64,000 bases of DNA from Commensalibacter nepenthis. Lineage in GTDB: Bacteria; Pseudomonadota; Alphaproteobacteria; Acetobacterales; Acetobacteraceae. The stretch spans positions 2,101,001-2,165,000 of the forward strand of contig NZ_JASBAN010000001.1 of assembly GCF_029953305.1 (NCBI RefSeq). The letters are read 5' to 3'. Positions 1 through 64,000 of the stretch are shown piece by piece. The position numbers and the translations under genes are program-made. Within the stretch, counting starts at the first letter, position 1. Every line of letters begins with the position of its first letter. The notes beneath the pieces were generated by a model. That model made no database searches and was not told where the DNA came from. It was given only the letters and a program-made list of their open reading frames with translations.

Positions 1-563
1 TTTTTCGCGGCATGACCGCAGCAGCCAAAGGAATGGATAGGGTTCAAGGTGACTATGCAGGAATGTTGGCAACAGTTATTAACGCGGTTGTCATGAATAG
101 CGTGTTACAACAACATAATATTGACAGCTACATTATGTCTGCAATTTCAATGCCTCAGATTGCGGAGACTTATATTCGTGACAAGGCAATGCGTCATATG
201 GATAAAGGTCATGTTGTTATCTTTGCTGCGGGTACAGGAAATCCTTATTTTACAACGGATACAGCTGCAGCATTACGCGCTATTGAAATGGATTGCGACC
301 TTATGTTAAAAGGCACGCAAGTTGATGGTGTTTATGATTCAGACCCTAAAAAGAATCCTGATGCAAAACGATATGATATCTTAACCTATACAGAGGCTTT
401 GGCAAAAGGATTGAATGTCATGGATGCGACTGCATTAAGTCTGGCTCGTGATAATAAATTGCCGATTATTGTTTTCGATGTGCATGAAAAAGGTAATTTT
501 AGTCGCGTTGTCAATAATGAAGGCGTTTTTACAAAAGTCGTTGTTTCTGAAGCTGATGCTTAA
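1..563 (+). CDS. pyrH: UMP kinase (uridylate kinase), 5'-truncated by the window edge
   Basis: The product phosphorylates UMP to UDP in cytoplasmic pyrimidine nucleotide synthesis. The reading frame is open from base 3 (Phe-Arg-Gly-Met), matching the FRG segment in the middle of the family, so the true start lies upstream of the window and roughly the first 55-60 residues are missing. Visible family segments are the GAGTGNP-like stretch ([15 protein letters not shown]), which lies at the nucleotide site, [13 protein letters not shown], and [11 protein letters not shown] near the C-terminus. It is of the bacterial hexameric amino-acid-kinase type. It is followed 39 bases later by frr, the usual bacterial order. 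Identification is secure; only the start is unseen. Confidence 0.96.
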
Positions 564-602
564 TTTATTTTATTATAATATTTGTTAAAAAGGATTTCTT
601 TT

Positions 603-1169
603 GTGGTTGATGATATTGATAGTTTAAAAAAAGATTTAGAACGCCGTATGAACAGTGCGATTGACTCTTTTAAACATGATTTGGCAGGGTTACGTTCAGG
701 TCGTGCGACTTCGGCTTTGCTAGAGCCAATTCGTGTCGATGCATATGGGAGTGTTACCCCAATTACTCAGGTGGCGTCTATTGCTGCACCAGAGCCCAGA
801 ATGTTAACCGTGCAAGTTTGGGATAAAGGGTTGGTCAGTTTGGTAGATAAAGCTATTCGTGAAAGTGGATTGGGATTAAATCCAATGCCAGATGGGCAAC
901 TTATTCGCGTGCCAATTCCTCAATTAACTGAAGAACGTCGTAATGAGATGGTAAAAGCCGCTGGACGTTATGCAGAAGCTGCAAAAGTGGCTGTGCGCAA
1001 TGTGCGTCGTGATGGAATGGATAAGACCAAGGCTGCGGAAAAGAATGGTGATATCAGTCAGGATGATGTCAAGGTTTGGTCTGATGAAATTCAGAAAATT
1101 ACCGATCAATATGTCAGCAAAATTGACGAGGTTCTTGTCGAAAAAGAGCGTGATATTAAACAAGTTTAG
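603..1169 (+). CDS. frr: Ribosome recycling factor
   Basis: RRF splits post-termination 70S ribosomes together with EF-G, in the cytoplasm. The 188-residue product has the normal family length and the expected landmarks: DLAGLRSGRAT in the first helix, the PITQVASI and MLTVQVWD strands, LTEERRNEMVK, and an end rich in charged helix (EKERDIKQV). I place the start at GTG 603, because AAAAAGGA at 588-594 sits 8 bases upstream. A TTG at 582 would add seven residues but has no ribosome binding site of its own. It follows pyrH and precedes uppS in the conserved pyrH-frr-uppS-cdsA order. Confidence 0.95.
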   Translation: MVDDIDSLKKDLERRMNSAIDSFKHDLAGLRSGRATSALLEPIRVDAYGSVTPITQVASIAAPEPRMLTVQVWDKGLVSLVDKAIRESGLGLNPMPDGQLIRVPIPQLTEERRNEMVKAAGRYAEAAKVAVRNVRRDGMDKTKAAEKNGDISQDDVKVWSDEIQKITDQYVSKIDEVLVEKERDIKQV

Positions 1170-1196
1170 TCTGATAGACTGAAACGATATTTTGGG

Positions 1197-1973
1197 ATGG
1201 TTTGTTCTTCTTTGGATAAAACTAGCGAATGTTTAAAATTGTCTGAACATAAATCTTTGCCTCGGCATGTTGCAATTATTATGGATGGTAATAGTCGATG
1301 GGCTGAGGCAAAATCTTTGCCAAGAGTTGCTGGACATAAAGAAGGGGCGCAAGCAGTCAAGAGGTGCATCAAAGCGGCAATCCAAAATAATATTCCGTGG
1401 TTGACTCTTTATGCCTTTTCCTCTGAGAATTGGCGTCGAACCCCAGAGGAAATTGCTGATTTAACGGCTTTACTAAGATATTACCTAAAGTTCGAAGCGC
1501 GCAAGCTACATAAAGAAGGGGTTTGCGTGCGTATTATTGGGGATAGTGCACGTTTTGATGAGAAGTTACAACGTGAATTCAAGGCAATTGAGCAACTTAC
1601 AGAAAAAAATACGCGATTAATTTTAACGCTTGCGTTGTCTTATGGTGGGCGAGGGGAAATCATTCAAGCCGTTCAACGTATTGCAAAGGATGTACAGGTT
1701 CATAAAATAAAACCGACGCAAGTGACTGAAGAAGTTTTTGCTCAGTATCTATTTGCGCCCGATATCCCTGATCCAGATTTGATTGTCAGAACCAGCGGTG
1801 AATGTCGATTGTCTAATTTTCTATTATGGCAATCTGCTTATGCGGAATTGGTGTTTGTGGAAACTTTATGGCCAGATTTTAACGAAGAGCATTTTAATTA
1901 TATTCTAAATATTTATGTTCGTCGGGATAGGCGTTTTGGTTCTAGACCAGGATTAAAAATTAGTGATAAATAA
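1197..1973 (+). CDS. uppS: Undecaprenyl diphosphate synthase (cis-prenyltransferase)
   Basis: The enzyme adds eight isopentenyl units to farnesyl diphosphate to make the C55 carrier for peptidoglycan and LPS sugars. The HVAIIMDGNSRWA motif places the catalytic aspartate at residue 30. The later RTSGE and SNFLLWQSAYAEL segments, which bind the diphosphate and shape the pocket, are intact. At 258 residues it is slightly longer than most homologues because of about 20 extra N-terminal residues. The ATG at 1197 has only a weak upstream purine stretch. Its last 11 bases overlap cdsA, which indicates a single transcript and probable translational coupling. Confidence 0.95.
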   Translation: MVCSSLDKTSECLKLSEHKSLPRHVAIIMDGNSRWAEAKSLPRVAGHKEGAQAVKRCIKAAIQNNIPWLTLYAFSSENWRRTPEEIADLTALLRYYLKFEARKLHKEGVCVRIIGDSARFDEKLQREFKAIEQLTEKNTRLILTLALSYGGRGEIIQAVQRIAKDVQVHKIKPTQVTEEVFAQYLFAPDIPDPDLIVRTSGECRLSNFLLWQSAYAELVFVETLWPDFNEEHFNYILNIYVRRDRRFGSRPGLKISDK

Positions 1974-2841
1974 TTCAAAATCTTCTTGGCAAGATTTGCC
2001 TCTTCGTGTTGTTTCTGCTTTGGTTATTATTCCAATTGCTCTATTTTGTATTATTTATGGGCAGTGGTTTTATATTGGTATGTTGGGTATTATCAGCATT
2101 GCCATGACTGTTGAATGGGCAAATTTATTTAAAAAGAAACTGTCTAATTATCGTGTTGCAGCCTTTCTCATATGGCCTTTGGTCGCTTATGCAGCTGTAA
2201 TAAAAGGGATGTGGTGGCCAGCGATCTGGATTGTTGGATGTGCTCCTTTTATTTTTGGTCCTCAATTATGGTTGGGGTCTGTTGTCATTGGTGGCGCGGG
2301 CATATCTTTGTTATGGTTACGTTTTATGACAACCTCTGGAATGCATGCGGTTATCTTTATTGTTCTGGTTGTGATTGCAAGCGATAGTTTTGCCTATATA
2401 ACGGGGAAAATTTTGGGTGGACCTAAATTAATTCCTTCTGTTTCTCCTGGAAAAACATGGTCGGGTGCTATTGGTGGACTGGTTGGGGCTTGTTGTGTTG
2501 GTAGTGTTATTGTAGGTTATCTTTGTGCTGGTTTATATACAGCCTATATTGGTGGTGCTATTTTTGGAATGGTTACTGGTGTTGTTGCCCAGATTGGTGA
2601 TTTGCTAGAAAGTAAATTAAAACGAGAATTGGATGTAAAAGATTCAGGCAAGATTATTCCAGGTCACGGCGGGGTGTTGGATCGTTTTGATGCTTTGTTG
2701 CTGGTTTCGATTTTTGTAGCTTTTATCTCTTGTATTTTGCCTGCTGATAAAAGCTTTGATAAATGGGGTGGGTCATTGCTGTCTTCACAAGTTGTAGGCG
2801 ATCAACAACCTGTATTCCTTCCTTTAACAATTTTCAGATAA
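1963..2841 (+). CDS. cdsA: Phosphatidate cytidylyltransferase (CDP-diglyceride synthase)
   Basis: The product makes CDP-diacylglycerol from phosphatidic acid and CTP in the inner membrane, the entry to all phospholipids. The 292-residue protein is a string of hydrophobic helices and carries the full CdsA signature near residues 205-232 (SKLKRELDVKDSGKIIPGHG followed by GVLDRFD). It starts at GTG 1963 inside the end of uppS, the first in-frame start in a tightly packed operon. The C-terminal 30 residues after the last helix are not conserved. The neighbours uppS and dxr fit a lipid/isoprenoid precursor operon. Confidence 0.94.
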   Translation: MINNSKSSWQDLPLRVVSALVIIPIALFCIIYGQWFYIGMLGIISIAMTVEWANLFKKKLSNYRVAAFLIWPLVAYAAVIKGMWWPAIWIVGCAPFIFGPQLWLGSVVIGGAGISLLWLRFMTTSGMHAVIFIVLVVIASDSFAYITGKILGGPKLIPSVSPGKTWSGAIGGLVGACCVGSVIVGYLCAGLYTAYIGGAIFGMVTGVVAQIGDLLESKLKRELDVKDSGKIIPGHGGVLDRFDALLLVSIFVAFISCILPADKSFDKWGGSLLSSQVVGDQQPVFLPLTIFR

Positions 2842-2877
2842 AATATTGTTTCAATTATGTGCAAGGGTATTTAAAAG

Positions 2878-4038
2878 ATGAAAACGGTTTCTATATTGGG
2901 TTGTACTGGCAGCATTGGATGTTCGACGGTTGATTTGTTATTGCAAGAGCCAGCATCATTTCAAACGGTTGCTTTGGTTGGCGGTAAGAATGTAAAAAAA
3001 CTAGCCGAACAAGCCATTGCACTGAATGCACAATATGCAGTTATTGCTGATGAAAACCATTTGGCAGAGTTAAAATCCTTATTAGCAGGTCATTCCACAA
3101 AAGTAAGTGCTGGCAGGCAGGCTGTTTTAGAGGCAGCCTCTATTCCTGTTGATTGGACAATGGCAGCGATAACAGGTGCGATTGGGCTAGAGCCCACTAT
3201 GGCTGCTGTGAAAAATGGTAAATATGTTGCTTTAGCCAATAAAGAAGCCTTGGTTTCAGCTGGTGATGTGATGTTAAAAGCTGTGAAAGAAGCGGGGGCA
3301 ACATTATTGCCTGTTGATTCTGAACATAATGCTATTTTTCAATCAATGGCTGATAAGCAAATTCAATCTATTGAAAAAATCATATTAACAGCATCTGGCG
3401 GTCCTTTTCGGAATACTTCTTTAGAGGATATGAGGAATGTTACATTAAAGCAGGCTTTGAAACATCCAACTTGGACGATGGGTGCAAAGATTACTATTGA
3501 TTCAGCCAGTATGTTTAACAAAGGGTTGGAAATTATCGAGGCTGCTCGTTTATTTGATATGCCGGAACATAAGATTGATGTATTAATTCATCCTCAGTCT
3601 ATTATTCACAGTATGGTGCAATATGAAGATGGCAGTTTAATTGCACAATTGGGTGCTCCTGATATGCGTATTCCGATTGCGCATACATTGGCATGGCCTT
3701 ACAGAATGCGTTCAAATGTGGAACGTCTCAATTTAACGCAAGTTGCAAAATTAGAATTTGAAGCGCCTGATGAAGTGCGTTTCCCTGCATTACGTTTATC
3801 TCGTGAAGCATTAAAGGCTGGTAAATGTGCTCCAACTATTCTTTCAGCTGCCAACGAGGTTGCGGTCGATGCGTTTCTTAAAGAGCAAATTGGGTTTTTG
3901 GATATTCCTGAATCAGTTGAAGCTGTGATGGATAAATTAGGGGCACCAGAAGCGAATAGTATCCAAGAAGTGATATACTGGGATCAAGAAGCAAGAAAAC
4001 ATGCAGACGCATGGATTAAAAATCGCAAGTGTGTCTAA
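2878..4038 (+). CDS. dxr: 1-deoxy-D-xylulose 5-phosphate reductoisomerase
   Basis: IspC/Dxr rearranges and reduces DXP to 2-C-methyl-D-erythritol 4-phosphate with NADPH, the committed step of the MEP isoprenoid pathway. The N-terminal dinucleotide motif is visible (GCTGSIG, residues 8-14; a Cys replaces the more usual Ser). NKEALVSAG, the metal-binding PVDSEHNAIFQ, ASGGPFR and the IIEAARLF/HPQSIIHSMV catalytic segments follow. At 386 residues it has normal length. The product feeds isopentenyl units to the nearby UppS. Identification is secure. Confidence 0.96.
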   Translation: MKTVSILGCTGSIGCSTVDLLLQEPASFQTVALVGGKNVKKLAEQAIALNAQYAVIADENHLAELKSLLAGHSTKVSAGRQAVLEAASIPVDWTMAAITGAIGLEPTMAAVKNGKYVALANKEALVSAGDVMLKAVKEAGATLLPVDSEHNAIFQSMADKQIQSIEKIILTASGGPFRNTSLEDMRNVTLKQALKHPTWTMGAKITIDSASMFNKGLEIIEAARLFDMPEHKIDVLIHPQSIIHSMVQYEDGSLIAQLGAPDMRIPIAHTLAWPYRMRSNVERLNLTQVAKLEFEAPDEVRFPALRLSREALKAGKCAPTILSAANEVAVDAFLKEQIGFLDIPESVEAVMDKLGAPEANSIQEVIYWDQEARKHADAWIKNRKCV

Positions 4039-4064
4039 TTAACAAAGTAAGCGTGTAGGATTAA

Positions 4065-5180
4065 GTGGCTATGTATGATTTCATACGAATGATTTTGTCA
4101 TTTGTTTTTGTTTTAGGCGTGCTCGTTTTTATCCATGAATTGGGGCATTATTTAGCAGCACGTTGGCGTGGTGTGCATGTAGATGTGTTCTCGATTGGGT
4201 TTGGTAAGCCTTTATATAGTTGGCATGACAAGGTCGGTACGGAATGGCGTATTTGTCCGATCCCTTTGGGAGGATATGTCAGACCGCATGGTTTTGCAGA
4301 CCCTGAAGATGTTAGTGAAGAAGAAAGAGCAACTTATATAGAGGGCAAGACTTTTCACGGCAAAGATGTGGGGAGTCGAGCGATTGTTATTGCTGCTGGA
4401 CCGATATTTAACTTTCTATTGGCAATTATTTTATATTTTGGTTTATTTGTTACTGTTGGAAAGCATAGTTTGGGTGAGCCAATTGCCCAATCTGTTGTTG
4501 CGGATAGTGCCGCTGCAAAAGCAGGAATACAACCCAAAGATACCATTGTAAAAATAGGCGATATAAACAATCCAGGTGTCGAGAATCTGGTTTTATATGC
4601 ACAACAACATCCTGATTTATCGACAACGATTTCTGTTAAAAGAGACGGAAAAGAAGTTGTGTTACCCATTACGATAGGTAGCAAAGAAAATAATGGTAAA
4701 AAAGTTGGTCAATTAGGGGTTCAATTAGCGATTAATATTATTGCGGGCAAGCCGATGTCTGTTGGGGGTGCCGCTGTTGCAGCAGTTCAAGAAACATGGA
4801 ATGTCAGTAAAAAAACAATTATTGGTCTTGGTCAAATGATAACTGGACAAAGATCAGCAAAAGATTTGGGCGGTCCCATTAAAATTGCACAATTATCAGG
4901 TCAAGTCTCCAAAGGTGGTTTTGCAGATTTAGTGAATTTTATGGCTCTTTTGTCCATTAGCTTGGGGTTGATTAACTTATTTCCGATTCCTGTGTTGGAT
5001 GGTGGGCGTTTGGTTTTTTATGCGTTTGAAGCAATTTTCAGAAGACCTGTGCCTAAATCGATACAAGAGCGAGCTTTTCAAGTAGGTTTTGCATTAATTT
5101 TACTACTTTTTGCTTTTTCAATGTATAACGATGTGACTCAACTTTCGTGGTTTCGTTGGCTTACAGGTCACAGTAATTAA
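4065..5180 (+). CDS. rseP: RIP metalloprotease RseP (site-2 protease)
   Basis: RseP is an inner-membrane zinc protease that cuts anti-sigma factors and remnant signal peptides inside the membrane. The active-site HELGH is at residues 24-28 in the first helix. The second catalytic motif (NLFPIPVLDGG) lies around residues 303-313 and supplies the third metal ligand. Between them is one recognisable PDZ domain (about residues 125-200), as in alphaproteobacteria, where E. coli has two. GTG 4065 is annotated, but ATG 4071, two codons later, is about 10 bases from AGGA (4057-4060) and could equally be the start. It lies between dxr and bamA, its conserved position. Confidence 0.94.
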   Translation: MAMYDFIRMILSFVFVLGVLVFIHELGHYLAARWRGVHVDVFSIGFGKPLYSWHDKVGTEWRICPIPLGGYVRPHGFADPEDVSEEERATYIEGKTFHGKDVGSRAIVIAAGPIFNFLLAIILYFGLFVTVGKHSLGEPIAQSVVADSAAAKAGIQPKDTIVKIGDINNPGVENLVLYAQQHPDLSTTISVKRDGKEVVLPITIGSKENNGKKVGQLGVQLAINIIAGKPMSVGGAAVAAVQETWNVSKKTIIGLGQMITGQRSAKDLGGPIKIAQLSGQVSKGGFADLVNFMALLSISLGLINLFPIPVLDGGRLVFYAFEAIFRRPVPKSIQERAFQVGFALILLLFAFSMYNDVTQLSWFRWLTGHSN

Positions 5181-5327
5181 ATTCTATGCTGTTTATTGCA
5201 AGTAACGACTTGTCAAAAGGTATAAAAAACGGTTACTCACGAAATAAGAATAAAATAAGACGATTTGTATTTTGTTATAAAAATTCTTGTGATATGCAAT
5301 TTGGTGGGTTTCCATTAGTGAAAAAGG

Positions 5328-7796
5328 GTGGCTGATTTGTCAGGTAAACGTTCGGCTCTGTTTGCTTCTGTATGTATGTTTCCGTTTGTATGCAGTGCTT
5401 TGCACGCTCAAACAACAGGTAATGTCTCTCATTCTTCGCATGATAAGAAAGCTGTTAAAGGCTCTCATCATGCGAGAAAAGGGAATGTTGGTAAACACGT
5501 AACTAAACAAGGTGGTATTATTCAATCCATTCAAGTGATTGGCAATGATCGTGTTGAAACACCTACAGTGCTTTCTTATATGTTGGCACAGCCTGGAGAT
5601 CCTTTTAACAAAGATTTGTTAGATCGTTCCTTAAAAACCCTTTACGCAACAGGGTTGTTCAAAGATATTACATTCCATCGTTCTGGCAATGATTTGCAAA
5701 TTAAACTGGTAGAGAATCCAGTTGTGAATGTGGTTGCTTTTGAGGGTAATCATAAATTAAAAGATGATGATTTGATGAAATATACATCTTTGAAATCTCG
5801 TGCGGTTTATTCCCCTGCATTAATTTCAGAAGATCGTAAACGTATTTTGGCAATGTATGCAGCCAAAGGGCGTTATTCCGTTACCGTGACCCCTCAGATT
5901 ATTCATCTGTCAAAAAATCGTATCGATGTTATTTATAAAATTAACGAAGGTCCTAAAACCGCTATTGAAAAGCTGACTTTTGTTGGAAATCATGCGTTTA
6001 GTGAAGCACGTCTAGCGCAAGTAACATCTTCTAAAGAAACAGCATGGTATCGCTTTTTGTCATCCTCTGATGAATATAACCCAGAGCGCGTAAAATATGA
6101 TGCTGAATTGATTCGCCGTTTTTATATCCGTAACGGGTTTGTTGATTTTAAAATGATTAATGCAACGGGTGAATTATCACCCGATCACAAATCTTTTTAT
6201 ATCACTTATACGATGAGTGAAGGTCCTCAATATCGTTTAAATAAAGTCGATGTGCGTTCTAATTTAGAAGGGGTAAAACCTGAAAAAATTAGAGAAATGA
6301 TCGCGATGCGCAAAGGTCAGTTTTATGATGGTAAAGAAATTGAAGATGTAGCCAAAAATATCGAGGAAACATTACAATCTCAAGGTCATCCTTTTGCTAT
6401 GGTTCGTCCAGAAATTGCACGTAACCCAGAAAAGAAAAGAGTTGATCTTTTATTTGATGTGATGGAAGGACCTCGAGTTTACGTTGAACGTATTGATATT
6501 AATGGTAATACAGTTACCAAAGATAATGTGATTCGTCGTGAATTGCCTGCTGCTGAGAATGATCCCTATACCAATACAACTGAAAAATACATGAAAATGG
6601 CAGTTGATGATTTGGGGTATTTCAAAGAAGTTAAAGTTCAACAAGTCAAAGGCTCTGCACCTGATAAACGTGTTGTTGCGATTAATGTGCAAGAAAAACC
6701 TACAGGTGAATTCTCGCTTGGTGGTGGTTACTCGACCGATTCTGGTGTTTTGGGGAATGTTGGATTAAGGCAACGAAACTTCCTTGGTACTGGCGTTGAT
6801 GCGGGTATTTCTGGAACAGCTGCATATTATGCAAAACAAGTTAACTTATCAGTGACTGATCCTTATTTCTTGAATAAGAACATGGTTGCAGGGATCGATT
6901 TATTCTATATTCAGAATAGTTATCAAACCTATCAGAATTATGGTGAAGATCGTTATGGGGCTTCTTTCCGTTTAGGGTATGCCTTTAACAACGTGTTGTC
7001 ACAACAATGGACCTATTCGATTATTGATCGTCGTGTTCACGATATTTGGGATGATTCATCTTACTATATTTTGGATCAAAAAGGACATTCATTATTATCT
7101 CAATTAAGCACAACCATTGCGTATGACACCAGAGACGCTCGTTTTAATCCACATACAGGTACTTTGGTTAAACTAGGGGGTGATGTTGCGGGTCTTGGTG
7201 GTGATGCAAAATATGTGCGTGGTAAGATTGATGCATCTCATTATTTCCCCTTAGATGATCTTACAGGTAATCGTGATTGGACATTGAGTTTGACAGCTGG
7301 TACTGGTTATATTGCAGACTGGGGCAACCAAAAAGACACGATGATTATTGATAACTTCTACTTAGGTGGTAATAATCTAAGGGGTTTCTATGATGGTGGT
7401 GTCGGTCCACGAAGTCATGGTATTCCTGAGAGAGGTAAAAATCGTGCACATACACAAGAAGATTTCTTGGGTGGACGTTTTATGTATACAGCCTCTGCAC
7501 AGGTGAACTTTCCGATGCCAGCAGCTAGAGATCTTGGTCTAAGTGGACGTGCTTTTGTTGATATGGGTGCATTAGATGGTTTACGGGTTAAGAATAGATA
7601 TACCAATTCAGCACATGATGGCGATAAATATACAGGTGTTTACGGTGACAGCTTATCCCCTCGTGTAAGTACGGGTGCTGGTGTGTCTTGGAAAAGCCCA
7701 TTTGGGTTGCTTAATGTTGATTTTGGTTATCCCGTTGTTAAACAAAAACATGACCGTACTCAATTAGTAAGATTTGGGTTTGGACAACAGTTTTAA
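5328..7796 (+). CDS. bamA: Outer membrane protein assembly factor BamA
   Basis: BamA is the essential outer-membrane barrel that inserts other beta-barrel proteins. A signal peptide ends near ALHA-Q (residues 25-28). It is followed by a basic His/Lys-rich linker, about five POTRA repeats (roughly residues 62-430) and a C-terminal 16-strand barrel (about 455-822) ending in Phe, the usual outer-membrane signature. Barrel landmarks such as LGGNNLRGFYDGGVGPRS are present. The start is uncertain. GTG 5328 overlaps the only good ribosome binding site (AAAAAGGG, 5321-5328), whereas in-frame TTG 5337 is spaced 8 bases from it and may be the real start. A 147-base gap after rseP may hold its promoter. 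Confidence 0.95.
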   Translation: MADLSGKRSALFASVCMFPFVCSALHAQTTGNVSHSSHDKKAVKGSHHARKGNVGKHVTKQGGIIQSIQVIGNDRVETPTVLSYMLAQPGDPFNKDLLDRSLKTLYATGLFKDITFHRSGNDLQIKLVENPVVNVVAFEGNHKLKDDDLMKYTSLKSRAVYSPALISEDRKRILAMYAAKGRYSVTVTPQIIHLSKNRIDVIYKINEGPKTAIEKLTFVGNHAFSEARLAQVTSSKETAWYRFLSSSDEYNPERVKYDAELIRRFYIRNGFVDFKMINATGELSPDHKSFYITYTMSEGPQYRLNKVDVRSNLEGVKPEKIREMIAMRKGQFYDGKEIEDVAKNIEETLQSQGHPFAMVRPEIARNPEKKRVDLLFDVMEGPRVYVERIDINGNTVTKDNVIRRELPAAENDPYTNTTEKYMKMAVDDLGYFKEVKVQQVKGSAPDKRVVAINVQEKPTGEFSLGGGYSTDSGVLGNVGLRQRNFLGTGVDAGISGTAAYYAKQVNLSVTDPYFLNKNMVAGIDLFYIQNSYQTYQNYGEDRYGASFRLGYAFNNVLSQQWTYSIIDRRVHDIWDDSSYYILDQKGHSLLSQLSTTIAYDTRDARFNPHTGTLVKLGGDVAGLGGDAKYVRGKIDASHYFPLDDLTGNRDWTLSLTAGTGYIADWGNQKDTMIIDNFYLGGNNLRGFYDGGVGPRSHGIPERGKNRAHTQEDFLGGRFMYTASAQVNFPMPAARDLGLSGRAFVDMGALDGLRVKNRYTNSAHDGDKYTGVYGDSLSPRVSTGAGVSWKSPFGLLNVDFGYPVVKQKHDRTQLVRFGFGQQF

Positions 7797-7805
7797 GGAT
7801 GAATA

Positions 7806-8717
7806 ATGGTTAATAAGTTAGGATTATATTTTGCTGTTGCTGGGGCTTTCTTGGCTCCATCTTTTGTCAGTATTGTGACAACAGCACACGCAGAAGATAC
7901 AAATAATGGTTGGTTTATTCCTAAAAATAGTCAGCCTAAGCCTGTTGCACCAGCACCCAAAGCAGCTGCTAGACATACAACAGCTCCAAAGGTTATAGCG
8001 CCTGCACCCGCACCAAGCGATGAAGGTGGCGAAGATGGCGACATGCAAAATCAGCCCCAAGCTGTGTTGCCATTGCCTCCTGTTCCTAAGCCTGCGGCTT
8101 TGCCGAAATCCACTACTCCTCCAACAGCGGTTATTGGGGTCATTAGTGTTCCAGACGTAATGCGTCAATCTGTTGCTGCACGTGAAGCGGAAAAGATTTT
8201 GGTTGAACGTCGCGATCAATTGCAAAAAGATGTTCAAAAAGAACAAAAAGCATGGAGAGCTGAACAACAACAAATCCAAGCCAAAGCCAAAACAATGACG
8301 GATGCTCAGCTTCAAGAACATGGACGCAAATTGCAAGCGCGTGTGATGAACGCGCAAAAAGACTTCCGTAATCGCAGCCGTATTATTCAAGAATCAGCAC
8401 AAGTTGCGTTTGGTCAAGTTGAACGTGAATTGATTTTATTAATTCAAAATGTTGCTGAAAGCCACAATATGAATCTGGTTTTACATCGTGAACAGGTTGC
8501 TTTGAGTGTAAATGAGTTGGATATCACCAATGAAGTTGCAAAAGAATTGAATAAGAATTTATCCTCTGTATTTATTCCTGCAGCTGATGTAGATCCAGAA
8601 GAGTTGGCGAAAAATGGCTCGATGCCAACAACAGCTAATCCTGATGCAGCTCCAAAAGCTGAAGCAAGTAGCGTTGTAAAGAAAGCCCCTGAACAACAGG
8701 ACAATACCAAGAAATAA
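7806..8717 (+). CDS. skp: Skp/OmpH-family periplasmic chaperone with Pro/Ala-rich extension
   Basis: Skp trimers hold unfolded outer-membrane proteins in the periplasm before BamA. A signal peptide ends at AHA-E (residue 29). The OmpH domain starts near residue 105 (TAVIGVISVPDVMRQS) and continues through the long charged coiled-coil arms typical of Skp. The protein has 303 residues, almost twice the E. coli Skp length. The extra length is a Pro/Ala-rich linker of about 75 residues after the signal peptide and a low-complexity acidic/Lys tail of about 40. AAGGA sits 6 bases before ATG 7806. It is only 9 bases after bamA and presumably co-transcribed. The family call is solid; trimer function is inferred. 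Confidence 0.86.
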   Translation: MVNKLGLYFAVAGAFLAPSFVSIVTTAHAEDTNNGWFIPKNSQPKPVAPAPKAAARHTTAPKVIAPAPAPSDEGGEDGDMQNQPQAVLPLPPVPKPAALPKSTTPPTAVIGVISVPDVMRQSVAAREAEKILVERRDQLQKDVQKEQKAWRAEQQQIQAKAKTMTDAQLQEHGRKLQARVMNAQKDFRNRSRIIQESAQVAFGQVERELILLIQNVAESHNMNLVLHREQVALSVNELDITNEVAKELNKNLSSVFIPAADVDPEELAKNGSMPTTANPDAAPKAEASSVVKKAPEQQDNTKK

Positions 8718-8728
8718 AGGTGTATCGC

Positions 8729-9796
8729 GTGAGTATAGAGCAAGAAAATCATCATCCTGGGGACAGCCGTTTTTTTTCTAAATCTGGACCTTATACTATT
8801 GAATATCTAGTGAAGGAAACAGGTGCTCAGCTCACACCGCCTCGTAAAGATGTCGATACAGTTGAATTCTCTGGAATTGCCCCTTTACAAGTTGCAACTT
8901 CTACAGAAATTAGTTTTTTAGACAATAAGCGTTATTTGCCTTTACTAGCAGAAACCAAAGCAGGTCTGGTTATAGTTGCACCCGCTTTTGCAGATAAAGT
9001 GCCAGAAGCAAGCGCAGCGTTGGTTACATCAAATCCTTATTTGGTATGGGCTAAGATTGCCACTTTATTCTATCCTAAGGATAAAGCAAAGCCAGGGGTA
9101 CATCCAACTGCTTATATTCACCCCGATGCTGTAATTGATCCTAGTGTAGAAGTTCAACCTTTTGCGGTGATTATGAATAATGTACATATTGGTAAAGAAT
9201 GTATTATTGGGGCCCATACTGTGATTGAACAGGGAGTGCAAATCGGTGAATATTGCCGAATTGGGAATCATGTGTCGCTAAGCCACGCTGTGCTTGGTGA
9301 TCGTGTGACTTTGTATTCTGGTGCCAGAATTGGTCAAGATGGCTTTGGTTTTGCAGTTGGGGACAAAGGTTTTGTCAGCATTCCTCAAATAGGCAAGGTC
9401 GTGCTTCAAAACGATGTGGAGGTTGGTGCAAATTCAACAATTGATCGTGGTTCAGTCAGAGATACGATTATTGGCGAAGGATCCAGATTAGATAATTTAG
9501 TTCAAATTGGGCATAATGTTCAAATGGGACGTTGTTGCATTGTTGTTTCTCAGGCTGGTATATCAGGTTCGACTCAGTTGGGTGATTTTGTAACAATTGC
9601 AGCTCAAGCAGGGTTAATCGGGCATATCCATATTGGTGATCATGCAAGAGTAGGGGCGCAATGTGGTGTTATGTCTGATGTCGAGGCAAAATCAGATGTT
9701 ATTGGTAGCCCAGCGATGCCTTTTAAAGAATTTTTCAAAAATGTTGCTTTTCTAAGGCGTATGGCGAAATCATCAAAAGGTAAAGAAGATAATTAA
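8729..9796 (+). CDS. lpxD: UDP-3-O-(3-hydroxymyristoyl)glucosamine N-acyltransferase
   Basis: LpxD adds the second hydroxyacyl chain in lipid A synthesis. The protein has an N-terminal uridine-binding domain (VEFSGIAPLQVATSTEISFLDN) and then a left-handed beta helix of hexapeptide repeats. ARIGQDGFGFA and GVQIGEYCRIGNH segments are visible, and QIGHNVQMG contains the catalytic histidine. I chose GTG 8729 because AAAGG (8716-8720) is 8 bases upstream. A GTG at 8720 would overlap that site and add three residues. At 355 residues it is close to the family norm. It sits directly between skp and fabZ, the standard lipid A cluster order. Confidence 0.94.
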   Translation: MSIEQENHHPGDSRFFSKSGPYTIEYLVKETGAQLTPPRKDVDTVEFSGIAPLQVATSTEISFLDNKRYLPLLAETKAGLVIVAPAFADKVPEASAALVTSNPYLVWAKIATLFYPKDKAKPGVHPTAYIHPDAVIDPSVEVQPFAVIMNNVHIGKECIIGAHTVIEQGVQIGEYCRIGNHVSLSHAVLGDRVTLYSGARIGQDGFGFAVGDKGFVSIPQIGKVVLQNDVEVGANSTIDRGSVRDTIIGEGSRLDNLVQIGHNVQMGRCCIVVSQAGISGSTQLGDFVTIAAQAGLIGHIHIGDHARVGAQCGVMSDVEAKSDVIGSPAMPFKEFFKNVAFLRRMAKSSKGKEDN

Positions 9797-9868
9797 AAGT
9801 GAATTGATGATTTTGATAAAATCAGTATAACTAAGATAGTTATTAGAAGATTGATATAATATAAGTGG

Positions 9869-10375
9869 TTGAATAAAGTGAACATAGACGCAAATAAAAC
9901 AGGTGTTTCACCAGAAGCACAAGATCCTGCTATTGACCTTCCTGTCATTGATATCGAAGGCATTATGAGTGCTATTCCACATCGATATCCTTTTTTGTTA
10001 ATTGATCGTATGGTCAATGTTAAAAAAGGATTATCTGCCACAGGAATTAAAAATGTATCTGTAAATGAAAATTTTTTTCAAGGGCATTTTCCTGGTCGCC
10101 CGGTTATGCCTGGCGTTTTAATCATTGAGGCAATGGCTCAAACCGCTGCAGTATTGGTGGTAAAAACACTTGGTGCAGAGTTTGAAGGCAAAATTGTTTA
10201 TTTTATGACAATTGATAATGCTAAATTTAGACGTCCTGTGGTGCCTGGTGATCAGTTACATATTAATGTTGAAAAAGAACGCCAACGTGCGAATGTATGG
10301 AAATTCCGTGGAGTTGCGAAGGTAGATGGTGTCTCTGTTGCAGAAGCCACATTTAGTGCAATGATTATGGGATAA
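9869..10375 (+). CDS. fabZ: 3-hydroxyacyl-ACP dehydratase FabZ
   Basis: FabZ dehydrates 3-hydroxyacyl-ACP in type II fatty-acid synthesis. It competes with LpxA and LpxD for hydroxyacyl-ACP, so its place between them is meaningful. The hot-dog-fold active site is clear: HRYPFLLIDR, then GHFPGRPVMPGVLIIEAMAQ with catalytic His73 and Glu87. The 168-residue frame begins at TTG 9869, without a convincing ribosome binding site. GTG 9878 is an alternative, and the conserved part begins near residue 26, so the N-terminal extension is uncertain. A 72-base gap separates it from lpxD. Confidence 0.93.
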   Translation: MNKVNIDANKTGVSPEAQDPAIDLPVIDIEGIMSAIPHRYPFLLIDRMVNVKKGLSATGIKNVSVNENFFQGHFPGRPVMPGVLIIEAMAQTAAVLVVKTLGAEFEGKIVYFMTIDNAKFRRPVVPGDQLHINVEKERQRANVWKFRGVAKVDGVSVAEATFSAMIMG

Positions 10376-10439
10376 TCCTTGTATATCTTATGATTAATTT
10401 TGACAGAATATTTATGGTATTTATACACAATAGACAAAG

Positions 10440-11309
10440 ATGGAGGAAATTCTGGTAGATACTTCAAGCGCTACTATGAGCGAAAACGAGATTCATCCAT
10501 CTGCAGTTATTGCTGTTGGGGCAAAAGTAGGACGTGGGGTTTATATCGGTCCGTGGTGTTCTGTAGGGCCTGATGTTGTTATCGAAGACGGCGTTAGATT
10601 AATTGCAAATGTTATTGTTGATGGTCATACCATTCTTGGAAAAGACTCAGTCTATTATCCTTTTAGCACTATTGGTCTGGCACCTCAGGATTTAAAATAT
10701 AAGGGTGAGCCTACACGTTGCGTCATTGGCAGTAGAACAATTGTCCGAGAGCAAGTAACCATTCATCGTGGTACGGAATCTGGTGAAGGTGTGACTTCTG
10801 TTGGGTCTGATTGTTTGCTTATGGTGAATGCGCATATCGCCCATGATTGCCATCTTGGAGATCGTGTTATTATTGTGAATAATGTGGTTTTGGGCGGACA
10901 TGTTCAGATTGATGATGATGCGCGTGTTATGGGATCAGCAGCAATTCATCAATTTGTTAGGATTGGCAAAGCGGCACTCGTTGGTGGTGTGACTGGGGTT
11001 GAATCCGATGTAATTCCTTATGGCAGTGTTCTGGGTAATCGTGCGCGTTTGGTTGGAATGCATTGGATATGGCTGAAACGTAATGGCGTGCAAAATGAAG
11101 AACTGCATGTTTTAAGAAATGTCTATCGTCATTTATTTCCAAGGGACGAAGATCAACATGCTGTTTTCGAAGATCGTTTACAAATCGTTAAAGAAAAATT
11201 CGGTCATATTGAAAAGGTTCAACAAATCATCAGTTTTATTGAGCAGCCAAGTCGTCGAGGTTTAGTGAAAGTGGGACGTTCAATTTCTTCTTCGGAAAAA
11301 GAAGGATAA
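10440..11309 (+). CDS. lpxA: UDP-N-acetylglucosamine O-acyltransferase
   Basis: LpxA performs the first step of lipid A synthesis, transferring a 3-hydroxyacyl group to UDP-GlcNAc. Hexapeptide repeats fill the first 190 residues. The catalytic-His segment (VNAHIAHDCHLGDRVIIVNN) and the VGGVTGVESDVIPYGSVLGNRARLVG region are intact, followed by the helical C-terminal domain. At 289 residues it is about 25 longer than E. coli LpxA, mainly at the N-terminus. The ATG at 10440 is followed, not preceded, by a strong GGAGG (10442-10446). Translation could therefore begin downstream, for example at ATG 10476 or CTG 10452. lpxI follows 12 bases later. Confidence 0.94.
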   Translation: MEEILVDTSSATMSENEIHPSAVIAVGAKVGRGVYIGPWCSVGPDVVIEDGVRLIANVIVDGHTILGKDSVYYPFSTIGLAPQDLKYKGEPTRCVIGSRTIVREQVTIHRGTESGEGVTSVGSDCLLMVNAHIAHDCHLGDRVIIVNNVVLGGHVQIDDDARVMGSAAIHQFVRIGKAALVGGVTGVESDVIPYGSVLGNRARLVGMHWIWLKRNGVQNEELHVLRNVYRHLFPRDEDQHAVFEDRLQIVKEKFGHIEKVQQIISFIEQPSRRGLVKVGRSISSSEKEG

Positions 11310-11321
11310 ATAAGCATTTCG

Positions 11322-12182
11322 ATGCAAGATCAATATAAAAAAAAGAAAACAGCTGTTGGAATTTTAGCTGGTGGTGGACCTTTGCCAGGTAAGGTTGCAG
11401 AGGCTGTTTTTGCGATGGGGCATCCTGTTTTTATTATTGGGTTTCAGGATTTTGCAGAACCAGAAATTATTGAAAAATGGCCTCATGAATATATTCGTTT
11501 AGCAGCTGCAGGACGGATATTATCTGCATTACGTGAACATGATTGTAAGGATATTGTCTTAATTGGTCCTGTTAAACGTCCTTCTTGGCGTGATCTGCGT
11601 CCTGATACAGAGGGGGCGAAAATCCTAGCTCGGATAGGTAAAGCGTTATTTGCAGGGGATGATGGGCTGTTGGCTGCACTGGTACGTGTTTTTGGTGAAG
11701 AAGGATTTAGAGTTCGTGGGGCACATGAATTTTTAGACCCGGTAATAGAAGGTGTATTTGGAAAAATACAACCTGATGCCCAAGCATTGCAAGATATTGC
11801 TAAGGGGATTGAAGTCAATCAATCTTTGGGGCGTTTGGATATCGGGCAGGGCTGCATTGTTCAAAATGGTTTGGTTATTGCTGTTGAGGCAATGGAAGGC
11901 ACGGATTCTATGCTTAAGAGAGCTAAGGATTGTCAGTTGCCTGGTTTGGGTGCTATTTTAATCAAGCAAGTAAAACCTGATCAAGAAAGACGAGCAGACA
12001 TGCCAACGATTGGACCTCGCACTGTAATTGGGGCTTTTGATTCTGGGTTAAGAGGAATAGCGTTTGAAGCTGGTGGCACGTTGATTGTGCAGCAAGAGGA
12101 GGTTATTCGTTTGGCGAATGAAAAAGGAATATTCCTATTAAGTTATAATCCAGAGACTTTTAAACAAAAATATATAAAATGA
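11322..12182 (+). CDS. lpxI: UDP-2,3-diacylglucosamine pyrophosphatase LpxI
   Basis: LpxI cleaves UDP-2,3-diacylglucosamine to lipid X plus UMP, the job done by LpxH in gammaproteobacteria. The 286-residue protein shows the DUF1009 family pattern: GILAGGGPLPGKVAEA at the start, IVLIGPVKRPSWRDLRPD, and a C-terminal domain with VEAMEGTDSML, VKPDQERRADMPTIGPRTV and FEAGGTLIVQQEEV. Its position directly after lpxA is typical for alphaproteobacteria. Twelve bases separate it from lpxA and twelve from gloA, so one transcript is likely. Confidence 0.92.
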   Translation: MQDQYKKKKTAVGILAGGGPLPGKVAEAVFAMGHPVFIIGFQDFAEPEIIEKWPHEYIRLAAAGRILSALREHDCKDIVLIGPVKRPSWRDLRPDTEGAKILARIGKALFAGDDGLLAALVRVFGEEGFRVRGAHEFLDPVIEGVFGKIQPDAQALQDIAKGIEVNQSLGRLDIGQGCIVQNGLVIAVEAMEGTDSMLKRAKDCQLPGLGAILIKQVKPDQERRADMPTIGPRTVIGAFDSGLRGIAFEAGGTLIVQQEEVIRLANEKGIFLLSYNPETFKQKYIK

Positions 12183-12194
12183 GAGAGAAACAAA

Positions 12195-12590
12195 ATGGCT
12201 ACTTATCTTCACACAATGATTCGCGTTCATAATTTGGATAAAAGTTTAGCTTTTTATCAATCTCTTGGTATGCGAGAAATTCGTCGTAAAGAGGTTGCAG
12301 AGGGAAAATATACGCTTATTTATGTTGGTTTTGATGATAATGCAGCGGGTCAAGCTGAAATTGAATTAACGTATAATTGGGGACATGATGTGCCTTATGA
12401 AATGGGTACAGGTTTTGGACATTTGGCATTGGGTGTAGATGATATTAACACTGTTGTCGAAGCTGTTCGTAAATCTGGTGGAAAAGTTACCAGAGAGCCA
12501 GGACCTGTAAAATTTGGCACTATAGTAATTGCTTTTGTTGAAGATCCAGATGGATATAAAATTGAACTGATCCAAAACGATAGTTATTAA
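12195..12590 (+). CDS. gloA: Glyoxalase I (lactoylglutathione lyase)
   Basis: The enzyme converts the hemithioacetal of methylglyoxal and glutathione to S-lactoylglutathione, detoxifying a glycolytic by-product. At 131 residues it is of the short, Ni-type bacterial class. All four expected metal ligands can be placed: His6, Glu57, His76 and Glu124 (within DPDGYKIELIQ). GAGAGA before ATG 12195 serves as ribosome binding site. It closes the long plus-strand run. Its glutathione substrate fits with gshB further along the window. Confidence 0.93.
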   Translation: MATYLHTMIRVHNLDKSLAFYQSLGMREIRRKEVAEGKYTLIYVGFDDNAAGQAEIELTYNWGHDVPYEMGTGFGHLALGVDDINTVVEAVRKSGGKVTREPGPVKFGTIVIAFVEDPDGYKIELIQNDSY

Positions 12591-12931
12591 CAAGCCTTGA
12601 TTGGATAATCATGGATAGGCAAGACTTTTTGCGCATATCAGAGAAAATGGTCAGACTATCTTGGATTATCCATAGATTAACCATATTATCTTAAGGCGTT
12701 TAAAAAATCAGAAGATGGTAAAGCTACGTATTACGGTAGATCAGTAAAGTCAAAAAATAATCATTCTATCAATATTTTCAATATTAAATTTCATCCCGAA
12801 CATTCTTGTTTTTGCACTAGAAAACTTGATCTCTATCCCCCTTATCAATTACATTGTGAATATCAGGACAGAGTTTTATGATGAAAAATATGTACGTTGT
12901 TACAACAAAGTTCTAAGTGAACTCAATAATT
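12591..12931. other. Non-coding gap with no clear gene
   Basis: This 341-base AT-rich gap lies between gloA and a convergent membrane-protein gene. No reading frame above about 27 codons with a plausible start was found. A short dispersed inverted repeat is present: GGATAATC at 12602-12609 and GATTATCC at 12663-12670. It has no T-tract and no assignable role. Confidence 0.5.
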
Positions 12932-13330
12932 TTAATGTTTTGTTTCTTTGAGATATTCAGCAACTTTTTCAATAGATTGAGCGATAGATTCTGCGGATTG
13001 TAAGGTTTTTTCATCTGCTGATTTATTCAGCAAGATGCGATCTGCCATTAAAAGTGCTGGTGATAATATGCCTTTGACATCGTGCCTGAGAATAGAGAGT
13101 AGTTGCTTTTGATTTGTTTCTATTTTAACCAACTTTTTTTGATAATAAATAATTGTTAAAAGCGTTGCGAATGTACAATATGCACCCAAAAAAATAACTA
13201 TAAACCAAGATGGTAGGCTTGCATTATATAAAGAGAAACCAAGGATACATAAAATGATCCCTGCTATTATACTGGTAAAATAAGGAAAAATATTTTTTTT
13301 TTGTAATGGTGGGGATTGTGTAATCGCCAT
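12932..13330 (-). CDS. Two-helix membrane protein with an isolated histidine-kinase-like H-box
   Basis: I cannot name this 132-residue protein. It has two membrane helices (about residues 17-35 and 41-63), then a short linker and a soluble helix carrying LRHDVKGILSPALLMADRIL. That segment resembles the H-box of the HisKA dimerisation/phosphotransfer domain, with His83 as candidate phospho-acceptor. A second helix follows (residues 105-129). The protein then stops, so the ATP-binding domain of a kinase is absent. It could be a truncated sensor kinase, a stand-alone phosphotransfer protein, or a dimer-forming relic. It is monocistronic, convergent with gloA and divergent from rpmH. Confidence 0.6.
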   Translation of the reverse strand: MAITQSPPLQKKNIFPYFTSIIAGIILCILGFSLYNASLPSWFIVIFLGAYCTFATLLTIIYYQKKLVKIETNQKQLLSILRHDVKGILSPALLMADRILLNKSADEKTLQSAESIAQSIEKVAEYLKETKH

Positions 13331-13522
13331 CTTTGAAAATCCTATGATAAACGCATAATTTTCTTTTAAATAGCATAAAAAAGCATTTCTGCCTATGGAC
13401 TTAGATTGACGATTTTCGATATTCGGATTATAACCACCTCTTTAGGACTATTATTATTTGTTTAGAACTGAAAATATAGTTAAAGATTAACTTGTTTTCA
13501 GAGGCTTTAAAGGAGAGAATTC

Positions 13523-13657
13523 GTGAAGCGTACATATCAACCTTCTAAAATTGTTCGCAAACATCGTCATGGTTTCCGTGCACGTATGGCCACTGTTGGC
13601 GGTCGCAAAGTGATTGCTAATCGCAGATCAAAAGGACGTAAACGTCTATCTGCTTAA
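13523..13657 (+). CDS. rpmH: 50S ribosomal protein L34
   Basis: This small 44-residue basic protein begins [20 protein letters not shown] and ends GRKRLSA, the standard L34 pattern. AGGAG at 13511-13515 precedes GTG 13523 with proper spacing. It heads the conserved rpmH-rnpA-yidD-yidC cluster. The roughly 190 bases upstream, shared with the divergent membrane-protein gene, should hold the promoter. No cluster of DnaA boxes was seen, so there is no sign of an origin here. Confidence 0.96.
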
Positions 13658-13687
13658 TCGGGTTTGGCGTTAAAGCGAGTATAGTTT

Positions 13688-14056
13688 GTGACTGATACAG
13701 GTAACAAGCTCCAGCCGGTCTTGCGTTTGAAAAAGCGGGTACAATTTTTAAATGTGGCTGCAAACGGTCAGAAAGTCCCTACGTCTAGTATTGTTTTGCA
13801 ATTATTACATCGTAATGATGGTGAAGCAGGCAGAGTAGGGTTTACCGTTACTAAGAAAGTTGGCAATGCTGTCGTTCGTAATCGTGTCAAAAGAAGATTA
13901 CGTAGTGTAATGCAAGAAATAGCTCAAACAAATGCTTTTCAAGGTATTGATATGGTCATGATTGGGCGCAAAAGCACCTTTGAAAAACCGTATAAGGCGA
14001 TTGTAAAAGATTTTTGTTGGGCTTTACGCAAAGCTGGGGTCGTATTAAACAAGTAA
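13688..14056 (+). CDS. rnpA: Ribonuclease P protein component
   Basis: RnpA is the protein cofactor of RNase P, which trims tRNA 5' ends. The 122-residue basic protein has the signature RNRVKRRLR (in NAVVRNRVKRRLRSVMQE) and GRVGFTVTKKVGNA before it. The start GTG 13688 lies 30 bases after rpmH. Its stop codon is immediately followed by the yidD ATG, with no intervening base, so the two genes are probably translationally coupled. Confidence 0.95.
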   Translation: MTDTGNKLQPVLRLKKRVQFLNVAANGQKVPTSSIVLQLLHRNDGEAGRVGFTVTKKVGNAVVRNRVKRRLRSVMQEIAQTNAFQGIDMVMIGRKSTFEKPYKAIVKDFCWALRKAGVVLNK

Positions 14057-14275
14057 ATGAAACGAATATTTATTGGTTTAATTTACCTTTATCAGCTGAC
14101 ATTACGCCCATTACTTGGGCATCATTGCCGTTTTAACCCATCTTGTAGTCATTATACCCAAAAAGCTATTCAAACACATGGTGTAATCAAAGGAATCATG
14201 TTGGGCGTATGGCGTATTTTGCGGTGTAATCCTTGGAATTTGGGTGGAGAAGATCCTGTTCCTCCTAAAAAATAG
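14057..14275 (+). CDS. yidD: Membrane protein insertion efficiency factor YidD
   Basis: This 72-residue protein has the family hallmarks: LYQLTLRPLLGHHCRFNPSCSHYTQKAI with the conserved Cys pair, and the later LRCNPWNLGGEDPVP with a third Cys. It is thought to assist YidC and Sec-dependent insertion from the cytoplasmic face of the membrane. It abuts rnpA and precedes yidC, its invariant context. Confidence 0.95.
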   Translation: MKRIFIGLIYLYQLTLRPLLGHHCRFNPSCSHYTQKAIQTHGVIKGIMLGVWRILRCNPWNLGGEDPVPPKK

Positions 14276-14318
14276 AGCGATATTTTTTTAAATTCAATGA
14301 ATGATTGGCTGGCTTTGA

Positions 14319-16088
14319 ATGGATAACAAGCGCTTTTTTCTAGCGACTTTGCTTTCTGTTTTTCTTCTTTTTGCATTTGAGTATTTTACCCCTAAAAAAG
14401 AAGAAACACACACACCAACACAACAAGTTAAACAAGAGCAAACGAAGCTTTCAACACAAAAAGGTGAATCGTCATCAAATCAAGTGGTTGCAGAAGCTGG
14501 ACCGGATATCAGAATCCCTATTAATGCAAATCAGGTCAAAGGCTCTTTGAACCTCAGAGGGGCGTTATTGGATGATTTGGTTTTAAAAAATTATCGTGAA
14601 ACGATTCAAAAAGATTCTCCGTTGGTTCGTGTGTTATCTGGTGTGCATACGAAATATCCTAATTATGTACAAACAGGTTGGGTTAATGCAGAGCATGATA
14701 CGACAAAGTTACCAGACGTTAATTCAGTTTGGAAAACAGATCAAAAAGAATTAACCCCAGAGCAACCCGTCACAATGACATGGGATAATGGGCAAGGGGT
14801 CAAGTTTGAAAAAACAATATCAATTGATAAAAACTATATGTTCAAATTTGAACAAAAAGTAGTGAACTCATCTGATAAACCTGTTTCTGTATTCTTTTAT
14901 GGTCGTGTCAGCCGTGGATTTACACCAAAAGAGCTAAGTGGTTATTTGGTGCATGATGGTCCAATTGGTATCGTTGATAAACGTCTTGAACAATATTCCT
15001 ATGAAACTATTCGTAAAGATTCAAAAGCACCATCTGATATTTCTTGGAGCAAGAATACGACGGGTGGATGGGCTGGTATTACGGATAAATATTGGCTAAC
15101 CGCAATTGTTCCACAACAAGATAAAAATGTTAGTGTTGTGTATGGTTTTGCTCCAGATGCGGATCAATCTGCTAATATTAATACGGATAGCGTCGAAAGA
15201 GGGACGTATCAAGTTGGGTTCACATCACGTCAACCGATGGTTGCAGCCCCTGGTGAAACGGTTTCTACTTTTGGTCACGTATTTTCTGGTGCCAAAGTTG
15301 TTGAACTTTTGAATCAATATGAAAAACAATATCATATTCCTGATTTTTGGAAAGCAGTTGATTTTGGCTGGTTTGCATTTTTAACCTATCCTATTTTTAT
15401 TGTTCTAGATTGGTTAAATAATTTTTGGGGTAATTTTGGGTTGGCTTTGTTAACCTTTACCTTGATTGTTAAAGGCGTATTTTATCCTTTGGCTTCAAAG
15501 CAATTTCATTCAATGGGTAAAATGAAGGCTCTACAGCCTAAAATGAAAGAAATTCGGGAAAAATATAAAGATGACCAACAGTTGATGAATCAGCAAATGA
15601 TGGGTCTTTATAAAGAGCAAGGGGTAAATCCTGCCAGTGGATGTTTGCCAATCTTGATCCAAATTCCAATTTTCTGGTGTTTGTATAAAGATTTATATGT
15701 CACGATTGAAATGCGTCATGCGCCATTCTTTGGCTGGATTCGTGACTTGTCTGCACCTGATCCAACCAATATATTTAATTTATTTGGTTTATTGCCTTTT
15801 GATCCTGCTGCGATATCTCCGTTCTTGCACGTTGGTATTTGGCCGTTGATTTTTGGATTAACGATGTTCTTGCAACAAAAGTTAAATCCAGCGGTATTGG
15901 ATCCTATTCAAAAAAGAATGTTCCAATTTATGCCAATCATTTTCACTTTGGTTTTGGCCACACAACCAGCAGGTTTAGTGATTTATTATAGTTGGAATAA
16001 TACATTAACAGCATTACAGCAATTGGTTATTCAAAAACGTATGGATGCCAAGGCTAAAAAAGCGAAAACCAAAGCAGCCAAAGGATAG
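14319..16088 (+). CDS. yidC: Membrane protein insertase YidC
   Basis: YidC inserts and folds inner-membrane proteins, alone or with SecYEG. The 589-residue Gram-negative form has an N-terminal helix (residues 6-22), a large periplasmic beta domain (about 60-340) and the five-helix insertase core. The core includes WFAFLTYPIFIVLDWL, FTLIVKGVFYPLASKQFHSMGKMKALQPKMKEI and QPAGLVIYYSWNN, the last being a conserved C-terminal segment. A Lys/Ala-rich tail ends the protein. It is followed after three bases by engB. Confidence 0.96.
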   Translation: MDNKRFFLATLLSVFLLFAFEYFTPKKEETHTPTQQVKQEQTKLSTQKGESSSNQVVAEAGPDIRIPINANQVKGSLNLRGALLDDLVLKNYRETIQKDSPLVRVLSGVHTKYPNYVQTGWVNAEHDTTKLPDVNSVWKTDQKELTPEQPVTMTWDNGQGVKFEKTISIDKNYMFKFEQKVVNSSDKPVSVFFYGRVSRGFTPKELSGYLVHDGPIGIVDKRLEQYSYETIRKDSKAPSDISWSKNTTGGWAGITDKYWLTAIVPQQDKNVSVVYGFAPDADQSANINTDSVERGTYQVGFTSRQPMVAAPGETVSTFGHVFSGAKVVELLNQYEKQYHIPDFWKAVDFGWFAFLTYPIFIVLDWLNNFWGNFGLALLTFTLIVKGVFYPLASKQFHSMGKMKALQPKMKEIREKYKDDQQLMNQQMMGLYKEQGVNPASGCLPILIQIPIFWCLYKDLYVTIEMRHAPFFGWIRDLSAPDPTNIFNLFGLLPFDPAAISPFLHVGIWPLIFGLTMFLQQKLNPAVLDPIQKRMFQFMPIIFTLVLATQPAGLVIYYSWNNTLTALQQLVIQKRMDAKAKKAKTKAAKG

Positions 16089-16091
16089 ACC

Positions 16092-16754
16092 GTGGGTGAA
16101 TTATTACCACCATCTGTTGATGATGCAGAATATCAAAGATTAATCGAAGCAGGACGAGTGCTATTTGCTCAAGAGGCAAAATTCTTTTTTGGTGCCCAGC
16201 GTCTCAATCAATTAGAACCAGCAACTTTACCAGAGGTTGCTTTTGCTGGGCGTTCCAATGTTGGAAAGTCCAGCCTGATTAACGCCCTTACTGGTCGGAA
16301 AATGTTGGCCAGAGCATCATCTGAACCAGGTCGTACTAAACAACTTAATTTTTTCAATATTGGTGAAAAATTAGTTTTTGTTGATATGCCTGGCTATGGG
16401 TTTGCCAAAGCATCTAAGGATGTAAAAAGCGATTGGCAGAAAATGATGTTTGCGTTTCTTCGTGGCAGACCAACATTGTTGCGAGTCATGTTGTTGCTGG
16501 ATGCCCGTATTGAGCTTAAACAGAGCGATCATAATATTATGGATTTATTAGATCGTGCTGCGGTAACTTTTCAAATTGTGCTTACCAAAGCAGATCAACT
16601 ATCTGCTGCACAATTAGAAAAGAAGAAAAATGAAATTTTCGAAGTGATGAAAACACATACGGCTGCTTATCCTTTTATTCGAGTCACCAGCAGCCAAAAA
16701 AATATTGGTATTGAAGATTTGAGAGCAGATCTAGTAAGGTTAATTCAAGATTAA
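16092..16754 (+). CDS. engB: Ribosome biogenesis GTP-binding protein EngB/YsxC
   Basis: EngB is a TRAFAC-class GTPase needed for late 50S subunit assembly. The P-loop GRSNVGKSS lies at residues 53-61. The G2 threonine region SEPGRTKQLNFF, G3 DMPGYGFAK, G4 TKAD and G5-like VTSSQK follow in order. At 220 residues it has normal length with a slightly extended N-terminus. It starts at GTG 16092, three bases after yidC, matching the common alphaproteobacterial yidC-engB-argB order. Confidence 0.95.
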   Translation: MGELLPPSVDDAEYQRLIEAGRVLFAQEAKFFFGAQRLNQLEPATLPEVAFAGRSNVGKSSLINALTGRKMLARASSEPGRTKQLNFFNIGEKLVFVDMPGYGFAKASKDVKSDWQKMMFAFLRGRPTLLRVMLLLDARIELKQSDHNIMDLLDRAAVTFQIVLTKADQLSAAQLEKKKNEIFEVMKTHTAAYPFIRVTSSQKNIGIEDLRADLVRLIQD

Positions 16755-16788
16755 ATCAATCTTACGCGATAATTAGGATTTTAATATT

Positions 16789-17718
16789 ATGACCAAACAA
16801 AAATCATTAGATTCTGTAAAAAAGGCTGCTCAAGAGGCGCATGAACAAGCCAGTGTGCTTGCACGTGCTTTACCTTATTTGCGACGTTATACAGGGGATA
16901 CGATTGTTGTCAAATATGGTGGTCATGCAATGGTTGATAATGGTCTGTCCAATGCGTTTGGGAATGATATTGCTTTATTAAAACAAGTTGGGATTAATCC
17001 AATTGTTGTGCATGGGGGTGGACCACAAATTAACGCAGTATTAAAACGTATGGATGTTGAAACTACTTTTGTTGATGGGTTGCGTGTTACCAATGCGGCT
17101 ATTATCGATGTGATTGAAATGGTTTTGGCTGGGACCGTTAATAAACAAGTCGCCACGTTGATTAATCAAGCGGGTGCTTTGGCTGTTGGTATTTCAGGCA
17201 AAGATGGTGGGTTAATCGAAGCACAAAAATTGATGAAGCATGTTTGGGATGATTCAATAAAAAGAGAGCGCACCATTGATCTAGGATTGGTTGGGTATCC
17301 TGTGCGGATTGACCCCAGGGTTTTATATGCACTGTCAGGATCTGGTTTAATTCCAGTGGTTGCACCGATTGGTATGGATAAACAAGGGCAAACTTATAAC
17401 ATCAATGCTGATATCTCTGCGGGTGCGATTGCGGGTGCTGTGCGTGCCTCCAGATTATTCATGTTGACCGACGTTCCTGGTGTTTTAGATGCAGATGGCA
17501 ATTTAATTCCTGAGTTAACCGAGGAAGAAGCCAAAGAAGCAATTGCGACAGGTATGATTTCTGGTGGAATGATCCCAAAAATTGAAACATGTCTTGAAGC
17601 TGTTAAAGCAGGTGCACAAGCTGCGGTGATTATGGATGGTCGTGTTCCTCATGCATGTTTATTAGAGTTATTCACCGAAGGGGGATCAGGTACAATTATT
17701 CGTCCTAATCGCTCTTAA
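16789..17718 (+). CDS. argB: Acetylglutamate kinase
   Basis: ArgB phosphorylates N-acetylglutamate in arginine biosynthesis. The amino-acid-kinase fold shows VVKYGGHAM, VHGGGPQIN, the substrate loop GLRVTNAA, AGAIAGAVRASRLFMLTDVPGVLD and GGMIPKIETCLEAVKAGAQAAVIMDGR. At 309 residues it has the N-terminal extension found in arginine-inhibited, hexameric ArgB proteins, so feedback inhibition is plausible but not shown. It stands between engB and dapD. Confidence 0.95.
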   Translation: MTKQKSLDSVKKAAQEAHEQASVLARALPYLRRYTGDTIVVKYGGHAMVDNGLSNAFGNDIALLKQVGINPIVVHGGGPQINAVLKRMDVETTFVDGLRVTNAAIIDVIEMVLAGTVNKQVATLINQAGALAVGISGKDGGLIEAQKLMKHVWDDSIKRERTIDLGLVGYPVRIDPRVLYALSGSGLIPVVAPIGMDKQGQTYNINADISAGAIAGAVRASRLFMLTDVPGVLDADGNLIPELTEEEAKEAIATGMISGGMIPKIETCLEAVKAGAQAAVIMDGRVPHACLLELFTEGGSGTIIRPNRS

Positions 17719-17757
17719 ACATTATTTGAATATTATTATATTATAGGGAAAGAAAAA

Positions 17758-18606
17758 ATGGCAGATCATTCAATATTACAAGCAGAAATTGAGAAATTAT
17801 GGGAAGATCGCACGAATATTTCCCCTGCAACCTCAGGTTCAGCTCGTGATGCAGTGGAAAAAGCTTTATCCATGTTGGATTCAGGTGAGTTGCGTGTGGC
17901 AACGCCCGGTAACTCAGGTTGGACAATTAATGAATGGTTAAAAAAGGCTGTTTTATTGTCTTTTCGTTTATATGATAATGATGGCATGAAACCTGATGCT
18001 GGCGTTCCTGCTTATGATAAAGTGCCATTAAAATTTGCAAATTGGAGCAATGCTGAGTTTGCACAGGCAGGGTTCCGTGCAGTTCCTGGTTCTATTGTTC
18101 GCCGTTCTGCTTTTATTGCCTCTAATGTTATTTTAATGCCTAGCTTTGTAAATGTTGGTGCGTATGTTGACAGTGGCACGATGGTTGATACATGGGTAAC
18201 GATTGGCAGTTGTGCGCAAATTGGTAAAAACTGTCATATCAGTGGTGGTGTTGGTATTGGTGGCGTGTTGGAACCTTTACAAGCAGCTCCTGTGATTATT
18301 GAAGATGATTGCTTTATCGGCGCACGTTGTGAAGTTGCTGAAGGTGTTGTGGTTGAAAAAGGCAGTGTATTATCTATGGGTGTATTTTTGGGTGCATCAA
18401 CCAAGATTATTGATCGTACAACGGGTGAAGTATTTATGGGACGTGTGCCTGCATATTCTGTGGTTGTTCCTGGCACATTGCCTCCTAAACAAGCAACCAG
18501 TGAAACAGGAAATCCATTGCCAGGGTTGGCTTGTGCAGTGATTATTAAACGTGTTGACGAACGTACTCGTTCAAAAACATCCATTAATGATTTGCTAAGA
18601 AGCTAA
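17758..18606 (+). CDS. dapD: Tetrahydrodipicolinate N-succinyltransferase
   Basis: DapD succinylates 2,3,4,5-tetrahydrodipicolinate in the lysine/meso-diaminopimelate pathway. The 282-residue protein has a helical N-terminal domain and a left-handed beta helix with [29 protein letters not shown] and the glycine-rich [19 protein letters not shown] before ATG 17758 is a good ribosome binding site. Its partner dapE follows 32 bases downstream, so two consecutive branch enzymes are co-transcribed. Confidence 0.96.
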
Positions 18607-18638
18607 TTTTAAAAGAAAATAAAAGGGGTAATCATATT

Positions 18639-19775
18639 ATGAGCGATCCAGTTTCCTTATTACAAGAACTGATCCGTTGTCCATCGGTTACCCCACAAGA
18701 TGCTGGTGCACAAGATGTTTTAAAGGCACGATTAAAAAAATTAGGATTTGAGATTTTTGATCTGCCTTATGGGGAAGGTCAAGATCGTATTCTTAATTTC
18801 TTTGCACGATACGGCACAGGGCATCCTCACTTTTGTTTTGCAGGGCATACCGATGTTGTTCCTGCGGGAAAAAGTAATTGGGATAATGATCCTTTTTCTG
18901 CTGAAATTATTGACGATATCATCTACGGGCGTGGTGCTTGTGATATGAAAGGTGGCATTGCTGCCTTTATATCGGCTGTCGAAGATTTTTTATCTAAACA
19001 AAATAATTTTTCTGGTTCTTTGAGTTTTTTAATTACAGGGGATGAAGAGGGTCCTGGAATTAATGGCACGGTTAAAGTATTGGAATGGATGCAAACGCAT
19101 CATCATATTCCTGATTTTTGTTTAGTAGGTGAACCAACATCTGCACAAATCTTGGGGGATGTGATTAAAATCGGTCGTCGAGGCAGTTTAAATGCGGTAA
19201 TTGAAGTTGAAGGAACGCAAGGACATGTTGCGTATCCGCATCTAGCTGATAACCCTATTCATAAATTAATGATGATTTTGACATCGTTAACACAACCCGT
19301 GTTGGATAATGGTAATGAGTGGTTTCAACCATCTTCTGTGCAAGTGACTTCTATTGATGTTGGTAATGTCGTTACGAATTTAATTCCAGCCACTGCGACG
19401 GCGCGTATTAATATTCGTTTTAATAATTTACATACAGGCACGGCTTTAAAAGGTTGGATTGCTACACAATGTCATCGTGTTGCAGAACATTGTAAGATTG
19501 ATGTGGCCATTTCTGGTGAGGCTTTTTTTACTGATCCTGGTAAAGAAGTCAGCGCTCTTTGTGAAGCCATTCATAAGGTTAATCAGGTAAAACCTCGTTT
19601 AGATACGGGTGGAGGCACTTCTGATGCTCGATTTATTTCACAATATTGTGCTGTTGCAGAATTTGGTCTCGTTGGACAGACCATGCATAAAGTCAATGAG
19701 GCTGTATCGATCCAGGATTTAAAGCAATTAAGTATGATTTATTTGAGTGTCATAGATATATTATTTAATAAATAA
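18639..19775 (+). CDS. dapE: Succinyl-diaminopimelate desuccinylase
   Basis: DapE hydrolyses N-succinyl-LL-diaminopimelate to LL-diaminopimelate. It is an M20-family dizinc enzyme of normal length (378 residues). The metal and catalytic motifs are visible: FAGHTDVVPAG (His70, Asp72), YGRGACDMKGG, ITGDEEGPGINGT with the catalytic Glu pair, and the C-terminal GGGTSDARF. The dimerisation lid domain lies between about residues 180 and 290. A Shine-Dalgarno-like AAAAGGGG precedes the ATG. Confidence 0.95.
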   Translation: MSDPVSLLQELIRCPSVTPQDAGAQDVLKARLKKLGFEIFDLPYGEGQDRILNFFARYGTGHPHFCFAGHTDVVPAGKSNWDNDPFSAEIIDDIIYGRGACDMKGGIAAFISAVEDFLSKQNNFSGSLSFLITGDEEGPGINGTVKVLEWMQTHHHIPDFCLVGEPTSAQILGDVIKIGRRGSLNAVIEVEGTQGHVAYPHLADNPIHKLMMILTSLTQPVLDNGNEWFQPSSVQVTSIDVGNVVTNLIPATATARINIRFNNLHTGTALKGWIATQCHRVAEHCKIDVAISGEAFFTDPGKEVSALCEAIHKVNQVKPRLDTGGGTSDARFISQYCAVAEFGLVGQTMHKVNEAVSIQDLKQLSMIYLSVIDILFNK

Positions 19776-19793
19776 TCAGAACTAGAACAAAGT

Positions 19794-20426
19794 ATGAGGG
19801 TAAAAGTGAAAAGCACTATTCGTGGAATGTTTATGTTAGGGAGAGGGAAACGTGAAGGAATTCATGAATTTTCCAATAGCTCTGATTCTGTTTTAAGTGC
19901 TTTGGCTCCTTGGATTGCATTGGCAGTTGCTGTTAATCTTTTACCAATATTGATGATGCGCTTCAAAGATATACATGCAGTTTCAATCAGTATCTCTATG
20001 TTCTTGGTCAAGATTTGCTGCTTGCTTGTCACTGTTGGAGTTATTCATTTTTTTGCAAGTTTATGGAACAATGAAGTCAATTGGAAACAAACGGTTGTTG
20101 CCATTTTATGGTGCTTTTGGGTTCCGATTTTAGATTTCTTTTTGTTTTTTATCATTGCTGGACTCTTATTTTCTGGGTTGCCTAATATTTTTATGGCTTT
20201 ATTTGGGTTGGCCAGCGTTTTATATATAGCTTACAGTGTTTGGCTCAGCTGGTTTGTGATTAAGGTTGGTCTACAAACAACCGCCTCAAGATCGATTGCA
20301 ATTGTGGTCAGTCTGATTATATCTAGTACGGTTATTTATAGTATTTTTGTTGCGTGTAATTATTCATACATGGCGCAAATGGCTCAAGAATTACAGCAAC
20401 AAATTGAGCAAGCTAAGTCTCATTAA
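19794..20426 (+). CDS. Five-helix membrane protein, Yip1-like topology
   Basis: This protein of up to 210 residues has five hydrophobic segments (about residues 39-56, 62-88, 97-124, 128-156 and 162-188) and a short polar N-terminus. The layout and the spacing of the helices recall the Yip1/DUF1282 group, but no diagnostic motif is certain. GTG 19806 is a good alternative start, since GAGGG at 19797-19800 lies just before it. The last 14 bases overlap the convergent truA gene. Its position after dapE does not reveal a role. Confidence 0.6.
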   Translation: MRVKVKSTIRGMFMLGRGKREGIHEFSNSSDSVLSALAPWIALAVAVNLLPILMMRFKDIHAVSISISMFLVKICCLLVTVGVIHFFASLWNNEVNWKQTVVAILWCFWVPILDFFLFFIIAGLLFSGLPNIFMALFGLASVLYIAYSVWLSWFVIKVGLQTTASRSIAIVVSLIISSTVIYSIFVACNYSYMAQMAQELQQQIEQAKSH

Positions 20427-21201
20427 TAAATGGATCGGTTGGATAAATGACTTCGGTCAGAAATAATCCAGATGCAGGTGCTGTGATGCCAGCAGCTCTA
20501 CGATCTTTTGCCTGAAGGATTGTATAAGCTTGATCTTCTGACCAATGACCGTCACCGATCATTTTGAGTGTTCCAACCATATTTCTGACTTGATGGTGTA
20601 AAAAAGAACGGGCTTCTGGTTCAAAATAAATCAAATCGTCTTTTTGATAAATCTCAAAACGATCAAGTTTACGAATGGGTGAGTTCGCTTGGCACGCGGT
20701 TGCTCTGTAAGATGTAAAATCATGCAGCCCAAGTAAGCGTTGAGCGGCTCTATACATCTTGCCGACATCTAATGGTTTACGCACATGCCAAACATAATTC
20801 ACATTCAAAGCAGGTCTGCTGTGACGGTTGAGAATAATATACTGATATTTACGCTGTGTGGCAGTGAACCGTGCATTCCATTCCAAATTAACTTGAGCTG
20901 CTTGTAAAATGGCTATGGCATGGGGTTTCATATAATGATTTAACCCATCACATATTTTTTTTGCATTTAACGGCATAGAAGCTGGAAAATCTAAATGGGC
21001 AACTTGTCCCAGTGCATGAACGCCAGAATCAGTCCGTCCTGCGGTGATAGAGCTGACTTTAAATTGGTTGTTACATAATTTTTCAGCGGCTTCTTCAAGG
21101 ATTTGTTGAACGGATAAGCCACTTTTTTGGCGTTGCCAGCCGACGAGTTCTGTGCCGTCATATTCGATTTTGACAGCCCATCGTTGAATATCGATTGTCA
21201 T
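20413..21201 (-). CDS. truA: tRNA pseudouridine(38-40) synthase TruA
   Basis: TruA isomerises uridines 38-40 in the anticodon arm of many tRNAs. The catalytic aspartate is Asp58 in AGRTDSGVHALGQVAHLD. The YDGTELVGWQRQ start and RSFLHHQVRNMVGTL near the C-terminus are also characteristic. At 262 residues its length is normal. Its ATG shares base 21201 with the stop codon of fmt (TAATG), a coupled arrangement. The 3' end runs into the convergent membrane-protein gene. Confidence 0.95.
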   Translation of the reverse strand: MTIDIQRWAVKIEYDGTELVGWQRQKSGLSVQQILEEAAEKLCNNQFKVSSITAGRTDSGVHALGQVAHLDFPASMPLNAKKICDGLNHYMKPHAIAILQAAQVNLEWNARFTATQRKYQYIILNRHSRPALNVNYVWHVRKPLDVGKMYRAAQRLLGLHDFTSYRATACQANSPIRKLDRFEIYQKDDLIYFEPEARSFLHHQVRNMVGTLKMIGDGHWSEDQAYTILQAKDRRAAGITAPASGLFLTEVIYPTDPFINET

Positions 21202-22139
21202 TATAGCCCTAGAATTGTACCAGAATTAAGCGTATTGCCCCTGAGGAAATCTTGCACAGACATGGCTTTTTTACCAGCGAGTTGCACTTCTAATAATTCT
21301 ATTCTGTTATGATCGCCACAAGTGACCAACAAGCGATTTGACGTTTGAGTAACAGTTCCTGCCATAGCCGAGCTTTTATCTTGGCTGGGTGTTGCTTTGG
21401 TAACTTTAAGTAAGCTACCATCAAATTTGGTATAAGTCCCTGGCCAAGGAGTTAATGCACGTATTTGTTGATCTATTTCTTTGGCGCTTAAATTCCAATC
21501 AATTTTTCCATCTTCTTTGGTTAATTGACGGGCATATATCATGCCTTTTTCAGGTTGAGGCGTTGCAATCAAAGAAGGGTTCGTAGCAAGATTATTTAAA
21601 GTTTGTACGATCAATTTTCCCCCTAAAGCAGAAAGATCATCATGTAAAGATTGGGCTGTTGTTTGCGCAGTAATAGGAAGGGAATCTTCTAGGTAAACAT
21701 CCCCAGTATCCAACCCAACATCCATTTTCATGATGCTGACCCCTGATTGTTCATCCCCAGCCCAGATTGCGCTTTGAATAGGGGATGCACCACGCCAACG
21801 AGGTAAAAGGCTAGCATGGATATTTAAGCATCCTAGTCTAGGTGTCGTTAGCATTTCAAAAGGAAGGATAAGACCATAAGCAGCAACCACTGCCACATCA
21901 AGATTCAATGCTTTGAATTTTTCAAATTCTTCAGGTTGTTTTTTTAACTTAAGAGGCGCATAGACAGGAATGTTTAACGCTTCGGCTGCTTGTTGCACGG
22001 CACAAGGGCGGATTTTACGTCCTCTGCCTGCGGGGCGTGCAGGTTGACAATAAACAGCAACAATTTCATGGTCTGCTTGATGTAAAGCATGCAAAGCAGG
22101 AACCGCAAAATCAGGTGTTCCCATAAAGGCTATACGCAT
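21201..22139 (-). CDS. fmt: Methionyl-tRNA formyltransferase
   Basis: Fmt formylates initiator Met-tRNA using 10-formyl-tetrahydrofolate. The catalytic region is clear: LNIHASLLPRWRGASPIQSAIWAGDEQSG, then MDVGLDTGDVY. The N-terminus MRIAFMGTPDFAVPALHAL and a C-terminal OB-like domain complete a normal 312-residue protein. It lies between def and truA. Fmt and Def act on the same formyl group, adding it and later removing it from nascent chains. Confidence 0.96.
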   Translation of the reverse strand: MRIAFMGTPDFAVPALHALHQADHEIVAVYCQPARPAGRGRKIRPCAVQQAAEALNIPVYAPLKLKKQPEEFEKFKALNLDVAVVAAYGLILPFEMLTTPRLGCLNIHASLLPRWRGASPIQSAIWAGDEQSGVSIMKMDVGLDTGDVYLEDSLPITAQTTAQSLHDDLSALGGKLIVQTLNNLATNPSLIATPQPEKGMIYARQLTKEDGKIDWNLSAKEIDQQIRALTPWPGTYTKFDGSLLKVTKATPSQDKSSAMAGTVTQTSNRLLVTCGDHNRIELLEVQLAGKKAMSVQDFLRGNTLNSGTILGL

Positions 22140-22168
22140 TTTATATTCCTAAAGGCAGATAGTATAAA

Positions 22169-22705
22169 TTAACGATGTTTTCTTTGTTCTTTAACGACTT
22201 TACGCATAATCATATTACGTTTCAGAGAAGAAATATGATCAATAAATAAAACGCCGTCTAAATGATCTGTTTCATGTTGAATACATCTGGCCAGTAAATC
22301 ATCTGCTTCGATTTCTTGTTGCTTTCCATCCAAATCCATATAGCGTAGTTTAATTTTTTCTGGACGAATAACTTCAGAATATTGTTCAGGAACAGACAAA
22401 CAGCCTTCTTTGGCTTCGGAACACTCTTCTGATTCTTCGATAATTTCTGGATTCAGAATGATATATTGTTCTTTTTCGTCTTCTTGTTTGGCGAGATCCA
22501 TAATAAAGAACCGCAGTCCAATGCCGACTTGGGGTGCAGCAAGCCCAATGCCGTTGGCATCATACATGGTATCAAACATGATGGGGATAGTTTTTCGTAC
22601 TTCTTCAAGGTCTTTTTGTTCAACCAATCTTGCTTTTTTACGTAAGAAAGGATCTGTTGCGACTAAAATAGGTAGAATTTTAGGCGTATTTGGTTCGGTG
22701 CTCAT
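22169..22705 (-). CDS. def: Peptide deformylase
   Basis: Def removes the N-formyl group from nascent proteins and is a metal enzyme. The three family motifs are complete: GIGLAAPQVG, EGCLSVP with the metal-binding Cys, and QHETDHLDG with the two metal-binding histidines and the catalytic Glu. The 178-residue length is normal for type 1 enzymes. It is the first gene of the minus-strand def-fmt-truA set and is divergent from the Hsp20 gene. Confidence 0.96.
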   Translation of the reverse strand: MSTEPNTPKILPILVATDPFLRKKARLVEQKDLEEVRKTIPIMFDTMYDANGIGLAAPQVGIGLRFFIMDLAKQEDEKEQYIILNPEIIEESEECSEAKEGCLSVPEQYSEVIRPEKIKLRYMDLDGKQQEIEADDLLARCIQHETDHLDGVLFIDHISSLKRNMIMRKVVKEQRKHR

Positions 22706-22915
22706 GTTTGGTTTTATGCCGTTATAATTAATGTTTGTTAAGTTTTTATATAGAACATAACTCTGATATTACAATATTTTGTCGTGATGATAAATCATAA
22801 TTTTGCAGGATATGCTTGCATATCTCAGTATTTTTCTCATATTATATATAATAGTAAGTGCCATTGTGGGCTTATTTTAGTTTATGTCTCGCTCATAAAA
22901 AAGGAGGAGGCTTTC

Positions 22916-23449
22916 ATGTCAGGAAGGCTTTTTACATCGCCTATGTTCCTGGGCTTTGACCATTTGGAACAAATTTTGGAACGTGCGGCTAAATCCACAT
23001 CTGATGGATATCCGCCGTATAATATTGAACAACTTGATTCTTCAAGCCTGCGTATCACGTTGGCAGTTGCTGGTTTTATGATGGAAGATTTGCAAATCAC
23101 CCAAGAGGATAACCAGCTGGTCATACGAGGAAGACAGTGCGAAGATACAACGCAGGAACGTGTTTTTTTATATAGAGGAATTGCTGCACGACAATTTCAA
23201 CGCGCTTTTGTATTAGCAGAAGGGATCGAAGTCGAAAGTGCATGGCTTGATAACGGGTTATTGCATATTGATATTCGTCGCCCTCAACCTGAAATGAAAG
23301 TCAGACGTATTGAAATTATACAAAACTCAGCTGCTCGTAAAAAGACAGCGCCTAAAGTTCCTGCTTATAAAGGACATTTCACCGACGGGAATCGTTCCGA
23401 ACGTTCTGGTTTAGAACGCAATATCCAAACGATTGAAAAAGATAGATAA
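22916..23449 (+). CDS. Small heat-shock protein, Hsp20/alpha-crystallin family
   Basis: This ATP-independent chaperone binds unfolding proteins in the cytoplasm. The alpha-crystallin domain spans about residues 34-130: PPYNIEQLDSSSLRITLAVAGF, ITQEDNQLVIRGR, then FLYRGIAARQFQRAFVLAEGIEVESAWLDNGLLHI. The start is ATG 22916, set by the strong GGAGGAGG at 22903-22910. An upstream in-frame ATG at 22784 has no such site and would add an unconserved stretch. At 177 residues it is of the IbpA-like alphaproteobacterial type with a Lys/Arg-rich tail. A heat-shock promoter is expected in the 210-base divergent region, but I did not identify one. Confidence 0.9.
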   Translation: MSGRLFTSPMFLGFDHLEQILERAAKSTSDGYPPYNIEQLDSSSLRITLAVAGFMMEDLQITQEDNQLVIRGRQCEDTTQERVFLYRGIAARQFQRAFVLAEGIEVESAWLDNGLLHIDIRRPQPEMKVRRIEIIQNSAARKKTAPKVPAYKGHFTDGNRSERSGLERNIQTIEKDR

Positions 23450-23519
23450 AATTCTTTGATCGTATTAGGCTAAAAGTCTTGAATAATTTTTAATATCATT
23501 GATGAAAAGGATCATGAAC

Positions 23520-23786
23520 ATGAATGATCGAACTGTAAATGATAAAACCAAGCTAAGTGCAACCAGAGACGATGACAACACTGTTGACATTCGTGATTTG
23601 ACCGAGGGACAACTTAAAGCATTGGGGGTCAGTCAAATGGCATATGTTAAAATAGTCATTATTAATGGTGAAGAAGTATTCGCCATTCATGCTGCCGATG
23701 GGACGCCCATGGCTGTGGCAGATAATGCGAAAACTGCGTTTGCTGCAATTGTTCAGCATGAAATGATGCCAAGCTTTGTGAATTAG
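23520..23786 (+). CDS. DUF1150-family small protein
   Basis: This 88-residue protein is of unknown function and conserved in alphaproteobacteria, usually beside an Hsp20 gene as here. The conserved part is DIRDLTEGQLKALGVSQMAY, then YVKIVIINGEEVFAIHAADGT. I chose ATG 23520 because AAAAGG (23505-23510) sits 9 bases upstream. ATG 23514, ATG 23502 and TTG 23499 are in frame and possible. It lies 70 bases after the Hsp20 gene, so both may be induced together. A terminator follows. Confidence 0.8.
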   Translation: MNDRTVNDKTKLSATRDDDNTVDIRDLTEGQLKALGVSQMAYVKIVIINGEEVFAIHAADGTPMAVADNAKTAFAAIVQHEMMPSFVN

Positions 23787-23810
23787 CTATTATTTATTTA
23801 CAAGAATATA

Positions 23811-23841
23811 AAAAAGGAGGATTTTAACATCCTCCTTTTTT
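23811..23841. terminator. Bidirectional intrinsic terminator
   Basis: The stem AAAAAGGAGGAT / ATCCTCCTTTTT with a TTTAAC loop is flanked by A- and T-runs on either side. It can therefore stop both the plus-strand Hsp20/DUF1150 transcript and the minus-strand hpf transcript, whose genes converge here. Confidence 0.85.
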
Positions 23842-23843
23842 CT

Positions 23844-24443
23844 TTAATTTTGATTTTTCCCTGAGTCAAGCCAGACAACTTGTCCATCGATATGTCGATA
23901 TATCACATTGATGCGGCTGTTTTCAGAGTTTTTAAACATCAATACTGGGCGTTCGGATAAATCAAGATGCATGATTGCTTCATAAACAGTAAGTGTATCA
24001 ATTTCAGTTGCTTTTTCTGTGATAATGCGTTCTTTGATGGCTTGTTCAAGTTGTTCTTGGTGTGTGTTTTCTTGTTCTTCTACTTCTTGATCTGGACGGA
24101 TAATATATTGACGTCCTTCAACAAATTCATTATAAGCAGCTTTTTTCCCACGACGACTTAATAAACGACTTTTATATCGGCGCAACCGTTTGGTGATATG
24201 TTGAATAGCACTTTCAAAGGCAGCTTGGACTTCTGTTGCTGTACCTTCACTGCGAATAGATAAATCGCGGGACGCATGGACATGAATTTGACAGATATAA
24301 GAGGCGGGTAGCTTGCTAAAAGTCACAGAGACATCGATAATGTTATCAAAATATTTTTGAGTGGTTTTCTCTATCGTATCTTCAATTTTTTCATGGAACC
24401 ATTCAGGGATTTCTATTTTTTTTCCAAAAATTGATATCTTCAT
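23844..24443 (-). CDS. hpf: Ribosome hibernation promoting factor (long form)
   Basis: Long HPF binds the decoding region of idle 30S subunits and dimerises ribosomes into inactive 100S particles. The N-terminal S30AE/YfiA domain (residues 1-100) contains DVSVTFSKL, HVHASRDLSIRSEGTATEVQAAFESAIQHITKRLRRYKSRL. A charged linker leads to the C-terminal dimerisation domain (about 145-199, MHLDLSERPVLMFKNSENSRINVIYRHIDGQVVWLD, split here only for length). At 199 residues it is the long, alphaproteobacterial type. It is normally next to rpoN and ptsN, but rpoN is not present here. Confidence 0.93.
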   Translation of the reverse strand: MKISIFGKKIEIPEWFHEKIEDTIEKTTQKYFDNIIDVSVTFSKLPASYICQIHVHASRDLSIRSEGTATEVQAAFESAIQHITKRLRRYKSRLLSRRGKKAAYNEFVEGRQYIIRPDQEVEEQENTHQEQLEQAIKERIITEKATEIDTLTVYEAIMHLDLSERPVLMFKNSENSRINVIYRHIDGQVVWLDSGKNQN

Positions 24444-24637
24444 TCGTAATCTCCATTTTATTTACTTATAAGGATGTCTCTTATGGAATAGATAAAACAT
24501 CTTATAGATTTAGGTTAACGACCTCTTTCTTTTTGTGCAACATCGATTTTAAAATGATAGAAATATATTTTAAATATAACCATTTGTGATGGATTTTATA
24601 TGATATTAATGATAAAATTCGCTTTGTTTTCTAAAGG

Positions 24638-25480
24638 CTATTGCGGCACGTAAACGGTTTTTTTGATATGTTTTAAAAAGATTGTAATGGTAAAAGTCAT
24701 AATAACAAGCAATGCCCAAGAACCCCATTTTCCCGTATGCACCATGGACCATGAGGTAATTTGGTTGGGATATTTCCAAATGCCAAAGAATGTACTGATA
24801 TTCTCTGCCAACCAAATGAAAAAACCGATTAAAATAAAGGCCAGTAACAAAGGCATTTTGCGTTCACGATCATAAGGGGTAAAGACAACGGTGCTTCTTG
24901 CGTATAATCCCAGAAGAGTTGCTGCAATATACCAACGATAGTCGCCTAAAAAATGATGTGTAAAAAAATTAATGTAAATTAACAAAGAAACTATCACAGC
25001 AAATATATATGGGGGATGGTGATAGATTTTGACATCCAGTAGCCTCCATGCTTGGATGATATAACTGCCAATCGCTGCATACATAAATCCAGAGAATAAT
25101 GGCACATTCAGAATTTTAGTATATGCAAAATCTGGATAGCTCCATGAATGGATGTTCGCCGATGTTTTAAAGATTTCTAAAATAAAACCAACAATGTGAA
25201 ATAGCATAACCGCTTTAAGCTCATCCCACGTTTCCAGTTTGCTATAGACCATCCATAATTGAATTGTAATGGCAGTAATAAATAAGACATCATAACGTGG
25301 AACAATCCAAATACCATTTTTGGGGACGATAAAGATAGAAAGAAAAAATAGCCCTACAAATAAACAAGAACGTGCCTCTTTAATACCAAAGAATAGGAAC
25401 TCGACGCAAAAACGTTTCCATCCATGAAGATTGGGCAGATAAGGCGGATTAATAAGAAATTGATCTAGTTTTTGTAACAT
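24638..25480 (-). CDS. DUF817 integral membrane protein
   Basis: This polytopic protein (280 residues, about eight hydrophobic helices) matches the DUF817 pattern. It has an N-terminal FLFFGIKEARSCLFVGLFF, WDELKAVMLFHIVGFILE, FKTSANIHSWSYPDFAY, LFSGFMYAAIGSYI, then WLAENISTFFGIWKYPNQ. The several conserved Trp, His and Glu residues in or near the membrane hint at a transport or enzymatic role, but none is known. It is monocistronic and inserted between hpf and lptB, a place usually taken by rpoN in related genomes. Confidence 0.82.
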   Translation of the reverse strand: MLQKLDQFLINPPYLPNLHGWKRFCVEFLFFGIKEARSCLFVGLFFLSIFIVPKNGIWIVPRYDVLFITAITIQLWMVYSKLETWDELKAVMLFHIVGFILEIFKTSANIHSWSYPDFAYTKILNVPLFSGFMYAAIGSYIIQAWRLLDVKIYHHPPYIFAVIVSLLIYINFFTHHFLGDYRWYIAATLLGLYARSTVVFTPYDRERKMPLLLAFILIGFFIWLAENISTFFGIWKYPNQITSWSMVHTGKWGSWALLVIMTFTITIFLKHIKKTVYVPQ

Positions 25481-25605
25481 TTGTGTAAGGTCTGAGTAAG
25501 GTGCTTATAAACTATTTCAAATTTGCTGTATTAAATATCGTGCTAATGACCACGCTATTATTATGTTGTGATTTGAGTAGTAGCATGTTGATATATGTTG
25601 TAATA

Positions 25606-26379
25606 TTACATAGAGAATTTTTCACCCAAATAAACACGACGAACATCTTCATGAGCAACGACCTCTGAAGGAACACCCTCCATAAGCAATTGTCCACTAT
25701 TCATAATATAAGCACGATCGATAATTTCTAAAGTTTCTCTAACGTTATGATCTGTAATCAGCACGCCAATACCGCGATCTTTAAGATGGGAAACGAGATC
25801 ACGAATTTCTCCCACTGCAATGGGATCAATTCCAGCTAATGGTTCATCTAATAAAATATAATTTGGATCACTGGCTAAGGCTCTGGCAATTTCCAAACGA
25901 CGACGTTCACCACCCGATAAAGACAGAGAGGGGGAGCGACGTAAATGACTAATCCCAAATTCAGCCAGTAATCCATCCAATGTTTCTTGTCTTTTTGTAT
26001 AGTTAGGTTCAACGACTTCTAAAACCGCCATAATATTTTGCTCAACATTTAACCCACGAAAAATACTGGCTTCTTGAGGAAGATATCCGATCCCAAGGCG
26101 GGCCCTACGATACATGGGTAATTTGGTAATGTCTGCGCCATCAAGTTTAATAGAACCCATATCAGGTTGCACAAGACCGACAATCATATAAAAGCTGGTG
26201 GTCTTACCCGCGCCATTTGGTCCTAGTAATCCAACAGCTTCCCCACGATGAACCCGTAATGATACATTTTGAACAACGGAACGCTTTTTATAGGTTTTTC
26301 CAATATTGGTAGCAACTAATCCTTCGTTGTCTGTTGGTTGAGTAACGTAGTGGGTTGGTTTACTAGAATCAGTATTCAT
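25606..26379 (-). CDS. lptB: LPS export ABC transporter ATPase LptB
   Basis: LptB powers extraction of LPS from the inner membrane by LptFG. Walker A is GPNGAGKTT (residues 53-61), the signature is LSGGERRRLEIARAL, and Walker B is YILLDEPLAGIDPIAVGEI. These are typical of LptB, including LGIGYLPQEASIFRGLNVEQN. The 257 residues include a short Thr/Ser-rich N-terminal extension of about 18. It lies 43 bases downstream of lptA in the minus-strand kdsD-lptC-lptA-lptB set. Confidence 0.95.
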   Translation of the reverse strand: MNTDSSKPTHYVTQPTDNEGLVATNIGKTYKKRSVVQNVSLRVHRGEAVGLLGPNGAGKTTSFYMIVGLVQPDMGSIKLDGADITKLPMYRRARLGIGYLPQEASIFRGLNVEQNIMAVLEVVEPNYTKRQETLDGLLAEFGISHLRRSPSLSLSGGERRRLEIARALASDPNYILLDEPLAGIDPIAVGEIRDLVSHLKDRGIGVLITDHNVRETLEIIDRAYIMNSGQLLMEGVPSEVVAHEDVRRVYLGEKFSM

Positions 26380-26422
26380 AATGGTAAATTACCTTGTATA
26401 AAAGCAGTAACGTAAATCTTAA

Positions 26423-27370
26423 TTATTTAGGTTGATTATTGGATTCATTAGGAACCACCAATCCCTGAACACGTCGTCCAGGAGATTCAGTCATATGGGC
26501 AATGCCTGTTTTCATATTAATGATCGCGGCATTCCCGTTTAACTGGTTCGCCCCCCTAGTAATATGAACATTCCCAACAACACGAGCAATGCCAGTATCC
26601 GGCACGTAAACGCCACGATCGCCTCGAACAGTTTCAGTTTGTGTTCTGACAACAACATTGCCAAAAGCATTCACTTTTTCAAGTTTGCTGGATCGGGTCA
26701 TATCATCATTGTTATTCATAGGAGCATTTTTCTCTTTTGGATCTTTATCATCGGTGGGCTTGCTGTATCCTACTAATACATCAGCGGTGATACGACGACC
26801 ATCTTTAAGGTTTGTCACCGATGCGTCACCACGCCCAACAGACATACGGGTTTGAGAGTGATATTCCATAGCATCTTTGGCAGTCATTAAGTTTTGAGGC
26901 GTTGTTAGCTTCATATTTTTACCTGTTAACACCAATGTTGCTTGGTCGATATCATAAACCGCTTTATCTCCCCACGCTTGATCTGTATTGGTATAAATAT
27001 GCACGTGACCATACGCATTTAAACGATAGATTTCATTTGAACCAGAATCATTTTGCGTCATATCACCAGATTTTTGCCCAGCATCGCCTTCGGTTTTGGG
27101 TTGTTTATTATCATCCGTCCCTGCTTTTTTACGATATAACGCAACCAAACGATCCGCAGTCACGGTAACATTTCCCCTGACAGCTTTGGCTTGGTCGTAA
27201 GCGGTGACTGATTTATTATTTTGATTCCAATCAAATCCACCCAAAGCAGTGACCGTAATTTGTCCCCCATGGGATAAATCGATATTTTGAGCCAACACAG
27301 GTGAAAGGTTAAATACCCCCACACCCATCAATGATGTAAAAGTCAAAAATAAAGTTTGTTTCATATTCAT
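26423..27370 (-). CDS. lptA: LPS transport periplasmic protein LptA (OstA family)
   Basis: LptA forms the periplasmic bridge that carries LPS from LptC to the outer membrane. A signal peptide ends near VLAQ-N (residue 28). OstA-type beta-jellyroll repeats follow (VTADRLVALYRK, YRLNAYGHVHIYT, MEYHSQTRMSVGRGDASVT, VRGDRGVYVPDTGIARVVGNVHI). At 315 residues it is longer than the E. coli protein (185), with two acidic linkers (about 84-108 and 206-226). Its ATG overlaps the lptC stop by 4 bases, a coupled junction. A second ATG two codons in is also possible. Confidence 0.9.
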   Translation of the reverse strand: MNMKQTLFLTFTSLMGVGVFNLSPVLAQNIDLSHGGQITVTALGGFDWNQNNKSVTAYDQAKAVRGNVTVTADRLVALYRKKAGTDDNKQPKTEGDAGQKSGDMTQNDSGSNEIYRLNAYGHVHIYTNTDQAWGDKAVYDIDQATLVLTGKNMKLTTPQNLMTAKDAMEYHSQTRMSVGRGDASVTNLKDGRRITADVLVGYSKPTDDKDPKEKNAPMNNNDDMTRSSKLEKVNAFGNVVVRTQTETVRGDRGVYVPDTGIARVVGNVHITRGANQLNGNAAIINMKTGIAHMTESPGRRVQGLVVPNESNNQPK

Positions 27371-28143
27371 GGGGATTGTTCCGACGTTTTAGAAGGTTGC
27401 GAAGGAGAAGGGGAAGAGTTTTTATCATCATTTAAAATAAGGCGTCCAGGTCCTTTGAATTGGGCAATATTGGTATGCATATCTAAAAAATATGCTTGTG
27501 CATCCAATTGACCAAAAGGACCTTCGGCGTGTACCCAATCATTTGCCGTTATGACAGATTCTTTTAAAGCTACATCAGCAATATTACTGTACATAAACAA
27601 ACCATCGTCACGATATAACACAACATTATCGTATAAATTCAAATCTTGTTCATGTTGCATATAAATACCATTATTGGCTGTGACCATCAGCCAATCATTA
27701 TTTTGTAATAAAATATCTGCTTTTGGATAACTAAGGCGAATCATATTGCTATTGTTGGAATTTTGAATAACTTTGCTCGACGTAATCGTATAAGGGCGAT
27801 CAGAGGAATCAACACCGTGGAAAGTAGCCCCAACCATTGTTCCACTTTCGACCTTAATATGTGATAATTCGTTCACAACTGCTTTATTCGTATTGATGAA
27901 ACGATCAATTTCTGGCCATATGGCAATCGATCCCAACAACAGCAAAGCAAGTGCTGGCAGCACCCATTTAGTCCACTTAATAAGCCTCTTTCTTCGCAGA
28001 ATGTCCTTTTCATTTGGCACTTGTCGTCTTGTGATCGCCGTGTTCGCACGTTGTTTCAAGTATTTTTGCTTGTCTTGAAAGTCAGTTCTTTCAATATGTG
28101 CGGATGGATTAGGATTGGATTGATCTTGTTTCTTTTCGGTCAT
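27367..28143 (-). CDS. lptC: LPS export protein LptC
   Basis: LptC is a bitopic inner-membrane protein passing LPS from LptBFG to LptA. After a polar cytoplasmic N-terminus of about 65 residues there is one membrane helix (WVLPALALLLLGSIAIW), then a periplasmic jellyroll (ATFHGVDSSDRPYTITSSKV, YMQHEQDLNLYDNVVLYRDDGLFMYSNIADV). The start is ATG 28143, which overlaps the kdsD stop as ATGA. An in-frame codon at 28221 would lie well inside kdsD. The 4-base overlap with lptA at the other end makes a three-gene coupled chain. The length is 258 residues. Confidence 0.87.
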   Translation of the reverse strand: MTEKKQDQSNPNPSAHIERTDFQDKQKYLKQRANTAITRRQVPNEKDILRRKRLIKWTKWVLPALALLLLGSIAIWPEIDRFINTNKAVVNELSHIKVESGTMVGATFHGVDSSDRPYTITSSKVIQNSNNSNMIRLSYPKADILLQNNDWLMVTANNGIYMQHEQDLNLYDNVVLYRDDGLFMYSNIADVALKESVITANDWVHAEGPFGQLDAQAYFLDMHTNIAQFKGPGRLILNDDKNSSPSPSQPSKTSEQSP

Positions 28144-29132
28144 GCTATTCCTGCACGTAAAAGATCGTGAATATGTAAGACACCAGTAGGTTGTTGCTGA
28201 TGATTGGTAACAAATAAACAAGTTATGGGATGGTTATTATTATTCATTAATCTCAAAGCTTCTGCGGCTAACATATCCTCATGAACCGTCATTGGATTGG
28301 TATTCATGACATCTTGGGCGGTTAAGCTGCGGATGTCTTTGTCTAGTGTTCTGCGTAAATCACCATCTGTAATTAAACCCACTAATAATCTTTCTTTAGA
28401 GATAATACCAATACACCCTAATGCTTTTTTTGTCATTTCCATAATAGCCTCCAAAATAGGCATATCAGGTGATCCCAAAGGAATTTCTTGGTTTGTGTGC
28501 ATCAGGTCACGCACAGCTTTTAGCTTACTGCCTAAACGTCCTCCTGGATGATATACGCCAAAATCAGATGCTGTAAAATGACGTTTTTTTAAGAGTGTAA
28601 TTGCCAACGCATCCCCAAGGGCTAATTGCATGATTGTGCTCGTTGTGGGTGCTAATCCATAAGGGCATGCTTCTTTGGACTTTGGCAAAGCCATGGAAAT
28701 ATTCGCTGCTTTAGCAAGGGTAGATTGCGCATTAGTAGAGATTGCAATTAAGAAAATATCAAATCGTTTAGTGTGTGAGATGATGCTGGCAAGCTCCGCC
28801 GTTTCACCAGAGGCAGAAATTGCAATGACTACATCCCCAGGTTGGATCATTCCTAAATCACCATGGGCAGCCTCAGCAGGGTGTACGAAAAAAGAAGCCG
28901 TTCCAGTAGAGGCAAGGGTTGCTTGTATTTTTTTTGCAATATGTCCTGATTTTCCAATTCCTGTTAAGACAACTCGCCCTTGGAGTGTAGAAATTTTTTT
29001 AACTGTTTGATGAAAGGCTGTTGATAGAATTGTATTTTTTTCTAATGAATCAATAAGCTCTTGAATGCCTTGTTTTTCAATTAGCAAGGTTTCGCAAGCA
29101 CTAAGAATATCATCATTAGATGTAGGGATCAT
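28140..29132 (-). CDS. kdsD: Arabinose-5-phosphate isomerase (KdsD/KpsF)
   Basis: The enzyme interconverts ribulose-5-phosphate and arabinose-5-phosphate, the first step to Kdo for the LPS core. An N-terminal SIS domain (about residues 40-175; GRVVLTGIGKSGHIAKKI, FVHPAEAAHGDLGMI, SASGETAEL) is followed by two CBS domains (about 205-330). The 330-residue length is standard. It is coupled to lptC by a 4-base overlap. A separate kdsC phosphatase gene, often found between them, is absent here. Confidence 0.94.
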   Translation of the reverse strand: MIPTSNDDILSACETLLIEKQGIQELIDSLEKNTILSTAFHQTVKKISTLQGRVVLTGIGKSGHIAKKIQATLASTGTASFFVHPAEAAHGDLGMIQPGDVVIAISASGETAELASIISHTKRFDIFLIAISTNAQSTLAKAANISMALPKSKEACPYGLAPTTSTIMQLALGDALAITLLKKRHFTASDFGVYHPGGRLGSKLKAVRDLMHTNQEIPLGSPDMPILEAIMEMTKKALGCIGIISKERLLVGLITDGDLRRTLDKDIRSLTAQDVMNTNPMTVHEDMLAAEALRLMNNNNHPITCLFVTNHQQQPTGVLHIHDLLRAGIA

Positions 29133-29216
29133 TTATTTCTGTACTTAAAAAAACGAAAGGGTCAAATAATATGGATACTATATAAAACAGTTGTGAACTA
29201 CGATCAATTATATCTT

Positions 29217-29882
29217 TTAATAACTGCGATGCTGAAAGATATCAGGCTCTTCATACCCTAAAATATCTAAATCAGCACGGGTCGGTAGAAAAGAGAAGCA
29301 AGATTGCGCAAGTTCAAGACGATTTTCACGGATCAGAAGCTGTTCTAATGCATTCCATAGTTGGTGTAAATATAACACATCAGATGCAGCATAGACAAGT
29401 TGTTCTGGGGTCAGAGTCAACGCCCCCCAATCAGAGCTTTGTTGTTGTTTGCAAAGTTCAATTTTTAAAATATCACGACATAACGCAGCCAGACCATGTT
29501 TATCAGTAAATGTTCTGACCAGTTTTGCAGCTATTTTTGTACAAATGACGGAATGTAATTTAATATTTAAAGAATGTTGCAAAATACCCACATCAAATCT
29601 AGCAAAATGCATTATTTTAGTCACAGAAGGAGAGGTCAGAATTTTTACAAGGTTCGGACAAGCTGTAAATCCTGTGCCCCCTAAATATTCTGGAACAAAT
29701 TGTACCAGGTGCACTTGACCGTCCCCGCTAGAGAGTTGTACTAGGCATAAACGATCACGGTAATGATTCAAACCCATAGCTTCTGTATCAATAGCGACAA
29801 TTGATCCCAGATCCAGTGCATCTGGCAAATCATGCTGATAAAGATGAATATAGTCAGGGGTTGATGGTTCGCTTACAGCCAT
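29217..29882 (-). CDS. rnd: Ribonuclease D-like 3'-5' exonuclease
   Basis: This DEDD-superfamily exonuclease is likely involved in RNA 3'-end trimming. Motif I is VAIDTEAMGLNHYRDRLCLVQ, motif II lies in IMHFARFDVGIL, and motif III is in LTPEQLVYAASDVLYLHQL. The 221-residue form has only the nuclease domain and lacks the HRDC domains of E. coli RNase D, as usual in alphaproteobacteria. The start ATG 29882 is supported by GGAA seven bases upstream; a TTG at 29894 is the alternative. It leads the rnd-kdsD-lptC-lptA-lptB run. Confidence 0.88.
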   Translation of the reverse strand: MAVSEPSTPDYIHLYQHDLPDALDLGSIVAIDTEAMGLNHYRDRLCLVQLSSGDGQVHLVQFVPEYLGGTGFTACPNLVKILTSPSVTKIMHFARFDVGILQHSLNIKLHSVICTKIAAKLVRTFTDKHGLAALCRDILKIELCKQQQSSDWGALTLTPEQLVYAASDVLYLHQLWNALEQLLIRENRLELAQSCFSFLPTRADLDILGYEEPDIFQHRSY

Positions 29883-29976
29883 AAAAAATTCCAATGAAAT
29901 GATTAAACGTGTCTATTATATAATACGTGTTGAATAAAATATAAATATTTTTTATACTTATTTTTTCCGCCAGACC

Positions 29977-30117
29977 TTAATTATGTGCGCAGATTGCACC
30001 GATTAGCAAAGAGAATGGGACACAGACTGCCATGACGGGGATGACCCATGGATTGTCGATTTTGATCTATTCGGCGTTACTTTCCCACCACCATTTCAGG
30101 ATTTTAAAGAAGTTCAT
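29977..30117 (-). pseudogene. Possible small membrane-protein gene interrupted by a TAG stop
   Basis: In the roughly 380-base gap between rnd and the CsaA-like gene, the minus strand reads MNFFKILKWWWESNAE, then TAG (30067-30069), then IKIDNPWVIPVMAVCVPFSL followed by LIGAICAHN and a TAA stop. The second part looks like a single membrane helix preceded by an amphipathic segment, and the frame is otherwise clean for 46 codons. I read this as a small membrane-protein gene broken by one nonsense change. It could also be chance or a shorter gene. I recognise no family. The rest of the gap shows no other gene. Confidence 0.4.
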
Positions 30118-30261
30118 AGTGTTTCTCTAACCCCCTTGTAATTCTGTAAAGGGCGTAGAGATCAATTCCTACATCTATAAGTTATTAAGTTACATTTTAC
30201 CTTTATTTCTATTTTAAATTTTTATAGGTTATATTTTTCTTTAACTCTTTTGTAAAAATTT

Positions 30262-30594
30262 ATGATGGTGACACTTTCCTCTTCTGTTTCCTTTGATATA
30301 CGTGCAGGCACGATTATCCATGCGGTTATAGTTTCCTTACCTGGACATTACATAGTAAAAATTAATTTTGGTTCAATCATTGGTATTCGTACATGTGTGT
30401 TACACACAGCACCACATATTTGTGCAGAATCCCTATTGGAACAACATGTATGTGCCATTATTAATTTTCCAGAATTTAAGAAGAATACCAAAACCCTAAA
30501 GACGATAATACTGTGCATGCCTGATACGCATGGGCATTATATCCCTATTCAACCCGATCATTGTATCCCTAACGGAGGTTCTTTATTTTCATGA
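30262..30594 (+). CDS. CsaA-like tRNA-binding-domain protein
   Basis: The 110-residue protein follows the CsaA/Trbp111 pattern of a single OB-fold. It has FDIRAGTIIHAV (CsaA: LDIRVGTI), VKINFGSIIGIRTC, LEQHVCAIINFPEF, then PDTHGHYIPIQPDHCIPNGG at the end. CsaA proteins bind tRNA or act as secretion-related chaperones in other bacteria; the role here is unknown. The sequence is divergent and Cys/His-rich compared with typical CsaA. Its stop overlaps the gpt start (ATGA), so the two are translationally coupled. Confidence 0.7.
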   Translation: MMVTLSSSVSFDIRAGTIIHAVIVSLPGHYIVKINFGSIIGIRTCVLHTAPHICAESLLEQHVCAIINFPEFKKNTKTLKTIILCMPDTHGHYIPIQPDHCIPNGGSLFS

Positions 30595-31061
30595 CAACAC
30601 ATTATATGACCATTTCATGGGATCAACTGCACCGAGATGCCCGCATTCTTTGTGAACGCCTCAGCCATAAACAATTCAAAGGTATTGTTGCGGTTACCAG
30701 AGGTGGAATGGTTCCTGCCGCGATTATTGCCAGGGAATTAGAATGTCGATTAATCGAAACCGTTTCTATTGTCAGCTATGACGAAGAAGAACAAGGTGAA
30801 CTGAAAATCATCAAACAACCCACTGTTGCAGGTGATGGTGAAGGATTCTTGATCGTGGATGATTTAGTTGATTCGGGGATTACTGCAAAAGCCATTCGCA
30901 AATTGTTACCCAAAGCACATTTTGTTTGTTTATATGCAAAACCCGCAGGAAAACCATGCACTGATGATTTTATCATGGAAGTTCAACAGGATACTTGGAT
31001 TTTATTTCCTTGGGATTCAGCCCCAGCCTTTGCCCCACCTTTGGTTAAAAATAAAAATTAA
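30591..31061 (+). CDS. gpt: Xanthine-guanine phosphoribosyltransferase
   Basis: Gpt salvages guanine, xanthine and, less well, hypoxanthine with PRPP. The 156-residue type I PRTase has the PRPP loop FLIVDDLVDSGITAKAI and the early IVAVTRGGMVPAAIIAREL. The E. coli-like C-terminus DTWILFPWDS is also present. It starts with ATG 30591 inside the stop of the CsaA-like gene. Identification is good. Confidence 0.92.
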   Translation: MTTHYMTISWDQLHRDARILCERLSHKQFKGIVAVTRGGMVPAAIIARELECRLIETVSIVSYDEEEQGELKIIKQPTVAGDGEGFLIVDDLVDSGITAKAIRKLLPKAHFVCLYAKPAGKPCTDDFIMEVQQDTWILFPWDSAPAFAPPLVKNKN

Positions 31062-31131
31062 TAAAAAATGAAAAATTTTTATAAAAAAGGACTTGCGTTC
31101 TTTATTAGAACCGTCTAATTAGATGTTCATT

Positions 31132-31209
31132 CGGGGTGTGGCGCAGCCTGGCTAGCGCGCTTGTTTTGGGTACAAGAGGCCCCCGGTTCGAATCCGGGCT
31201 CCCCGACCA
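31132..31209 (+). tRNA. tRNA-Pro (anticodon TGG)
   Basis: The acceptor stem CGGGGTG pairs with CTCCCCG (one T-T mismatch). The anticodon stem CTTGT/ACAAG encloses the loop TTTGGGT with TGG at positions 34-36. The T arm CCCGG-TTCGAAT-CCGGG is perfect, and CCA is encoded at 31207-31209. It stands alone between gpt and the NDUFS4-like gene. Confidence 0.95.
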
Positions 31210-31217
31210 TCAATAAA

Positions 31218-31240
31218 CTTTAACTTAAAAAAAGTTAAAG
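31218..31240 (+). other. Small hairpin after tRNA-Pro
   Basis: A perfect 9-bp stem (CTTTAACTT / AAGTTAAAG) has a five-A loop. It lies between tRNA-Pro and the ribosome binding site of the NDUFS4-like gene. There is no T-run, so it is more likely a processing or mRNA 5'-end structure than a terminator. Confidence 0.4.
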
Positions 31241-31264
31241 ATTCCTATAAACAAAGAGGATTAT

Positions 31265-31570
31265 ATGGCAAAGGCTCGTATTTACAGACGCGCCAAAAAG
31301 GCAACACAATCAGGACATGCTCATCATTTATGGGTTCTTGATTATGGACAATCCTCTTCTCGTTCTCATGATCCTGTGACAGGTTGGGTTGGAAGTAATG
31401 ATACTCAAGTTCAGGTGAGTATTTCTTTTCAAACTAAAGAGCAAGCAATTGCTTATGCTGAACGTAAATCTATCGACTATGATGTTGAAGAGCCTGGGTC
31501 AACACGTTATACTGTGAAAAATTATGAAGACAATTTTCACAATAATCGTAAAATGAACTGGACACATTAA
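31265..31570 (+). CDS. NDUFS4-like complex I accessory protein (ETC_C1 domain)
   Basis: This 101-residue soluble protein matches the NDUFS4 family of alphaproteobacterial and mitochondrial complex I accessory subunits. It has ARIYRRAKKATQSGHA at the start, WVLDYGQSS, DPVTGWVGSNDTQ and the conserved FQTKEQAIAYAERKSIDYDV. It is a single short domain and has no zinc motif. AGAGGA precedes ATG 31265. It lies away from any nuo genes, between two tRNAs, as is usual for this family. Its presence implies an alphaproteobacterial-type NADH:ubiquinone oxidoreductase elsewhere in the genome, which is an inference. Confidence 0.88.
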   Translation: MAKARIYRRAKKATQSGHAHHLWVLDYGQSSSRSHDPVTGWVGSNDTQVQVSISFQTKEQAIAYAERKSIDYDVEEPGSTRYTVKNYEDNFHNNRKMNWTH

Positions 31571-31576
31571 TTATAA

Positions 31577-31653
31577 GCGCCCTTAGCTCAGCAGGATAGA
31601 GCAACAGCCTTCTAAGCTGTGGGCCGCTGGTTCGAATCCAGCAGGGCGCACCA
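31577..31653 (+). tRNA. tRNA-Arg (anticodon TCT)
   Basis: The acceptor stem GCGCCCT pairs with AGGGCGC, and the D arm is AGCTC...GAGC. The anticodon stem ACAGC/GCTGT encloses CTTCTAA with TCT. The T arm CGCTGG-TTCGAAT-CCAGC is present and CCA is encoded. It starts 6 bases after the NDUFS4-like stop codon. Confidence 0.95.
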
Positions 31654-31795
31654 TATATCTTGTTATTGGATTATCCTTAACTATTGAAATTCATCAATTC
31701 CTACCCAAGCAATATTATTTTAATTGAGATCACCAATCCTGTAGGAATATCACTACTTACAACATAATCATTTATTTGCAGCAGCGCCAAACATT

Positions 31796-32572
31796 TTATA
31801 AAAATTTAGATATTCGAGGCAAATCCCACTTTATTTTGTTTTGTTGGTAAACTTCTTTCGGAAACAGAACAAAAACTGGGTTATTATCTTTATTCAACCA
31901 GCCTAATATTTCCCTCATATTTTGCTCATCCATAGAAGTACACCCAGCAGTGGTTATGTTCTTCTGTGTGCGAAGATGCACGAAGATACAACTACCGGCT
32001 TTGGGAATGTTCTGCGGATTATAATTTAAAACAAACCCCAATTTATATAATTGATCCCCATCAAAATGAAGATCGCGCCGCATAGGTTCTGATGAATCCT
32101 TGACAGGATCAAAGGTTAGTTTTTGATGATTTACAATTTGATTATAGTAGACTGACTGGCTATTATCGATACAATAATCATCTTTTGTTAACGCTTTATA
32201 TGGATAGGAAAAATTGGGTTTAAGGGCATATCCAAAACTTTCTCCGATTTGGTAAAATCCAACGGGGCTACGCATATCCCCTTCTGTTTTAATCAATTTA
32301 TGATTAACTGATACGGGCATTCCTGCCCCCCATGCCACTCCATTTTTTCCTAACGACACGGTGAATGGATTTCCAACAGAAACCCAATGGTGATGTCGAT
32401 ATTGAAACCTAAACAACATACCATGATCGGCATCCCAATCCTCTGATAAAACCAAAATCATTTGTTGATTCTGTTTCCATATAATTTCCGAGTGATGATT
32501 ATCTTGTGCGGTGCAAGACAATAAAAAAATCACACTAGAAATGAAAGTCGATATTCGAATGAAAGAATTCAT
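31796..32572 (-). CDS. YkuD-family L,D-transpeptidase-like lipoprotein
   Basis: A lipoprotein-type signal is present (ISSVIFLLSC, lipid-anchored Cys20), so the protein should sit in the envelope. The C-terminal region carries a YkuD-like active site: GSCIFVHLR with His199 and TTAGCTSM with the candidate nucleophile Cys211, as in the SxGC branch of L,D-transpeptidases or carboxypeptidases. GDMRSPVGFYQIGESFGYA is also typical of the family. At 258 residues it could cross-link peptidoglycan, attach lipoproteins, or hydrolyse stem peptides; the sequence does not decide. It is divergent from galE and monocistronic. Confidence 0.82.
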   Translation of the reverse strand: MNSFIRISTFISSVIFLLSCTAQDNHHSEIIWKQNQQMILVLSEDWDADHGMLFRFQYRHHHWVSVGNPFTVSLGKNGVAWGAGMPVSVNHKLIKTEGDMRSPVGFYQIGESFGYALKPNFSYPYKALTKDDYCIDNSQSVYYNQIVNHQKLTFDPVKDSSEPMRRDLHFDGDQLYKLGFVLNYNPQNIPKAGSCIFVHLRTQKNITTAGCTSMDEQNMREILGWLNKDNNPVFVLFPKEVYQQNKIKWDLPRISKFL

Positions 32573-32715
32573 ATCAATACTATAATGCCAAAAGTTTCGT
32601 CAGATAAGCGTATACTATTTCATCTTTAAAAGAAGATGTTTCATTAATCTGGATTTAATTATATAGTTTCAAGTATTATTCAATTATCATTTCTTTTGTA
32701 AAAAGGTTTCTTATA

Positions 32716-33729
32716 ATGAAAATCTTAGTGACTGGTGGATGTGGCTATATTGGCAGCCATACCTGTGTTCAATTAATTAACCAAGGCTATGACCCCATTA
32801 TTATTGACAACCTTTGTAATAGCAAGGAAATGGTTTTAGATCGCATCCAAGAGATTACTGGAAAAAAACCAATATTTTATCAAGGGGACATCAGAGATAA
32901 ATCTTTGCTTCAACAAATCTTCAGTGAGCATAAAATTGACAGCGTCATTCATTTTGCCGGATTAAAAGCGGTTGGTGAATCAGTTCATAAACCCTTAGAA
33001 TATTATAATTGTAATGTATATGGCTCTCTGATTTTATTTGAAGCCATGCGTGAGGCGAATGTAAAAAAAATAATATTTAGCTCTTCTGCCACAGTTTATG
33101 GCACACAACCAATCGTTCCTTATGTTGAAACGATGGAGACTGGGGAGCCAACACAACCTTATGGTCGCAGCAAGCTGTTTATTGAAAAAATATTACAAGA
33201 TTTAATCGTGGCAGAGCCTGATTGGTCAATTACATTGCTAAGATATTTTAATCCTGTTGGAGCGCATTCTTCTGGATTGATGGGCGAAGACCCCCAAGGT
33301 ATCCCCAATAATTTGATGCCTTATATGACCCAAGTTGCCATTGGAAAAAGAGAATCTCTTGCAGTGTTTGGAGATGATTATGAAACCGCAGATGGAACCT
33401 GTGTTCGCGATTATATTCACGTCATGGATCTTGCCGATGGACATTTGGCAGCATTAAAATATAATCAAGACCATAAAGGTGTACATATATTTAACCTTGG
33501 TTCTGGTCATGGAAATAGTGTGTTAGAGGTCATTGCCGCCTTTGAAGATGTCTTTGGCAAAAAACTCGCTTGGCATTTCGCGCCACGTCGTGCTGGTGAT
33601 TTACCAGCTTATTGGGCAAATGCTGACAGAGCAAAAAAACTATTAGACTGGGAAACTAAACTCAGCCTTCATGATATGGTTAAGGATTCATGGAATTGGC
33701 AAAGTAAAAACCCTAAAGGGTTTGTTTAA
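32716..33729 (+). CDS. galE: UDP-glucose 4-epimerase
   Basis: GalE interconverts UDP-galactose and UDP-glucose. This extended SDR protein (337 residues) begins with the NAD motif GGCGYIG (residues 7-13) and has the catalytic Ser-Tyr-Lys set (SSSATVYG, then YGRSK near residue 149) and LRYFNPVGAH. It is first of galE-galT-galK, which are separated by 25 and 1 bases and so form an operon. No regulator gene or clear operator was seen in the 143-base divergent region. Confidence 0.96.
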   Translation: MKILVTGGCGYIGSHTCVQLINQGYDPIIIDNLCNSKEMVLDRIQEITGKKPIFYQGDIRDKSLLQQIFSEHKIDSVIHFAGLKAVGESVHKPLEYYNCNVYGSLILFEAMREANVKKIIFSSSATVYGTQPIVPYVETMETGEPTQPYGRSKLFIEKILQDLIVAEPDWSITLLRYFNPVGAHSSGLMGEDPQGIPNNLMPYMTQVAIGKRESLAVFGDDYETADGTCVRDYIHVMDLADGHLAALKYNQDHKGVHIFNLGSGHGNSVLEVIAAFEDVFGKKLAWHFAPRRAGDLPAYWANADRAKKLLDWETKLSLHDMVKDSWNWQSKNPKGFV

Positions 33730-33754
33730 TATCTTATAACTAAGGAGGATCCTC

Positions 33755-34795
33755 ATGTCTGGTTTTAATCCCGTCGATCACCCCCATCAACGTTATAATC
33801 CTTTAACAGATGAATGGGTTTTGGTGTCTCCTCACCGTGCGAAACGACCTTGGCAAGGCCAAACGGAGCCTCCTGTTCAAAAAGATACGATTCAACATGA
33901 CCCCAATTGTTATTTATGTGCAGGTAATAAACGGATAACAGGGGATATTAACCCTCATTATACATCAACATATGTATTTAATAATGATTTTGCAGCGTTG
34001 CTTCCTGAGACCCCTGCTTATCAACAAATTAATGACCCATTATTTAAAACAGAAGCTGTGCAAGGCACTTGTAAAGTCATTTGCTTTTCCCCAGATCACA
34101 GCAAAACCTTACCAGAACTGTCTATTTCCTCTATTCAAGACATTATTCAAACATGGATTGAACAGCTTAATGAACTCGGTCAACACTATAAATGGGTGCA
34201 ACTCTTTGAGAATAAGGGAGCCATGATGGGATGTTCCAATTCCCACCCCCATGGTCAAATTTGGAGCAGTAATTTTATTCCCAATGAAATTCGCAAAGAA
34301 GATTGCTGCCAAAAAAATCATTTTCAAAAACATCGTTCTGTACTCCTGATGGATTATGTGCATAAAGAATTGGATCAAAGAGAGCGTGTTGTTGTTGAAA
34401 CTGAACATTGGGTTGCTTTGGTGCCTTATTGGGCAATATGGCCTTTTGAAATTCTTTTATTACCTAAACAACTTATTCATCGATTGAATGAATTATCCTT
34501 AGAACAACAGGTCGATTTAGCCATTATTCTAAAATCCTTAACAATAAAATATGATAATTTATTTAATTGCTCTTTCCCATATTCAATGGGATGGCATGGC
34601 GCGCCATTTACAGAAAACTCAACTGAACATTGGCAACTTCATGCGCATTTCTATCCCCCGCTGCTTCGCTCGGCAACAACTAAAAAATTCTTGGTTGGTT
34701 ATGAAATGCTTGCTCAGGCGCAACGTGATATTACCCCAGAACAAGCCGCTGAGCGTTTGCGCGTATTAAGCAATATTCACTATAAAGAAGAATAA
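33755..34795 (+). CDS. galT: Galactose-1-phosphate uridylyltransferase
   Basis: GalT exchanges UMP between UDP-glucose and galactose-1-phosphate. It is 346 residues and lines up with the E. coli enzyme position by position. Metal ligands are Cys52, Cys55, His115 and His164, and the nucleophile is His166 in [28 protein letters not shown] at the start is shared with enterobacterial GalT. GGAGGA before ATG 33755 is a strong ribosome binding site. The close gammaproteobacterial likeness suggests the operon was acquired. Confidence 0.95.
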
Positions 34796-34796
34796 T

Positions 34797-35951
34797 ATGA
34801 TGCAACAAATGATTAAAGAAACACTCCTCCTCTTTGGTAAAAAATATGGCTATTCTGCGGAAATTTTAGTTCAAGCACCAGGTCGGGTTAATTTAATTGG
34901 TGAGCATACAGATTATAATGATGGTTTTGTTTTGCCTTGTGCAATCAATTATAATACGTTGGTTGCCAGCAGACCAAGAAGCGATTATCAAGTCAATGTG
35001 ATTGCTGTTGATTTCGATGGCAAAGACAATTTTGAACTGAACAAACCCATCACGCAATCAGAAAATAGCTGGGCAAATTATGTCCGAGGTGTTTTTAAAT
35101 ATATCCAAGAAATACATCCTGATTTTACAGGAATGGATTTAGTAATTCATGGGAATGTTCCCTTGGGGGCTGGCTTAAGCTCTTCTGCTGCATTAGAAAT
35201 CTCGATTGCAACAACAATTAAAACGCTCCATAACCTAGATATTGACCCAAAAGAACTTGCTAAGATTTGTCAAAAAGCAGAAAACCAGTTTGTTGGCATG
35301 AATTGTGGCATTATGGATCAATTTATTTCCACACTTGGTGAAAAAGATCATGCGTTATTAATTGATTGTCGCAATCTTGAAACTGTCTCTATTTCGATAC
35401 CAACGGATATATCCGTTGTTATCATCAATAGTAACGTCAAACATGGTTTAGTTGACAGCGAATATAATTTACGTCGTCAACAATGTGAAGAAGCAGCTAG
35501 CATTTTAAACGTAACAAAATTACGTGATGCTACGATTGAGTTGCTTGAACAGCATAAAACACAAATGAGTGATGTTATTTACCGTCGTGCAAAGCATATT
35601 ATTACTGAAAATGCGCGCACATTGGAAGCAGCCAGAGCATTAAGCGAAAATAACATTTCCAAAATGGGTGAACTTATGCAGGAAAGCCATCTTTCTATGA
35701 AAGATGATTTTGAAATTACTGCACCCGCTGTCGATTGTTTGGTTAATATTGTTAAATCTGTATTGGGTGATAAAGGCGGCGTTCGCATGACTGGTGGTGG
35801 CTTTGGCGGCTGTATCGTAGCCCTTGCCCCAAAAGAAATGGTTGATGAAATTCGTCAAACTGTTGAAAAGGAATATCAAAATCAAACAAACTTAAAAGAA
35901 AGTTTTTACCTTTGTCATGCTGTGAATGGTGCTGGCTCTGTTAATATATAA
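34797..35951 (+). CDS. galK: Galactokinase
   Basis: GalK phosphorylates galactose at C1 with ATP. This GHMP kinase (384 residues) has the galactokinase signature GRVNLIGEHTDY (residues 29-40), the ATP loop PLGAGLSSSAALE and the third motif GGVRMTGGGFGGCIVAL. It starts one base after galT. ATG 34797 is used here, but the second or fifth codon (also ATG) could serve. The set lacks an intact galM in the operon: a broken copy lies at 42395-42883 and an epimerase homologue at 50609. Confidence 0.95.
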   Translation: MMQQMIKETLLLFGKKYGYSAEILVQAPGRVNLIGEHTDYNDGFVLPCAINYNTLVASRPRSDYQVNVIAVDFDGKDNFELNKPITQSENSWANYVRGVFKYIQEIHPDFTGMDLVIHGNVPLGAGLSSSAALEISIATTIKTLHNLDIDPKELAKICQKAENQFVGMNCGIMDQFISTLGEKDHALLIDCRNLETVSISIPTDISVVIINSNVKHGLVDSEYNLRRQQCEEAASILNVTKLRDATIELLEQHKTQMSDVIYRRAKHIITENARTLEAARALSENNISKMGELMQESHLSMKDDFEITAPAVDCLVNIVKSVLGDKGGVRMTGGGFGGCIVALAPKEMVDEIRQTVEKEYQNQTNLKESFYLCHAVNGAGSVNI

Positions 35952-36040
35952 TTAAATGTTATATTGGTTGTAGGATAAATTATTCATTCTCCTGCAATAT
36001 CATTCAATAACTCATACATAAATATACTGTATCTAATCTT

Positions 36041-36095
36041 TGAATTATGATGGGATTCAATAATATTAATCATTATTAAATCCCATCATAATTCA
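36041..36095. terminator. Long hairpin between convergent galK and betT
   Basis: A perfect 17-bp inverted repeat (TGAATTATGATGGGATT / AATCCCATCATAATTCA) has a 21-base AT-rich loop. It lies between the ends of the converging galETK and betT genes. There is no long T-tract, so it may act as an mRNA-stabilising 3' structure or a weak bidirectional terminator. Confidence 0.55.
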
Positions 36096-36134
36096 CTTTA
36101 GTAATACTATATTGTAATATCTAAAGGGCAATAA

Positions 36135-37715
36135 TTACTCTTTAAGCTCCTCTTTTTCATCTGGTTTACTATTTGTGCTGTGATTAGTAAATAAAGGATC
36201 ACGTTTTAATGCAGTAGCAAGACCATAAATATAAAGCAAAAGAATTGCCGAGAATGGTAAACCACATAAAACAACACCATTTTGCATTGCACCAAAGCTG
36301 CCTGCCAATAAAAGGCTGATACTGACAATTGTAATTACAATTGACCAGAATATTCTTAACCAAATAGGCGAATCCTCGTCATTTGTTTTTCCTTTGGTAG
36401 ATAGATTTGCAACCATCATCGTGCCAGAACCCACAGGGCTTAGGAATAAAATAAAGCACATGACAATAACAATAAATGCAACATAAGGATTTAATGGTAA
36501 AAATTCCAAGAATTTAAACAAGGATAATGCTTGGTCTGTTAATGCTAGTTGCCCCAACCCTGATTGACCTTGTTGAAATACAAGTTCAATTGCAGAATTT
36601 CCGAAAATTGATAACCATGCCAATGTGAAGCCCAAAGGGATTAAGCAAACCCCCAAGGTCACTTCTCGGATTGTTCTTCCTTTTGAAATACGTGCAATAA
36701 ATAACCCTACGAAAGGTGCCCAAGCAATCCACCAAGCCCAATAAAATATTGTCCAGTCGGCAAGCCATTCTGATGCTTTATTGTTGTAAGTATATAAATT
36801 AAAACTTTGTTTGACAAATTGACTTAAATAATCCCCAACATTCTGCACCAGTGCATTAATCAAATGCGTTGTCGGTCCAGTAAAAAACACAAATAGTAGT
36901 AATATACATAACATACGAATATTGATGTTCGATAAAATAGCTAGCCCTTTATCGATCCTGACAACCGCGGTAATTGTGGCAACCATCATCATCGCCATAA
37001 CAACCACGACGAGGTTAAAATGATTATTTACAATTTGCGGGAACACGAAATGTATTCCTGACAATATAACCAATGCACCAATACCAAGATTTGTTACCAG
37101 TGAGGTCACTGTTGCTAATATCCCAAATCCATCAACCAAATCGCCAATTAATCCATATATTCTATTTCCAAAAATTGGATATAATGCAGATCTTAAAGCC
37201 AATGGAAAATCTAATCGGAACCCAAAATATCCTATGGTAATACCTACAAGCGCATATAAAGCCCAACCATGCACGCCCCAATGCAAAAACGTATAAACCA
37301 TTGCCTGACGAGCTGCATCGCGTGTGCCTGCAGCCCCTTCGGGAGGACGTAAAAAATGGTCTAGGGGTTCAGCTGTGCCGTAATATAACAGCGCAATACC
37401 AATCCCTGCTGAAAATAACATCGAAGTCCAAGCCAAATATCCAAACTCGGGTCGATCATCATCTTTTCCCAAAGGAACACTGCCAAATTTAGAAAAACCT
37501 AGCCAAATTACAAAACCAAGGCAGGAAATCACAACCAAGATATAATACCATCCAAAAAAATGGTTTGCTTGTCTTTGTGACCATTGTAAAATATTGGCAC
37601 ACACATCTGGAAATAAAACAAAAGCTATTCCAAAAAGAGTAATCGAAACAGCCGATCCTAAAAATACAAGTAAATTAAGACCCGTTTTATCCCTGTTTAC
37701 TAAGTCATGAGGCAT
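36135..37715 (-). CDS. betT: BCCT-family choline/betaine transporter
   Basis: This inner-membrane secondary transporter of 526 residues has twelve predicted helices. The family landmarks are FSAGIGIALLYYGTAEPLDHF and the Trp-rich helix 8 segment WTIFYWAWWIAWAPFVGLFI with ISKGRTIREV after it. It is about 150 residues shorter than E. coli BetT, missing the long cytoplasmic C-terminal osmosensory tail. Uptake may therefore be less osmotically gated. It is divergent from betI-betB-betA and next to a BetI-type operator, so choline is the likely substrate. Confidence 0.88.
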   Translation of the reverse strand: MPHDLVNRDKTGLNLLVFLGSAVSITLFGIAFVLFPDVCANILQWSQRQANHFFGWYYILVVISCLGFVIWLGFSKFGSVPLGKDDDRPEFGYLAWTSMLFSAGIGIALLYYGTAEPLDHFLRPPEGAAGTRDAARQAMVYTFLHWGVHGWALYALVGITIGYFGFRLDFPLALRSALYPIFGNRIYGLIGDLVDGFGILATVTSLVTNLGIGALVILSGIHFVFPQIVNNHFNLVVVVMAMMMVATITAVVRIDKGLAILSNINIRMLCILLLFVFFTGPTTHLINALVQNVGDYLSQFVKQSFNLYTYNNKASEWLADWTIFYWAWWIAWAPFVGLFIARISKGRTIREVTLGVCLIPLGFTLAWLSIFGNSAIELVFQQGQSGLGQLALTDQALSLFKFLEFLPLNPYVAFIVIVMCFILFLSPVGSGTMMVANLSTKGKTNDEDSPIWLRIFWSIVITIVSISLLLAGSFGAMQNGVVLCGLPFSAILLLYIYGLATALKRDPLFTNHSTNSKPDEKEELKE

Positions 37716-37743
37716 TATTGTCTCCGAAATGATCCGAAAATAC

Positions 37744-37770
37744 CAAAGCCCATACGGTTGATGGGCTTTG
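37744..37770 (-). promoter_or_regulatory. Hairpin in the betT leader
   Basis: A perfect 10-bp stem (CAAAGCCCAT / ATGGGCTTTG) with a 7-base loop lies 28-55 bases upstream of the betT start codon, within the presumed 5' leader. It could be a short attenuator-like structure or a second protein-binding palindrome; the sequence alone does not decide. Confidence 0.4.
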
Positions 37771-37837
37771 AATATATTTTACAGAAAAGATTTTAGCTAT
37801 GGAAATACTATACATAATTTTATTTTTCATTCAAGCG

Positions 37838-37859
37838 ATTGATTGATCGTTCAATCAAT
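37838..37859. promoter_or_regulatory. BetI-type operator palindrome
   Basis: ATTGATTGA-TCGT-TCAATCAAT, with 9-bp arms, lies in the 212-base region between divergent betT and betI. It closely resembles the known BetI operator of enterobacteria and vibrios (ATTGATTG-n-CAATCAAT). Binding of the betI product here would control both transcripts, with choline as the expected inducer. Confidence 0.8.
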
Positions 37860-37927
37860 GTTACTTTAGTTCATAAAATATCGATACAAATTTTCGTCAC
37901 AGGCATTAATGATAAGAATAAAAGATC

Positions 37928-38548
37928 ATGAAAAAAAATAGATATGAACCCGAAAGCATCAGAACAAAACAGATTTTAGATGCCACGGTTAATGTTATTC
38001 ATGAGGTTGGTGTTGCGAATACAACCCTTGCTAAAATAGCGCAAAAGGCTGATTTATCCACCGGTATTTTGAGCCACTACTTTGGAAATAAACAAGGACT
38101 TCTTAATGCTTGTATGCGGGATATGTTACGCAATCTACATTCTATTGGCAAAGCCAAAAGAAAAAACGTAACCCATCCTGTAGAGATTATAAAAACAATA
38201 ATTGATTCGAATTTTGATATCAGCCAAGTCAATAATAAAGCGATTCGTGTGTGGTTGGAATTTTGGAATTCTAGTATGCATGAACCTGAATTGCATCGGC
38301 TGCAACGTGTTAACGAAAAACGCCTTTATTCAAATCTAAAATATCAATTTCAACAAATCATTCCACTTGAGCAAGCCGTTATTGCTGCCCGAGGGATGGC
38401 TTCGTTAATTGATGGATTATGGCTTAGAGGCAGTTTGATGAGTGTTCATGTTCAGTTCGATATTTTACAGGCTCGTGAAATTGCTTATCAATATTTAGAC
38501 ATGCAAATAAGACTATATAAAATTAAAAAAGAGGATCCTCATGAATAA
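37928..38548 (+). CDS. betI: TetR-family repressor BetI
   Basis: BetI represses choline-to-betaine genes until choline is present. The 206-residue protein has a TetR helix-turn-helix at about residues 13-60 ([37 protein letters not shown]) and a ligand domain typical of BetI ([32 protein letters not shown], with [14 protein letters not shown] near the end). Its last 8 bases overlap the betB start, so repressor and enzyme are coupled. A matching palindrome lies 70 bases upstream. Confidence 0.93.
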
Positions 38549-40010
38549 CATTAAAACATATCAACTTTATATACATGGTAAATATGTTAACGCAACCAGT
38601 GGCACGACATTTGAGACGATTAATCCTGCAAATGGTGAAACCATTGGTTGCATTCAATCTGCCTCACAAGAAGACATCAATCTGGCTGTAGAAAGTGCAG
38701 AAAAAGGTCAAGCTGTCTGGGGTGCAATGACGGCAATGGAAAGGTCTCGCATTCTCAGAAAAGCTGTCGACATCCTACGTGTTCGTAATGATGAATTGGC
38801 TGAATTAGAAACATTGGATACGGGTAAAGCCTATTCAGAAACATCAACGGTTGATATTGTCACTGGTGCGGATGTATTAGAATATTACGCAGGATTGGCA
38901 ACCGCAATCCAAGGTGAACAAGTCCCGTTACGTGAAACCAGTTTCTTTTATACACGTCGTGAGCCTTTGGGTGTGGTTGCGGGCATTGGTGCATGGAATT
39001 ATCCCATTCAAATCGCGCTTTGGAAATCAGCCCCAGCTTTGGCGGCTGGCAATGCAATGATATTCAAACCAAGTGAAGTCACCCCTCTAACAGCCCTCAA
39101 ACTTGCTGAAATATATACCGAGGCTGGTGTTCCAGATGGTGTCTTTAACGTTGTGCAAGGTTTGGGTGATGTTGGTGCAATGTTGTCTGCACATCCAGTT
39201 ATCGAGAAAATTTCATTCACAGGCTCTGTGCCAACAGGTAAGAAAGTGATGTCCTTGGCTGCCAGCTCTTCTTTAAAAGAAGTGACCATGGAATTAGGAG
39301 GTAAATCCCCTTTAATCATTTGTGATGATGCTGATGTAAATGATGCGGTTAATATTGCAATGATGGCGAACTTTTTCAGCACAGGTCAAGTTTGCACTAA
39401 TGGTACTCGTGTTTTTGTTCCTGCCTCAATGAAACAAGCTTTTGACGCAAAATTATTAGAACGCGTAAAACATATTCACCTTGGCCATCCAATGGATGAA
39501 AAAACCAATATGGGACCGCTTGTCAGCTTCCAACATATGGAAAAAGTATTATCTTATATAGAAAAAGGCAAACAAGAAGGCGCAACCTTACTTTGTGGTG
39601 GTTCACGCGAAACATCGCAAGATTTTGGCAAAGGGGCATATGTCCAACCAACAATCTTTACCGACTGTCATGATGATATGAGTATCGTTAAAGATGAGAT
39701 TTTTGGTCCAGTCATGAGCGTTCTTTATTATACTACTGAAGAAGAAGTGATTACTCGTGCAAATAATACGCCTTTTGGTTTAGCTGCTGGTGTAGTCAGC
39801 AAAGACATTAGCCGTGCACACCGTATCATTCATCAAATCAAAGCGGGCATTTGTTGGATCAATACATGGGGAGAATCTCCTGCTGAAATGCCCGTTGGTG
39901 GCTATAAACAATCTGGGGTTGGCAGAGAAAATGGTATCTCAACTTTGGAACATTATACCCGTATAAAATCTATCCAAGTAGAAATGGATAAATACAGCTC
40001 AATTTTCTAA
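38541..40010 (+). CDS. betB: Betaine-aldehyde dehydrogenase
   Basis: BetB oxidises betaine aldehyde to glycine betaine with NAD(P)+. This ALDH-superfamily protein of 489 residues has catalytic Cys285 in [10 protein letters not shown], general-base Glu251 in MELGGKSP, and the cofactor motif [34 protein letters not shown] near the C-terminus is typical of BetB. GAGGA at 38531-38535 precedes ATG 38541 within the end of betI. Confidence 0.95.
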
Positions 40011-40051
40011 TACATTTATAATGTTACATATTTAAGATAAGGATAAAATTA

Positions 40052-41761
40052 ATGACCATTAAAGAGTATGATTATATCATCATCGGCGCAGGCTCTGCGG
40101 GAAATACAATCGCAACACGTTTAACAGAAGATCGCGATACAACTGTTTTGCTTTTGGAAGCAGGTGGACCTGATTATCGTTTTGACTTCAGAACCCAAAT
40201 GCCTGCTGCATTGGCGTATCCTTTGCAAGGACGTCGTTATAATTGGGCCTATCTAACCGATCCAGAACCTCATATGAATAATCGTCGTATGGAATGTGGT
40301 CGCGGTAAAGGATTGGGCGGATCATCCCTTATTAATGGTATGTGCTATATTCGTGGTAATGCCATGGATTTAGATAATTGGGCTGAACAAGATAAAAGCC
40401 TGTCTGATTGGACCTATGCAGATTGTTTGCCTTATTACCGTAAAACCGAAACAAGGGATATTGGCGCGAATAATTTTCATGGTGGAGACGGTCCTGTCAG
40501 TGTCACAACACCCAAAAACGGGAACAATGAGCTATTTCATGCGATGGTTGAAGCTGGTGTGCAAGCGGGTTACCCACGCACAGATGATTTAAATGGGTAT
40601 CAACAAGAAGGGTTCGGTCCAATGGATCGTACAGTTACCCCAAAAGGTCGCCGTTCCAGCACAGCGCGCGGATATTTAGACACGGCAAAAAAACGTAAAA
40701 ATATTAAAATTATCACTCATGCCATAACGGATAAAATTCTATTCTCTGGTAAGCGTGCTATCGGCGTTCAATATATTCATGGCAATAAATCAGAAATGAA
40801 TGTTGTATACGCTAAAAAAGAAATTATCTTAAGTGCTGGTGCGATTGCATCCCCACAAATCTTGCAACGTTCCGGCGTTGGTCCACAAGACGTTCTAGAT
40901 GAATTCGGTATTACCCCAGTCCATGTTTTGCCAGGGGTTGGCCAGAATCTACAGGACCATTTGGAAATGTATCTGCAATATGAATGTACAAAACCCGTTT
41001 CCTTGTATCCTGCATTAATTTGGTATAATCAACCACCCATTGGTGCCGAATGGTTATTATTTGGCAAAGGTGTTGGTGCCTCTAATCAATTTGAAGCAGG
41101 TGGATTTATTCGATCAAGTGAAAAATTTGAATGGCCAAATATTCAATATCATTTCTTACCTGTTGCGATTAATTATAATGGATCTAATGGGATTAAAAAG
41201 CATGGCTTTCAAGCCCATGTTGGTTCTATGCGTTCCCCTTCAAGAGGCAGGATACGTCTTACCTCTTTGAATCCTCATGACCATCCAAGTATCTTGTTCA
41301 ACTATATGTCTGCTGAACAAGACTGGGAAGAATTCCGTGCTGGTATTCGCATTACTCGTGAAATAATGCATCAGCCAGCCCTTGATGAATATCGTGGTAA
41401 GGAAATCAGCCCAGGTAAATTGGCTAAGACTGATGCTGAACTTGATGAATTTGTCAAAAACCATGCTGAAACAGCTTATCATCCTTGCGGTAGTAATAAA
41501 ATGGGATCTGATGATATGTCTGTTGTAGATCACGAAGGACGCGTTCATGGGATTGAAGGTCTGCGCGTTGCGGATGCATCTATTATGCCAATTATTATCA
41601 CAGGAAATCTGAACGCAACCACGATTATGATTGGTGAAAAAATAGCTGATGCTATTCGTGGAAAAAAACTACCTCGTTCGACTGTTGAATATCACAAAGC
41701 AAACGGCTCACCCGTTCGTACAAAACCAATGAGAGACTTTACAGAAGATATGTTAGAATAA
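40052..41761 (+). CDS. betA: Choline dehydrogenase
   Basis: BetA is an FAD-dependent GMC oxidoreductase, membrane-associated, oxidising choline to betaine aldehyde and donating electrons to the respiratory chain. The FAD-binding GAGSAGN is at residues 12-18. [18 protein letters not shown] is the GMC signature, and the catalytic His477 sits in [11 protein letters not shown]. The 569-residue length matches E. coli BetA. It ends the operon, 41 bases after betB, and is followed by a strong terminator. Confidence 0.95.
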
Positions 41762-41796
41762 TTTAAAATAGAATTCTAAATAAGACTAATCAGAAA

Positions 41797-41826
41797 GGCA
41801 TAAAGTTATAACTTTATGCCTTTTTT
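41797..41826. terminator. Intrinsic terminator after betA
   Basis: A perfect 10-bp stem (GGCATAAAGT / ACTTTATGCC) with a TATA loop is followed by six T residues. It ends the betI-betB-betA transcript and lies just beyond the end of the convergent PEBP-family gene. Confidence 0.88.
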
Positions 41827-41832
41827 CAGAGC

Positions 41833-42324
41833 TTATTTTTCAGTGCCAAAGACACAAGTTAATTGTGCAGAACCCAAAGAATGAAAATGGGTATTAAATC
41901 CAATATAGGCTGGGGATACATCCTTGGTAATCTCTAGTTTTTCAACATCCATCGCATGAATTGTGATGATGTAACGATGCATTACTCCTGGAGGAGGAGC
42001 TGCACCGCCATATTCATATAAACTAAAATCATTGCGGACTTGAATAGCACCCTCTGGCATTCCTTTGGAAGATGCGCCTTCTTCTAACTGCGTTACGGTT
42101 GCAGGAATATTTGCAACAACCCAATGCCACCACCCAGAACCCGTTGGAGCATCAGGATCAAACATGGTAATCACAAAACTTTTTGTGCCTGGGGGTGAGT
42201 TTTCCCAAAATAAGGAAGGCGATAAATTATTACCGTCTTGTCCCATACCGTTAAAGCGTTGAGCCTTAGGCATTATATCGCCTTCTTTATAAGAATTGCT
42301 CCATAATTTAAACATTTTATTCAT
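41833..42324 (-). CDS. YbhB/YbcL-type PEBP-family protein
   Basis: This 163-residue soluble protein of the phosphatidylethanolamine-binding (Raf-kinase-inhibitor-like) family has no signal peptide. Conserved ligand-pocket segments are NLSPSLFWENSPPGTKSFVITMFDPDAPTGSG, WHWVVANIP, and YEYGGAAPPPGVMHRYIITIHAM. The molecular role of the bacterial members is unknown. It is monocistronic, and AGGATG lies before the start. Confidence 0.9.
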   Translation of the reverse strand: MNKMFKLWSNSYKEGDIMPKAQRFNGMGQDGNNLSPSLFWENSPPGTKSFVITMFDPDAPTGSGWWHWVVANIPATVTQLEEGASSKGMPEGAIQVRNDFSLYEYGGAAPPPGVMHRYIITIHAMDVEKLEITKDVSPAYIGFNTHFHSLGSAQLTCVFGTEK

Positions 42325-42394
42325 CCTTTCATAAGCTATATAATAAGAAAGCTTAACATAAAGATGATAATAAAATCATTAATATAGTTAAAAT

Positions 42395-42883
42395 TTATGT
42401 ATCAATAGAAAAACGATAAATCGTCTTTTCATCATAAAGTTCACCAGGTTTTAATATTGTTGAGGGAAAATTAGGATGATTGGGGCTATCTGGATAATAT
42501 TGAGGTTCAAAAGCAATCCCTTCACATTGACGATATGCTTTGCCTGAATATCCTTTGAGGTTCCCTCTCAACGCATTACCCGTATAGACTTGCATACCAG
42601 GCAACGTTGTGAATAAATCAAGTTTTCTGCCACTTGCTTCATGCACTAACTTTGCAGCAGGGCGTACCGCTTTGGTTGGATTACCATCAATCACCCAATT
42701 ATGATCATATCCAATAGCTTTATAAAGTTGATCAAAATTATCACGAATATGCTTACCAATATAAGTTGCTGTTCTGAAATCCATGGGTGTATTGGCGACT
42801 GAAGCAATTTCACCGGTTGGGATCATATGTTGATCGACAGGCGTGTAATGACTGCAAGATAATGGTAATGTCGCAAATTTCAA
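42395..42883 (-). pseudogene. Aldose 1-epimerase (galM) fragment lacking its N-terminal half
   Basis: The 162 residues match only the C-terminal half of GalM mutarotases: SHYTPVDQHMIPTGEIASVA, DFRTATYIG, YDHNWVIDG, LHDPESGR-like VHEASGRKLDLFTTLPGMQV, YTGNALRG and PQYYPDSPNHPNFPSTILKP. The first half, with the sugar-binding NHxxFNL region and the catalytic His, is absent. The first 6-7 codons come from an adjacent inverted-repeat element, not from galM. No ribosome binding site was seen before the ATG. It is best read as a decayed gene, perhaps once part of the galactose set about 7 kb away. Confidence 0.82.
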
Positions 42884-43011
42884 AAAATGTCAAATTTTTA
42901 AAAAAATATTAAAAAACAAATTTTGTTAATTTTTTGAATTATAACGATATTTTTTATTATTAAATCAATTTAAAAGTTTAATTTTAAAGAAAAAAAATTT
43001 GCGACAAGACC
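42864..43011. mobile_element. MITE-like AT-rich inverted-repeat element, 148 bp
   Basis: The ends are inverted repeats, GGTAATGTCGCAAATTT (42864-42880) and the complement of GGTCTTGTCGCAAATTT (42995-43011), which match at 15 of 17 positions including a perfect 12-bp core. The 114 bases between them are almost entirely A and T with no gene. The left end coincides with the point where galM homology begins. No target duplication is obvious. It may be a non-autonomous element or the residue of an insertion sequence; no related full element is in the window. Confidence 0.55.
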
Positions 43012-43015
43012 GTTT

Positions 43016-43052
43016 AAAAAGCTATCCAAGTTTATATCGGATAGCTTTTTTT
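43016..43052. terminator. Bidirectional intrinsic terminator
   Basis: The stem AAAAAGCTATCC / GGATAGCTTTTT with an 11-base loop is flanked by A and T runs. On the minus strand it lies immediately after the repeat-protein gene (stop at 43058) and should end its transcript. Confidence 0.85.
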
Positions 43053-43057
43053 ATGAA

Positions 43058-43432
43058 TTAGTCGTTATGATGTTTGTGTTGATGGGAGGCATTATTATTT
43101 TGATCACGATGATCCCCATGATTGCGATCATTGTCGTCACGAGGGCTACGATGATCCCCACGATTGCGATCATTGTCGTCATGATAGTTACGGAGATCTA
43201 TACAACTGCGGTTATTATCATCACGAGAGCTACTGTGATCTTCACGATTATGGTCATTATCGTCACGAGAGCTACGATGATCCCCACGGTTATGGTTATC
43301 ATTATTAGTGCCTCCAATATCGTCACTTTGGCTGGCAGTCGATGTCTTGGTTTGTGAAGATTCTTGTTCTTGTGCAAAAGAAACAGATGGAATTAAAAGC
43401 ATTGATAAAGCGAGTAAGGTGTATTTTTTCAT
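43058..43432 (-). CDS. Secreted protein of Asp/His/Arg/Asn-rich 14-residue repeats
   Basis: No family is recognised. The 124-residue product begins with a clear signal peptide (MKKYTLLALSMLLIPSVSFA-Q). It is then entirely polar and probably disordered. Residues 43-112 are five tandem 14-residue units of the type DDNDRNRGDHRSPR, and the third is degenerate and carries the only Cys. The tail is His-rich (NASHQHKHHND). ATG 43432 follows GAGAG; an in-frame ATG four codons earlier is possible. Metal binding, surface adhesion or cation buffering are conceivable but unproven. A terminator follows directly. Confidence 0.72.
   Translation of the reverse strand: MKKYTLLALSMLLIPSVSFAQEQESSQTKTSTASQSDDIGGTNNDNHNRGDHRSSRDDNDHNREDHSSSRDDNNRSCIDLRNYHDDNDRNRGDHRSPRDDNDRNHGDHRDQNNNASHQHKHHND
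43097..43306. repeat. Five tandem 42-bp coding repeats
   Basis: The DNA behind the 14-residue units is itself repetitive. The most similar copies share long stretches such as ACGATGATCCCCACGATTG and GATCATTGTCGTCACGAG (plus strand). The array could expand or contract by slippage in exact multiples of 42 bp without breaking the frame. Confidence 0.75.
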
Positions 43433-43681
43433 TTGATCTCTCATTTCATAAGAATTTAACTGAATATCTAAAATAATTATGGATAAACTATGAAGAATAA
43501 ATGATGAAATAAAGGTATTTTTACAAGTTTAGTTTTAAAAAAAATGCTTAATAATCTTTATTGGAATTAGAACCATGCAAATATTATGTATTCGGTAAAG
43601 TCAAGAGTAAATATAAACTGATGAAGTCATAATTCACTTGAAAATACTTGAAAGGCTGGGTTTCAAGAACGCATAATATCA

Positions 43682-43991
43682 TTACGAACATGTCAATATA
43701 TCCATGGCATCTTCTATTCTTCTCGTAAATCGAGCATCTTGTCGTAAGTTTTCAAAGATAGGGGTAATTAGATTTATATCGATTTTGTGATCAATCTTGG
43801 CAAGATGTCCAATGCAAGTAATCGCCAGACCAATAATATTTTTATCATCATGTGTCTTTAAATATAACTGAACATATTGTTTAAGCCTATTCTAAATCAT
43901 CTATATTGAAGGTTAGATCAAGCAATGCGTTCAGCACTCGGTTTTTGTAAGGATATCTTAAATCAAATTTAATTTGCTGTTTGCTTGGCAT
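43682..43991 (-). pseudogene. Frameshifted small HEAT-like gene, immunity-protein type
   Basis: Reading the minus strand from ATG 43991 gives MPSKQQIKFDLRYPYKNRVL, then NALLDLTFNIDDLE and a TAG. Shifting one base at that point the frame continues LKQYVQLYLKTHDDKNIIGL, AITCIGHLAKIDHKIDIN and LITPIFENLRQDARFTRRIE, then DAMDILTCS and a stop. The GLAITCIGHLAKI pattern followed by a helix ending in VEDA/IEDAMDIL is that of small HEAT-like proteins found as immunity partners in polymorphic toxin loci. I infer one indel plus one nonsense change in a former gene of about 103 codons. No toxin gene lies nearby. The 240 bases on its downstream side show nothing else. Confidence 0.6.
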
Positions 43992-44079
43992 TGATAGGTT
44001 ACATGCTTTATACAAAAAGGGATGGTATTATGTAAATAATATCGTCCCTTAGGTTAAGGCTGTTGTTAAAGAAGAAATA

Positions 44080-45441
44080 TTACTCTAAAGGAGTGGGAAC
44101 TTTTGCAGCTTTCATTGCTTTTGCCTGATTTTTATCGAGTTCATCAGTATCAAAATTTGCTATCATTTCTTGGAATAAATGATGCCAGTTTAATTTTGCG
44201 TCAAGGCGAGTAAATAAGCTTCCTAAACCGATCGCAGAGCGGTCTACCAATACAAATTCACGTGGTGGGGTAATGCCACCAGTTTGTTGCAAGCCTTTAT
44301 GGACTTTTGCAGCAATTTTACGTCCCAAGTCGGGATCGCTATCATCTTGAATGGATCGTTCTTTGTCTTGTGTTAGTGGTGCATAAAGAAAACGAGCCCA
44401 TTCGTTGAGAATATCCATTGTATCTTTGGAAATATCTTTGAATCCCCATGCTGTATAGGCGTGATGTGCAAGCTCATCATCATGAGTTTCAATCGCCTTG
44501 CAAAGATCGATCACGCCTTTGACGAATTTCCCTTTGAATATACGGATTGAACCAAAATCCAGTAAGCATAAATGATTATCAGCGTTAATCAGGAAGTTCC
44601 CCATATGAGGGTCACCGTGAATAACCCCATATTGATAGAACGGAATATACCAAGAGCAGAATAAAGAGCGAGCAATGTCATTACGATGGGCTTGATCTAA
44701 CCCACTTTCGATCATTTGACGCAGCCCTTTGCCTTCGATCCAATCCATGGTTAATAATCGACTGGTTGATAAGTCTTCAACCATATTTGGGACAATGGTG
44801 CGTTTGTTTTTTTCTAGCATCAAAGAGAATAAACGCATATTTGCGGCTTCTCTTTTATAATCTAGCTCTTCTTGCAGGCGAGTAACAAGCTCTTTATAGA
44901 CTTCATCTTGTTTGATGGCATTATCCAAACGATGATATAATGCAATTAACAACCGCAGTTGCTTTAAATCAGACTCTACAGTACTGACCATATCTGGATA
45001 TTGCAATTTACAAGCAACCTGGCGACCATCGGGAAGAGTGGCTTTATGAACTTGCCCTAGACTGGCTGCTGCCGATGCTTCTTGGGAAAAAGATGCAAAA
45101 TGAGATTCCCAGTTAGCACCTAGCTCTGCTTTCATACGCCGACGCACAAAAGACCACCCCATCGGTGGAGCATTTGATTGCAAATGTGCCAATTCATCGG
45201 CATATTCATCAGGCAAAACATTGGGAATAGTGCTTAATAATTGAGCCACTTTCATCATCGGTCCTTTGAGTCCACCCAGAATATTTTTCAATTCTTCGGC
45301 ATGTGCAGATTTATTGACCGATATGCCCATCTTTTGACCCGCCAAGCGCGCTGCAATACCGCCTACCGCTGTGGTGGATTTAATCATGCGGCGCATGCCA
45401 CCTAAAAGGCTAGTTTTGTCTAGATTATCATCTTTTTCCAT
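44080..45441 (-). CDS. ABC1/UbiB-family atypical protein kinase
   Basis: The family (UbiB, ADCK3/COQ8) supports ubiquinone synthesis as an ATP-dependent atypical kinase or ATPase. Family features are GPMMKVAQLLST (the KxGQ-type helix), the Ala-rich nucleotide loop EASAAASLGQVHKA in place of a glycine loop, the invariant Lys in VACKLQYP, EELDYKREAANM, and the catalytic YGVIHGDPHMGNFLI with LLDFGSIR. At 453 residues it lacks the C-terminal membrane helices of UbiB and is closer to ADCK3-like proteins. Three bases separate it from pepF upstream. Confidence 0.88.
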   Translation of the reverse strand: MEKDDNLDKTSLLGGMRRMIKSTTAVGGIAARLAGQKMGISVNKSAHAEELKNILGGLKGPMMKVAQLLSTIPNVLPDEYADELAHLQSNAPPMGWSFVRRRMKAELGANWESHFASFSQEASAAASLGQVHKATLPDGRQVACKLQYPDMVSTVESDLKQLRLLIALYHRLDNAIKQDEVYKELVTRLQEELDYKREAANMRLFSLMLEKNKRTIVPNMVEDLSTSRLLTMDWIEGKGLRQMIESGLDQAHRNDIARSLFCSWYIPFYQYGVIHGDPHMGNFLINADNHLCLLDFGSIRIFKGKFVKGVIDLCKAIETHDDELAHHAYTAWGFKDISKDTMDILNEWARFLYAPLTQDKERSIQDDSDPDLGRKIAAKVHKGLQQTGGITPPREFVLVDRSAIGLGSLFTRLDAKLNWHHLFQEMIANFDTDELDKNQAKAMKAAKVPTPLE

Positions 45442-45444
45442 GAC

Positions 45445-47265
45445 TTATGCCTGTTCCAGTTCATCGATAAATTGTGAAATAACGTCTAAACCTTTGCGCC
45501 AGAATCCAGGATCAGAAGCATCCAAGCCAAATGGGGCTAATAATTCTTTGTGTTTTTTAGTGCCGCCAGCTTGTAGCATTTCCATGTATTTTTCTTGGAA
45601 ATTCTCATGCCCATCTTGATAGACTTTGTAAAGTGCATTAACCAAACAATCACCAAACGCATAAGCGTAAACATAAAATGGGGAATGAATAAAGTGAGGG
45701 ATATAGGTCCAATAAGAGGCATATTCTGGTGTAAATTCGAATGCTGGCCCAAGGCTGGCTTGTTGTGTTTCCATCCAGAATTGACCAATTTGCTCGGGTA
45801 ACAGCTCATTGCTTTGACGTGCTTCATGAACTTTACGTTCAAATTGATAAAAGGCAATTTGTCGAACGACGGTATTTAACATGTCCTCGACCTTGCGACT
45901 TAACATGATACGGCGTTGTTCTGGTGTTTTTTGATTTTGCAACAGACTTTGAAAGGTTAACATTTCCCCAAATACGCTGGCGGTTTCAGCCAAGGTCAAA
46001 GGCGTATTGGATTGAATATAGCCTTGTTTTGCAGCTAATAATTGATGAATACCATGTCCCAATTCGTGGGCAAGAGTCATCACATCACGATTACGTCCAT
46101 GATAATTTAACAAAATATAAGGATGAACTTGCGGCACTGTTGGATGTGCAAATGCACCAGAGGATTTTCCTGGACGCAAGGTCGCATCAATCCAAGGTTT
46201 ATTTAAAAACTCTTGGATCATAGTGCCCATTTCAGGGTTGAAATCATTATAAGCTGTATGAACGATTTCTTTGGCTTGTTCCCATGGGATCAACTGATCA
46301 TTATCATCAGGTAAAGGCGCATTTCGATCCCAGTGTTGTAATTTATCCAGTCCCAACCATTTTGCTTTTAATTTGAAATAACGGTGTGAAAGACGTTGAT
46401 AGTCTTGGGTGACGGCATTGACCAAAGCATCTACAACCTCGTCTTCGATCATATTGTCACAGTTACGTTCAGAATCAACGCGAGGGAATTTTCGCCATTC
46501 ATCCGTGATGTGTTTATCTTTTGCCAACGTATTGGTAATCAGTGAAAATAGACGTAGGTTGCTGTTAAAGCTTTCGCCTAATCCTTTGGCGGCATGTTCT
46601 CTGACCTCACGATCACCAGCAGAAAGCTTGTTTAATGCTTCACCAAGCCCAATTTTTTCTTTTTGCACAGTGACTTGCATCGCAGCCAAGGTTTCATCAT
46701 ATAGTCTGTTCCAAGCAGCTCTGCCTGTGACTGACTTTTCATGGAGAACTTTTTCAATGTCATCGCTCAATTGATAAGGACGAAATACACGTATTGTATC
46801 TAAAAAAGGTTTCCACGATACTAAAGCTTCATTGGTCAGTTTATTTTGTAAATCTTCTTCGGAAATACGATTTAACTCTAGGGTAAAAAAGAGCGTTTTG
46901 GTGCTGATGCTGGTAATTTGCTCATTAATATATTGATAAAATTGTGCATTTTTGGCATCAGTGGAGTCTGTTGCAAAAATTAATTGGGCATAGGAACCGA
47001 TACGCCCCAAGATTTCGCTAATTTCTTGATACAAATCAATTGCCATAGCAATTTCTTGACCAGAAGCATTCGCAAGGTTGCCTTGCCAATTGGTTGCAAA
47101 GATTTCAACTTTTTCGCGCACTTTTTCCAGATCATTTTTTAATTCTGGACTGTCAGGGGAGGGATAAAGGTCAGATAAATCCCAAGCGGGAAGATCTTCC
47201 TGAGTTGACATTCCTGAACCAGTTTGGTTTTGGGTATGATGGATAAAATGATCTATTGAAAACAT
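45445..47265 (-). CDS. pepF: Oligoendopeptidase F (M3 metallopeptidase)
   Basis: This cytoplasmic zinc peptidase cleaves oligopeptides. The 606-residue M3B-type protein has the zinc motif HELGH in VMTLAHELGHGIHQLLA at about residues 395-405, with the third ligand Glu in LAETASVFGEM. PTVPQVHPYILLNYHGRNRDV precedes it, and FTPEYASYWTYIPHFIHSPFYVYAYAFG is typical of the C-terminal part. AGGAA precedes ATG 47265; a later ATG at codon 19 is possible. It is co-directional and nearly contiguous with the UbiB-like gene. Confidence 0.92.
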   Translation of the reverse strand: MFSIDHFIHHTQNQTGSGMSTQEDLPAWDLSDLYPSPDSPELKNDLEKVREKVEIFATNWQGNLANASGQEIAMAIDLYQEISEILGRIGSYAQLIFATDSTDAKNAQFYQYINEQITSISTKTLFFTLELNRISEEDLQNKLTNEALVSWKPFLDTIRVFRPYQLSDDIEKVLHEKSVTGRAAWNRLYDETLAAMQVTVQKEKIGLGEALNKLSAGDREVREHAAKGLGESFNSNLRLFSLITNTLAKDKHITDEWRKFPRVDSERNCDNMIEDEVVDALVNAVTQDYQRLSHRYFKLKAKWLGLDKLQHWDRNAPLPDDNDQLIPWEQAKEIVHTAYNDFNPEMGTMIQEFLNKPWIDATLRPGKSSGAFAHPTVPQVHPYILLNYHGRNRDVMTLAHELGHGIHQLLAAKQGYIQSNTPLTLAETASVFGEMLTFQSLLQNQKTPEQRRIMLSRKVEDMLNTVVRQIAFYQFERKVHEARQSNELLPEQIGQFWMETQQASLGPAFEFTPEYASYWTYIPHFIHSPFYVYAYAFGDCLVNALYKVYQDGHENFQEKYMEMLQAGGTKKHKELLAPFGLDASDPGFWRKGLDVISQFIDELEQA

Positions 47266-47349
47266 GCTATTCCTATAATTAACAAAATTATTTTGGTTAA
47301 AGTATTTATCTTAATATAAATTATTCAAAAAAGAAAAGAGTAACTGGGG

Positions 47350-48207
47350 TTAAATTTCAATGAAAGCACAGTAGCGCATTCCTTTGAAATCTAAGTTAAT
47401 AAAATTTTTATTTTCTTTAAAATTGTTTGTTAAAATAAATATTTGATATGGTTTACTAATATTTGATAGTTTTTCTAGTCTTTTTTGGATTGTATTTTTA
47501 CTGGTTAATTGGAGTATAAAATTTTTCATAATAAAAAAAGAAGCTGTGTATTGTAAATTATGATATAAAACATTTTCTATAAATTTAATGTAATATTTAT
47601 CTTCTTTTTTATTGATCCAACCTTTGCCATGATAAATATGCCATTGTTTATCACCTTGAAAATTTGGAATATGGGTTAATAATTCTTGAATATTAAATAA
47701 TTTTTTTTCAACTTTAATTAAAATCTGTTGATTGGGATTATTGTGAAAAATATCGATAACTTCTTCAAGATAACCTTGGTGAGTAGATGTTTTCTTAATA
47801 GATGTTTCTTTAATTAAATGCGAGCTACCTAAATTATTATTAGAGTATTGTTCTGGTTTATTTTTTGTATCATCAGGTAAAATATGGAAAATAAACTCTT
47901 TATCTTCATTAGTATTATGGTGATTATTTGTATTTCTAGATATTTTTTTTGATTGTCCATCTATATCTTTTTGAACACAGCAATCCTTTGTATGTGGTCT
48001 TAATTCGCTAGATAATTTAAAGTGAAGTACTCTTTTACGTTTTTCTGCTGGATTAGCTAAATTGACACAAGTAATTGGTGCTCGACAAACCTCATCAATA
48101 CATACAAAATTCTGAGGAGATTTTATTTTTTCAGGGAATAAACTATCTGCTTTGGTTGCTGTGATGTCTTGATTAAGATCTGTTGAAAAGGCATGAAGTA
48201 TTTTCAT
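47350..48207 (-). CDS. AT-rich orphan with a Cys/His-rich CoiA-like N-terminus
   Basis: I recognise no full-length family. The 285-residue protein is rich in Lys, Asn and Ile, unlike its neighbours. Residues 34-77 hold FVCIDEVCRAPITCVN, then HFKLSSELRPHTKDCC: Cys, Cys, Cys, His, His, Cys, Cys in the order of the zinc-binding N-terminal module of CoiA-like and related nuclease-associated proteins. The middle (about 78-145) is low-complexity. The last 140 residues look like an alpha/beta domain (QILIKVEKKLFNIQELLTHI, WHIYHGKGWI) with no visible catalytic set. It stands alone between pepF and uvrB and is probably acquired. Confidence 0.6.
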   Translation of the reverse strand: MKILHAFSTDLNQDITATKADSLFPEKIKSPQNFVCIDEVCRAPITCVNLANPAEKRKRVLHFKLSSELRPHTKDCCVQKDIDGQSKKISRNTNNHHNTNEDKEFIFHILPDDTKNKPEQYSNNNLGSSHLIKETSIKKTSTHQGYLEEVIDIFHNNPNQQILIKVEKKLFNIQELLTHIPNFQGDKQWHIYHGKGWINKKEDKYYIKFIENVLYHNLQYTASFFIMKNFILQLTSKNTIQKRLEKLSNISKPYQIFILTNNFKENKNFINLDFKGMRYCAFIEI

Positions 48208-48388
48208 AGAATATATCCTAGATATGTGAATAATATATAGTCTATTTTATAGTAAATGTTTCATAATAAAAATATTATTTGTTGCTATTTACTTAATAAA
48301 GCTTTTTTATGAAAATGCAGAATGCATTATTGTGGATTGATTATTCTGGTGTTTTTTTTAATTTTAATTACTATGTAATGATAATAGA

Positions 48389-48432
48389 TATTGTTTCTGT
48401 AGTATAAAGTTATATATTGTTCCTGTAGTATA
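48389..48432. repeat. Direct repeat upstream of uvrB
   Basis: Two copies of TATTGTTYCTGTAGTATA (48389-48406 and 48415-48432, 17 of 18 identical) are spaced 26 bases start to start. They end 36 bases before the uvrB ATG, in the promoter region of a DNA-repair gene. They may be operators, possibly for an SOS-type regulator, but they do not fit the usual alphaproteobacterial LexA consensus. Confidence 0.5.
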
Positions 48433-48468
48433 TTTACGCATTGTGCTTCATCTTTTTTAGTTATTTTC

Positions 48469-50589
48469 ATGAAAAAAACAAAAGCTGCGGACTATAAAGT
48501 TATCTTTCATCCAGAAAAAATTCCTGCAAAACCCAAAGTCAAACAGTTGCAGGTTGTTTCTGAATTTGAACCGTCTGGAGACCAGCCCACAGCAATCAAA
48601 GCCTTGTCTGATGGGGTGATGAGCAGAGAACGGGATCAGGTTTTATTAGGGGTTACAGGTTCAGGTAAAACCTTTACGATGGCGAAAGTGATTGAAGCTG
48701 TACAAAAACCGACCCTTATTTTAGCGCCTAATAAAACATTGGCAGCGCAGCTTTATGGGGAAATGAAAGAATTTTTTCCCAATAATGCTGTGGAATATTT
48801 TGTTAGCTATTATGATTATTACCAACCCGAAGCCTATATCCCACGTTCTGATACATTTATTGAAAAAGATAGCCAAATTAACGAACAAATTGATCGTATG
48901 CGTCACTCTGCCACACAGGCTTTATTAGAGCGCAATGATGTGATTATTGTAGGATCTGTTTCCTGTATTTACGGTATTGGGTCGCCAGAATCATATTCAA
49001 AAATGGTGGTCAAAATTGAAGTGGGTGCCGAGGTTAGTCGGGATTTATTAATAAAAGGATTGGTTGAGCAGCAATATCGCCGTAACGATTTGGCTTTTCA
49101 ACGGGGAACGTTTCGTGTGCGTGGGGAAACCATTGATATTTTCCCTGTGCAAAATGCAGATCGTGCGTGGCGTGTCCATTTATTCGGTGATGAAGTGGAA
49201 GAAATCGATGAATTTGATCCTCTCACAGGTGTAAAAACAGGTTCATTACAATCGATAACGGTTTATGCTAACAGTCACTTTGTGACACCACGCCCGACAC
49301 TTACGCAAGCCATGAAGACGATTAAATCAGAATTGAAACTTCGCCTTGATCAATTTGTGGCAGAAGGGAAGTTGCTAGAAGCAGAACGTTTACAACAACG
49401 TACGACATTCGATCTTGAGATGATTGAAACGACTGGGTTATGTAAAGGGATTGAAAATTACTCTCGTTATTTAACTGGTCGGAATCCTGGGGAACCTCCG
49501 CCAACATTGTTTGAGTATTTGCCTGAGGATGCCTTGTTAATTGTAGATGAAAGTCATGTCAGTGTTCCCCAGATCGGTGGGATGGAACGTGGGGATTATG
49601 CGCGTAAAAAGACTTTATCTGATTTTGGATTTCGATTGCCTTCATGTTTAGACAATAGACCATTAAATTTTGCCGAATGGGATTCCTATCGCCCGCAAAC
49701 AATTTTTGTAAGCGCAACACCAGGTCCATGGGAAATGGAACGTGCTCAAGGTATATTTGTCGAGCAAGTTATTCGTCCTACAGGTTTGGTTGATCCCATC
49801 ACAGAAGTTCGTCCTGTTGAACTGCAAGTGGATGATTTATTATCTGAATCCAGAAAAGTCATCGATCAAGGTGGGCGTGTATTGGTAACAACCTTGACCA
49901 AGAAGATGGCAGAGAAGTTAACTGATTATATGAATGAAATGGGGATTAAGGTTCGCTATTTGCATTCAGATATTGATACGTTAGAACGCATTGAAATCAT
50001 TCGTGATTTAAGGTTGGGTGTTTTTGATGTGTTAATTGGAATTAACTTGTTACGAGAGGGTTTGGATATTCCTGAATGTCAATTGGTTGCGATTTTAGAT
50101 GCAGATAAAGAAGGATTCCTTCGTTCTAAGACTTCGTTAATACAGACCATTGGTCGTGCAGCACGAAATATAGAGGGTCGCGTATTGCTTTATGGGGATA
50201 AAATGACCGATAGTTTAAATTATGCAATTAATGAAACCGCCAGAAGACGTGAAAAACAAACCAAATGGAATGAAGATCATGGAATTACGCCTTTTACAGT
50301 AAAAAAGAAAATCGGTGAGTTGATGGCTTCTGTTTATGAACAAGATTATGTCACGATTTCCAAAGATAAAGTCTTGGCAGACGTATCATTGACTGGTAAA
50401 AATTTACAGCAAACCGTTACAGAGTTGGAAAAAAGAATGCATGCTGCGGCTGCGAATTTAGAATTTGAAGAAGCAGCATATTTACGTGATGAAATAAAAA
50501 AGCTAGAAGAAACAGAATTAGGAATTGGGGCTGTGTCTAGTGGAGGAAAACAATCCTCTTTGAAAGCACTTAAACCTAAAAATCGTTAA
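48469..50589 (+). CDS. uvrB: UvrABC excinuclease subunit B
   Basis: UvrB verifies DNA damage loaded by UvrA and recruits UvrC. The 706-residue protein has Walker [10 protein letters not shown] (residues 61-69), the beta-hairpin [17 protein letters not shown], the Walker B-like [17 protein letters not shown], helicase motifs V and VI ([19 protein letters not shown]), and the C-terminal UVR motif [20 protein letters not shown]. It carries an N-terminal Lys-rich extension and a C-terminal Ser/Lys tail. A pair of direct repeats lies upstream. Confidence 0.96.
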
Positions 50590-50608
50590 GAAAGGCTGAG
50601 GAATAAAA

Positions 50609-51496
50609 ATGTTAGAAATCAAAGCAGGGCATCATCGTGTTGGTATTTATCCTGCCTTGGGTGGGGCGGTCGGGTATTGGTTATGCCAAGATATACCTAT
50701 ATTTTATCCTCTGATTAATTCACATTTGGCTCAAAATGCCAATCAAATTATTGCAGCCTATCCGTTGATACCCTATTCAAATCGGATTGCTGATGGCAAG
50801 TTTGAATTTGAAGGACGTCATTACCAACTTGATGCAAATGCATTAAATGGGAATGATGCCATTCATGGGAATGCTTGGGAAAGAGAGTGGGAACTGGATA
50901 GTTTTTCAAAAAATAGCGTTCTATTATCTTTGGATCATGATCCAACAAAAAACTCTAAACAACAATGGCCTTTTGCCTATAAGGCACAGTTAAAATATAC
51001 AATTTCTGTGGCGGGATTGTCTGTTCGTATTTCATTTCAAAATACAGATCGTTGTAATCAACCTGTTGGGCTTGGGTTTCATCCTTATTTCCCACGTAAT
51101 GGTTTTGTAGAGCTTGGATTTACAGCAAAAACAGTATGGAATAATGGCAGTAATGGATTGCCAGAAGGACGTATGTCTATTGATGGTCGGTGGGCTTTTG
51201 ATCACATGCGTGCTTTAAGTAAAGAGGAACAACTTGATAATTGTTATGCCGGTTGGGATAATTTTGCATTTATTCGTTGGAAACATTTGAATGCTTACCT
51301 CACCATGACCAGCAGTCCAATTTTCCAACATTTAGTTTTATTTAACCCTGAAAATCAACCTTATTTTACGCTTGAACCCGCAACTAATATGAATAATGCA
51401 TTAAATATGCCTGAAATTTCTGATCGAGGATTGATGATTTTGAAACCAGGGCAAACGGTGCAAGGTGATATTTTATATTCTTTTTCAGGAAGTTGA
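50609..51496 (+). CDS. Aldose 1-epimerase family protein
   Basis: This 295-residue galactose-mutarotase-like beta-sandwich protein has AAYPLIPYSNRIADGKFEFEGR, then AIHGNAWEREW with the conserved His, GLGFHPYF with the second His, and a late Glu in YFTLEPATNMNNALN. It may interconvert sugar anomers, but its exact substrate is unknown, and it belongs to a different subgroup from the broken galM at 42395. It could supply the mutarotase missing from the galactose operon. It is 19 bases after uvrB and 13 before greB. Confidence 0.85.
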   Translation: MLEIKAGHHRVGIYPALGGAVGYWLCQDIPIFYPLINSHLAQNANQIIAAYPLIPYSNRIADGKFEFEGRHYQLDANALNGNDAIHGNAWEREWELDSFSKNSVLLSLDHDPTKNSKQQWPFAYKAQLKYTISVAGLSVRISFQNTDRCNQPVGLGFHPYFPRNGFVELGFTAKTVWNNGSNGLPEGRMSIDGRWAFDHMRALSKEEQLDNCYAGWDNFAFIRWKHLNAYLTMTSSPIFQHLVLFNPENQPYFTLEPATNMNNALNMPEISDRGLMILKPGQTVQGDILYSFSGS

Positions 51497-51509
51497 TTAA
51501 GAGCATCCA

Positions 51510-52001
51510 ATGACAACCACAAATCAATTGCCACCTCATTTAACGCCTCAAGGTTTTGATCGGCTGAAAGAGGAGTTAACTGTTTTATTATATAAAGAAC
51601 GTCCAAAGATTGTTGAAATTGTTTCTTGGGCGGCTGGTAATGGGGATCGCTCTGAAAATGGAGACTATATTTATGGAAAGCGTCGATTAAGAGAAATTGA
51701 TCGGCGTGTTCGTTTTTTATCAAAGCGATTAGATAATGCAATCGTTGTTGATCCCAAAGAGCAACCTCAAAAGAATAAAGTATATTTTGGTGCAACGGTG
51801 ACTTATGTTACTGAAGACGATCAAGAATATACTGTAACGATTGTTGGGGTCGATGAAGCTATTACAGAACAAGGGCAAATTAGTTTGATTTCACCCATCG
51901 CAAAAGCGTTAATGAATGCTAAGGTAGGCGACGAAGTAAAATTTCTAAGCCCTGTCGGAGAAAAATTTCTTGAAATTCTTGCGATTTTTTATCCATCATA
52001 A
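51510..52001 (+). CDS. greB: Transcription elongation factor GreB
   Basis: GreB enters the RNA polymerase secondary channel and stimulates transcript cleavage to rescue backtracked complexes. The 163-residue protein has an N-terminal coiled coil with the acidic tip NGDRSENGDYIYGKRRLREIDRR (shown in part as DRSENGDY), and a C-terminal FKBP-like domain (TVTIVGVDEAITEQGQIS, ISPIAKALMNAKVGDEV). The YIYGKRRLREIDRR stretch favours GreB over GreA. It lies between the epimerase gene and gshB. Confidence 0.92.
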   Translation: MTTTNQLPPHLTPQGFDRLKEELTVLLYKERPKIVEIVSWAAGNGDRSENGDYIYGKRRLREIDRRVRFLSKRLDNAIVVDPKEQPQKNKVYFGATVTYVTEDDQEYTVTIVGVDEAITEQGQISLISPIAKALMNAKVGDEVKFLSPVGEKFLEILAIFYPS

Positions 52002-52034
52002 AATAATATTTTAAACGTAAACGAGTATAAAACC

Positions 52035-52997
52035 ATGTTAAAAATTGCTGTGCAAATGGATCCGCTTGAAACAATTAATATTAATGGAGATTCTACGTTT
52101 GCGTTAATGTTAGAAGCTCAAGTCAAAGAATATGAGTTGTTCGTATATTCTGTTGATACGTTAAGTTTAGAAAGCAATTCAGTTTCAAGAAAAATTACAG
52201 CAAGAGGACGGAATGTTACTGTTCAGCGCGTGCAAGGTAATCATGTTCAATATGGTAAAGAAAAAACAGTAGAGTTAAAAGACTTTGACGTTTTATTAAT
52301 GCGCCAAGATCCTCCTTTTGATATGGGATATATTACGGCAACGCATTTACTAGAGCAAATTCATGGTGTGGGCAAAGACAAAGTGTTTGTTGTCAATAAT
52401 CCTGCATCTGTTCGAAATGCACCCGAGAAAATATTTGCAACATTGTGGCCTGAAATTATGCCACCAACATTAATTACTCGTGATGTCAAAGCAATCCGGG
52501 AATTCCGTGTGGAATATAAAGATATTATTATTAAACCTTTATATGGTAATGGTGGAATAGGGGTTTTTCGTATTCGTGAAGATGATGAGAATTTAAATTC
52601 TTTATTGGAAATGCAATTTGCTGCTTCTCGTGAACCGTTGATGATCCAACGTTATGAATCTGCTGTTCGTTTAGGGGATAAAAGAATCATATTGGTTGAT
52701 GGACACCCTATTGGTGCGATCAATCGTGTGCCTCAAAAAGGAGATTTGCGTTCAAATATGCATGTTGGAGGCGTGGCGGAAAAGATTGATCTGACCCCAA
52801 GAGATGAAGAAATTTGCCAACTAATTGGTCCAACATTGAAACAACAAGGGCTATTATTTGTTGGAATCGATGTGCTTGGTGATTATTTAACAGAAATTAA
52901 TGTAACATCACCGACGGGTCTACAAGAATTGGATCGATTTAATAAAATGAATTCCGCCAGCATTATTTGGAATGCTATTGAGACTTATATAAAATAA
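52035..52997 (+). CDS. gshB: Glutathione synthetase
   Basis: GshB joins gamma-glutamylcysteine and glycine using ATP. This ATP-grasp protein of 320 residues has VQMDPLETININGDSTFALM at the start, VLLMRQDPPFDMGYITATHL, then the ATP-binding IIIKPLYGNGGIGVFR and the C-terminal LLFVGIDVLGDYLTEINVTSPTG. Length and order match bacterial GshB. Its glutathione is a substrate for the glyoxalase I at 12195. Confidence 0.96.
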   Translation: MLKIAVQMDPLETININGDSTFALMLEAQVKEYELFVYSVDTLSLESNSVSRKITARGRNVTVQRVQGNHVQYGKEKTVELKDFDVLLMRQDPPFDMGYITATHLLEQIHGVGKDKVFVVNNPASVRNAPEKIFATLWPEIMPPTLITRDVKAIREFRVEYKDIIIKPLYGNGGIGVFRIREDDENLNSLLEMQFAASREPLMIQRYESAVRLGDKRIILVDGHPIGAINRVPQKGDLRSNMHVGGVAEKIDLTPRDEEICQLIGPTLKQQGLLFVGIDVLGDYLTEINVTSPTGLQELDRFNKMNSASIIWNAIETYIK

Positions 52998-53000
52998 AAC

Positions 53001-53231
53001 TTATTCTTGTTTTGGTTCAGAAGCAGATGTTTTGTTAAAGTTAATTTCAGTCTTTTCCCCTATCTTTAAAGGATTATTTTGCTGTTTGGGTGTAGGGGGC
53101 ATTGGATCATCTTTGCCAAATTTGTTATCAAACCAAGACATAAATTTTTCGCGTTGCCATACAATATAAGTAACGACCCAAATGAAAATACTGAGAAAAG
53201 CTATGAACCAATTAAAGTAAGTTATCCACAT
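53001..53231 (-). CDS. Small single-helix membrane protein
   Basis: No family is recognised. The 76-residue product starts MWITYFNWFIAFLSIFIWVV, an N-terminal membrane anchor. A short basic segment and a polar, Pro/Gln/Lys-rich tail follow. I chose ATG 53231 because AGGAGG lies 12 bases upstream; a GTG at 53267 would place that site inside the gene. It converges with gshB, with only 3 bases between the stops. Confidence 0.55.
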   Translation of the reverse strand: MWITYFNWFIAFLSIFIWVVTYIVWQREKFMSWFDNKFGKDDPMPPTPKQQNNPLKIGEKTEINFNKTSASEPKQE

Positions 53232-53480
53232 AAAATCTTTTATCCTCCTTCGAGTTCTTGTAAGCACTATATTTATACTCTATATTTATTTTATAATAAA
53301 TAGTAATTAATGTGTAATAAGGGATTACATAGGATATAAAATAAACGACAAAATGTTGTTTTAAAGCGCATGTATTTTATTAATAACTATAAAAAGAAAA
53401 AACTTACTAGATTTTTATTTCTTTTTGGTTAATAAGTCTTGTTAATAATATTGTCATTCACAGTTTTTGGGAGCAATAAC

Positions 53481-54119
53481 GTGCCTCCTTCACCTCATAC
53501 TGCGTTAAATGCAGATGCTGTTAAGTTAGCCTATCGTCGATGGGCGATGGTCTATGATACAGTTTTTGGAAGTATTTCTTCGTTCGGGCGGCGTTGTGCT
53601 GTTACAGAAGTTAATCGTTTACCGGGAACAAAAGTTTTAGAAGTAGGGGTTGGAACAGGTTTAGCACTTCCTTCTTATAATTTTGATAAGAGAATCACAG
53701 GGATTGACTTATCAACCGATATGCTAAAAAAAGCTCGACAAAGAGTCGCCCGTCACAATTTATCTAATGTTGAGAATTTATTTGAAATGGATGCCGAGGC
53801 AACTGATTTTGAAACAGGGTCTTTTGATATTGCGGTTGGGATGTTTGTCGCATCAGTTGTTCCAAATCCAGACCGTCTATTTGCTGAATTAAAGCGTGTT
53901 GTAAAGCCTGGTGGTCATATTTTATTCGTGAATCATTTTTTGGCTCAAAAAGGGATGCGTTATTACATTGAACGCGTTATGGCGCCTGCGTCAAAAGCAT
54001 TAGGATGGCATCCTGATTTCTCAATCGAATCTTTGCTTCCACCAGAAGCATTACAACGTGCAGTTTTACAACCTGTTCGTCCTTTTGGATTATTTACTTT
54101 GGTTCATCTTGTTCGATAG
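53481..54119 (+). CDS. pmtA: Phosphatidylethanolamine N-methyltransferase-like protein (PmtA type)
   Basis: This class I SAM-dependent methyltransferase has 212 residues. The SAM motif is VLEVGVGTGLALP, followed by ITGIDLSTDMLKKARQR, MDAEATDFETGSFDIAVGMFVASVVPNP and VKPGGHILFVNHF. The YRRWAMVYDTVFG start is characteristic of the Rhodobacter-type PmtA, which methylates phosphatidylethanolamine stepwise to phosphatidylcholine. GTG 53481 is preceded by GGGAG at good spacing. Membrane phosphatidylcholine is expected in Acetobacteraceae. Function is inferred from family resemblance. Confidence 0.8.
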   Translation: MPPSPHTALNADAVKLAYRRWAMVYDTVFGSISSFGRRCAVTEVNRLPGTKVLEVGVGTGLALPSYNFDKRITGIDLSTDMLKKARQRVARHNLSNVENLFEMDAEATDFETGSFDIAVGMFVASVVPNPDRLFAELKRVVKPGGHILFVNHFLAQKGMRYYIERVMAPASKALGWHPDFSIESLLPPEALQRAVLQPVRPFGLFTLVHLVR

Positions 54120-54167
54120 AATAAGATGTTTCTTTATTTTTAAATAGCTCCATGATAGAAATATATA

Positions 54168-55481
54168 ATGAATACACATTATAAAATTGGAATGAACACT
54201 TTAATTCTAGCAATATTTGCTGGAATAAGTGGTGGTATCGCGGCATTATTTGTCCAATTTAATGCTTTTTTTCTTGTTTTAGGTGAGCTCAGTAATCGCG
54301 ATTTTATACAGAATTTGCCACAAACGCATGCCAGAATGATGGTATTTTTTGTTCTGCAACCCGCTTTGATGTTGGGATTGGGAAGTTGGTTTGTTCCAAT
54401 TTTAATCAAAACCAAAGATATGGCATTTAAATGGTTAAGTTTTCTTGCCTTTATTTGTCTTTTAATTGGCTTTGCTTGTAATTTTTTGACATTCCTGTAT
54501 CCGCAAATCGTCCTTTTGTCCTTTTATAGTTTGGTGTTTTGGTCTGTTGCGGCATTGATGTTTTCAGCAAATATGTTGATTACGATCATTAATACTAGGG
54601 CAAAAGAAGTCGGTTACGATTCTTTATCCATATTTGTGTGGGGTCAAGGGATTGCTTCTGCATTATTGTTGCCGATTGCATCTGTATTATTGGCAGCATT
54701 AACAAAAGATTATTTTAATGCAGAACAATTAGGCGCAGCTGTCCAGCAAACTGTTAATTCATTTGCCTATCCAATGGTAATAGTTTTAATTATCCCTGCG
54801 ATTTCTTTGATTTTTCATATTGTCGGCACAATCTCAAATCAGACCATTAAACAAGTGCGATATGTCATTTTAACAATGACATTGGTGCCTTTGGTTGTAT
54901 TGCTTGCTTGGAATAAAATGATCTTAAGCCATCAAGTAATTACTTTACATCAGGGTTTCATGCTGCAAATTTTTTACTCTTGTGCATTATATGGATTATC
55001 TTTGTATCTGTTTATTTATTGCCTTCGCCTATTTTTTACAGGTGAAAGACGTTTTCCCGCGCCGATCTTGTGGTCATTTGGCTTTATTGGATTATTAAGT
55101 ATAGGGTGGCCATATCAAGGCATCATGAGCGAAATTGGGTTGATGCATTCTTGTATTTCATATGGTGTTCTGTTTGCTGTATTTGCTGGATTTTATTTTT
55201 GGATGGGTAAAATTCTTGGTAAACAATATTCAGAGTTTTTAGCGAAATTGCATTTTACTCTAACATGCGTTGGGGTTGTCTTTACTTTAGATATGTTTTC
55301 ACTGGGAAGTAAATCTATATTAATCGGTGCGATTTTTATGGGATTATCTTTGTTAACATTCTTTATCGTTCTTATCCATGCATTAAGTAGTAAAGTTAGC
55401 ATATCAAATAATTATTGGGGTGCAGGGGCAGTAAGCTATGAATGGCAACTTCCTTCTCCTGTCTTTTCTCGTGCAAAATAG
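54168..55481 (+). CDS. Degenerate CtaD-like protein lacking the heme-copper oxygen site
   Basis: The protein (437 residues, about eleven helices) is homologous to cytochrome c oxidase subunit I but shorter by about 100. It keeps THARMMVFFVLQPALMLGLGSWF, INTRA...SIFVWGQGI, SYGVLFAVFAGFYFWMGKILG and the end YEWQLPSPVF. His54 and His327 match the two axial ligands of low-spin heme a (bovine His61 and His378). Every ligand of the oxygen site is changed: the GHPEVY helix reads AYPMVI (bovine His240, Glu242 and Tyr244 become Tyr201, Met203 and Ile205), WAHHM reads WNKMI, and the heme a3 His376 position is Leu325. It cannot be a standard oxidase. ctaB follows 11 bases later. Confidence 0.85.
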   Translation: MNTHYKIGMNTLILAIFAGISGGIAALFVQFNAFFLVLGELSNRDFIQNLPQTHARMMVFFVLQPALMLGLGSWFVPILIKTKDMAFKWLSFLAFICLLIGFACNFLTFLYPQIVLLSFYSLVFWSVAALMFSANMLITIINTRAKEVGYDSLSIFVWGQGIASALLLPIASVLLAALTKDYFNAEQLGAAVQQTVNSFAYPMVIVLIIPAISLIFHIVGTISNQTIKQVRYVILTMTLVPLVVLLAWNKMILSHQVITLHQGFMLQIFYSCALYGLSLYLFIYCLRLFFTGERRFPAPILWSFGFIGLLSIGWPYQGIMSEIGLMHSCISYGVLFAVFAGFYFWMGKILGKQYSEFLAKLHFTLTCVGVVFTLDMFSLGSKSILIGAIFMGLSLLTFFIVLIHALSSKVSISNNYWGAGAVSYEWQLPSPVFSRAK

Positions 55482-55492
55482 GATGTAAATTC

Positions 55493-56440
55493 ATGGGGCA
55501 ATTGCTTGCTGATGAAACTATAGGCTCAAAACGGATTCGTTATGATGCGGCTGTGGTAGGCAGTAATGTCAAGGATTGGTTTGTGCTGTTAAAGCCAAGA
55601 GTTATTTCCTTGGTGGTTTTTACAGGTGTAGTGGGAATTATATTAGCACCTGGTCATATTCATCCTGTGCTTGCGTTGATTAGTATTCTTTGTATTTGTA
55701 TGGCTTCTGGTGGGGCTGGTGCCATTAATATGTGGTACGATCGTGATATCGATCAGATCATGCAAAGAACCATAACACGACCTTTGCCGGCAGGCAGAGT
55801 GCATCCAAATGACGCATTAATTTATGGTGTAGGTGTTTCTGTCGTCTCAGTTATTTTGATGTTTTTAGCAACAAATTTTTTGACCGCAGCAATTTTAGCA
55901 TTCTCAATCTTTTTTTATAGCGTTGTTTATACGATATGGCTAAAGCGCTCAACACCTCAAAATATCGTTATTGGTGGGGCTGCTGGTGCATTTCCTCCAT
56001 TGATAGGGTGGACTTCTGTTACGGGTAGTATGGATTTATTTCCAATTATTTTATTTTCTATTACTTTTTTGTGGACACCACCCCATTTTTGGTCGCTTGC
56101 ATTATATGCTTGTAAGGATTATGGACGTGCTGGTATTCCGATGCTTCCCGTCGTTAAAGGAGCAAGGCATACACGTTGGCAAATTTTAATTTATACAATT
56201 ATTTTAGCAATTGTCACTTTATCTCCTGTGTATTTCGGGTATACTTCTTATATCTATATGGGTGCAGCAATTCTTTTAAACGCTGGATTTATTTATATGG
56301 CGATTAAGGTTTTGTTGGAAAAGCAAACTCCAGAAGGACTCAGTTTAAATAATGACAAAGCTGCCAGGCATTCTTTTCGTTTTTCGTTAATATATTTATT
56401 TTTATTATTTCTTGCTTTGATTATCGACCATTTTGTTTAA
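55493..56440 (+). CDS. ctaB: Protoheme IX farnesyltransferase (heme O synthase)
   Basis: CtaB attaches a farnesyl group to heme B to make heme O, needed by bo3-type quinol oxidases. The 315-residue UbiA-family membrane protein has the diphosphate-binding NMWYDRDIDQIMQRTITRPL with the DxxxD motif, plus the second conserved region YTIWLKRSTPQNIVIGGAAG and FLWTPPHFWSLAL. ATG 55493 follows AGGA at suitable spacing; an upstream in-frame start at 55442 lies inside the CtaD-like gene. CtaB presumably serves a terminal oxidase encoded elsewhere. Confidence 0.95.
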   Translation: MGQLLADETIGSKRIRYDAAVVGSNVKDWFVLLKPRVISLVVFTGVVGIILAPGHIHPVLALISILCICMASGGAGAINMWYDRDIDQIMQRTITRPLPAGRVHPNDALIYGVGVSVVSVILMFLATNFLTAAILAFSIFFYSVVYTIWLKRSTPQNIVIGGAAGAFPPLIGWTSVTGSMDLFPIILFSITFLWTPPHFWSLALYACKDYGRAGIPMLPVVKGARHTRWQILIYTIILAIVTLSPVYFGYTSYIYMGAAILLNAGFIYMAIKVLLEKQTPEGLSLNNDKAARHSFRFSLIYLFLLFLALIIDHFV

Positions 56441-56455
56441 AGGAAACAAATCACT

Positions 56456-56614
56456 ATGAGAAAGCAACAAAAAGCAAAAGCAATCGCAATTTCTTTAACT
56501 GTAGAACAACAAAAAGAATTTCTTCGCCGTCGAAATCAACGTAATATAGTATTACTCTCTGCGTTGTTTGGATTAAGTGGGATTTTATATATTCTTTCTT
56601 TGATTCAGTTATAG
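56456..56614 (+). CDS. Small CoxF-like membrane protein
   Basis: This 52-residue protein begins with a basic amphipathic stretch (MRKQQKAKAIAISLTVEQQK, then EFLRRRNQRN) and ends with one membrane helix (IVLLSALFGLSGILYILSLI). Position directly after ctaB and the layout (charged TxEQxxxxRRRNxR head, one helix) match CoxF, a small protein found between ctaB and ctaG in alphaproteobacterial cytochrome oxidase operons. AAAGGAAA precedes the ATG. No ctaG, ctaE or ctaC follows here. Confidence 0.65.
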   Translation: MRKQQKAKAIAISLTVEQQKEFLRRRNQRNIVLLSALFGLSGILYILSLIQL

Positions 56615-56647
56615 ACAATATATATAGCATTTATATGCCTAATTAAA

Positions 56648-56688
56648 CAAAACCCCATTCTGTGATGAAACAGAATGGGGTTTTGTTT
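56648..56688. terminator. Strong bidirectional intrinsic terminator
   Basis: A perfect 15-bp stem (CAAAACCCCATTCTG / CAGAATGGGGTTTTG) with an 8-base loop has T- and A-rich flanks. It separates the pmtA-to-CoxF plus-strand run from the convergent minus-strand Tim44-domain gene. Confidence 0.88.
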
Positions 56689-56741
56689 ATATATTATAAT
56701 GATATGAACTGATTAATACATTGAATCAATTCATATATGAA

Positions 56742-57824
56742 TTAGTTTGTTTGTTGAATGGCAGATAATAGCCACCATTTATTATTAGTTGCCCTTACGA
56801 AAGTCCATAGTTCAGTAATATTAACAGGTTGATTTGGATTACCGTCAACAACACGTCCCGTATTATCTGTTGTAATATCGATTAAAGAATAGCGCATTGC
56901 AACAGTTGCATATTCTCTGTTGCCTTCTGCCCACGCTTCGGACAGGTCGCCTTGCACGAATTGAACATTAGAAGTGCTGTTATGCAATCCTTGGCTAGAT
57001 AGGTCTGTTAATTGTTCATTAAAATACGCAATCATCTCTGGCGTCGTAATTTTTTGTAAACTGTTTAAATCTTGTCTATTCCAAGCGTCTTGAACTTCTA
57101 ATAAACGTTGTTGAAACGTTACATAATCCTCTTGCTGTAATTGAATATTGGTTTGTTGAACAGGTTGAGGATTAGCGTTCATAGAAGGGTTAACACGATT
57201 AGCAGATATGTTATTAGGTGCAGTATTATTGTTATTTGCACCAGCAGCACCACGTCTACGGATAAAGCGTATTACCAACCAAACGACTAATCCAATAATA
57301 ATGAGGCGTATCAATAAGCTCATAAAACCACCACTTTGCTTTTGTTGTGGTGCTTGTTGTTGCTCGTTTTGTCCTTGCTGATTTTGGTTTGCAGGCTGTT
57401 GCGCGTTACTTTCTTTGCTGCCAGTCAGCATATGATAACCAGCGGCACCTACAGCACCCCCAATGAGTCCTTTGGTAAAATTGCTCATACCACCAGAGGC
57501 TGGAGCTTGTTGTTGAGCAGGTCGGTTCATAGCACCACCAGCCATTCCTGGAGATGCACCAGGCGTGCTGTTGCTAGGAGATGGAGCCGCTGCTGGTGGG
57601 CGTGTCATCGTCCGTTGCATTGGTTGCGCACCCATTGGGCTGCTTCTGGTATAAGAAGGGGCGCTATAGGTTCTGCTGCCACGGCTGCCCATCGAAGAGC
57701 CTCGACCCGCTCTGGCTTCTGCCTGAGGGATTAAATCCACAAGAACAGACGGCACAACTAAAGTAAAACTTAAAAGACAAAGCAGGGTACGGCTATTAAA
57801 GGTCGTACGATTCATTTCTTTCAT
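56742..57824 (-). CDS. Tim44-domain membrane protein
   Basis: The 360-residue protein has an N-terminal signal or anchor segment (LLCLLSFTLVVPSVLVDLIP) and a Ser/Pro/Gly/Met-rich low-complexity region (about 38-165). One membrane helix follows (LLIRLIIIGLVVWLVIRFI). A C-terminal Tim44-like domain (about 225-358: FQQRLLEVQDAWNRQDLNSL, ITTPEMIAYFNEQL, VTELWTFVRATNNKWWLLSAIQQ-like end) completes it. Tim44-domain proteins in bacteria are of uncertain role; in mitochondria Tim44 tethers the import motor. An alternative ATG is the fourth codon. It lies 19 bases after pmbA and may be co-transcribed with it. Confidence 0.85.
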   Translation of the reverse strand: MKEMNRTTFNSRTLLCLLSFTLVVPSVLVDLIPQAEARAGRGSSMGSRGSRTYSAPSYTRSSPMGAQPMQRTMTRPPAAAPSPSNSTPGASPGMAGGAMNRPAQQQAPASGGMSNFTKGLIGGAVGAAGYHMLTGSKESNAQQPANQNQQGQNEQQQAPQQKQSGGFMSLLIRLIIIGLVVWLVIRFIRRRGAAGANNNNTAPNNISANRVNPSMNANPQPVQQTNIQLQQEDYVTFQQRLLEVQDAWNRQDLNSLQKITTPEMIAYFNEQLTDLSSQGLHNSTSNVQFVQGDLSEAWAEGNREYATVAMRYSLIDITTDNTGRVVDGNPNQPVNITELWTFVRATNNKWWLLSAIQQTN

Positions 57825-57843
57825 CCATTTCGGTTAACATATG

Positions 57844-59181
57844 TTAATTGCCCGCAACACTCATTGCATCGATGCGTAGTGTAGGGCTGTTAGTATTATA
57901 ACGGAATTTCAAATCATTAGCGATATGTAATTGTGAAAACATTTCCTTGAGCGTAGAGGCTAACGTGAATTCCATCACAGGTTCAGCAAGCTGTCCATTA
58001 CGGATCATGAACCCACTGGCACCTCGGCTATAATCACCTGTCACCATATTGACCGAAGAACCAATCATTTCGGTAATATAAATACCTTCTTTGATGTCTG
58101 CCATTAATTCCGTAGGGGTTTGTGTGCCAGCCATGACATATAGATTGGTTGTCGTAGGTGAGGGAGGAGAGGACGGTCCACGTGTCGCATGACCATTACT
58201 GACTAACCCCAGTTGACTTGCGGTACGGCTATCGAGTAGCCAATTGGCAATCTTTCCTTGGTCAACCAGTTTTAATTCTTCGGGATATAGACCTTCGACA
58301 TCAAATGGGCGAGAGGCTAATCCTTTGATAAGATAAGGTTGATCGATAATGGTAATATCTGCTGGAAAAATCAAATTACCCATATCGTTTTTCAAAAAAG
58401 AAGTTCCTCTGGCAATGGCATAACCATTCAATGCCCCTGCGAGATGACCAAGAATAGAATTGGCTACTCTGGGATCAAAAATAACCGGTAAAATCCCTGT
58501 ATTGGGTTTTTTTGGATTTAATTTTGCAACGGCTTTTTCACCAGCACTGCGTCCAATTGCGTCAGCATCTTCTAAATCTTTTAAATGCACGGTCGAATGG
58601 TAATCATAATCGCGTTGCATATCAGTGCCTGTGCCAGCCAAGACACATGCCGATAAAGAGTGGGATGTTCTGGCATAGGTGCCAAAGAAATCATTACTAT
58701 TCGCAAGGATCATCTCGTTTTTGCTATAACCACAGCTGCCACCCATACTATTGCTTACCCCTTGAACGGCTAAGGCTGCTGCTTCTGTTTGTTTGGCTTG
58801 CTCAAGCATTTCTTGTGTAGAGCGTTCAGAAGCATCGTACAGATCAAGTTCTTTGGGATCAATACACGCTTTTGAAGAAGGTTCAGGCAAACCAGAGAAG
58901 GGGTCTTCTGGTAAAATCTTTGCCATAGAAATGGCTTGTTCGACTAATTTTTCAATATTGTCTTTATGTAAATCTGTCGTAGAAATGGTTGCAGAACGTT
59001 TGTCTATAAAAACACGTAGCCCAACAGTTTTTGTTTCAGAGCGCTCCAATTCTTCAGATTGACCATTTCGAACCTGCACACCAACAGAGGTCGAAGCCAG
59101 CATAACAGCGTCAGCAGCAGTTGCGCCAGCTTTTTTTGCTTGATGAATTAAATCTTTAATAAAATTTTGATTTTGTGTCAT
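57844..59181 (-). CDS. pmbA: TldE/PmbA family protein
   Basis: PmbA (TldE) pairs with TldD to form a heterodimeric protease that processes small modified peptides and toxins. The 445-residue protein shows the family pattern: GATAADAVMLASTSVGVQVRNG, LERSETKTVGLRVF, then VIFDPRVANSILGHLAGALN and the C-terminal GASGFMIRNGQLAEPVMEFT. It lacks a HExxxH motif, as TldE does. TldD is not in this window. Its start overlaps the end of the M16 protease gene by 4 bases, which suggests translational coupling. Confidence 0.9.
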   Translation of the reverse strand: MTQNQNFIKDLIHQAKKAGATAADAVMLASTSVGVQVRNGQSEELERSETKTVGLRVFIDKRSATISTTDLHKDNIEKLVEQAISMAKILPEDPFSGLPEPSSKACIDPKELDLYDASERSTQEMLEQAKQTEAAALAVQGVSNSMGGSCGYSKNEMILANSNDFFGTYARTSHSLSACVLAGTGTDMQRDYDYHSTVHLKDLEDADAIGRSAGEKAVAKLNPKKPNTGILPVIFDPRVANSILGHLAGALNGYAIARGTSFLKNDMGNLIFPADITIIDQPYLIKGLASRPFDVEGLYPEELKLVDQGKIANWLLDSRTASQLGLVSNGHATRGPSSPPSPTTTNLYVMAGTQTPTELMADIKEGIYITEMIGSSVNMVTGDYSRGASGFMIRNGQLAEPVMEFTLASTLKEMFSQLHIANDLKFRYNTNSPTLRIDAMSVAGN

Positions 59182-60443
59182 GAATTTAAGCTTTCGGTAA
59201 TCTCTGCTAATGACGGCACGTGGCGAATAGGTCCCAACGTGGTTAAAGTCGGTTTCCCGTGGAAAATATGCTCAGCAATTTGATAGATATCTTCGATCGT
59301 CACAGCATCAATTTTATCCACTATTTCTTGGGGGGGAATGATACGGTTATAAATTTGTAGATGTCGTGCAATTTGCTCACAACGGCTGGCTGTGCTTTCC
59401 ATGGACATTAACAAAGAAGATTTTAATTGAGCTTTGGTGCGTTTTAATTCTTCTGGCTTAATGAGTGTCTGGATATTCTTGAGCTCTTGAATTAAAATGG
59501 GCATCAGTTTTTTGGTTTGCTCTTCACCTGTACCAGCATAAATACCAAATAATCCATCATCTTGATGCGCTGTATTATAAGCATAGACGGAATAAACCAG
59601 CCCATGTTTTTCACGCACTTCTTGGAAAAGGCGAGAGGACATCCCACCACCCAGAATAATGGACAGTAGAATGGCTGCGTAATATTGGGGATGATTGTAA
59701 TTTACAGAAGGAAATCCCAATAAAATATGTGCTTGATCGAGTTCTTTTTCTTTACGGAATTCTCCCCCTTGATAATTGGCGGGCATTACTGATTGCGTTG
59801 GGGTTTGGGGTAAATCTTTAAAATAATGTTCGACAAGATGAACGATTTCATCGTGCTCTAAATTGCCAGCTGCTGCAAAGATCGTGTTATTGGTATTGTA
59901 ATGACGCGCCATATAGGCTTGCAAAGTATCACGTTGCATGGTGTGAATTAATGCTTCGGTTCCCAAAGTAGGACGACCCATTGGTTGATTAGGATAAGCG
60001 GTTTCTTGGAAATAATCAAAAACGATGTCATCAGGTGTGTCGTTGGCTTGCCCAATCTCTTGCAAGATAACGCCACGTTCTCTTTCCAACTCTGTTGGGT
60101 CAAATGTGCTATGGGTGAGAATATCGCCAAGAATATCCACCCCAAGCTCATAATCGTCTTTTAATAATTTAATATAATAGGCTGTAATTTCACGTGCTGT
60201 ATAGGCGTTAATATGACCACCAACATTTTCAACAGCTTCGGCAATATTCAGTGCAGAGCGTGTTGTGGTTCCTTTGAACGCCATATGCTCCAGAAAGTGA
60301 GAGATCCCATTTTCTTCGGCAGTTTCATAACGTGTTCCAACACTGACATACGCACCAAGGGAGATCGTTTCAACACGATCCATTTTTTCCGTTACAACTA
60401 GCATCCCAGAGGGGAGGCGTGTGATCTTTATAGCTTGGTTCAT
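59178..60443 (-). CDS. M16-family zinc protease (processing peptidase type)
   Basis: This insulinase-family endopeptidase has 421 residues. The inverted zinc motif HFLEH is at residues 49-53 (ISHFLEHMAFKGTTTR), with the distal Glu about 76 residues on in RERGVILQEIGQ. The C-terminal half (GGGMSSRLFQEVREKHGLVYSVYAYN) is the M16 substrate-binding repeat. It resembles the alphaproteobacterial relative of the mitochondrial processing peptidase beta subunit. The usual non-catalytic partner is not adjacent. It lies 18 bases after thrC and overlaps pmbA. Confidence 0.92.
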   Translation of the reverse strand: MNQAIKITRLPSGMLVVTEKMDRVETISLGAYVSVGTRYETAEENGISHFLEHMAFKGTTTRSALNIAEAVENVGGHINAYTAREITAYYIKLLKDDYELGVDILGDILTHSTFDPTELERERGVILQEIGQANDTPDDIVFDYFQETAYPNQPMGRPTLGTEALIHTMQRDTLQAYMARHYNTNNTIFAAAGNLEHDEIVHLVEHYFKDLPQTPTQSVMPANYQGGEFRKEKELDQAHILLGFPSVNYNHPQYYAAILLSIILGGGMSSRLFQEVREKHGLVYSVYAYNTAHQDDGLFGIYAGTGEEQTKKLMPILIQELKNIQTLIKPEELKRTKAQLKSSLLMSMESTASRCEQIARHLQIYNRIIPPQEIVDKIDAVTIEDIYQIAEHIFHGKPTLTTLGPIRHVPSLAEITESLNS

Positions 60444-60461
60444 ATTTATCCTAGAGTAATA

Positions 60462-61862
60462 TTAAAAATTGTTTTTACGTATTGTGGCACGAACTGAATC
60501 TTCGATTTTCTTTAGATTAGCAGGTAAAACTTGATAGCTTTCTTTACGATCATATAAGTCTGACAATGTCAAAGGTAAAGCTGGCGTAATACCCGTTGCT
60601 TGCTTGATTGCATCAGGGAATTTCGCAGGATGCGCTGTGGCAACGGTTACCATTGGAATATCTTTGTTACGATATTTTTGAGCAGTAGCAATACCAATAG
60701 CAGTATGTGGGTCTGCTAGATAAGCAGATTCTTTGTAATATTGTTGAATGACTTTTTCGGTTTCTTGGTCACTCAGAGCCATTCCTTTGAAGTTTTCAGT
60801 TGCTTTATTCCAAATATTAGCAGGAATATCCATTTTTTTGTTTTGACGGAAATCTTGCATGGTTTGGCGACATTGATCGGCATCTCGGTCTAGCAATTCA
60901 AACAATAAACGTTCAAAATTAGAAGAAATTTGAATATCCATAGAAGGAGATAGACTAGGGCGAACGCCTTGGATGCTCATATCATTATTAAGTAAGAAAC
61001 GGGTCAAAATGTCATTATGGTTAGACCCTACACACAGAAGATTAATTGGCACACCAATTTTGCGTGCTGTCCATGCAGCCAAGATATTTCCAAAGTTACC
61101 TGTTGGAACAGTAAAGGAAACTTCACGGTCAGGAGCCCCTAATAATAAAGCTGCATATATGTAATAAGGTACTTGTGCGGCAATACGTCCCCAGTTAATA
61201 GAGTTAACCGCAGAGAGTTGTACTGCATCACGGAAAGGCGCATCCGCAAACATGGCTTTGACCAAGTCTTGGCAATCATCAAAAGAGCCTTCAACAGCAA
61301 TATTATTGATATTTGGCTCTAAAACAGTTGTCATTTGACGGCGCTGAACTTCCGAAGTTCTGCCATAAGGATGTAAAATTGTAACGGTTAGATTAGAGCT
61401 TCCTTTGAAAGCCTCGATTGCAGCAGACCCTGTATCCCCAGAAGTTGCCCCGACAATCGTGATTTTTTCACCTCTTTGGCTTAAGACATAGTCAAATAAA
61501 TGACCAAGAAGTTGCATTGCCATATCTTTAAACGCCAGCGTTGGACCATGGAATAATTCTTGGACAAATAAATTATGGTCAAGCTGAATTAACGGCACAA
61601 TGGCTTTATGGTTAAAACCAGCATAAGATTTCTGACAAAGATCCAATAAAACAGCTTCTGGGATTTCATTGCCTGTAAAAAGATGGACGATCTTTGCTGC
61701 TAGCTCAGGATAGCTCAATCCTCGCATTTTTCGTAAATCATCAGCAGAAATTTGAGGCCAAGTTTCGGGGATATATAACCCACCATCTTGGGCAAGACCA
61801 GCAAGAAGCGTATTAGAGAAATTTAAGATGGGGGCTTGCCCTCTGGTAGAAACGTAACGCAT
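60462..61862 (-). CDS. thrC: Threonine synthase
   Basis: ThrC converts O-phosphohomoserine to threonine with PLP. The 466-residue enzyme has the PLP lysine Lys112 in PTLAFKDMAMQLLGHLF and GATSGDTGSAAIEAFKG for phosphate binding. AVNSINWGRIAAQVPYY and VPTGNFGNILAAW follow. It is the long (class I) type. It heads thrC-M16-pmbA-Tim44 on the minus strand, an order seen in other alphaproteobacteria. Confidence 0.95.
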   Translation of the reverse strand: MRYVSTRGQAPILNFSNTLLAGLAQDGGLYIPETWPQISADDLRKMRGLSYPELAAKIVHLFTGNEIPEAVLLDLCQKSYAGFNHKAIVPLIQLDHNLFVQELFHGPTLAFKDMAMQLLGHLFDYVLSQRGEKITIVGATSGDTGSAAIEAFKGSSNLTVTILHPYGRTSEVQRRQMTTVLEPNINNIAVEGSFDDCQDLVKAMFADAPFRDAVQLSAVNSINWGRIAAQVPYYIYAALLLGAPDREVSFTVPTGNFGNILAAWTARKIGVPINLLCVGSNHNDILTRFLLNNDMSIQGVRPSLSPSMDIQISSNFERLLFELLDRDADQCRQTMQDFRQNKKMDIPANIWNKATENFKGMALSDQETEKVIQQYYKESAYLADPHTAIGIATAQKYRNKDIPMVTVATAHPAKFPDAIKQATGITPALPLTLSDLYDRKESYQVLPANLKKIEDSVRATIRKNNF

Positions 61863-61894
61863 TGTAAACCTAATAAAAAATGATTATTAAATAA

Positions 61895-63031
61895 TTATTT
61901 ATTTTGTAGTGCAGGCGGGGTCAGGCTGTATATGTATAAAGGCCATTGTATGGTTGAATGATCTTGTTTGTTTAACAGCTGTGTTTGATCGAATTGTATC
62001 GTAGGAATATATAATACATTATTTTTAGATATAAATGGATGTGCAGGCCATTTCAATCTGGGGTCGGTGATTAATTTATTCAAAATACGACCGGTGGTAA
62101 AACGATAGACACTGTTGGTTGCGATATCATCAATATATAAAGTGCCATCAGGTCCGCAAACGATACCACCTGATGAAGGGGTTTTAAACCAAATCATCAT
62201 GGCTTCGTTTAATTCAGCAGGGGAGTAGGTCGCATCGTTGAGATACATGGTATCAATACGATATAAAGGACCACTGACGGCTTGGTAATATAAGCGTTTT
62301 CCATCTGGAGAAATGGCCAATTGGTTCACATTGAAATGTGAGGATTGGTCAAGGTTTGGTTTAACGACTTGGTTATTCGCAACCACTGCAAGTCGAGAAT
62401 AAAGGCTGGGAGAATTTTCCAACAAGCGTCTGGCTTGACCTGTCTTGGTATCAAACACGATGATGGCAGGTGCGCCTTCGTCTGCAATATAAATATGGTG
62501 ATCGTAAACAGCAATTGCGTTCAAAGCGGTTTTTTCTTTGAATACAGAGTCAGGAATAGGATATGTTTGAAGAACTTGGTCTGTTTTTGTATCGATTGTT
62601 ATAATTTTGGCAGCATTTTTAATCGGCGTAGCCCCAACTTTTGGAATACCACTATCTAAAACCCATAAAATTCCATCTGGCGTCAAAGTCATCCCTGTTA
62701 ACCCAATGAAATGTTTACTTAAATTTTGTGTGTTGATGTTGTTCCATTCTTCGTTTGGGTATGGAGTTAAGGTGTTATCTGGCTTGACAATCGCAAGAGA
62801 AAGTCCTTTATCATCAGTCAATCTTGGGAATTGAGCAATCATGCGTTCTTTATCATCAACCACGATATAGTCGGGTAAATATCCCTTAACAGAAGCGACT
62901 TGCTTTAACGCATCTGATGATAAAAGTGCTGGTTGATCCAGCTTTTGTTTTGCATGTGCTAAAGAGGGAGCAATGAAGATCAGTGCCAAGGCAAAAGATA
63001 CAGAACGGGTAAAAGGTTTTAATAAAATCAT
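61895..63031 (-). CDS. Secreted major royal jelly / yellow-family protein
   Basis: After a signal peptide (FALALIFIAPSLAHA-K) the rest is a six-bladed propeller-like protein of the MRJP/yellow superfamily. Visible are GLTGMTLTPDGILWVLDSG, then NAIAVYDHHIYIADEGAPAI, SRLAVVANNQVV, VNQLAISPDGKRLYYQAVSG and GGIVCGPDGTLYIDDIATNS. Eukaryotic members include royal jelly proteins and insect yellow proteins; the bacterial ones are mostly annotated only as MRJP or gluconolactonase-like, with no established reaction. I use ATG 63031; an ATG at 63061 would add ten residues. It is 32 bases upstream of thrC but need not be functionally linked. Confidence 0.78.
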   Translation of the reverse strand: MILLKPFTRSVSFALALIFIAPSLAHAKQKLDQPALLSSDALKQVASVKGYLPDYIVVDDKERMIAQFPRLTDDKGLSLAIVKPDNTLTPYPNEEWNNINTQNLSKHFIGLTGMTLTPDGILWVLDSGIPKVGATPIKNAAKIITIDTKTDQVLQTYPIPDSVFKEKTALNAIAVYDHHIYIADEGAPAIIVFDTKTGQARRLLENSPSLYSRLAVVANNQVVKPNLDQSSHFNVNQLAISPDGKRLYYQAVSGPLYRIDTMYLNDATYSPAELNEAMMIWFKTPSSGGIVCGPDGTLYIDDIATNSVYRFTTGRILNKLITDPRLKWPAHPFISKNNVLYIPTIQFDQTQLLNKQDHSTIQWPLYIYSLTPPALQNK

Positions 63032-63235
63032 AACCGATATTCTATTCCTGATATAAAACATAGAGTTTATTTATAAGGCAATTTTTTAAAAGATGATAGG
63101 GAATATCTGAGATAAAAGCTGATATTTTAAACGAAGTCTATTTTTCAGAATTCAATATTTTGAGTTTATACAAAGCTTTTGTATAGTGTTTTCAATATTT
63201 CTAAGTAATTTAAAGATTGATTTAGGTTGTTTTGC

Positions 63236-64000
63236 ATGTTTTACGATCAAAAAATAAACCATGGATTATCGTTGCTATCCAAAGGACAACTCCAAGAAGC
63301 TGATAATATCTTTTGTGATGTATTAACAAAAGAACCTAATTTTTCTGAGGCATTTTATGGCAGAGCCTGCGTAGCGAGGGCAGCAGGAAATCATGCTTTG
63401 GCTATTGGTTTTGCAGGACAGGCAATCGAAATTAAACCACAATCTCATTATTATATTCCCTTGGGATTGTCATTGTATGAACAAGGACATAGCGCAGAAG
63501 GAGAGGCTGCTTTAAAAAGTTCACTCTTATTAAATCCTTATGATCCAAGGGCTTATCATGCATTGGCTTTGGTTTATGAGGCAATGGGAAATCAACAAGG
63601 GGCGGAACATGCGTTTCGAAAAGCAATAGAGTTACAACCTTCATCTTTGACCTATTGGAAAGAGCTGATTCGATTTTATTATCAAGCAGAAGCATTCGAG
63701 CAAGCTTTAAATATTGCCAAGGATGCAGTTAAAAATAATGTGGGTAAAATAGAGTTTATGCATGAGCTTGGCGTTCTTTTGTATAAGATGGGCATATTAG
63801 GCGAAGCAGAGCGTGTATTTCGTAAAATCATACGCTTAAATCTTAATATTATTTCTGCTTACGCAAATTTGGGCGCTATTTTATTTCAGCTTAATCGATT
63901 GCAAGAAGCCAAAAAGAATTTGGTGTTTGCCCTCGAACATGAGCCTGAAGTCATTGAAACACAGGTTAATTTGGGATTGGTACAAATGGGGCTGGGGGCT
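63236..64000 (+). CDS. Tetratricopeptide-repeat protein (3' end outside the window)
   Basis: The frame is open from ATG 63236 to the window end (255 codons, no stop). It contains at least six TPR-type helical pairs with the 34-residue spacing, for example AFYGRACVARAAGNHALAIG, AYHALALVYEAMGNQQGAE, HAFRKAIELQPSS and AYANLGAILFQLNRLQEAKK. TPR domains bind protein partners. Without the C-terminus I cannot tell whether it carries an additional domain such as a glycosyltransferase or sulfotransferase. It is divergent from the MRJP-family gene, with about 200 bases between them. Confidence 0.82.
   Translation, partial: MFYDQKINHGLSLLSKGQLQEADNIFCDVLTKEPNFSEAFYGRACVARAAGNHALAIGFAGQAIEIKPQSHYYIPLGLSLYEQGHSAEGEAALKSSLLLNPYDPRAYHALALVYEAMGNQQGAEHAFRKAIELQPSSLTYWKELIRFYYQAEAFEQALNIAKDAVKNNVGKIEFMHELGVLLYKMGILGEAERVFRKIIRLNLNIISAYANLGAILFQLNRLQEAKKNLVFALEHEPEVIETQVNLGLVQMGLGA

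Follow-up and report, generated by a model that had tools for sequence, protein, structure and literature searches.

A degenerate oxidase subunit I beside the heme O synthase gene of acetic acid bacteria keeps its low-spin heme ligands and may act as a one-heme partner of CtaB

The stretch of DNA analysed here, referred to as the window, comprises 64,000 nucleotides of the genome of Commensalibacter nepenthis. An open reading frame at 54168..55481 encodes a protein of 437 amino acids with 12 long predicted helices, a degenerate homologue of the oxidase subunit I gene ctaD that will be called pseudo-ctaD, and its product pseudo-CtaD; the coordinates given in a preliminary description, made from the sequence alone, were exact. 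This gene, like all features described below unless otherwise stated, lies on the forward (+) strand. It is followed by ctaB/cyoE (55493..56440), which encodes heme O synthase (TIGR01473, 333.7 bits against a cut-off of 210.3) and is the sole CtaB match above cut-off in its own genome. The start of ctaB is likely to be the ATG at 55493, 11 bases past the stop codon of pseudo-ctaD (55479-55481); an AGGA at 55480-55483 overlaps this stop codon, and the longest ctaB frame begins at 55442. The upstream neighbour is a pmtA-like methyltransferase gene (53439..54119), which scores above the cut-off of Pfam Methyltransf_11 and has the PmtA model NF045882 as its best NCBIfam match, but below the cut-off of that model. 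On the 3' side of ctaB, a terminator-like hairpin of 20 pairs (56644..56689), identified by pattern match only, is the probable end of the operon; the hairpin search returned three candidates against 3.0 expected in shuffles, and this is the one with the longest stem. Between gshB and pmtA, a small open reading frame on the reverse strand (53001-53267, -) has no Pfam match, and weakly similar frames occur close to this position in the loci L041, L045, L139, and L144.

The gene is already in print, which the preliminary description did not know. PMC10715153 describes a "deranged COX1-like" gene of Acetobacter, clustered with ctaB and said to lack all metal-binding residues, whose product would probably stabilise CtaB, with Matsutani 2014 cited in support. 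In PMC5158111, neighbouring loci of A. pasteurianus appear as ctaD (APT_01775) and ctaB (APT_01774), and we infer that the sequences analysed here include this gene. PMC6915089 presents ctaA and ctaB of A. pasteurianus as still functional leftovers of an oxidase cluster, and PMC4596401 reports that neither cyo operon of Asaia has a cyoE next to it. Neither a universal heme pair nor a selection test for pseudo-CtaD was found in the open-licence literature searched, and the available text of Gluconobacter RNA-seq and knockout-collection papers, with supplements outside the search, yielded no passage on pseudo-ctaD. What is new is the low-spin heme pair, universal in the orthologues read and under selection, and the absence of CtaA from 18 of 44 pseudo-CtaD genomes tested.

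Pseudo-CtaD is a subunit I of the heme-copper oxidase superfamily by both sequence and fold. It matches PF00115 (COX1) over residues 6-380 and above the Pfam cut-off (1.1e-28, 100.7 bits), and its match to CtaD_CoxA (TIGR02891, 1.5e-33), with 116 bits against a cut-off of 671, stays far below threshold; the Pfam search of the window protein returned no domain besides COX1. The AlphaFold2 model, based on 66 orthologues, has 12 long helices with a pLDDT of 91.3 and a pTM of 0.92. Foldseek gave 62 matches to it at E <=0.001, and the 50 listed are all oxidase subunit I chains with a TM of 0.77-0.85 by query length. The homology to CtaD/COX1 proposed in the preliminary description is therefore borne out by the PF00115 match and by a TM of about 0.8 to solved subunit I chains, and the four motifs quoted there (INTRA, FVWGQG, VFAGFYFW, and YEWQLPSP) are all present in the translation. 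Chance is excluded, since this structural agreement comes with a pattern that recurs in 93 sequences. The own genome holds two PF00115 genes, pseudo-ctaD and a second gene whose product scores above the cut-off of the CyoB model TIGR02843. The six relatives from the named collection all belong to the genus Commensalibacter, and their proteins are 44-87% identical to pseudo-CtaD.

The ligand positions were read, under the corresponding bovine residue numbers, from an alignment of pseudo-CtaD to the 30 intact CtaD-type proteins that matched PF00115 best. The two axial histidines of the low-spin heme are present: His61 is His54 (codon 54327..54329), and His378 is His327 (55146..55148). The oxygen site, on the other hand, has been erased. 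The HPEVY segment with the CuB histidine, the glutamate, and the cross-linked tyrosine (His240, Glu242, and Tyr244) reads Y201-P-M203-V-I205 (54768..54782), the CuB histidine pair His290/His291 has become K250-M251 (54915..54920), and the heme a3 ligand His376 is replaced by L325 (55140..55142). Pseudo-CtaD thus has neither the three CuB histidines of an oxygen-reducing oxidase nor the proximal heme a3 histidine and cross-linked tyrosine, and it has no FeB histidines of the NorB type, whose places are presumably the CuB columns. The correspondences to the bovine ligand positions had been put forward in the preliminary description exactly as the alignment gives them; beyond these, the window protein is also without the propionate arginines R438/R439, the K-channel Lys319, and the R38-like Arg.

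The distribution of the gene was followed with a profile built from 19 members, which was run on 397 genomes of the family, with at most four candidates scored per genome, and again on 43 chosen genomes. Orthologues were found by similarity, a procedure that copies too decayed to match would escape. The resulting set holds 93 genes from 93 genomes under 20 genus labels, and consists of the window gene and 90 loci, which give 91 complete genes, together with L139 and L144 at the same locus. L044, whose gene is cut by a contig end, was left out of this set, and its genome (G017) was still counted as a pseudo-CtaD genome in the tallies of CtaB, oxidases, CtaA, bc1, and Cox11. The figure of 93 also leaves out at least 11 profile-matching genomes (G341, G372, G362, G376, G401, G300, G322, G342, G373, G386, and G351), which belong to genus labels known to carry pseudo-ctaD. 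Seventeen genomes showed no profile match, and five of them were tested for CtaB, oxidase, CtaA, and bc1, and the other 12 for CtaB. Counts taken across the clade do not equal independent events. The frames of the 90 loci are closed and encode 388-479 residues, except in L086 (497) and L085 (701), where the open frame extends upstream. The frame of L139 (G102, 1956-3515) has 520 residues, a large part of the length of an intact CtaD, with the oxygen-site ligands lost, and is possibly an early form of pseudo-CtaD.

Histidine occupies both low-spin ligand positions in all 93 orthologues. Among 91 genes, the codon of His54 is CAT in 56 and CAC in 35, and that of His327 is CAT in 73 and CAC in 18, so silent changes have taken place at both sites with the residue unchanged. 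Among the residues of the oxygen site in the 91 orthologues, H240 and Y244 are kept in none (0/91 each), H376 in 2, H291 in 6, H290 in 46, and E242 in 52; in 90 of the 91 sequences the alignment shows a gap where R438 and R439 would stand. That other histidines might stand at the CuB and heme a3 places had been named in the preliminary description as one of two observations that would refute its reading of the protein. Across the 93 sequences, no replacement histidine is conserved there; the window protein has eight histidines, of which only H54 and H327 are invariant, and H362 ranks next (81/93). The invariant columns are H, W, W, and H only, both in an alignment of 66 sequences and in that of 93, trimmed to 432 columns. 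The two tryptophans are Trp158 (54639..54641) and Trp248 (54909..54911, the place of bovine Trp288), of which the latter adjoins the former CuB site, and both are unchanged in all 93 sequences although that site is gone. Of the 236 columns that are at least 95% conserved in the 30 intact CtaD, pseudo-CtaD proteins keep a mean fraction of 0.28 and a median of 0.18, and here again no columns but those of the two histidines and the two tryptophans are retained throughout. Retention is 0.47 in helices 1, 2, 10, 11, and 12, presumably those of the low-spin site and their neighbours, against 0.25 in helices 6-8, the permutation p of 0.0002 being a guide only because alignment columns are not independent.

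Pseudo-ctaD is clearly under purifying selection. Its dN/dS (Nei-Gojobori) between the window and G003 is 0.079, against 0.031 for CtaB and 0.032-0.057 for five other neighbours. Over 204 pairs with a dS of 0.02-1.5, the ratio ranges from 0.057 to 0.48, with a median of 0.19 and 58 pairs above 0.3, and in 29 disjoint pairs the median is 0.13 and the maximum 0.38. The branches within the pseudo-CtaD clade add up to about 43 substitutions per site. A functionless relic in slow decay would agree with the rapid change of pseudo-ctaD, which has the highest dN/dS among the seven genes in 6/6 comparisons, and with its absence from the genome G009. It would also agree with the 2014 work of Matsutani, which reportedly calls the gene non-functional through accumulated mutations. 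Nevertheless, a dN/dS below 0.5 in each of the 204 pairs, closed frames found at one locus across 20 genus labels, and two histidines unchanged in 93 sequences make a relic extremely improbable. Neutral drift is ruled out by the dN/dS values and the closed frames, and the gene is not strain-specific, so that the second refuting observation named in the preliminary description did not appear either. The preliminary description had argued that the loss of one site with the other kept speaks against random decay, an argument that is strengthened by the universal H54/H327 pair, by dN/dS, and by the constant place in the operon. Pseudo-CtaD looks like a repurposed membrane protein, not like the product of a dead gene.

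In all 90 complete loci, the pmtA-like gene, pseudo-ctaD, and ctaB follow one another on the same strand, and in 34 of these the longest ctaB frame opens a single base ahead of the pseudo-ctaD stop codon. The wider order greA, gshB, pmtA, pseudo-ctaD, ctaB, a gene with a Tim44 domain, and pmbA/tldD, read as far as the stretches reach, is shared by nine Commensalibacter genomes and four other genera (in a fifth, a contig end cuts the stretch), with uvrB beyond these genes where the stretch covers it. In G131 (L146), the same place is occupied by pmtA, ctaC, an intact ctaD, ctaB, a Tim44-like gene, and pmbA, and both CtaC and CtaD are above their NCBIfam cut-offs (TIGR02891 in the case of CtaD). 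A pmtA-ctaC-ctaD-ctaB locus of this type is taken as the ancestral arrangement on the strength of gene order, and the aa3 subunit I gene ctaD of such a locus would have given rise to pseudo-ctaD. In the tree, the 93 pseudo-CtaD form one clade with a support of 1.0, which branches as the sister group of the whole set of 30 intact CtaD, without falling among the CtaD of the family itself (parent support 0.85). This sister placement speaks against a simple descent from the ctaD of the family, unless it results from long-branch attraction, which is plausible given mean tip distances of 2.15 versus 0.38. As long branches may shape the tree, it proves neither a single origin nor descent, and, as it places the 93 beside the intact CtaD, the case for an origin from the ctaD of the family itself depends on gene order.

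The company kept by pseudo-CtaD was examined in 45 genomes. Exactly one CtaB above cut-off, accompanied by one or more CyoB-like oxidases, is present in 40/40 genomes with pseudo-CtaD and in 0/5 without it, where "CyoB-like" stands for PF00115 score and length in the relatives, the model TIGR02843 having been applied to the own gene only. Three of the five genomes without pseudo-CtaD show only a distant PF00115 match (139-145 bits), and two show none. These five genomes represent few events, and the joint absence of pseudo-CtaD and CtaB may be plain linkage. In the small-genome relatives G061, G147, G097, G101, and G239, the CyoB-like oxidase, CtaB, and CtaA are all absent, while cytochrome b of bc1 is retained in four of them. 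A second copy of oxidase subunit I, broken by a stop codon, is found at G156:C1:787601-788944.

Conversely, CtaB can persist without pseudo-CtaD. In G009 (L143, 1140-2853), pmtA is followed directly by ctaB, and the genome has a CtaB of 303 bits, two large oxidase genes, and no pseudo-CtaD profile match beyond oxidase strength. G208 and G276 also show pmtA-ctaB with no pseudo-CtaD, and G108, likewise without it, has CtaB in another neighbourhood. Among the twelve genomes without profile match tested for CtaB, it is above cut-off in G063, where ctaB stands at the contig start, G081, and G108. The idea that pseudo-CtaD is needed wherever CtaB is kept is contradicted by G009, G208, G276, and G108. 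The ctaB of A. pasteurianus, described as functional (PMC6915089), also weighs against a need for pseudo-CtaD; reportedly, it works in E. coli (Matsutani 2014). The case of G009 also weighs on the main rival to the heme handover proposed below, a purely structural role in which pseudo-CtaD would only stabilise or position CtaB, with the heme or the histidine pair merely holding the fold. Such a role would account for the place of pseudo-ctaD before ctaB and for their joint absence in five genomes, and a stabilisation of CtaB has been proposed in PMC10715153. Taken alone, it leaves the invariant heme ligands unexplained while most once-invariant residues have changed, and we consider it rather unlikely.

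The distribution of other heme and oxidase genes narrows the possible roles. CtaA is present in 26 of the 44 pseudo-CtaD genomes and in 0/5 without pseudo-CtaD; heme A is therefore unlikely in the remaining 18, and its handling as a general role is ruled out. Cox11/CtaG is found in four intact-CtaD controls and in 0/47 other genomes, with no match in the own genome. The search for CtaC, the CuA subunit, in the own genome returned only a COX2-type match of 107 bits, below cut-off and adjoining CyoB, so that the CtaC and CtaG/Cox11 partners of an aa3 complex are both missing there. COX2 is above cut-off in the four controls and in ten other pseudo-CtaD genomes, away from the pseudo-ctaD locus where compared, and these ten thus seem to have another oxidase. 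Cytochrome b of the bc1 complex is encoded in 35/44 pseudo-CtaD genomes, in 4/5 without pseudo-CtaD, and also in G009.

These data bear on the possibility that pseudo-CtaD is a redox protein, either an electron carrier or a quinone-linked cytochrome, using the low-spin heme. Bis-histidine hemes in membrane proteins commonly take part in redox reactions, and oxidases receive their electrons at the low-spin site. Of the functions suggested in the preliminary description, a heme-handling partner of CtaB fits best, whereas a single-heme electron carrier fits less well, because CtaC and the arginines R438/R439 on the CuA side are gone, a tie to bc1 is unsupported (9/44 pseudo-CtaD genomes are without cytochrome b, and four of the five lacking pseudo-CtaD have it), and bo3-like quinol residues are missing. 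The latter positions, 8 and 5 before His54 and assumed from the E. coli oxidase, are not conserved, the commonest residues being A/P and R/G. A redox role is, on this evidence, improbable. Lower still stands a heme sensor exerting product feedback on CtaB or on the operon: the genes adjoin and the heme site is kept, but the window protein carries no Pfam domain other than COX1, and no more than 43-44 of the 93 sequences align at the C-terminal EW motif, which leaves this role very improbable.

The preferred reading, held tentatively and with somewhat less than even confidence, is that pseudo-CtaD is a ctaD-derived one-heme partner of CtaB, which would hold or hand over heme O for the bo3 oxidase. 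With acetic acid bacteria relying on a bo3-type quinol oxidase, ctaC would have left the locus, and ctaD would have lost the CuB/heme a3 oxygen site and been kept as a 12-helix membrane protein. Its bis-histidine site H54/H327 would be fit to bind one low-spin heme, presumably heme O or B instead of heme A, at any rate in genomes without CtaA. Working beside CtaB, pseudo-CtaD would take new heme O into the old low-spin site, and would then hold it for the bo3 oxidase or pass it on. Holding heme O at CtaB is the simplest role that can be proposed, since it makes use of the kept site and of the company kept. A bolder version, in which the catalytic subunit of a lost oxidase has become a dedicated one-heme carrier bringing heme O from CtaB into bo3, with Trp248, next to the vacated CuB site, as a possible mark of a new ligand in the former oxygen pocket, is doubtful.

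Compared with the CtaD of aa3 oxidases, pseudo-CtaD shares the fold, the helices, and the low-spin heme ligands, and an intact CtaD stands at the same place in G131; however, it has lost CuB, heme a3, the cross-linked tyrosine, the K-channel lysine, and the propionate arginines, is about 100 residues shorter, and has no ctaC at its locus and no ctaG in its genome. The bo3 subunit CyoB, a separate gene of the same genome, has the superfamily fold in common with it and would share CtaB as the supplier of heme O, but pseudo-CtaD is without the oxygen site and the bo3-like quinol residues. The deranged bc1 complexes of Acidocella and Acidiphilium, as described in PMC10715153, are a further case of a respiratory subunit kept after ligand loss with a structural role proposed; these have lost the ligands of cytochrome b_H, whereas pseudo-CtaD keeps the ligand pair of the other heme in every sequence read. 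The likeness to the deranged COX1-like protein of acetic acid bacteria lies in a COX1-like gene directly beside ctaB, both in the window and in its relatives. The same source has all cofactor residues lost from that protein, a printed claim against which the low-spin pair, kept in 93/93 sequences under purifying selection, bears (PMC10715153).

If the proposed role is true, pseudo-CtaD would be a natural pseudoenzyme of an oxidase that evolution has stripped of one heme site out of two, and a ready-made scaffold for the low-spin site in isolation. How heme O, which is hydrophobic, reaches an oxidase from its synthase is poorly known. A conserved one-site subunit I beside the heme O synthase would make this handover directly testable, and, in the bolder version above, acetic acid bacteria would possess a heme chaperone derived from an oxidase.
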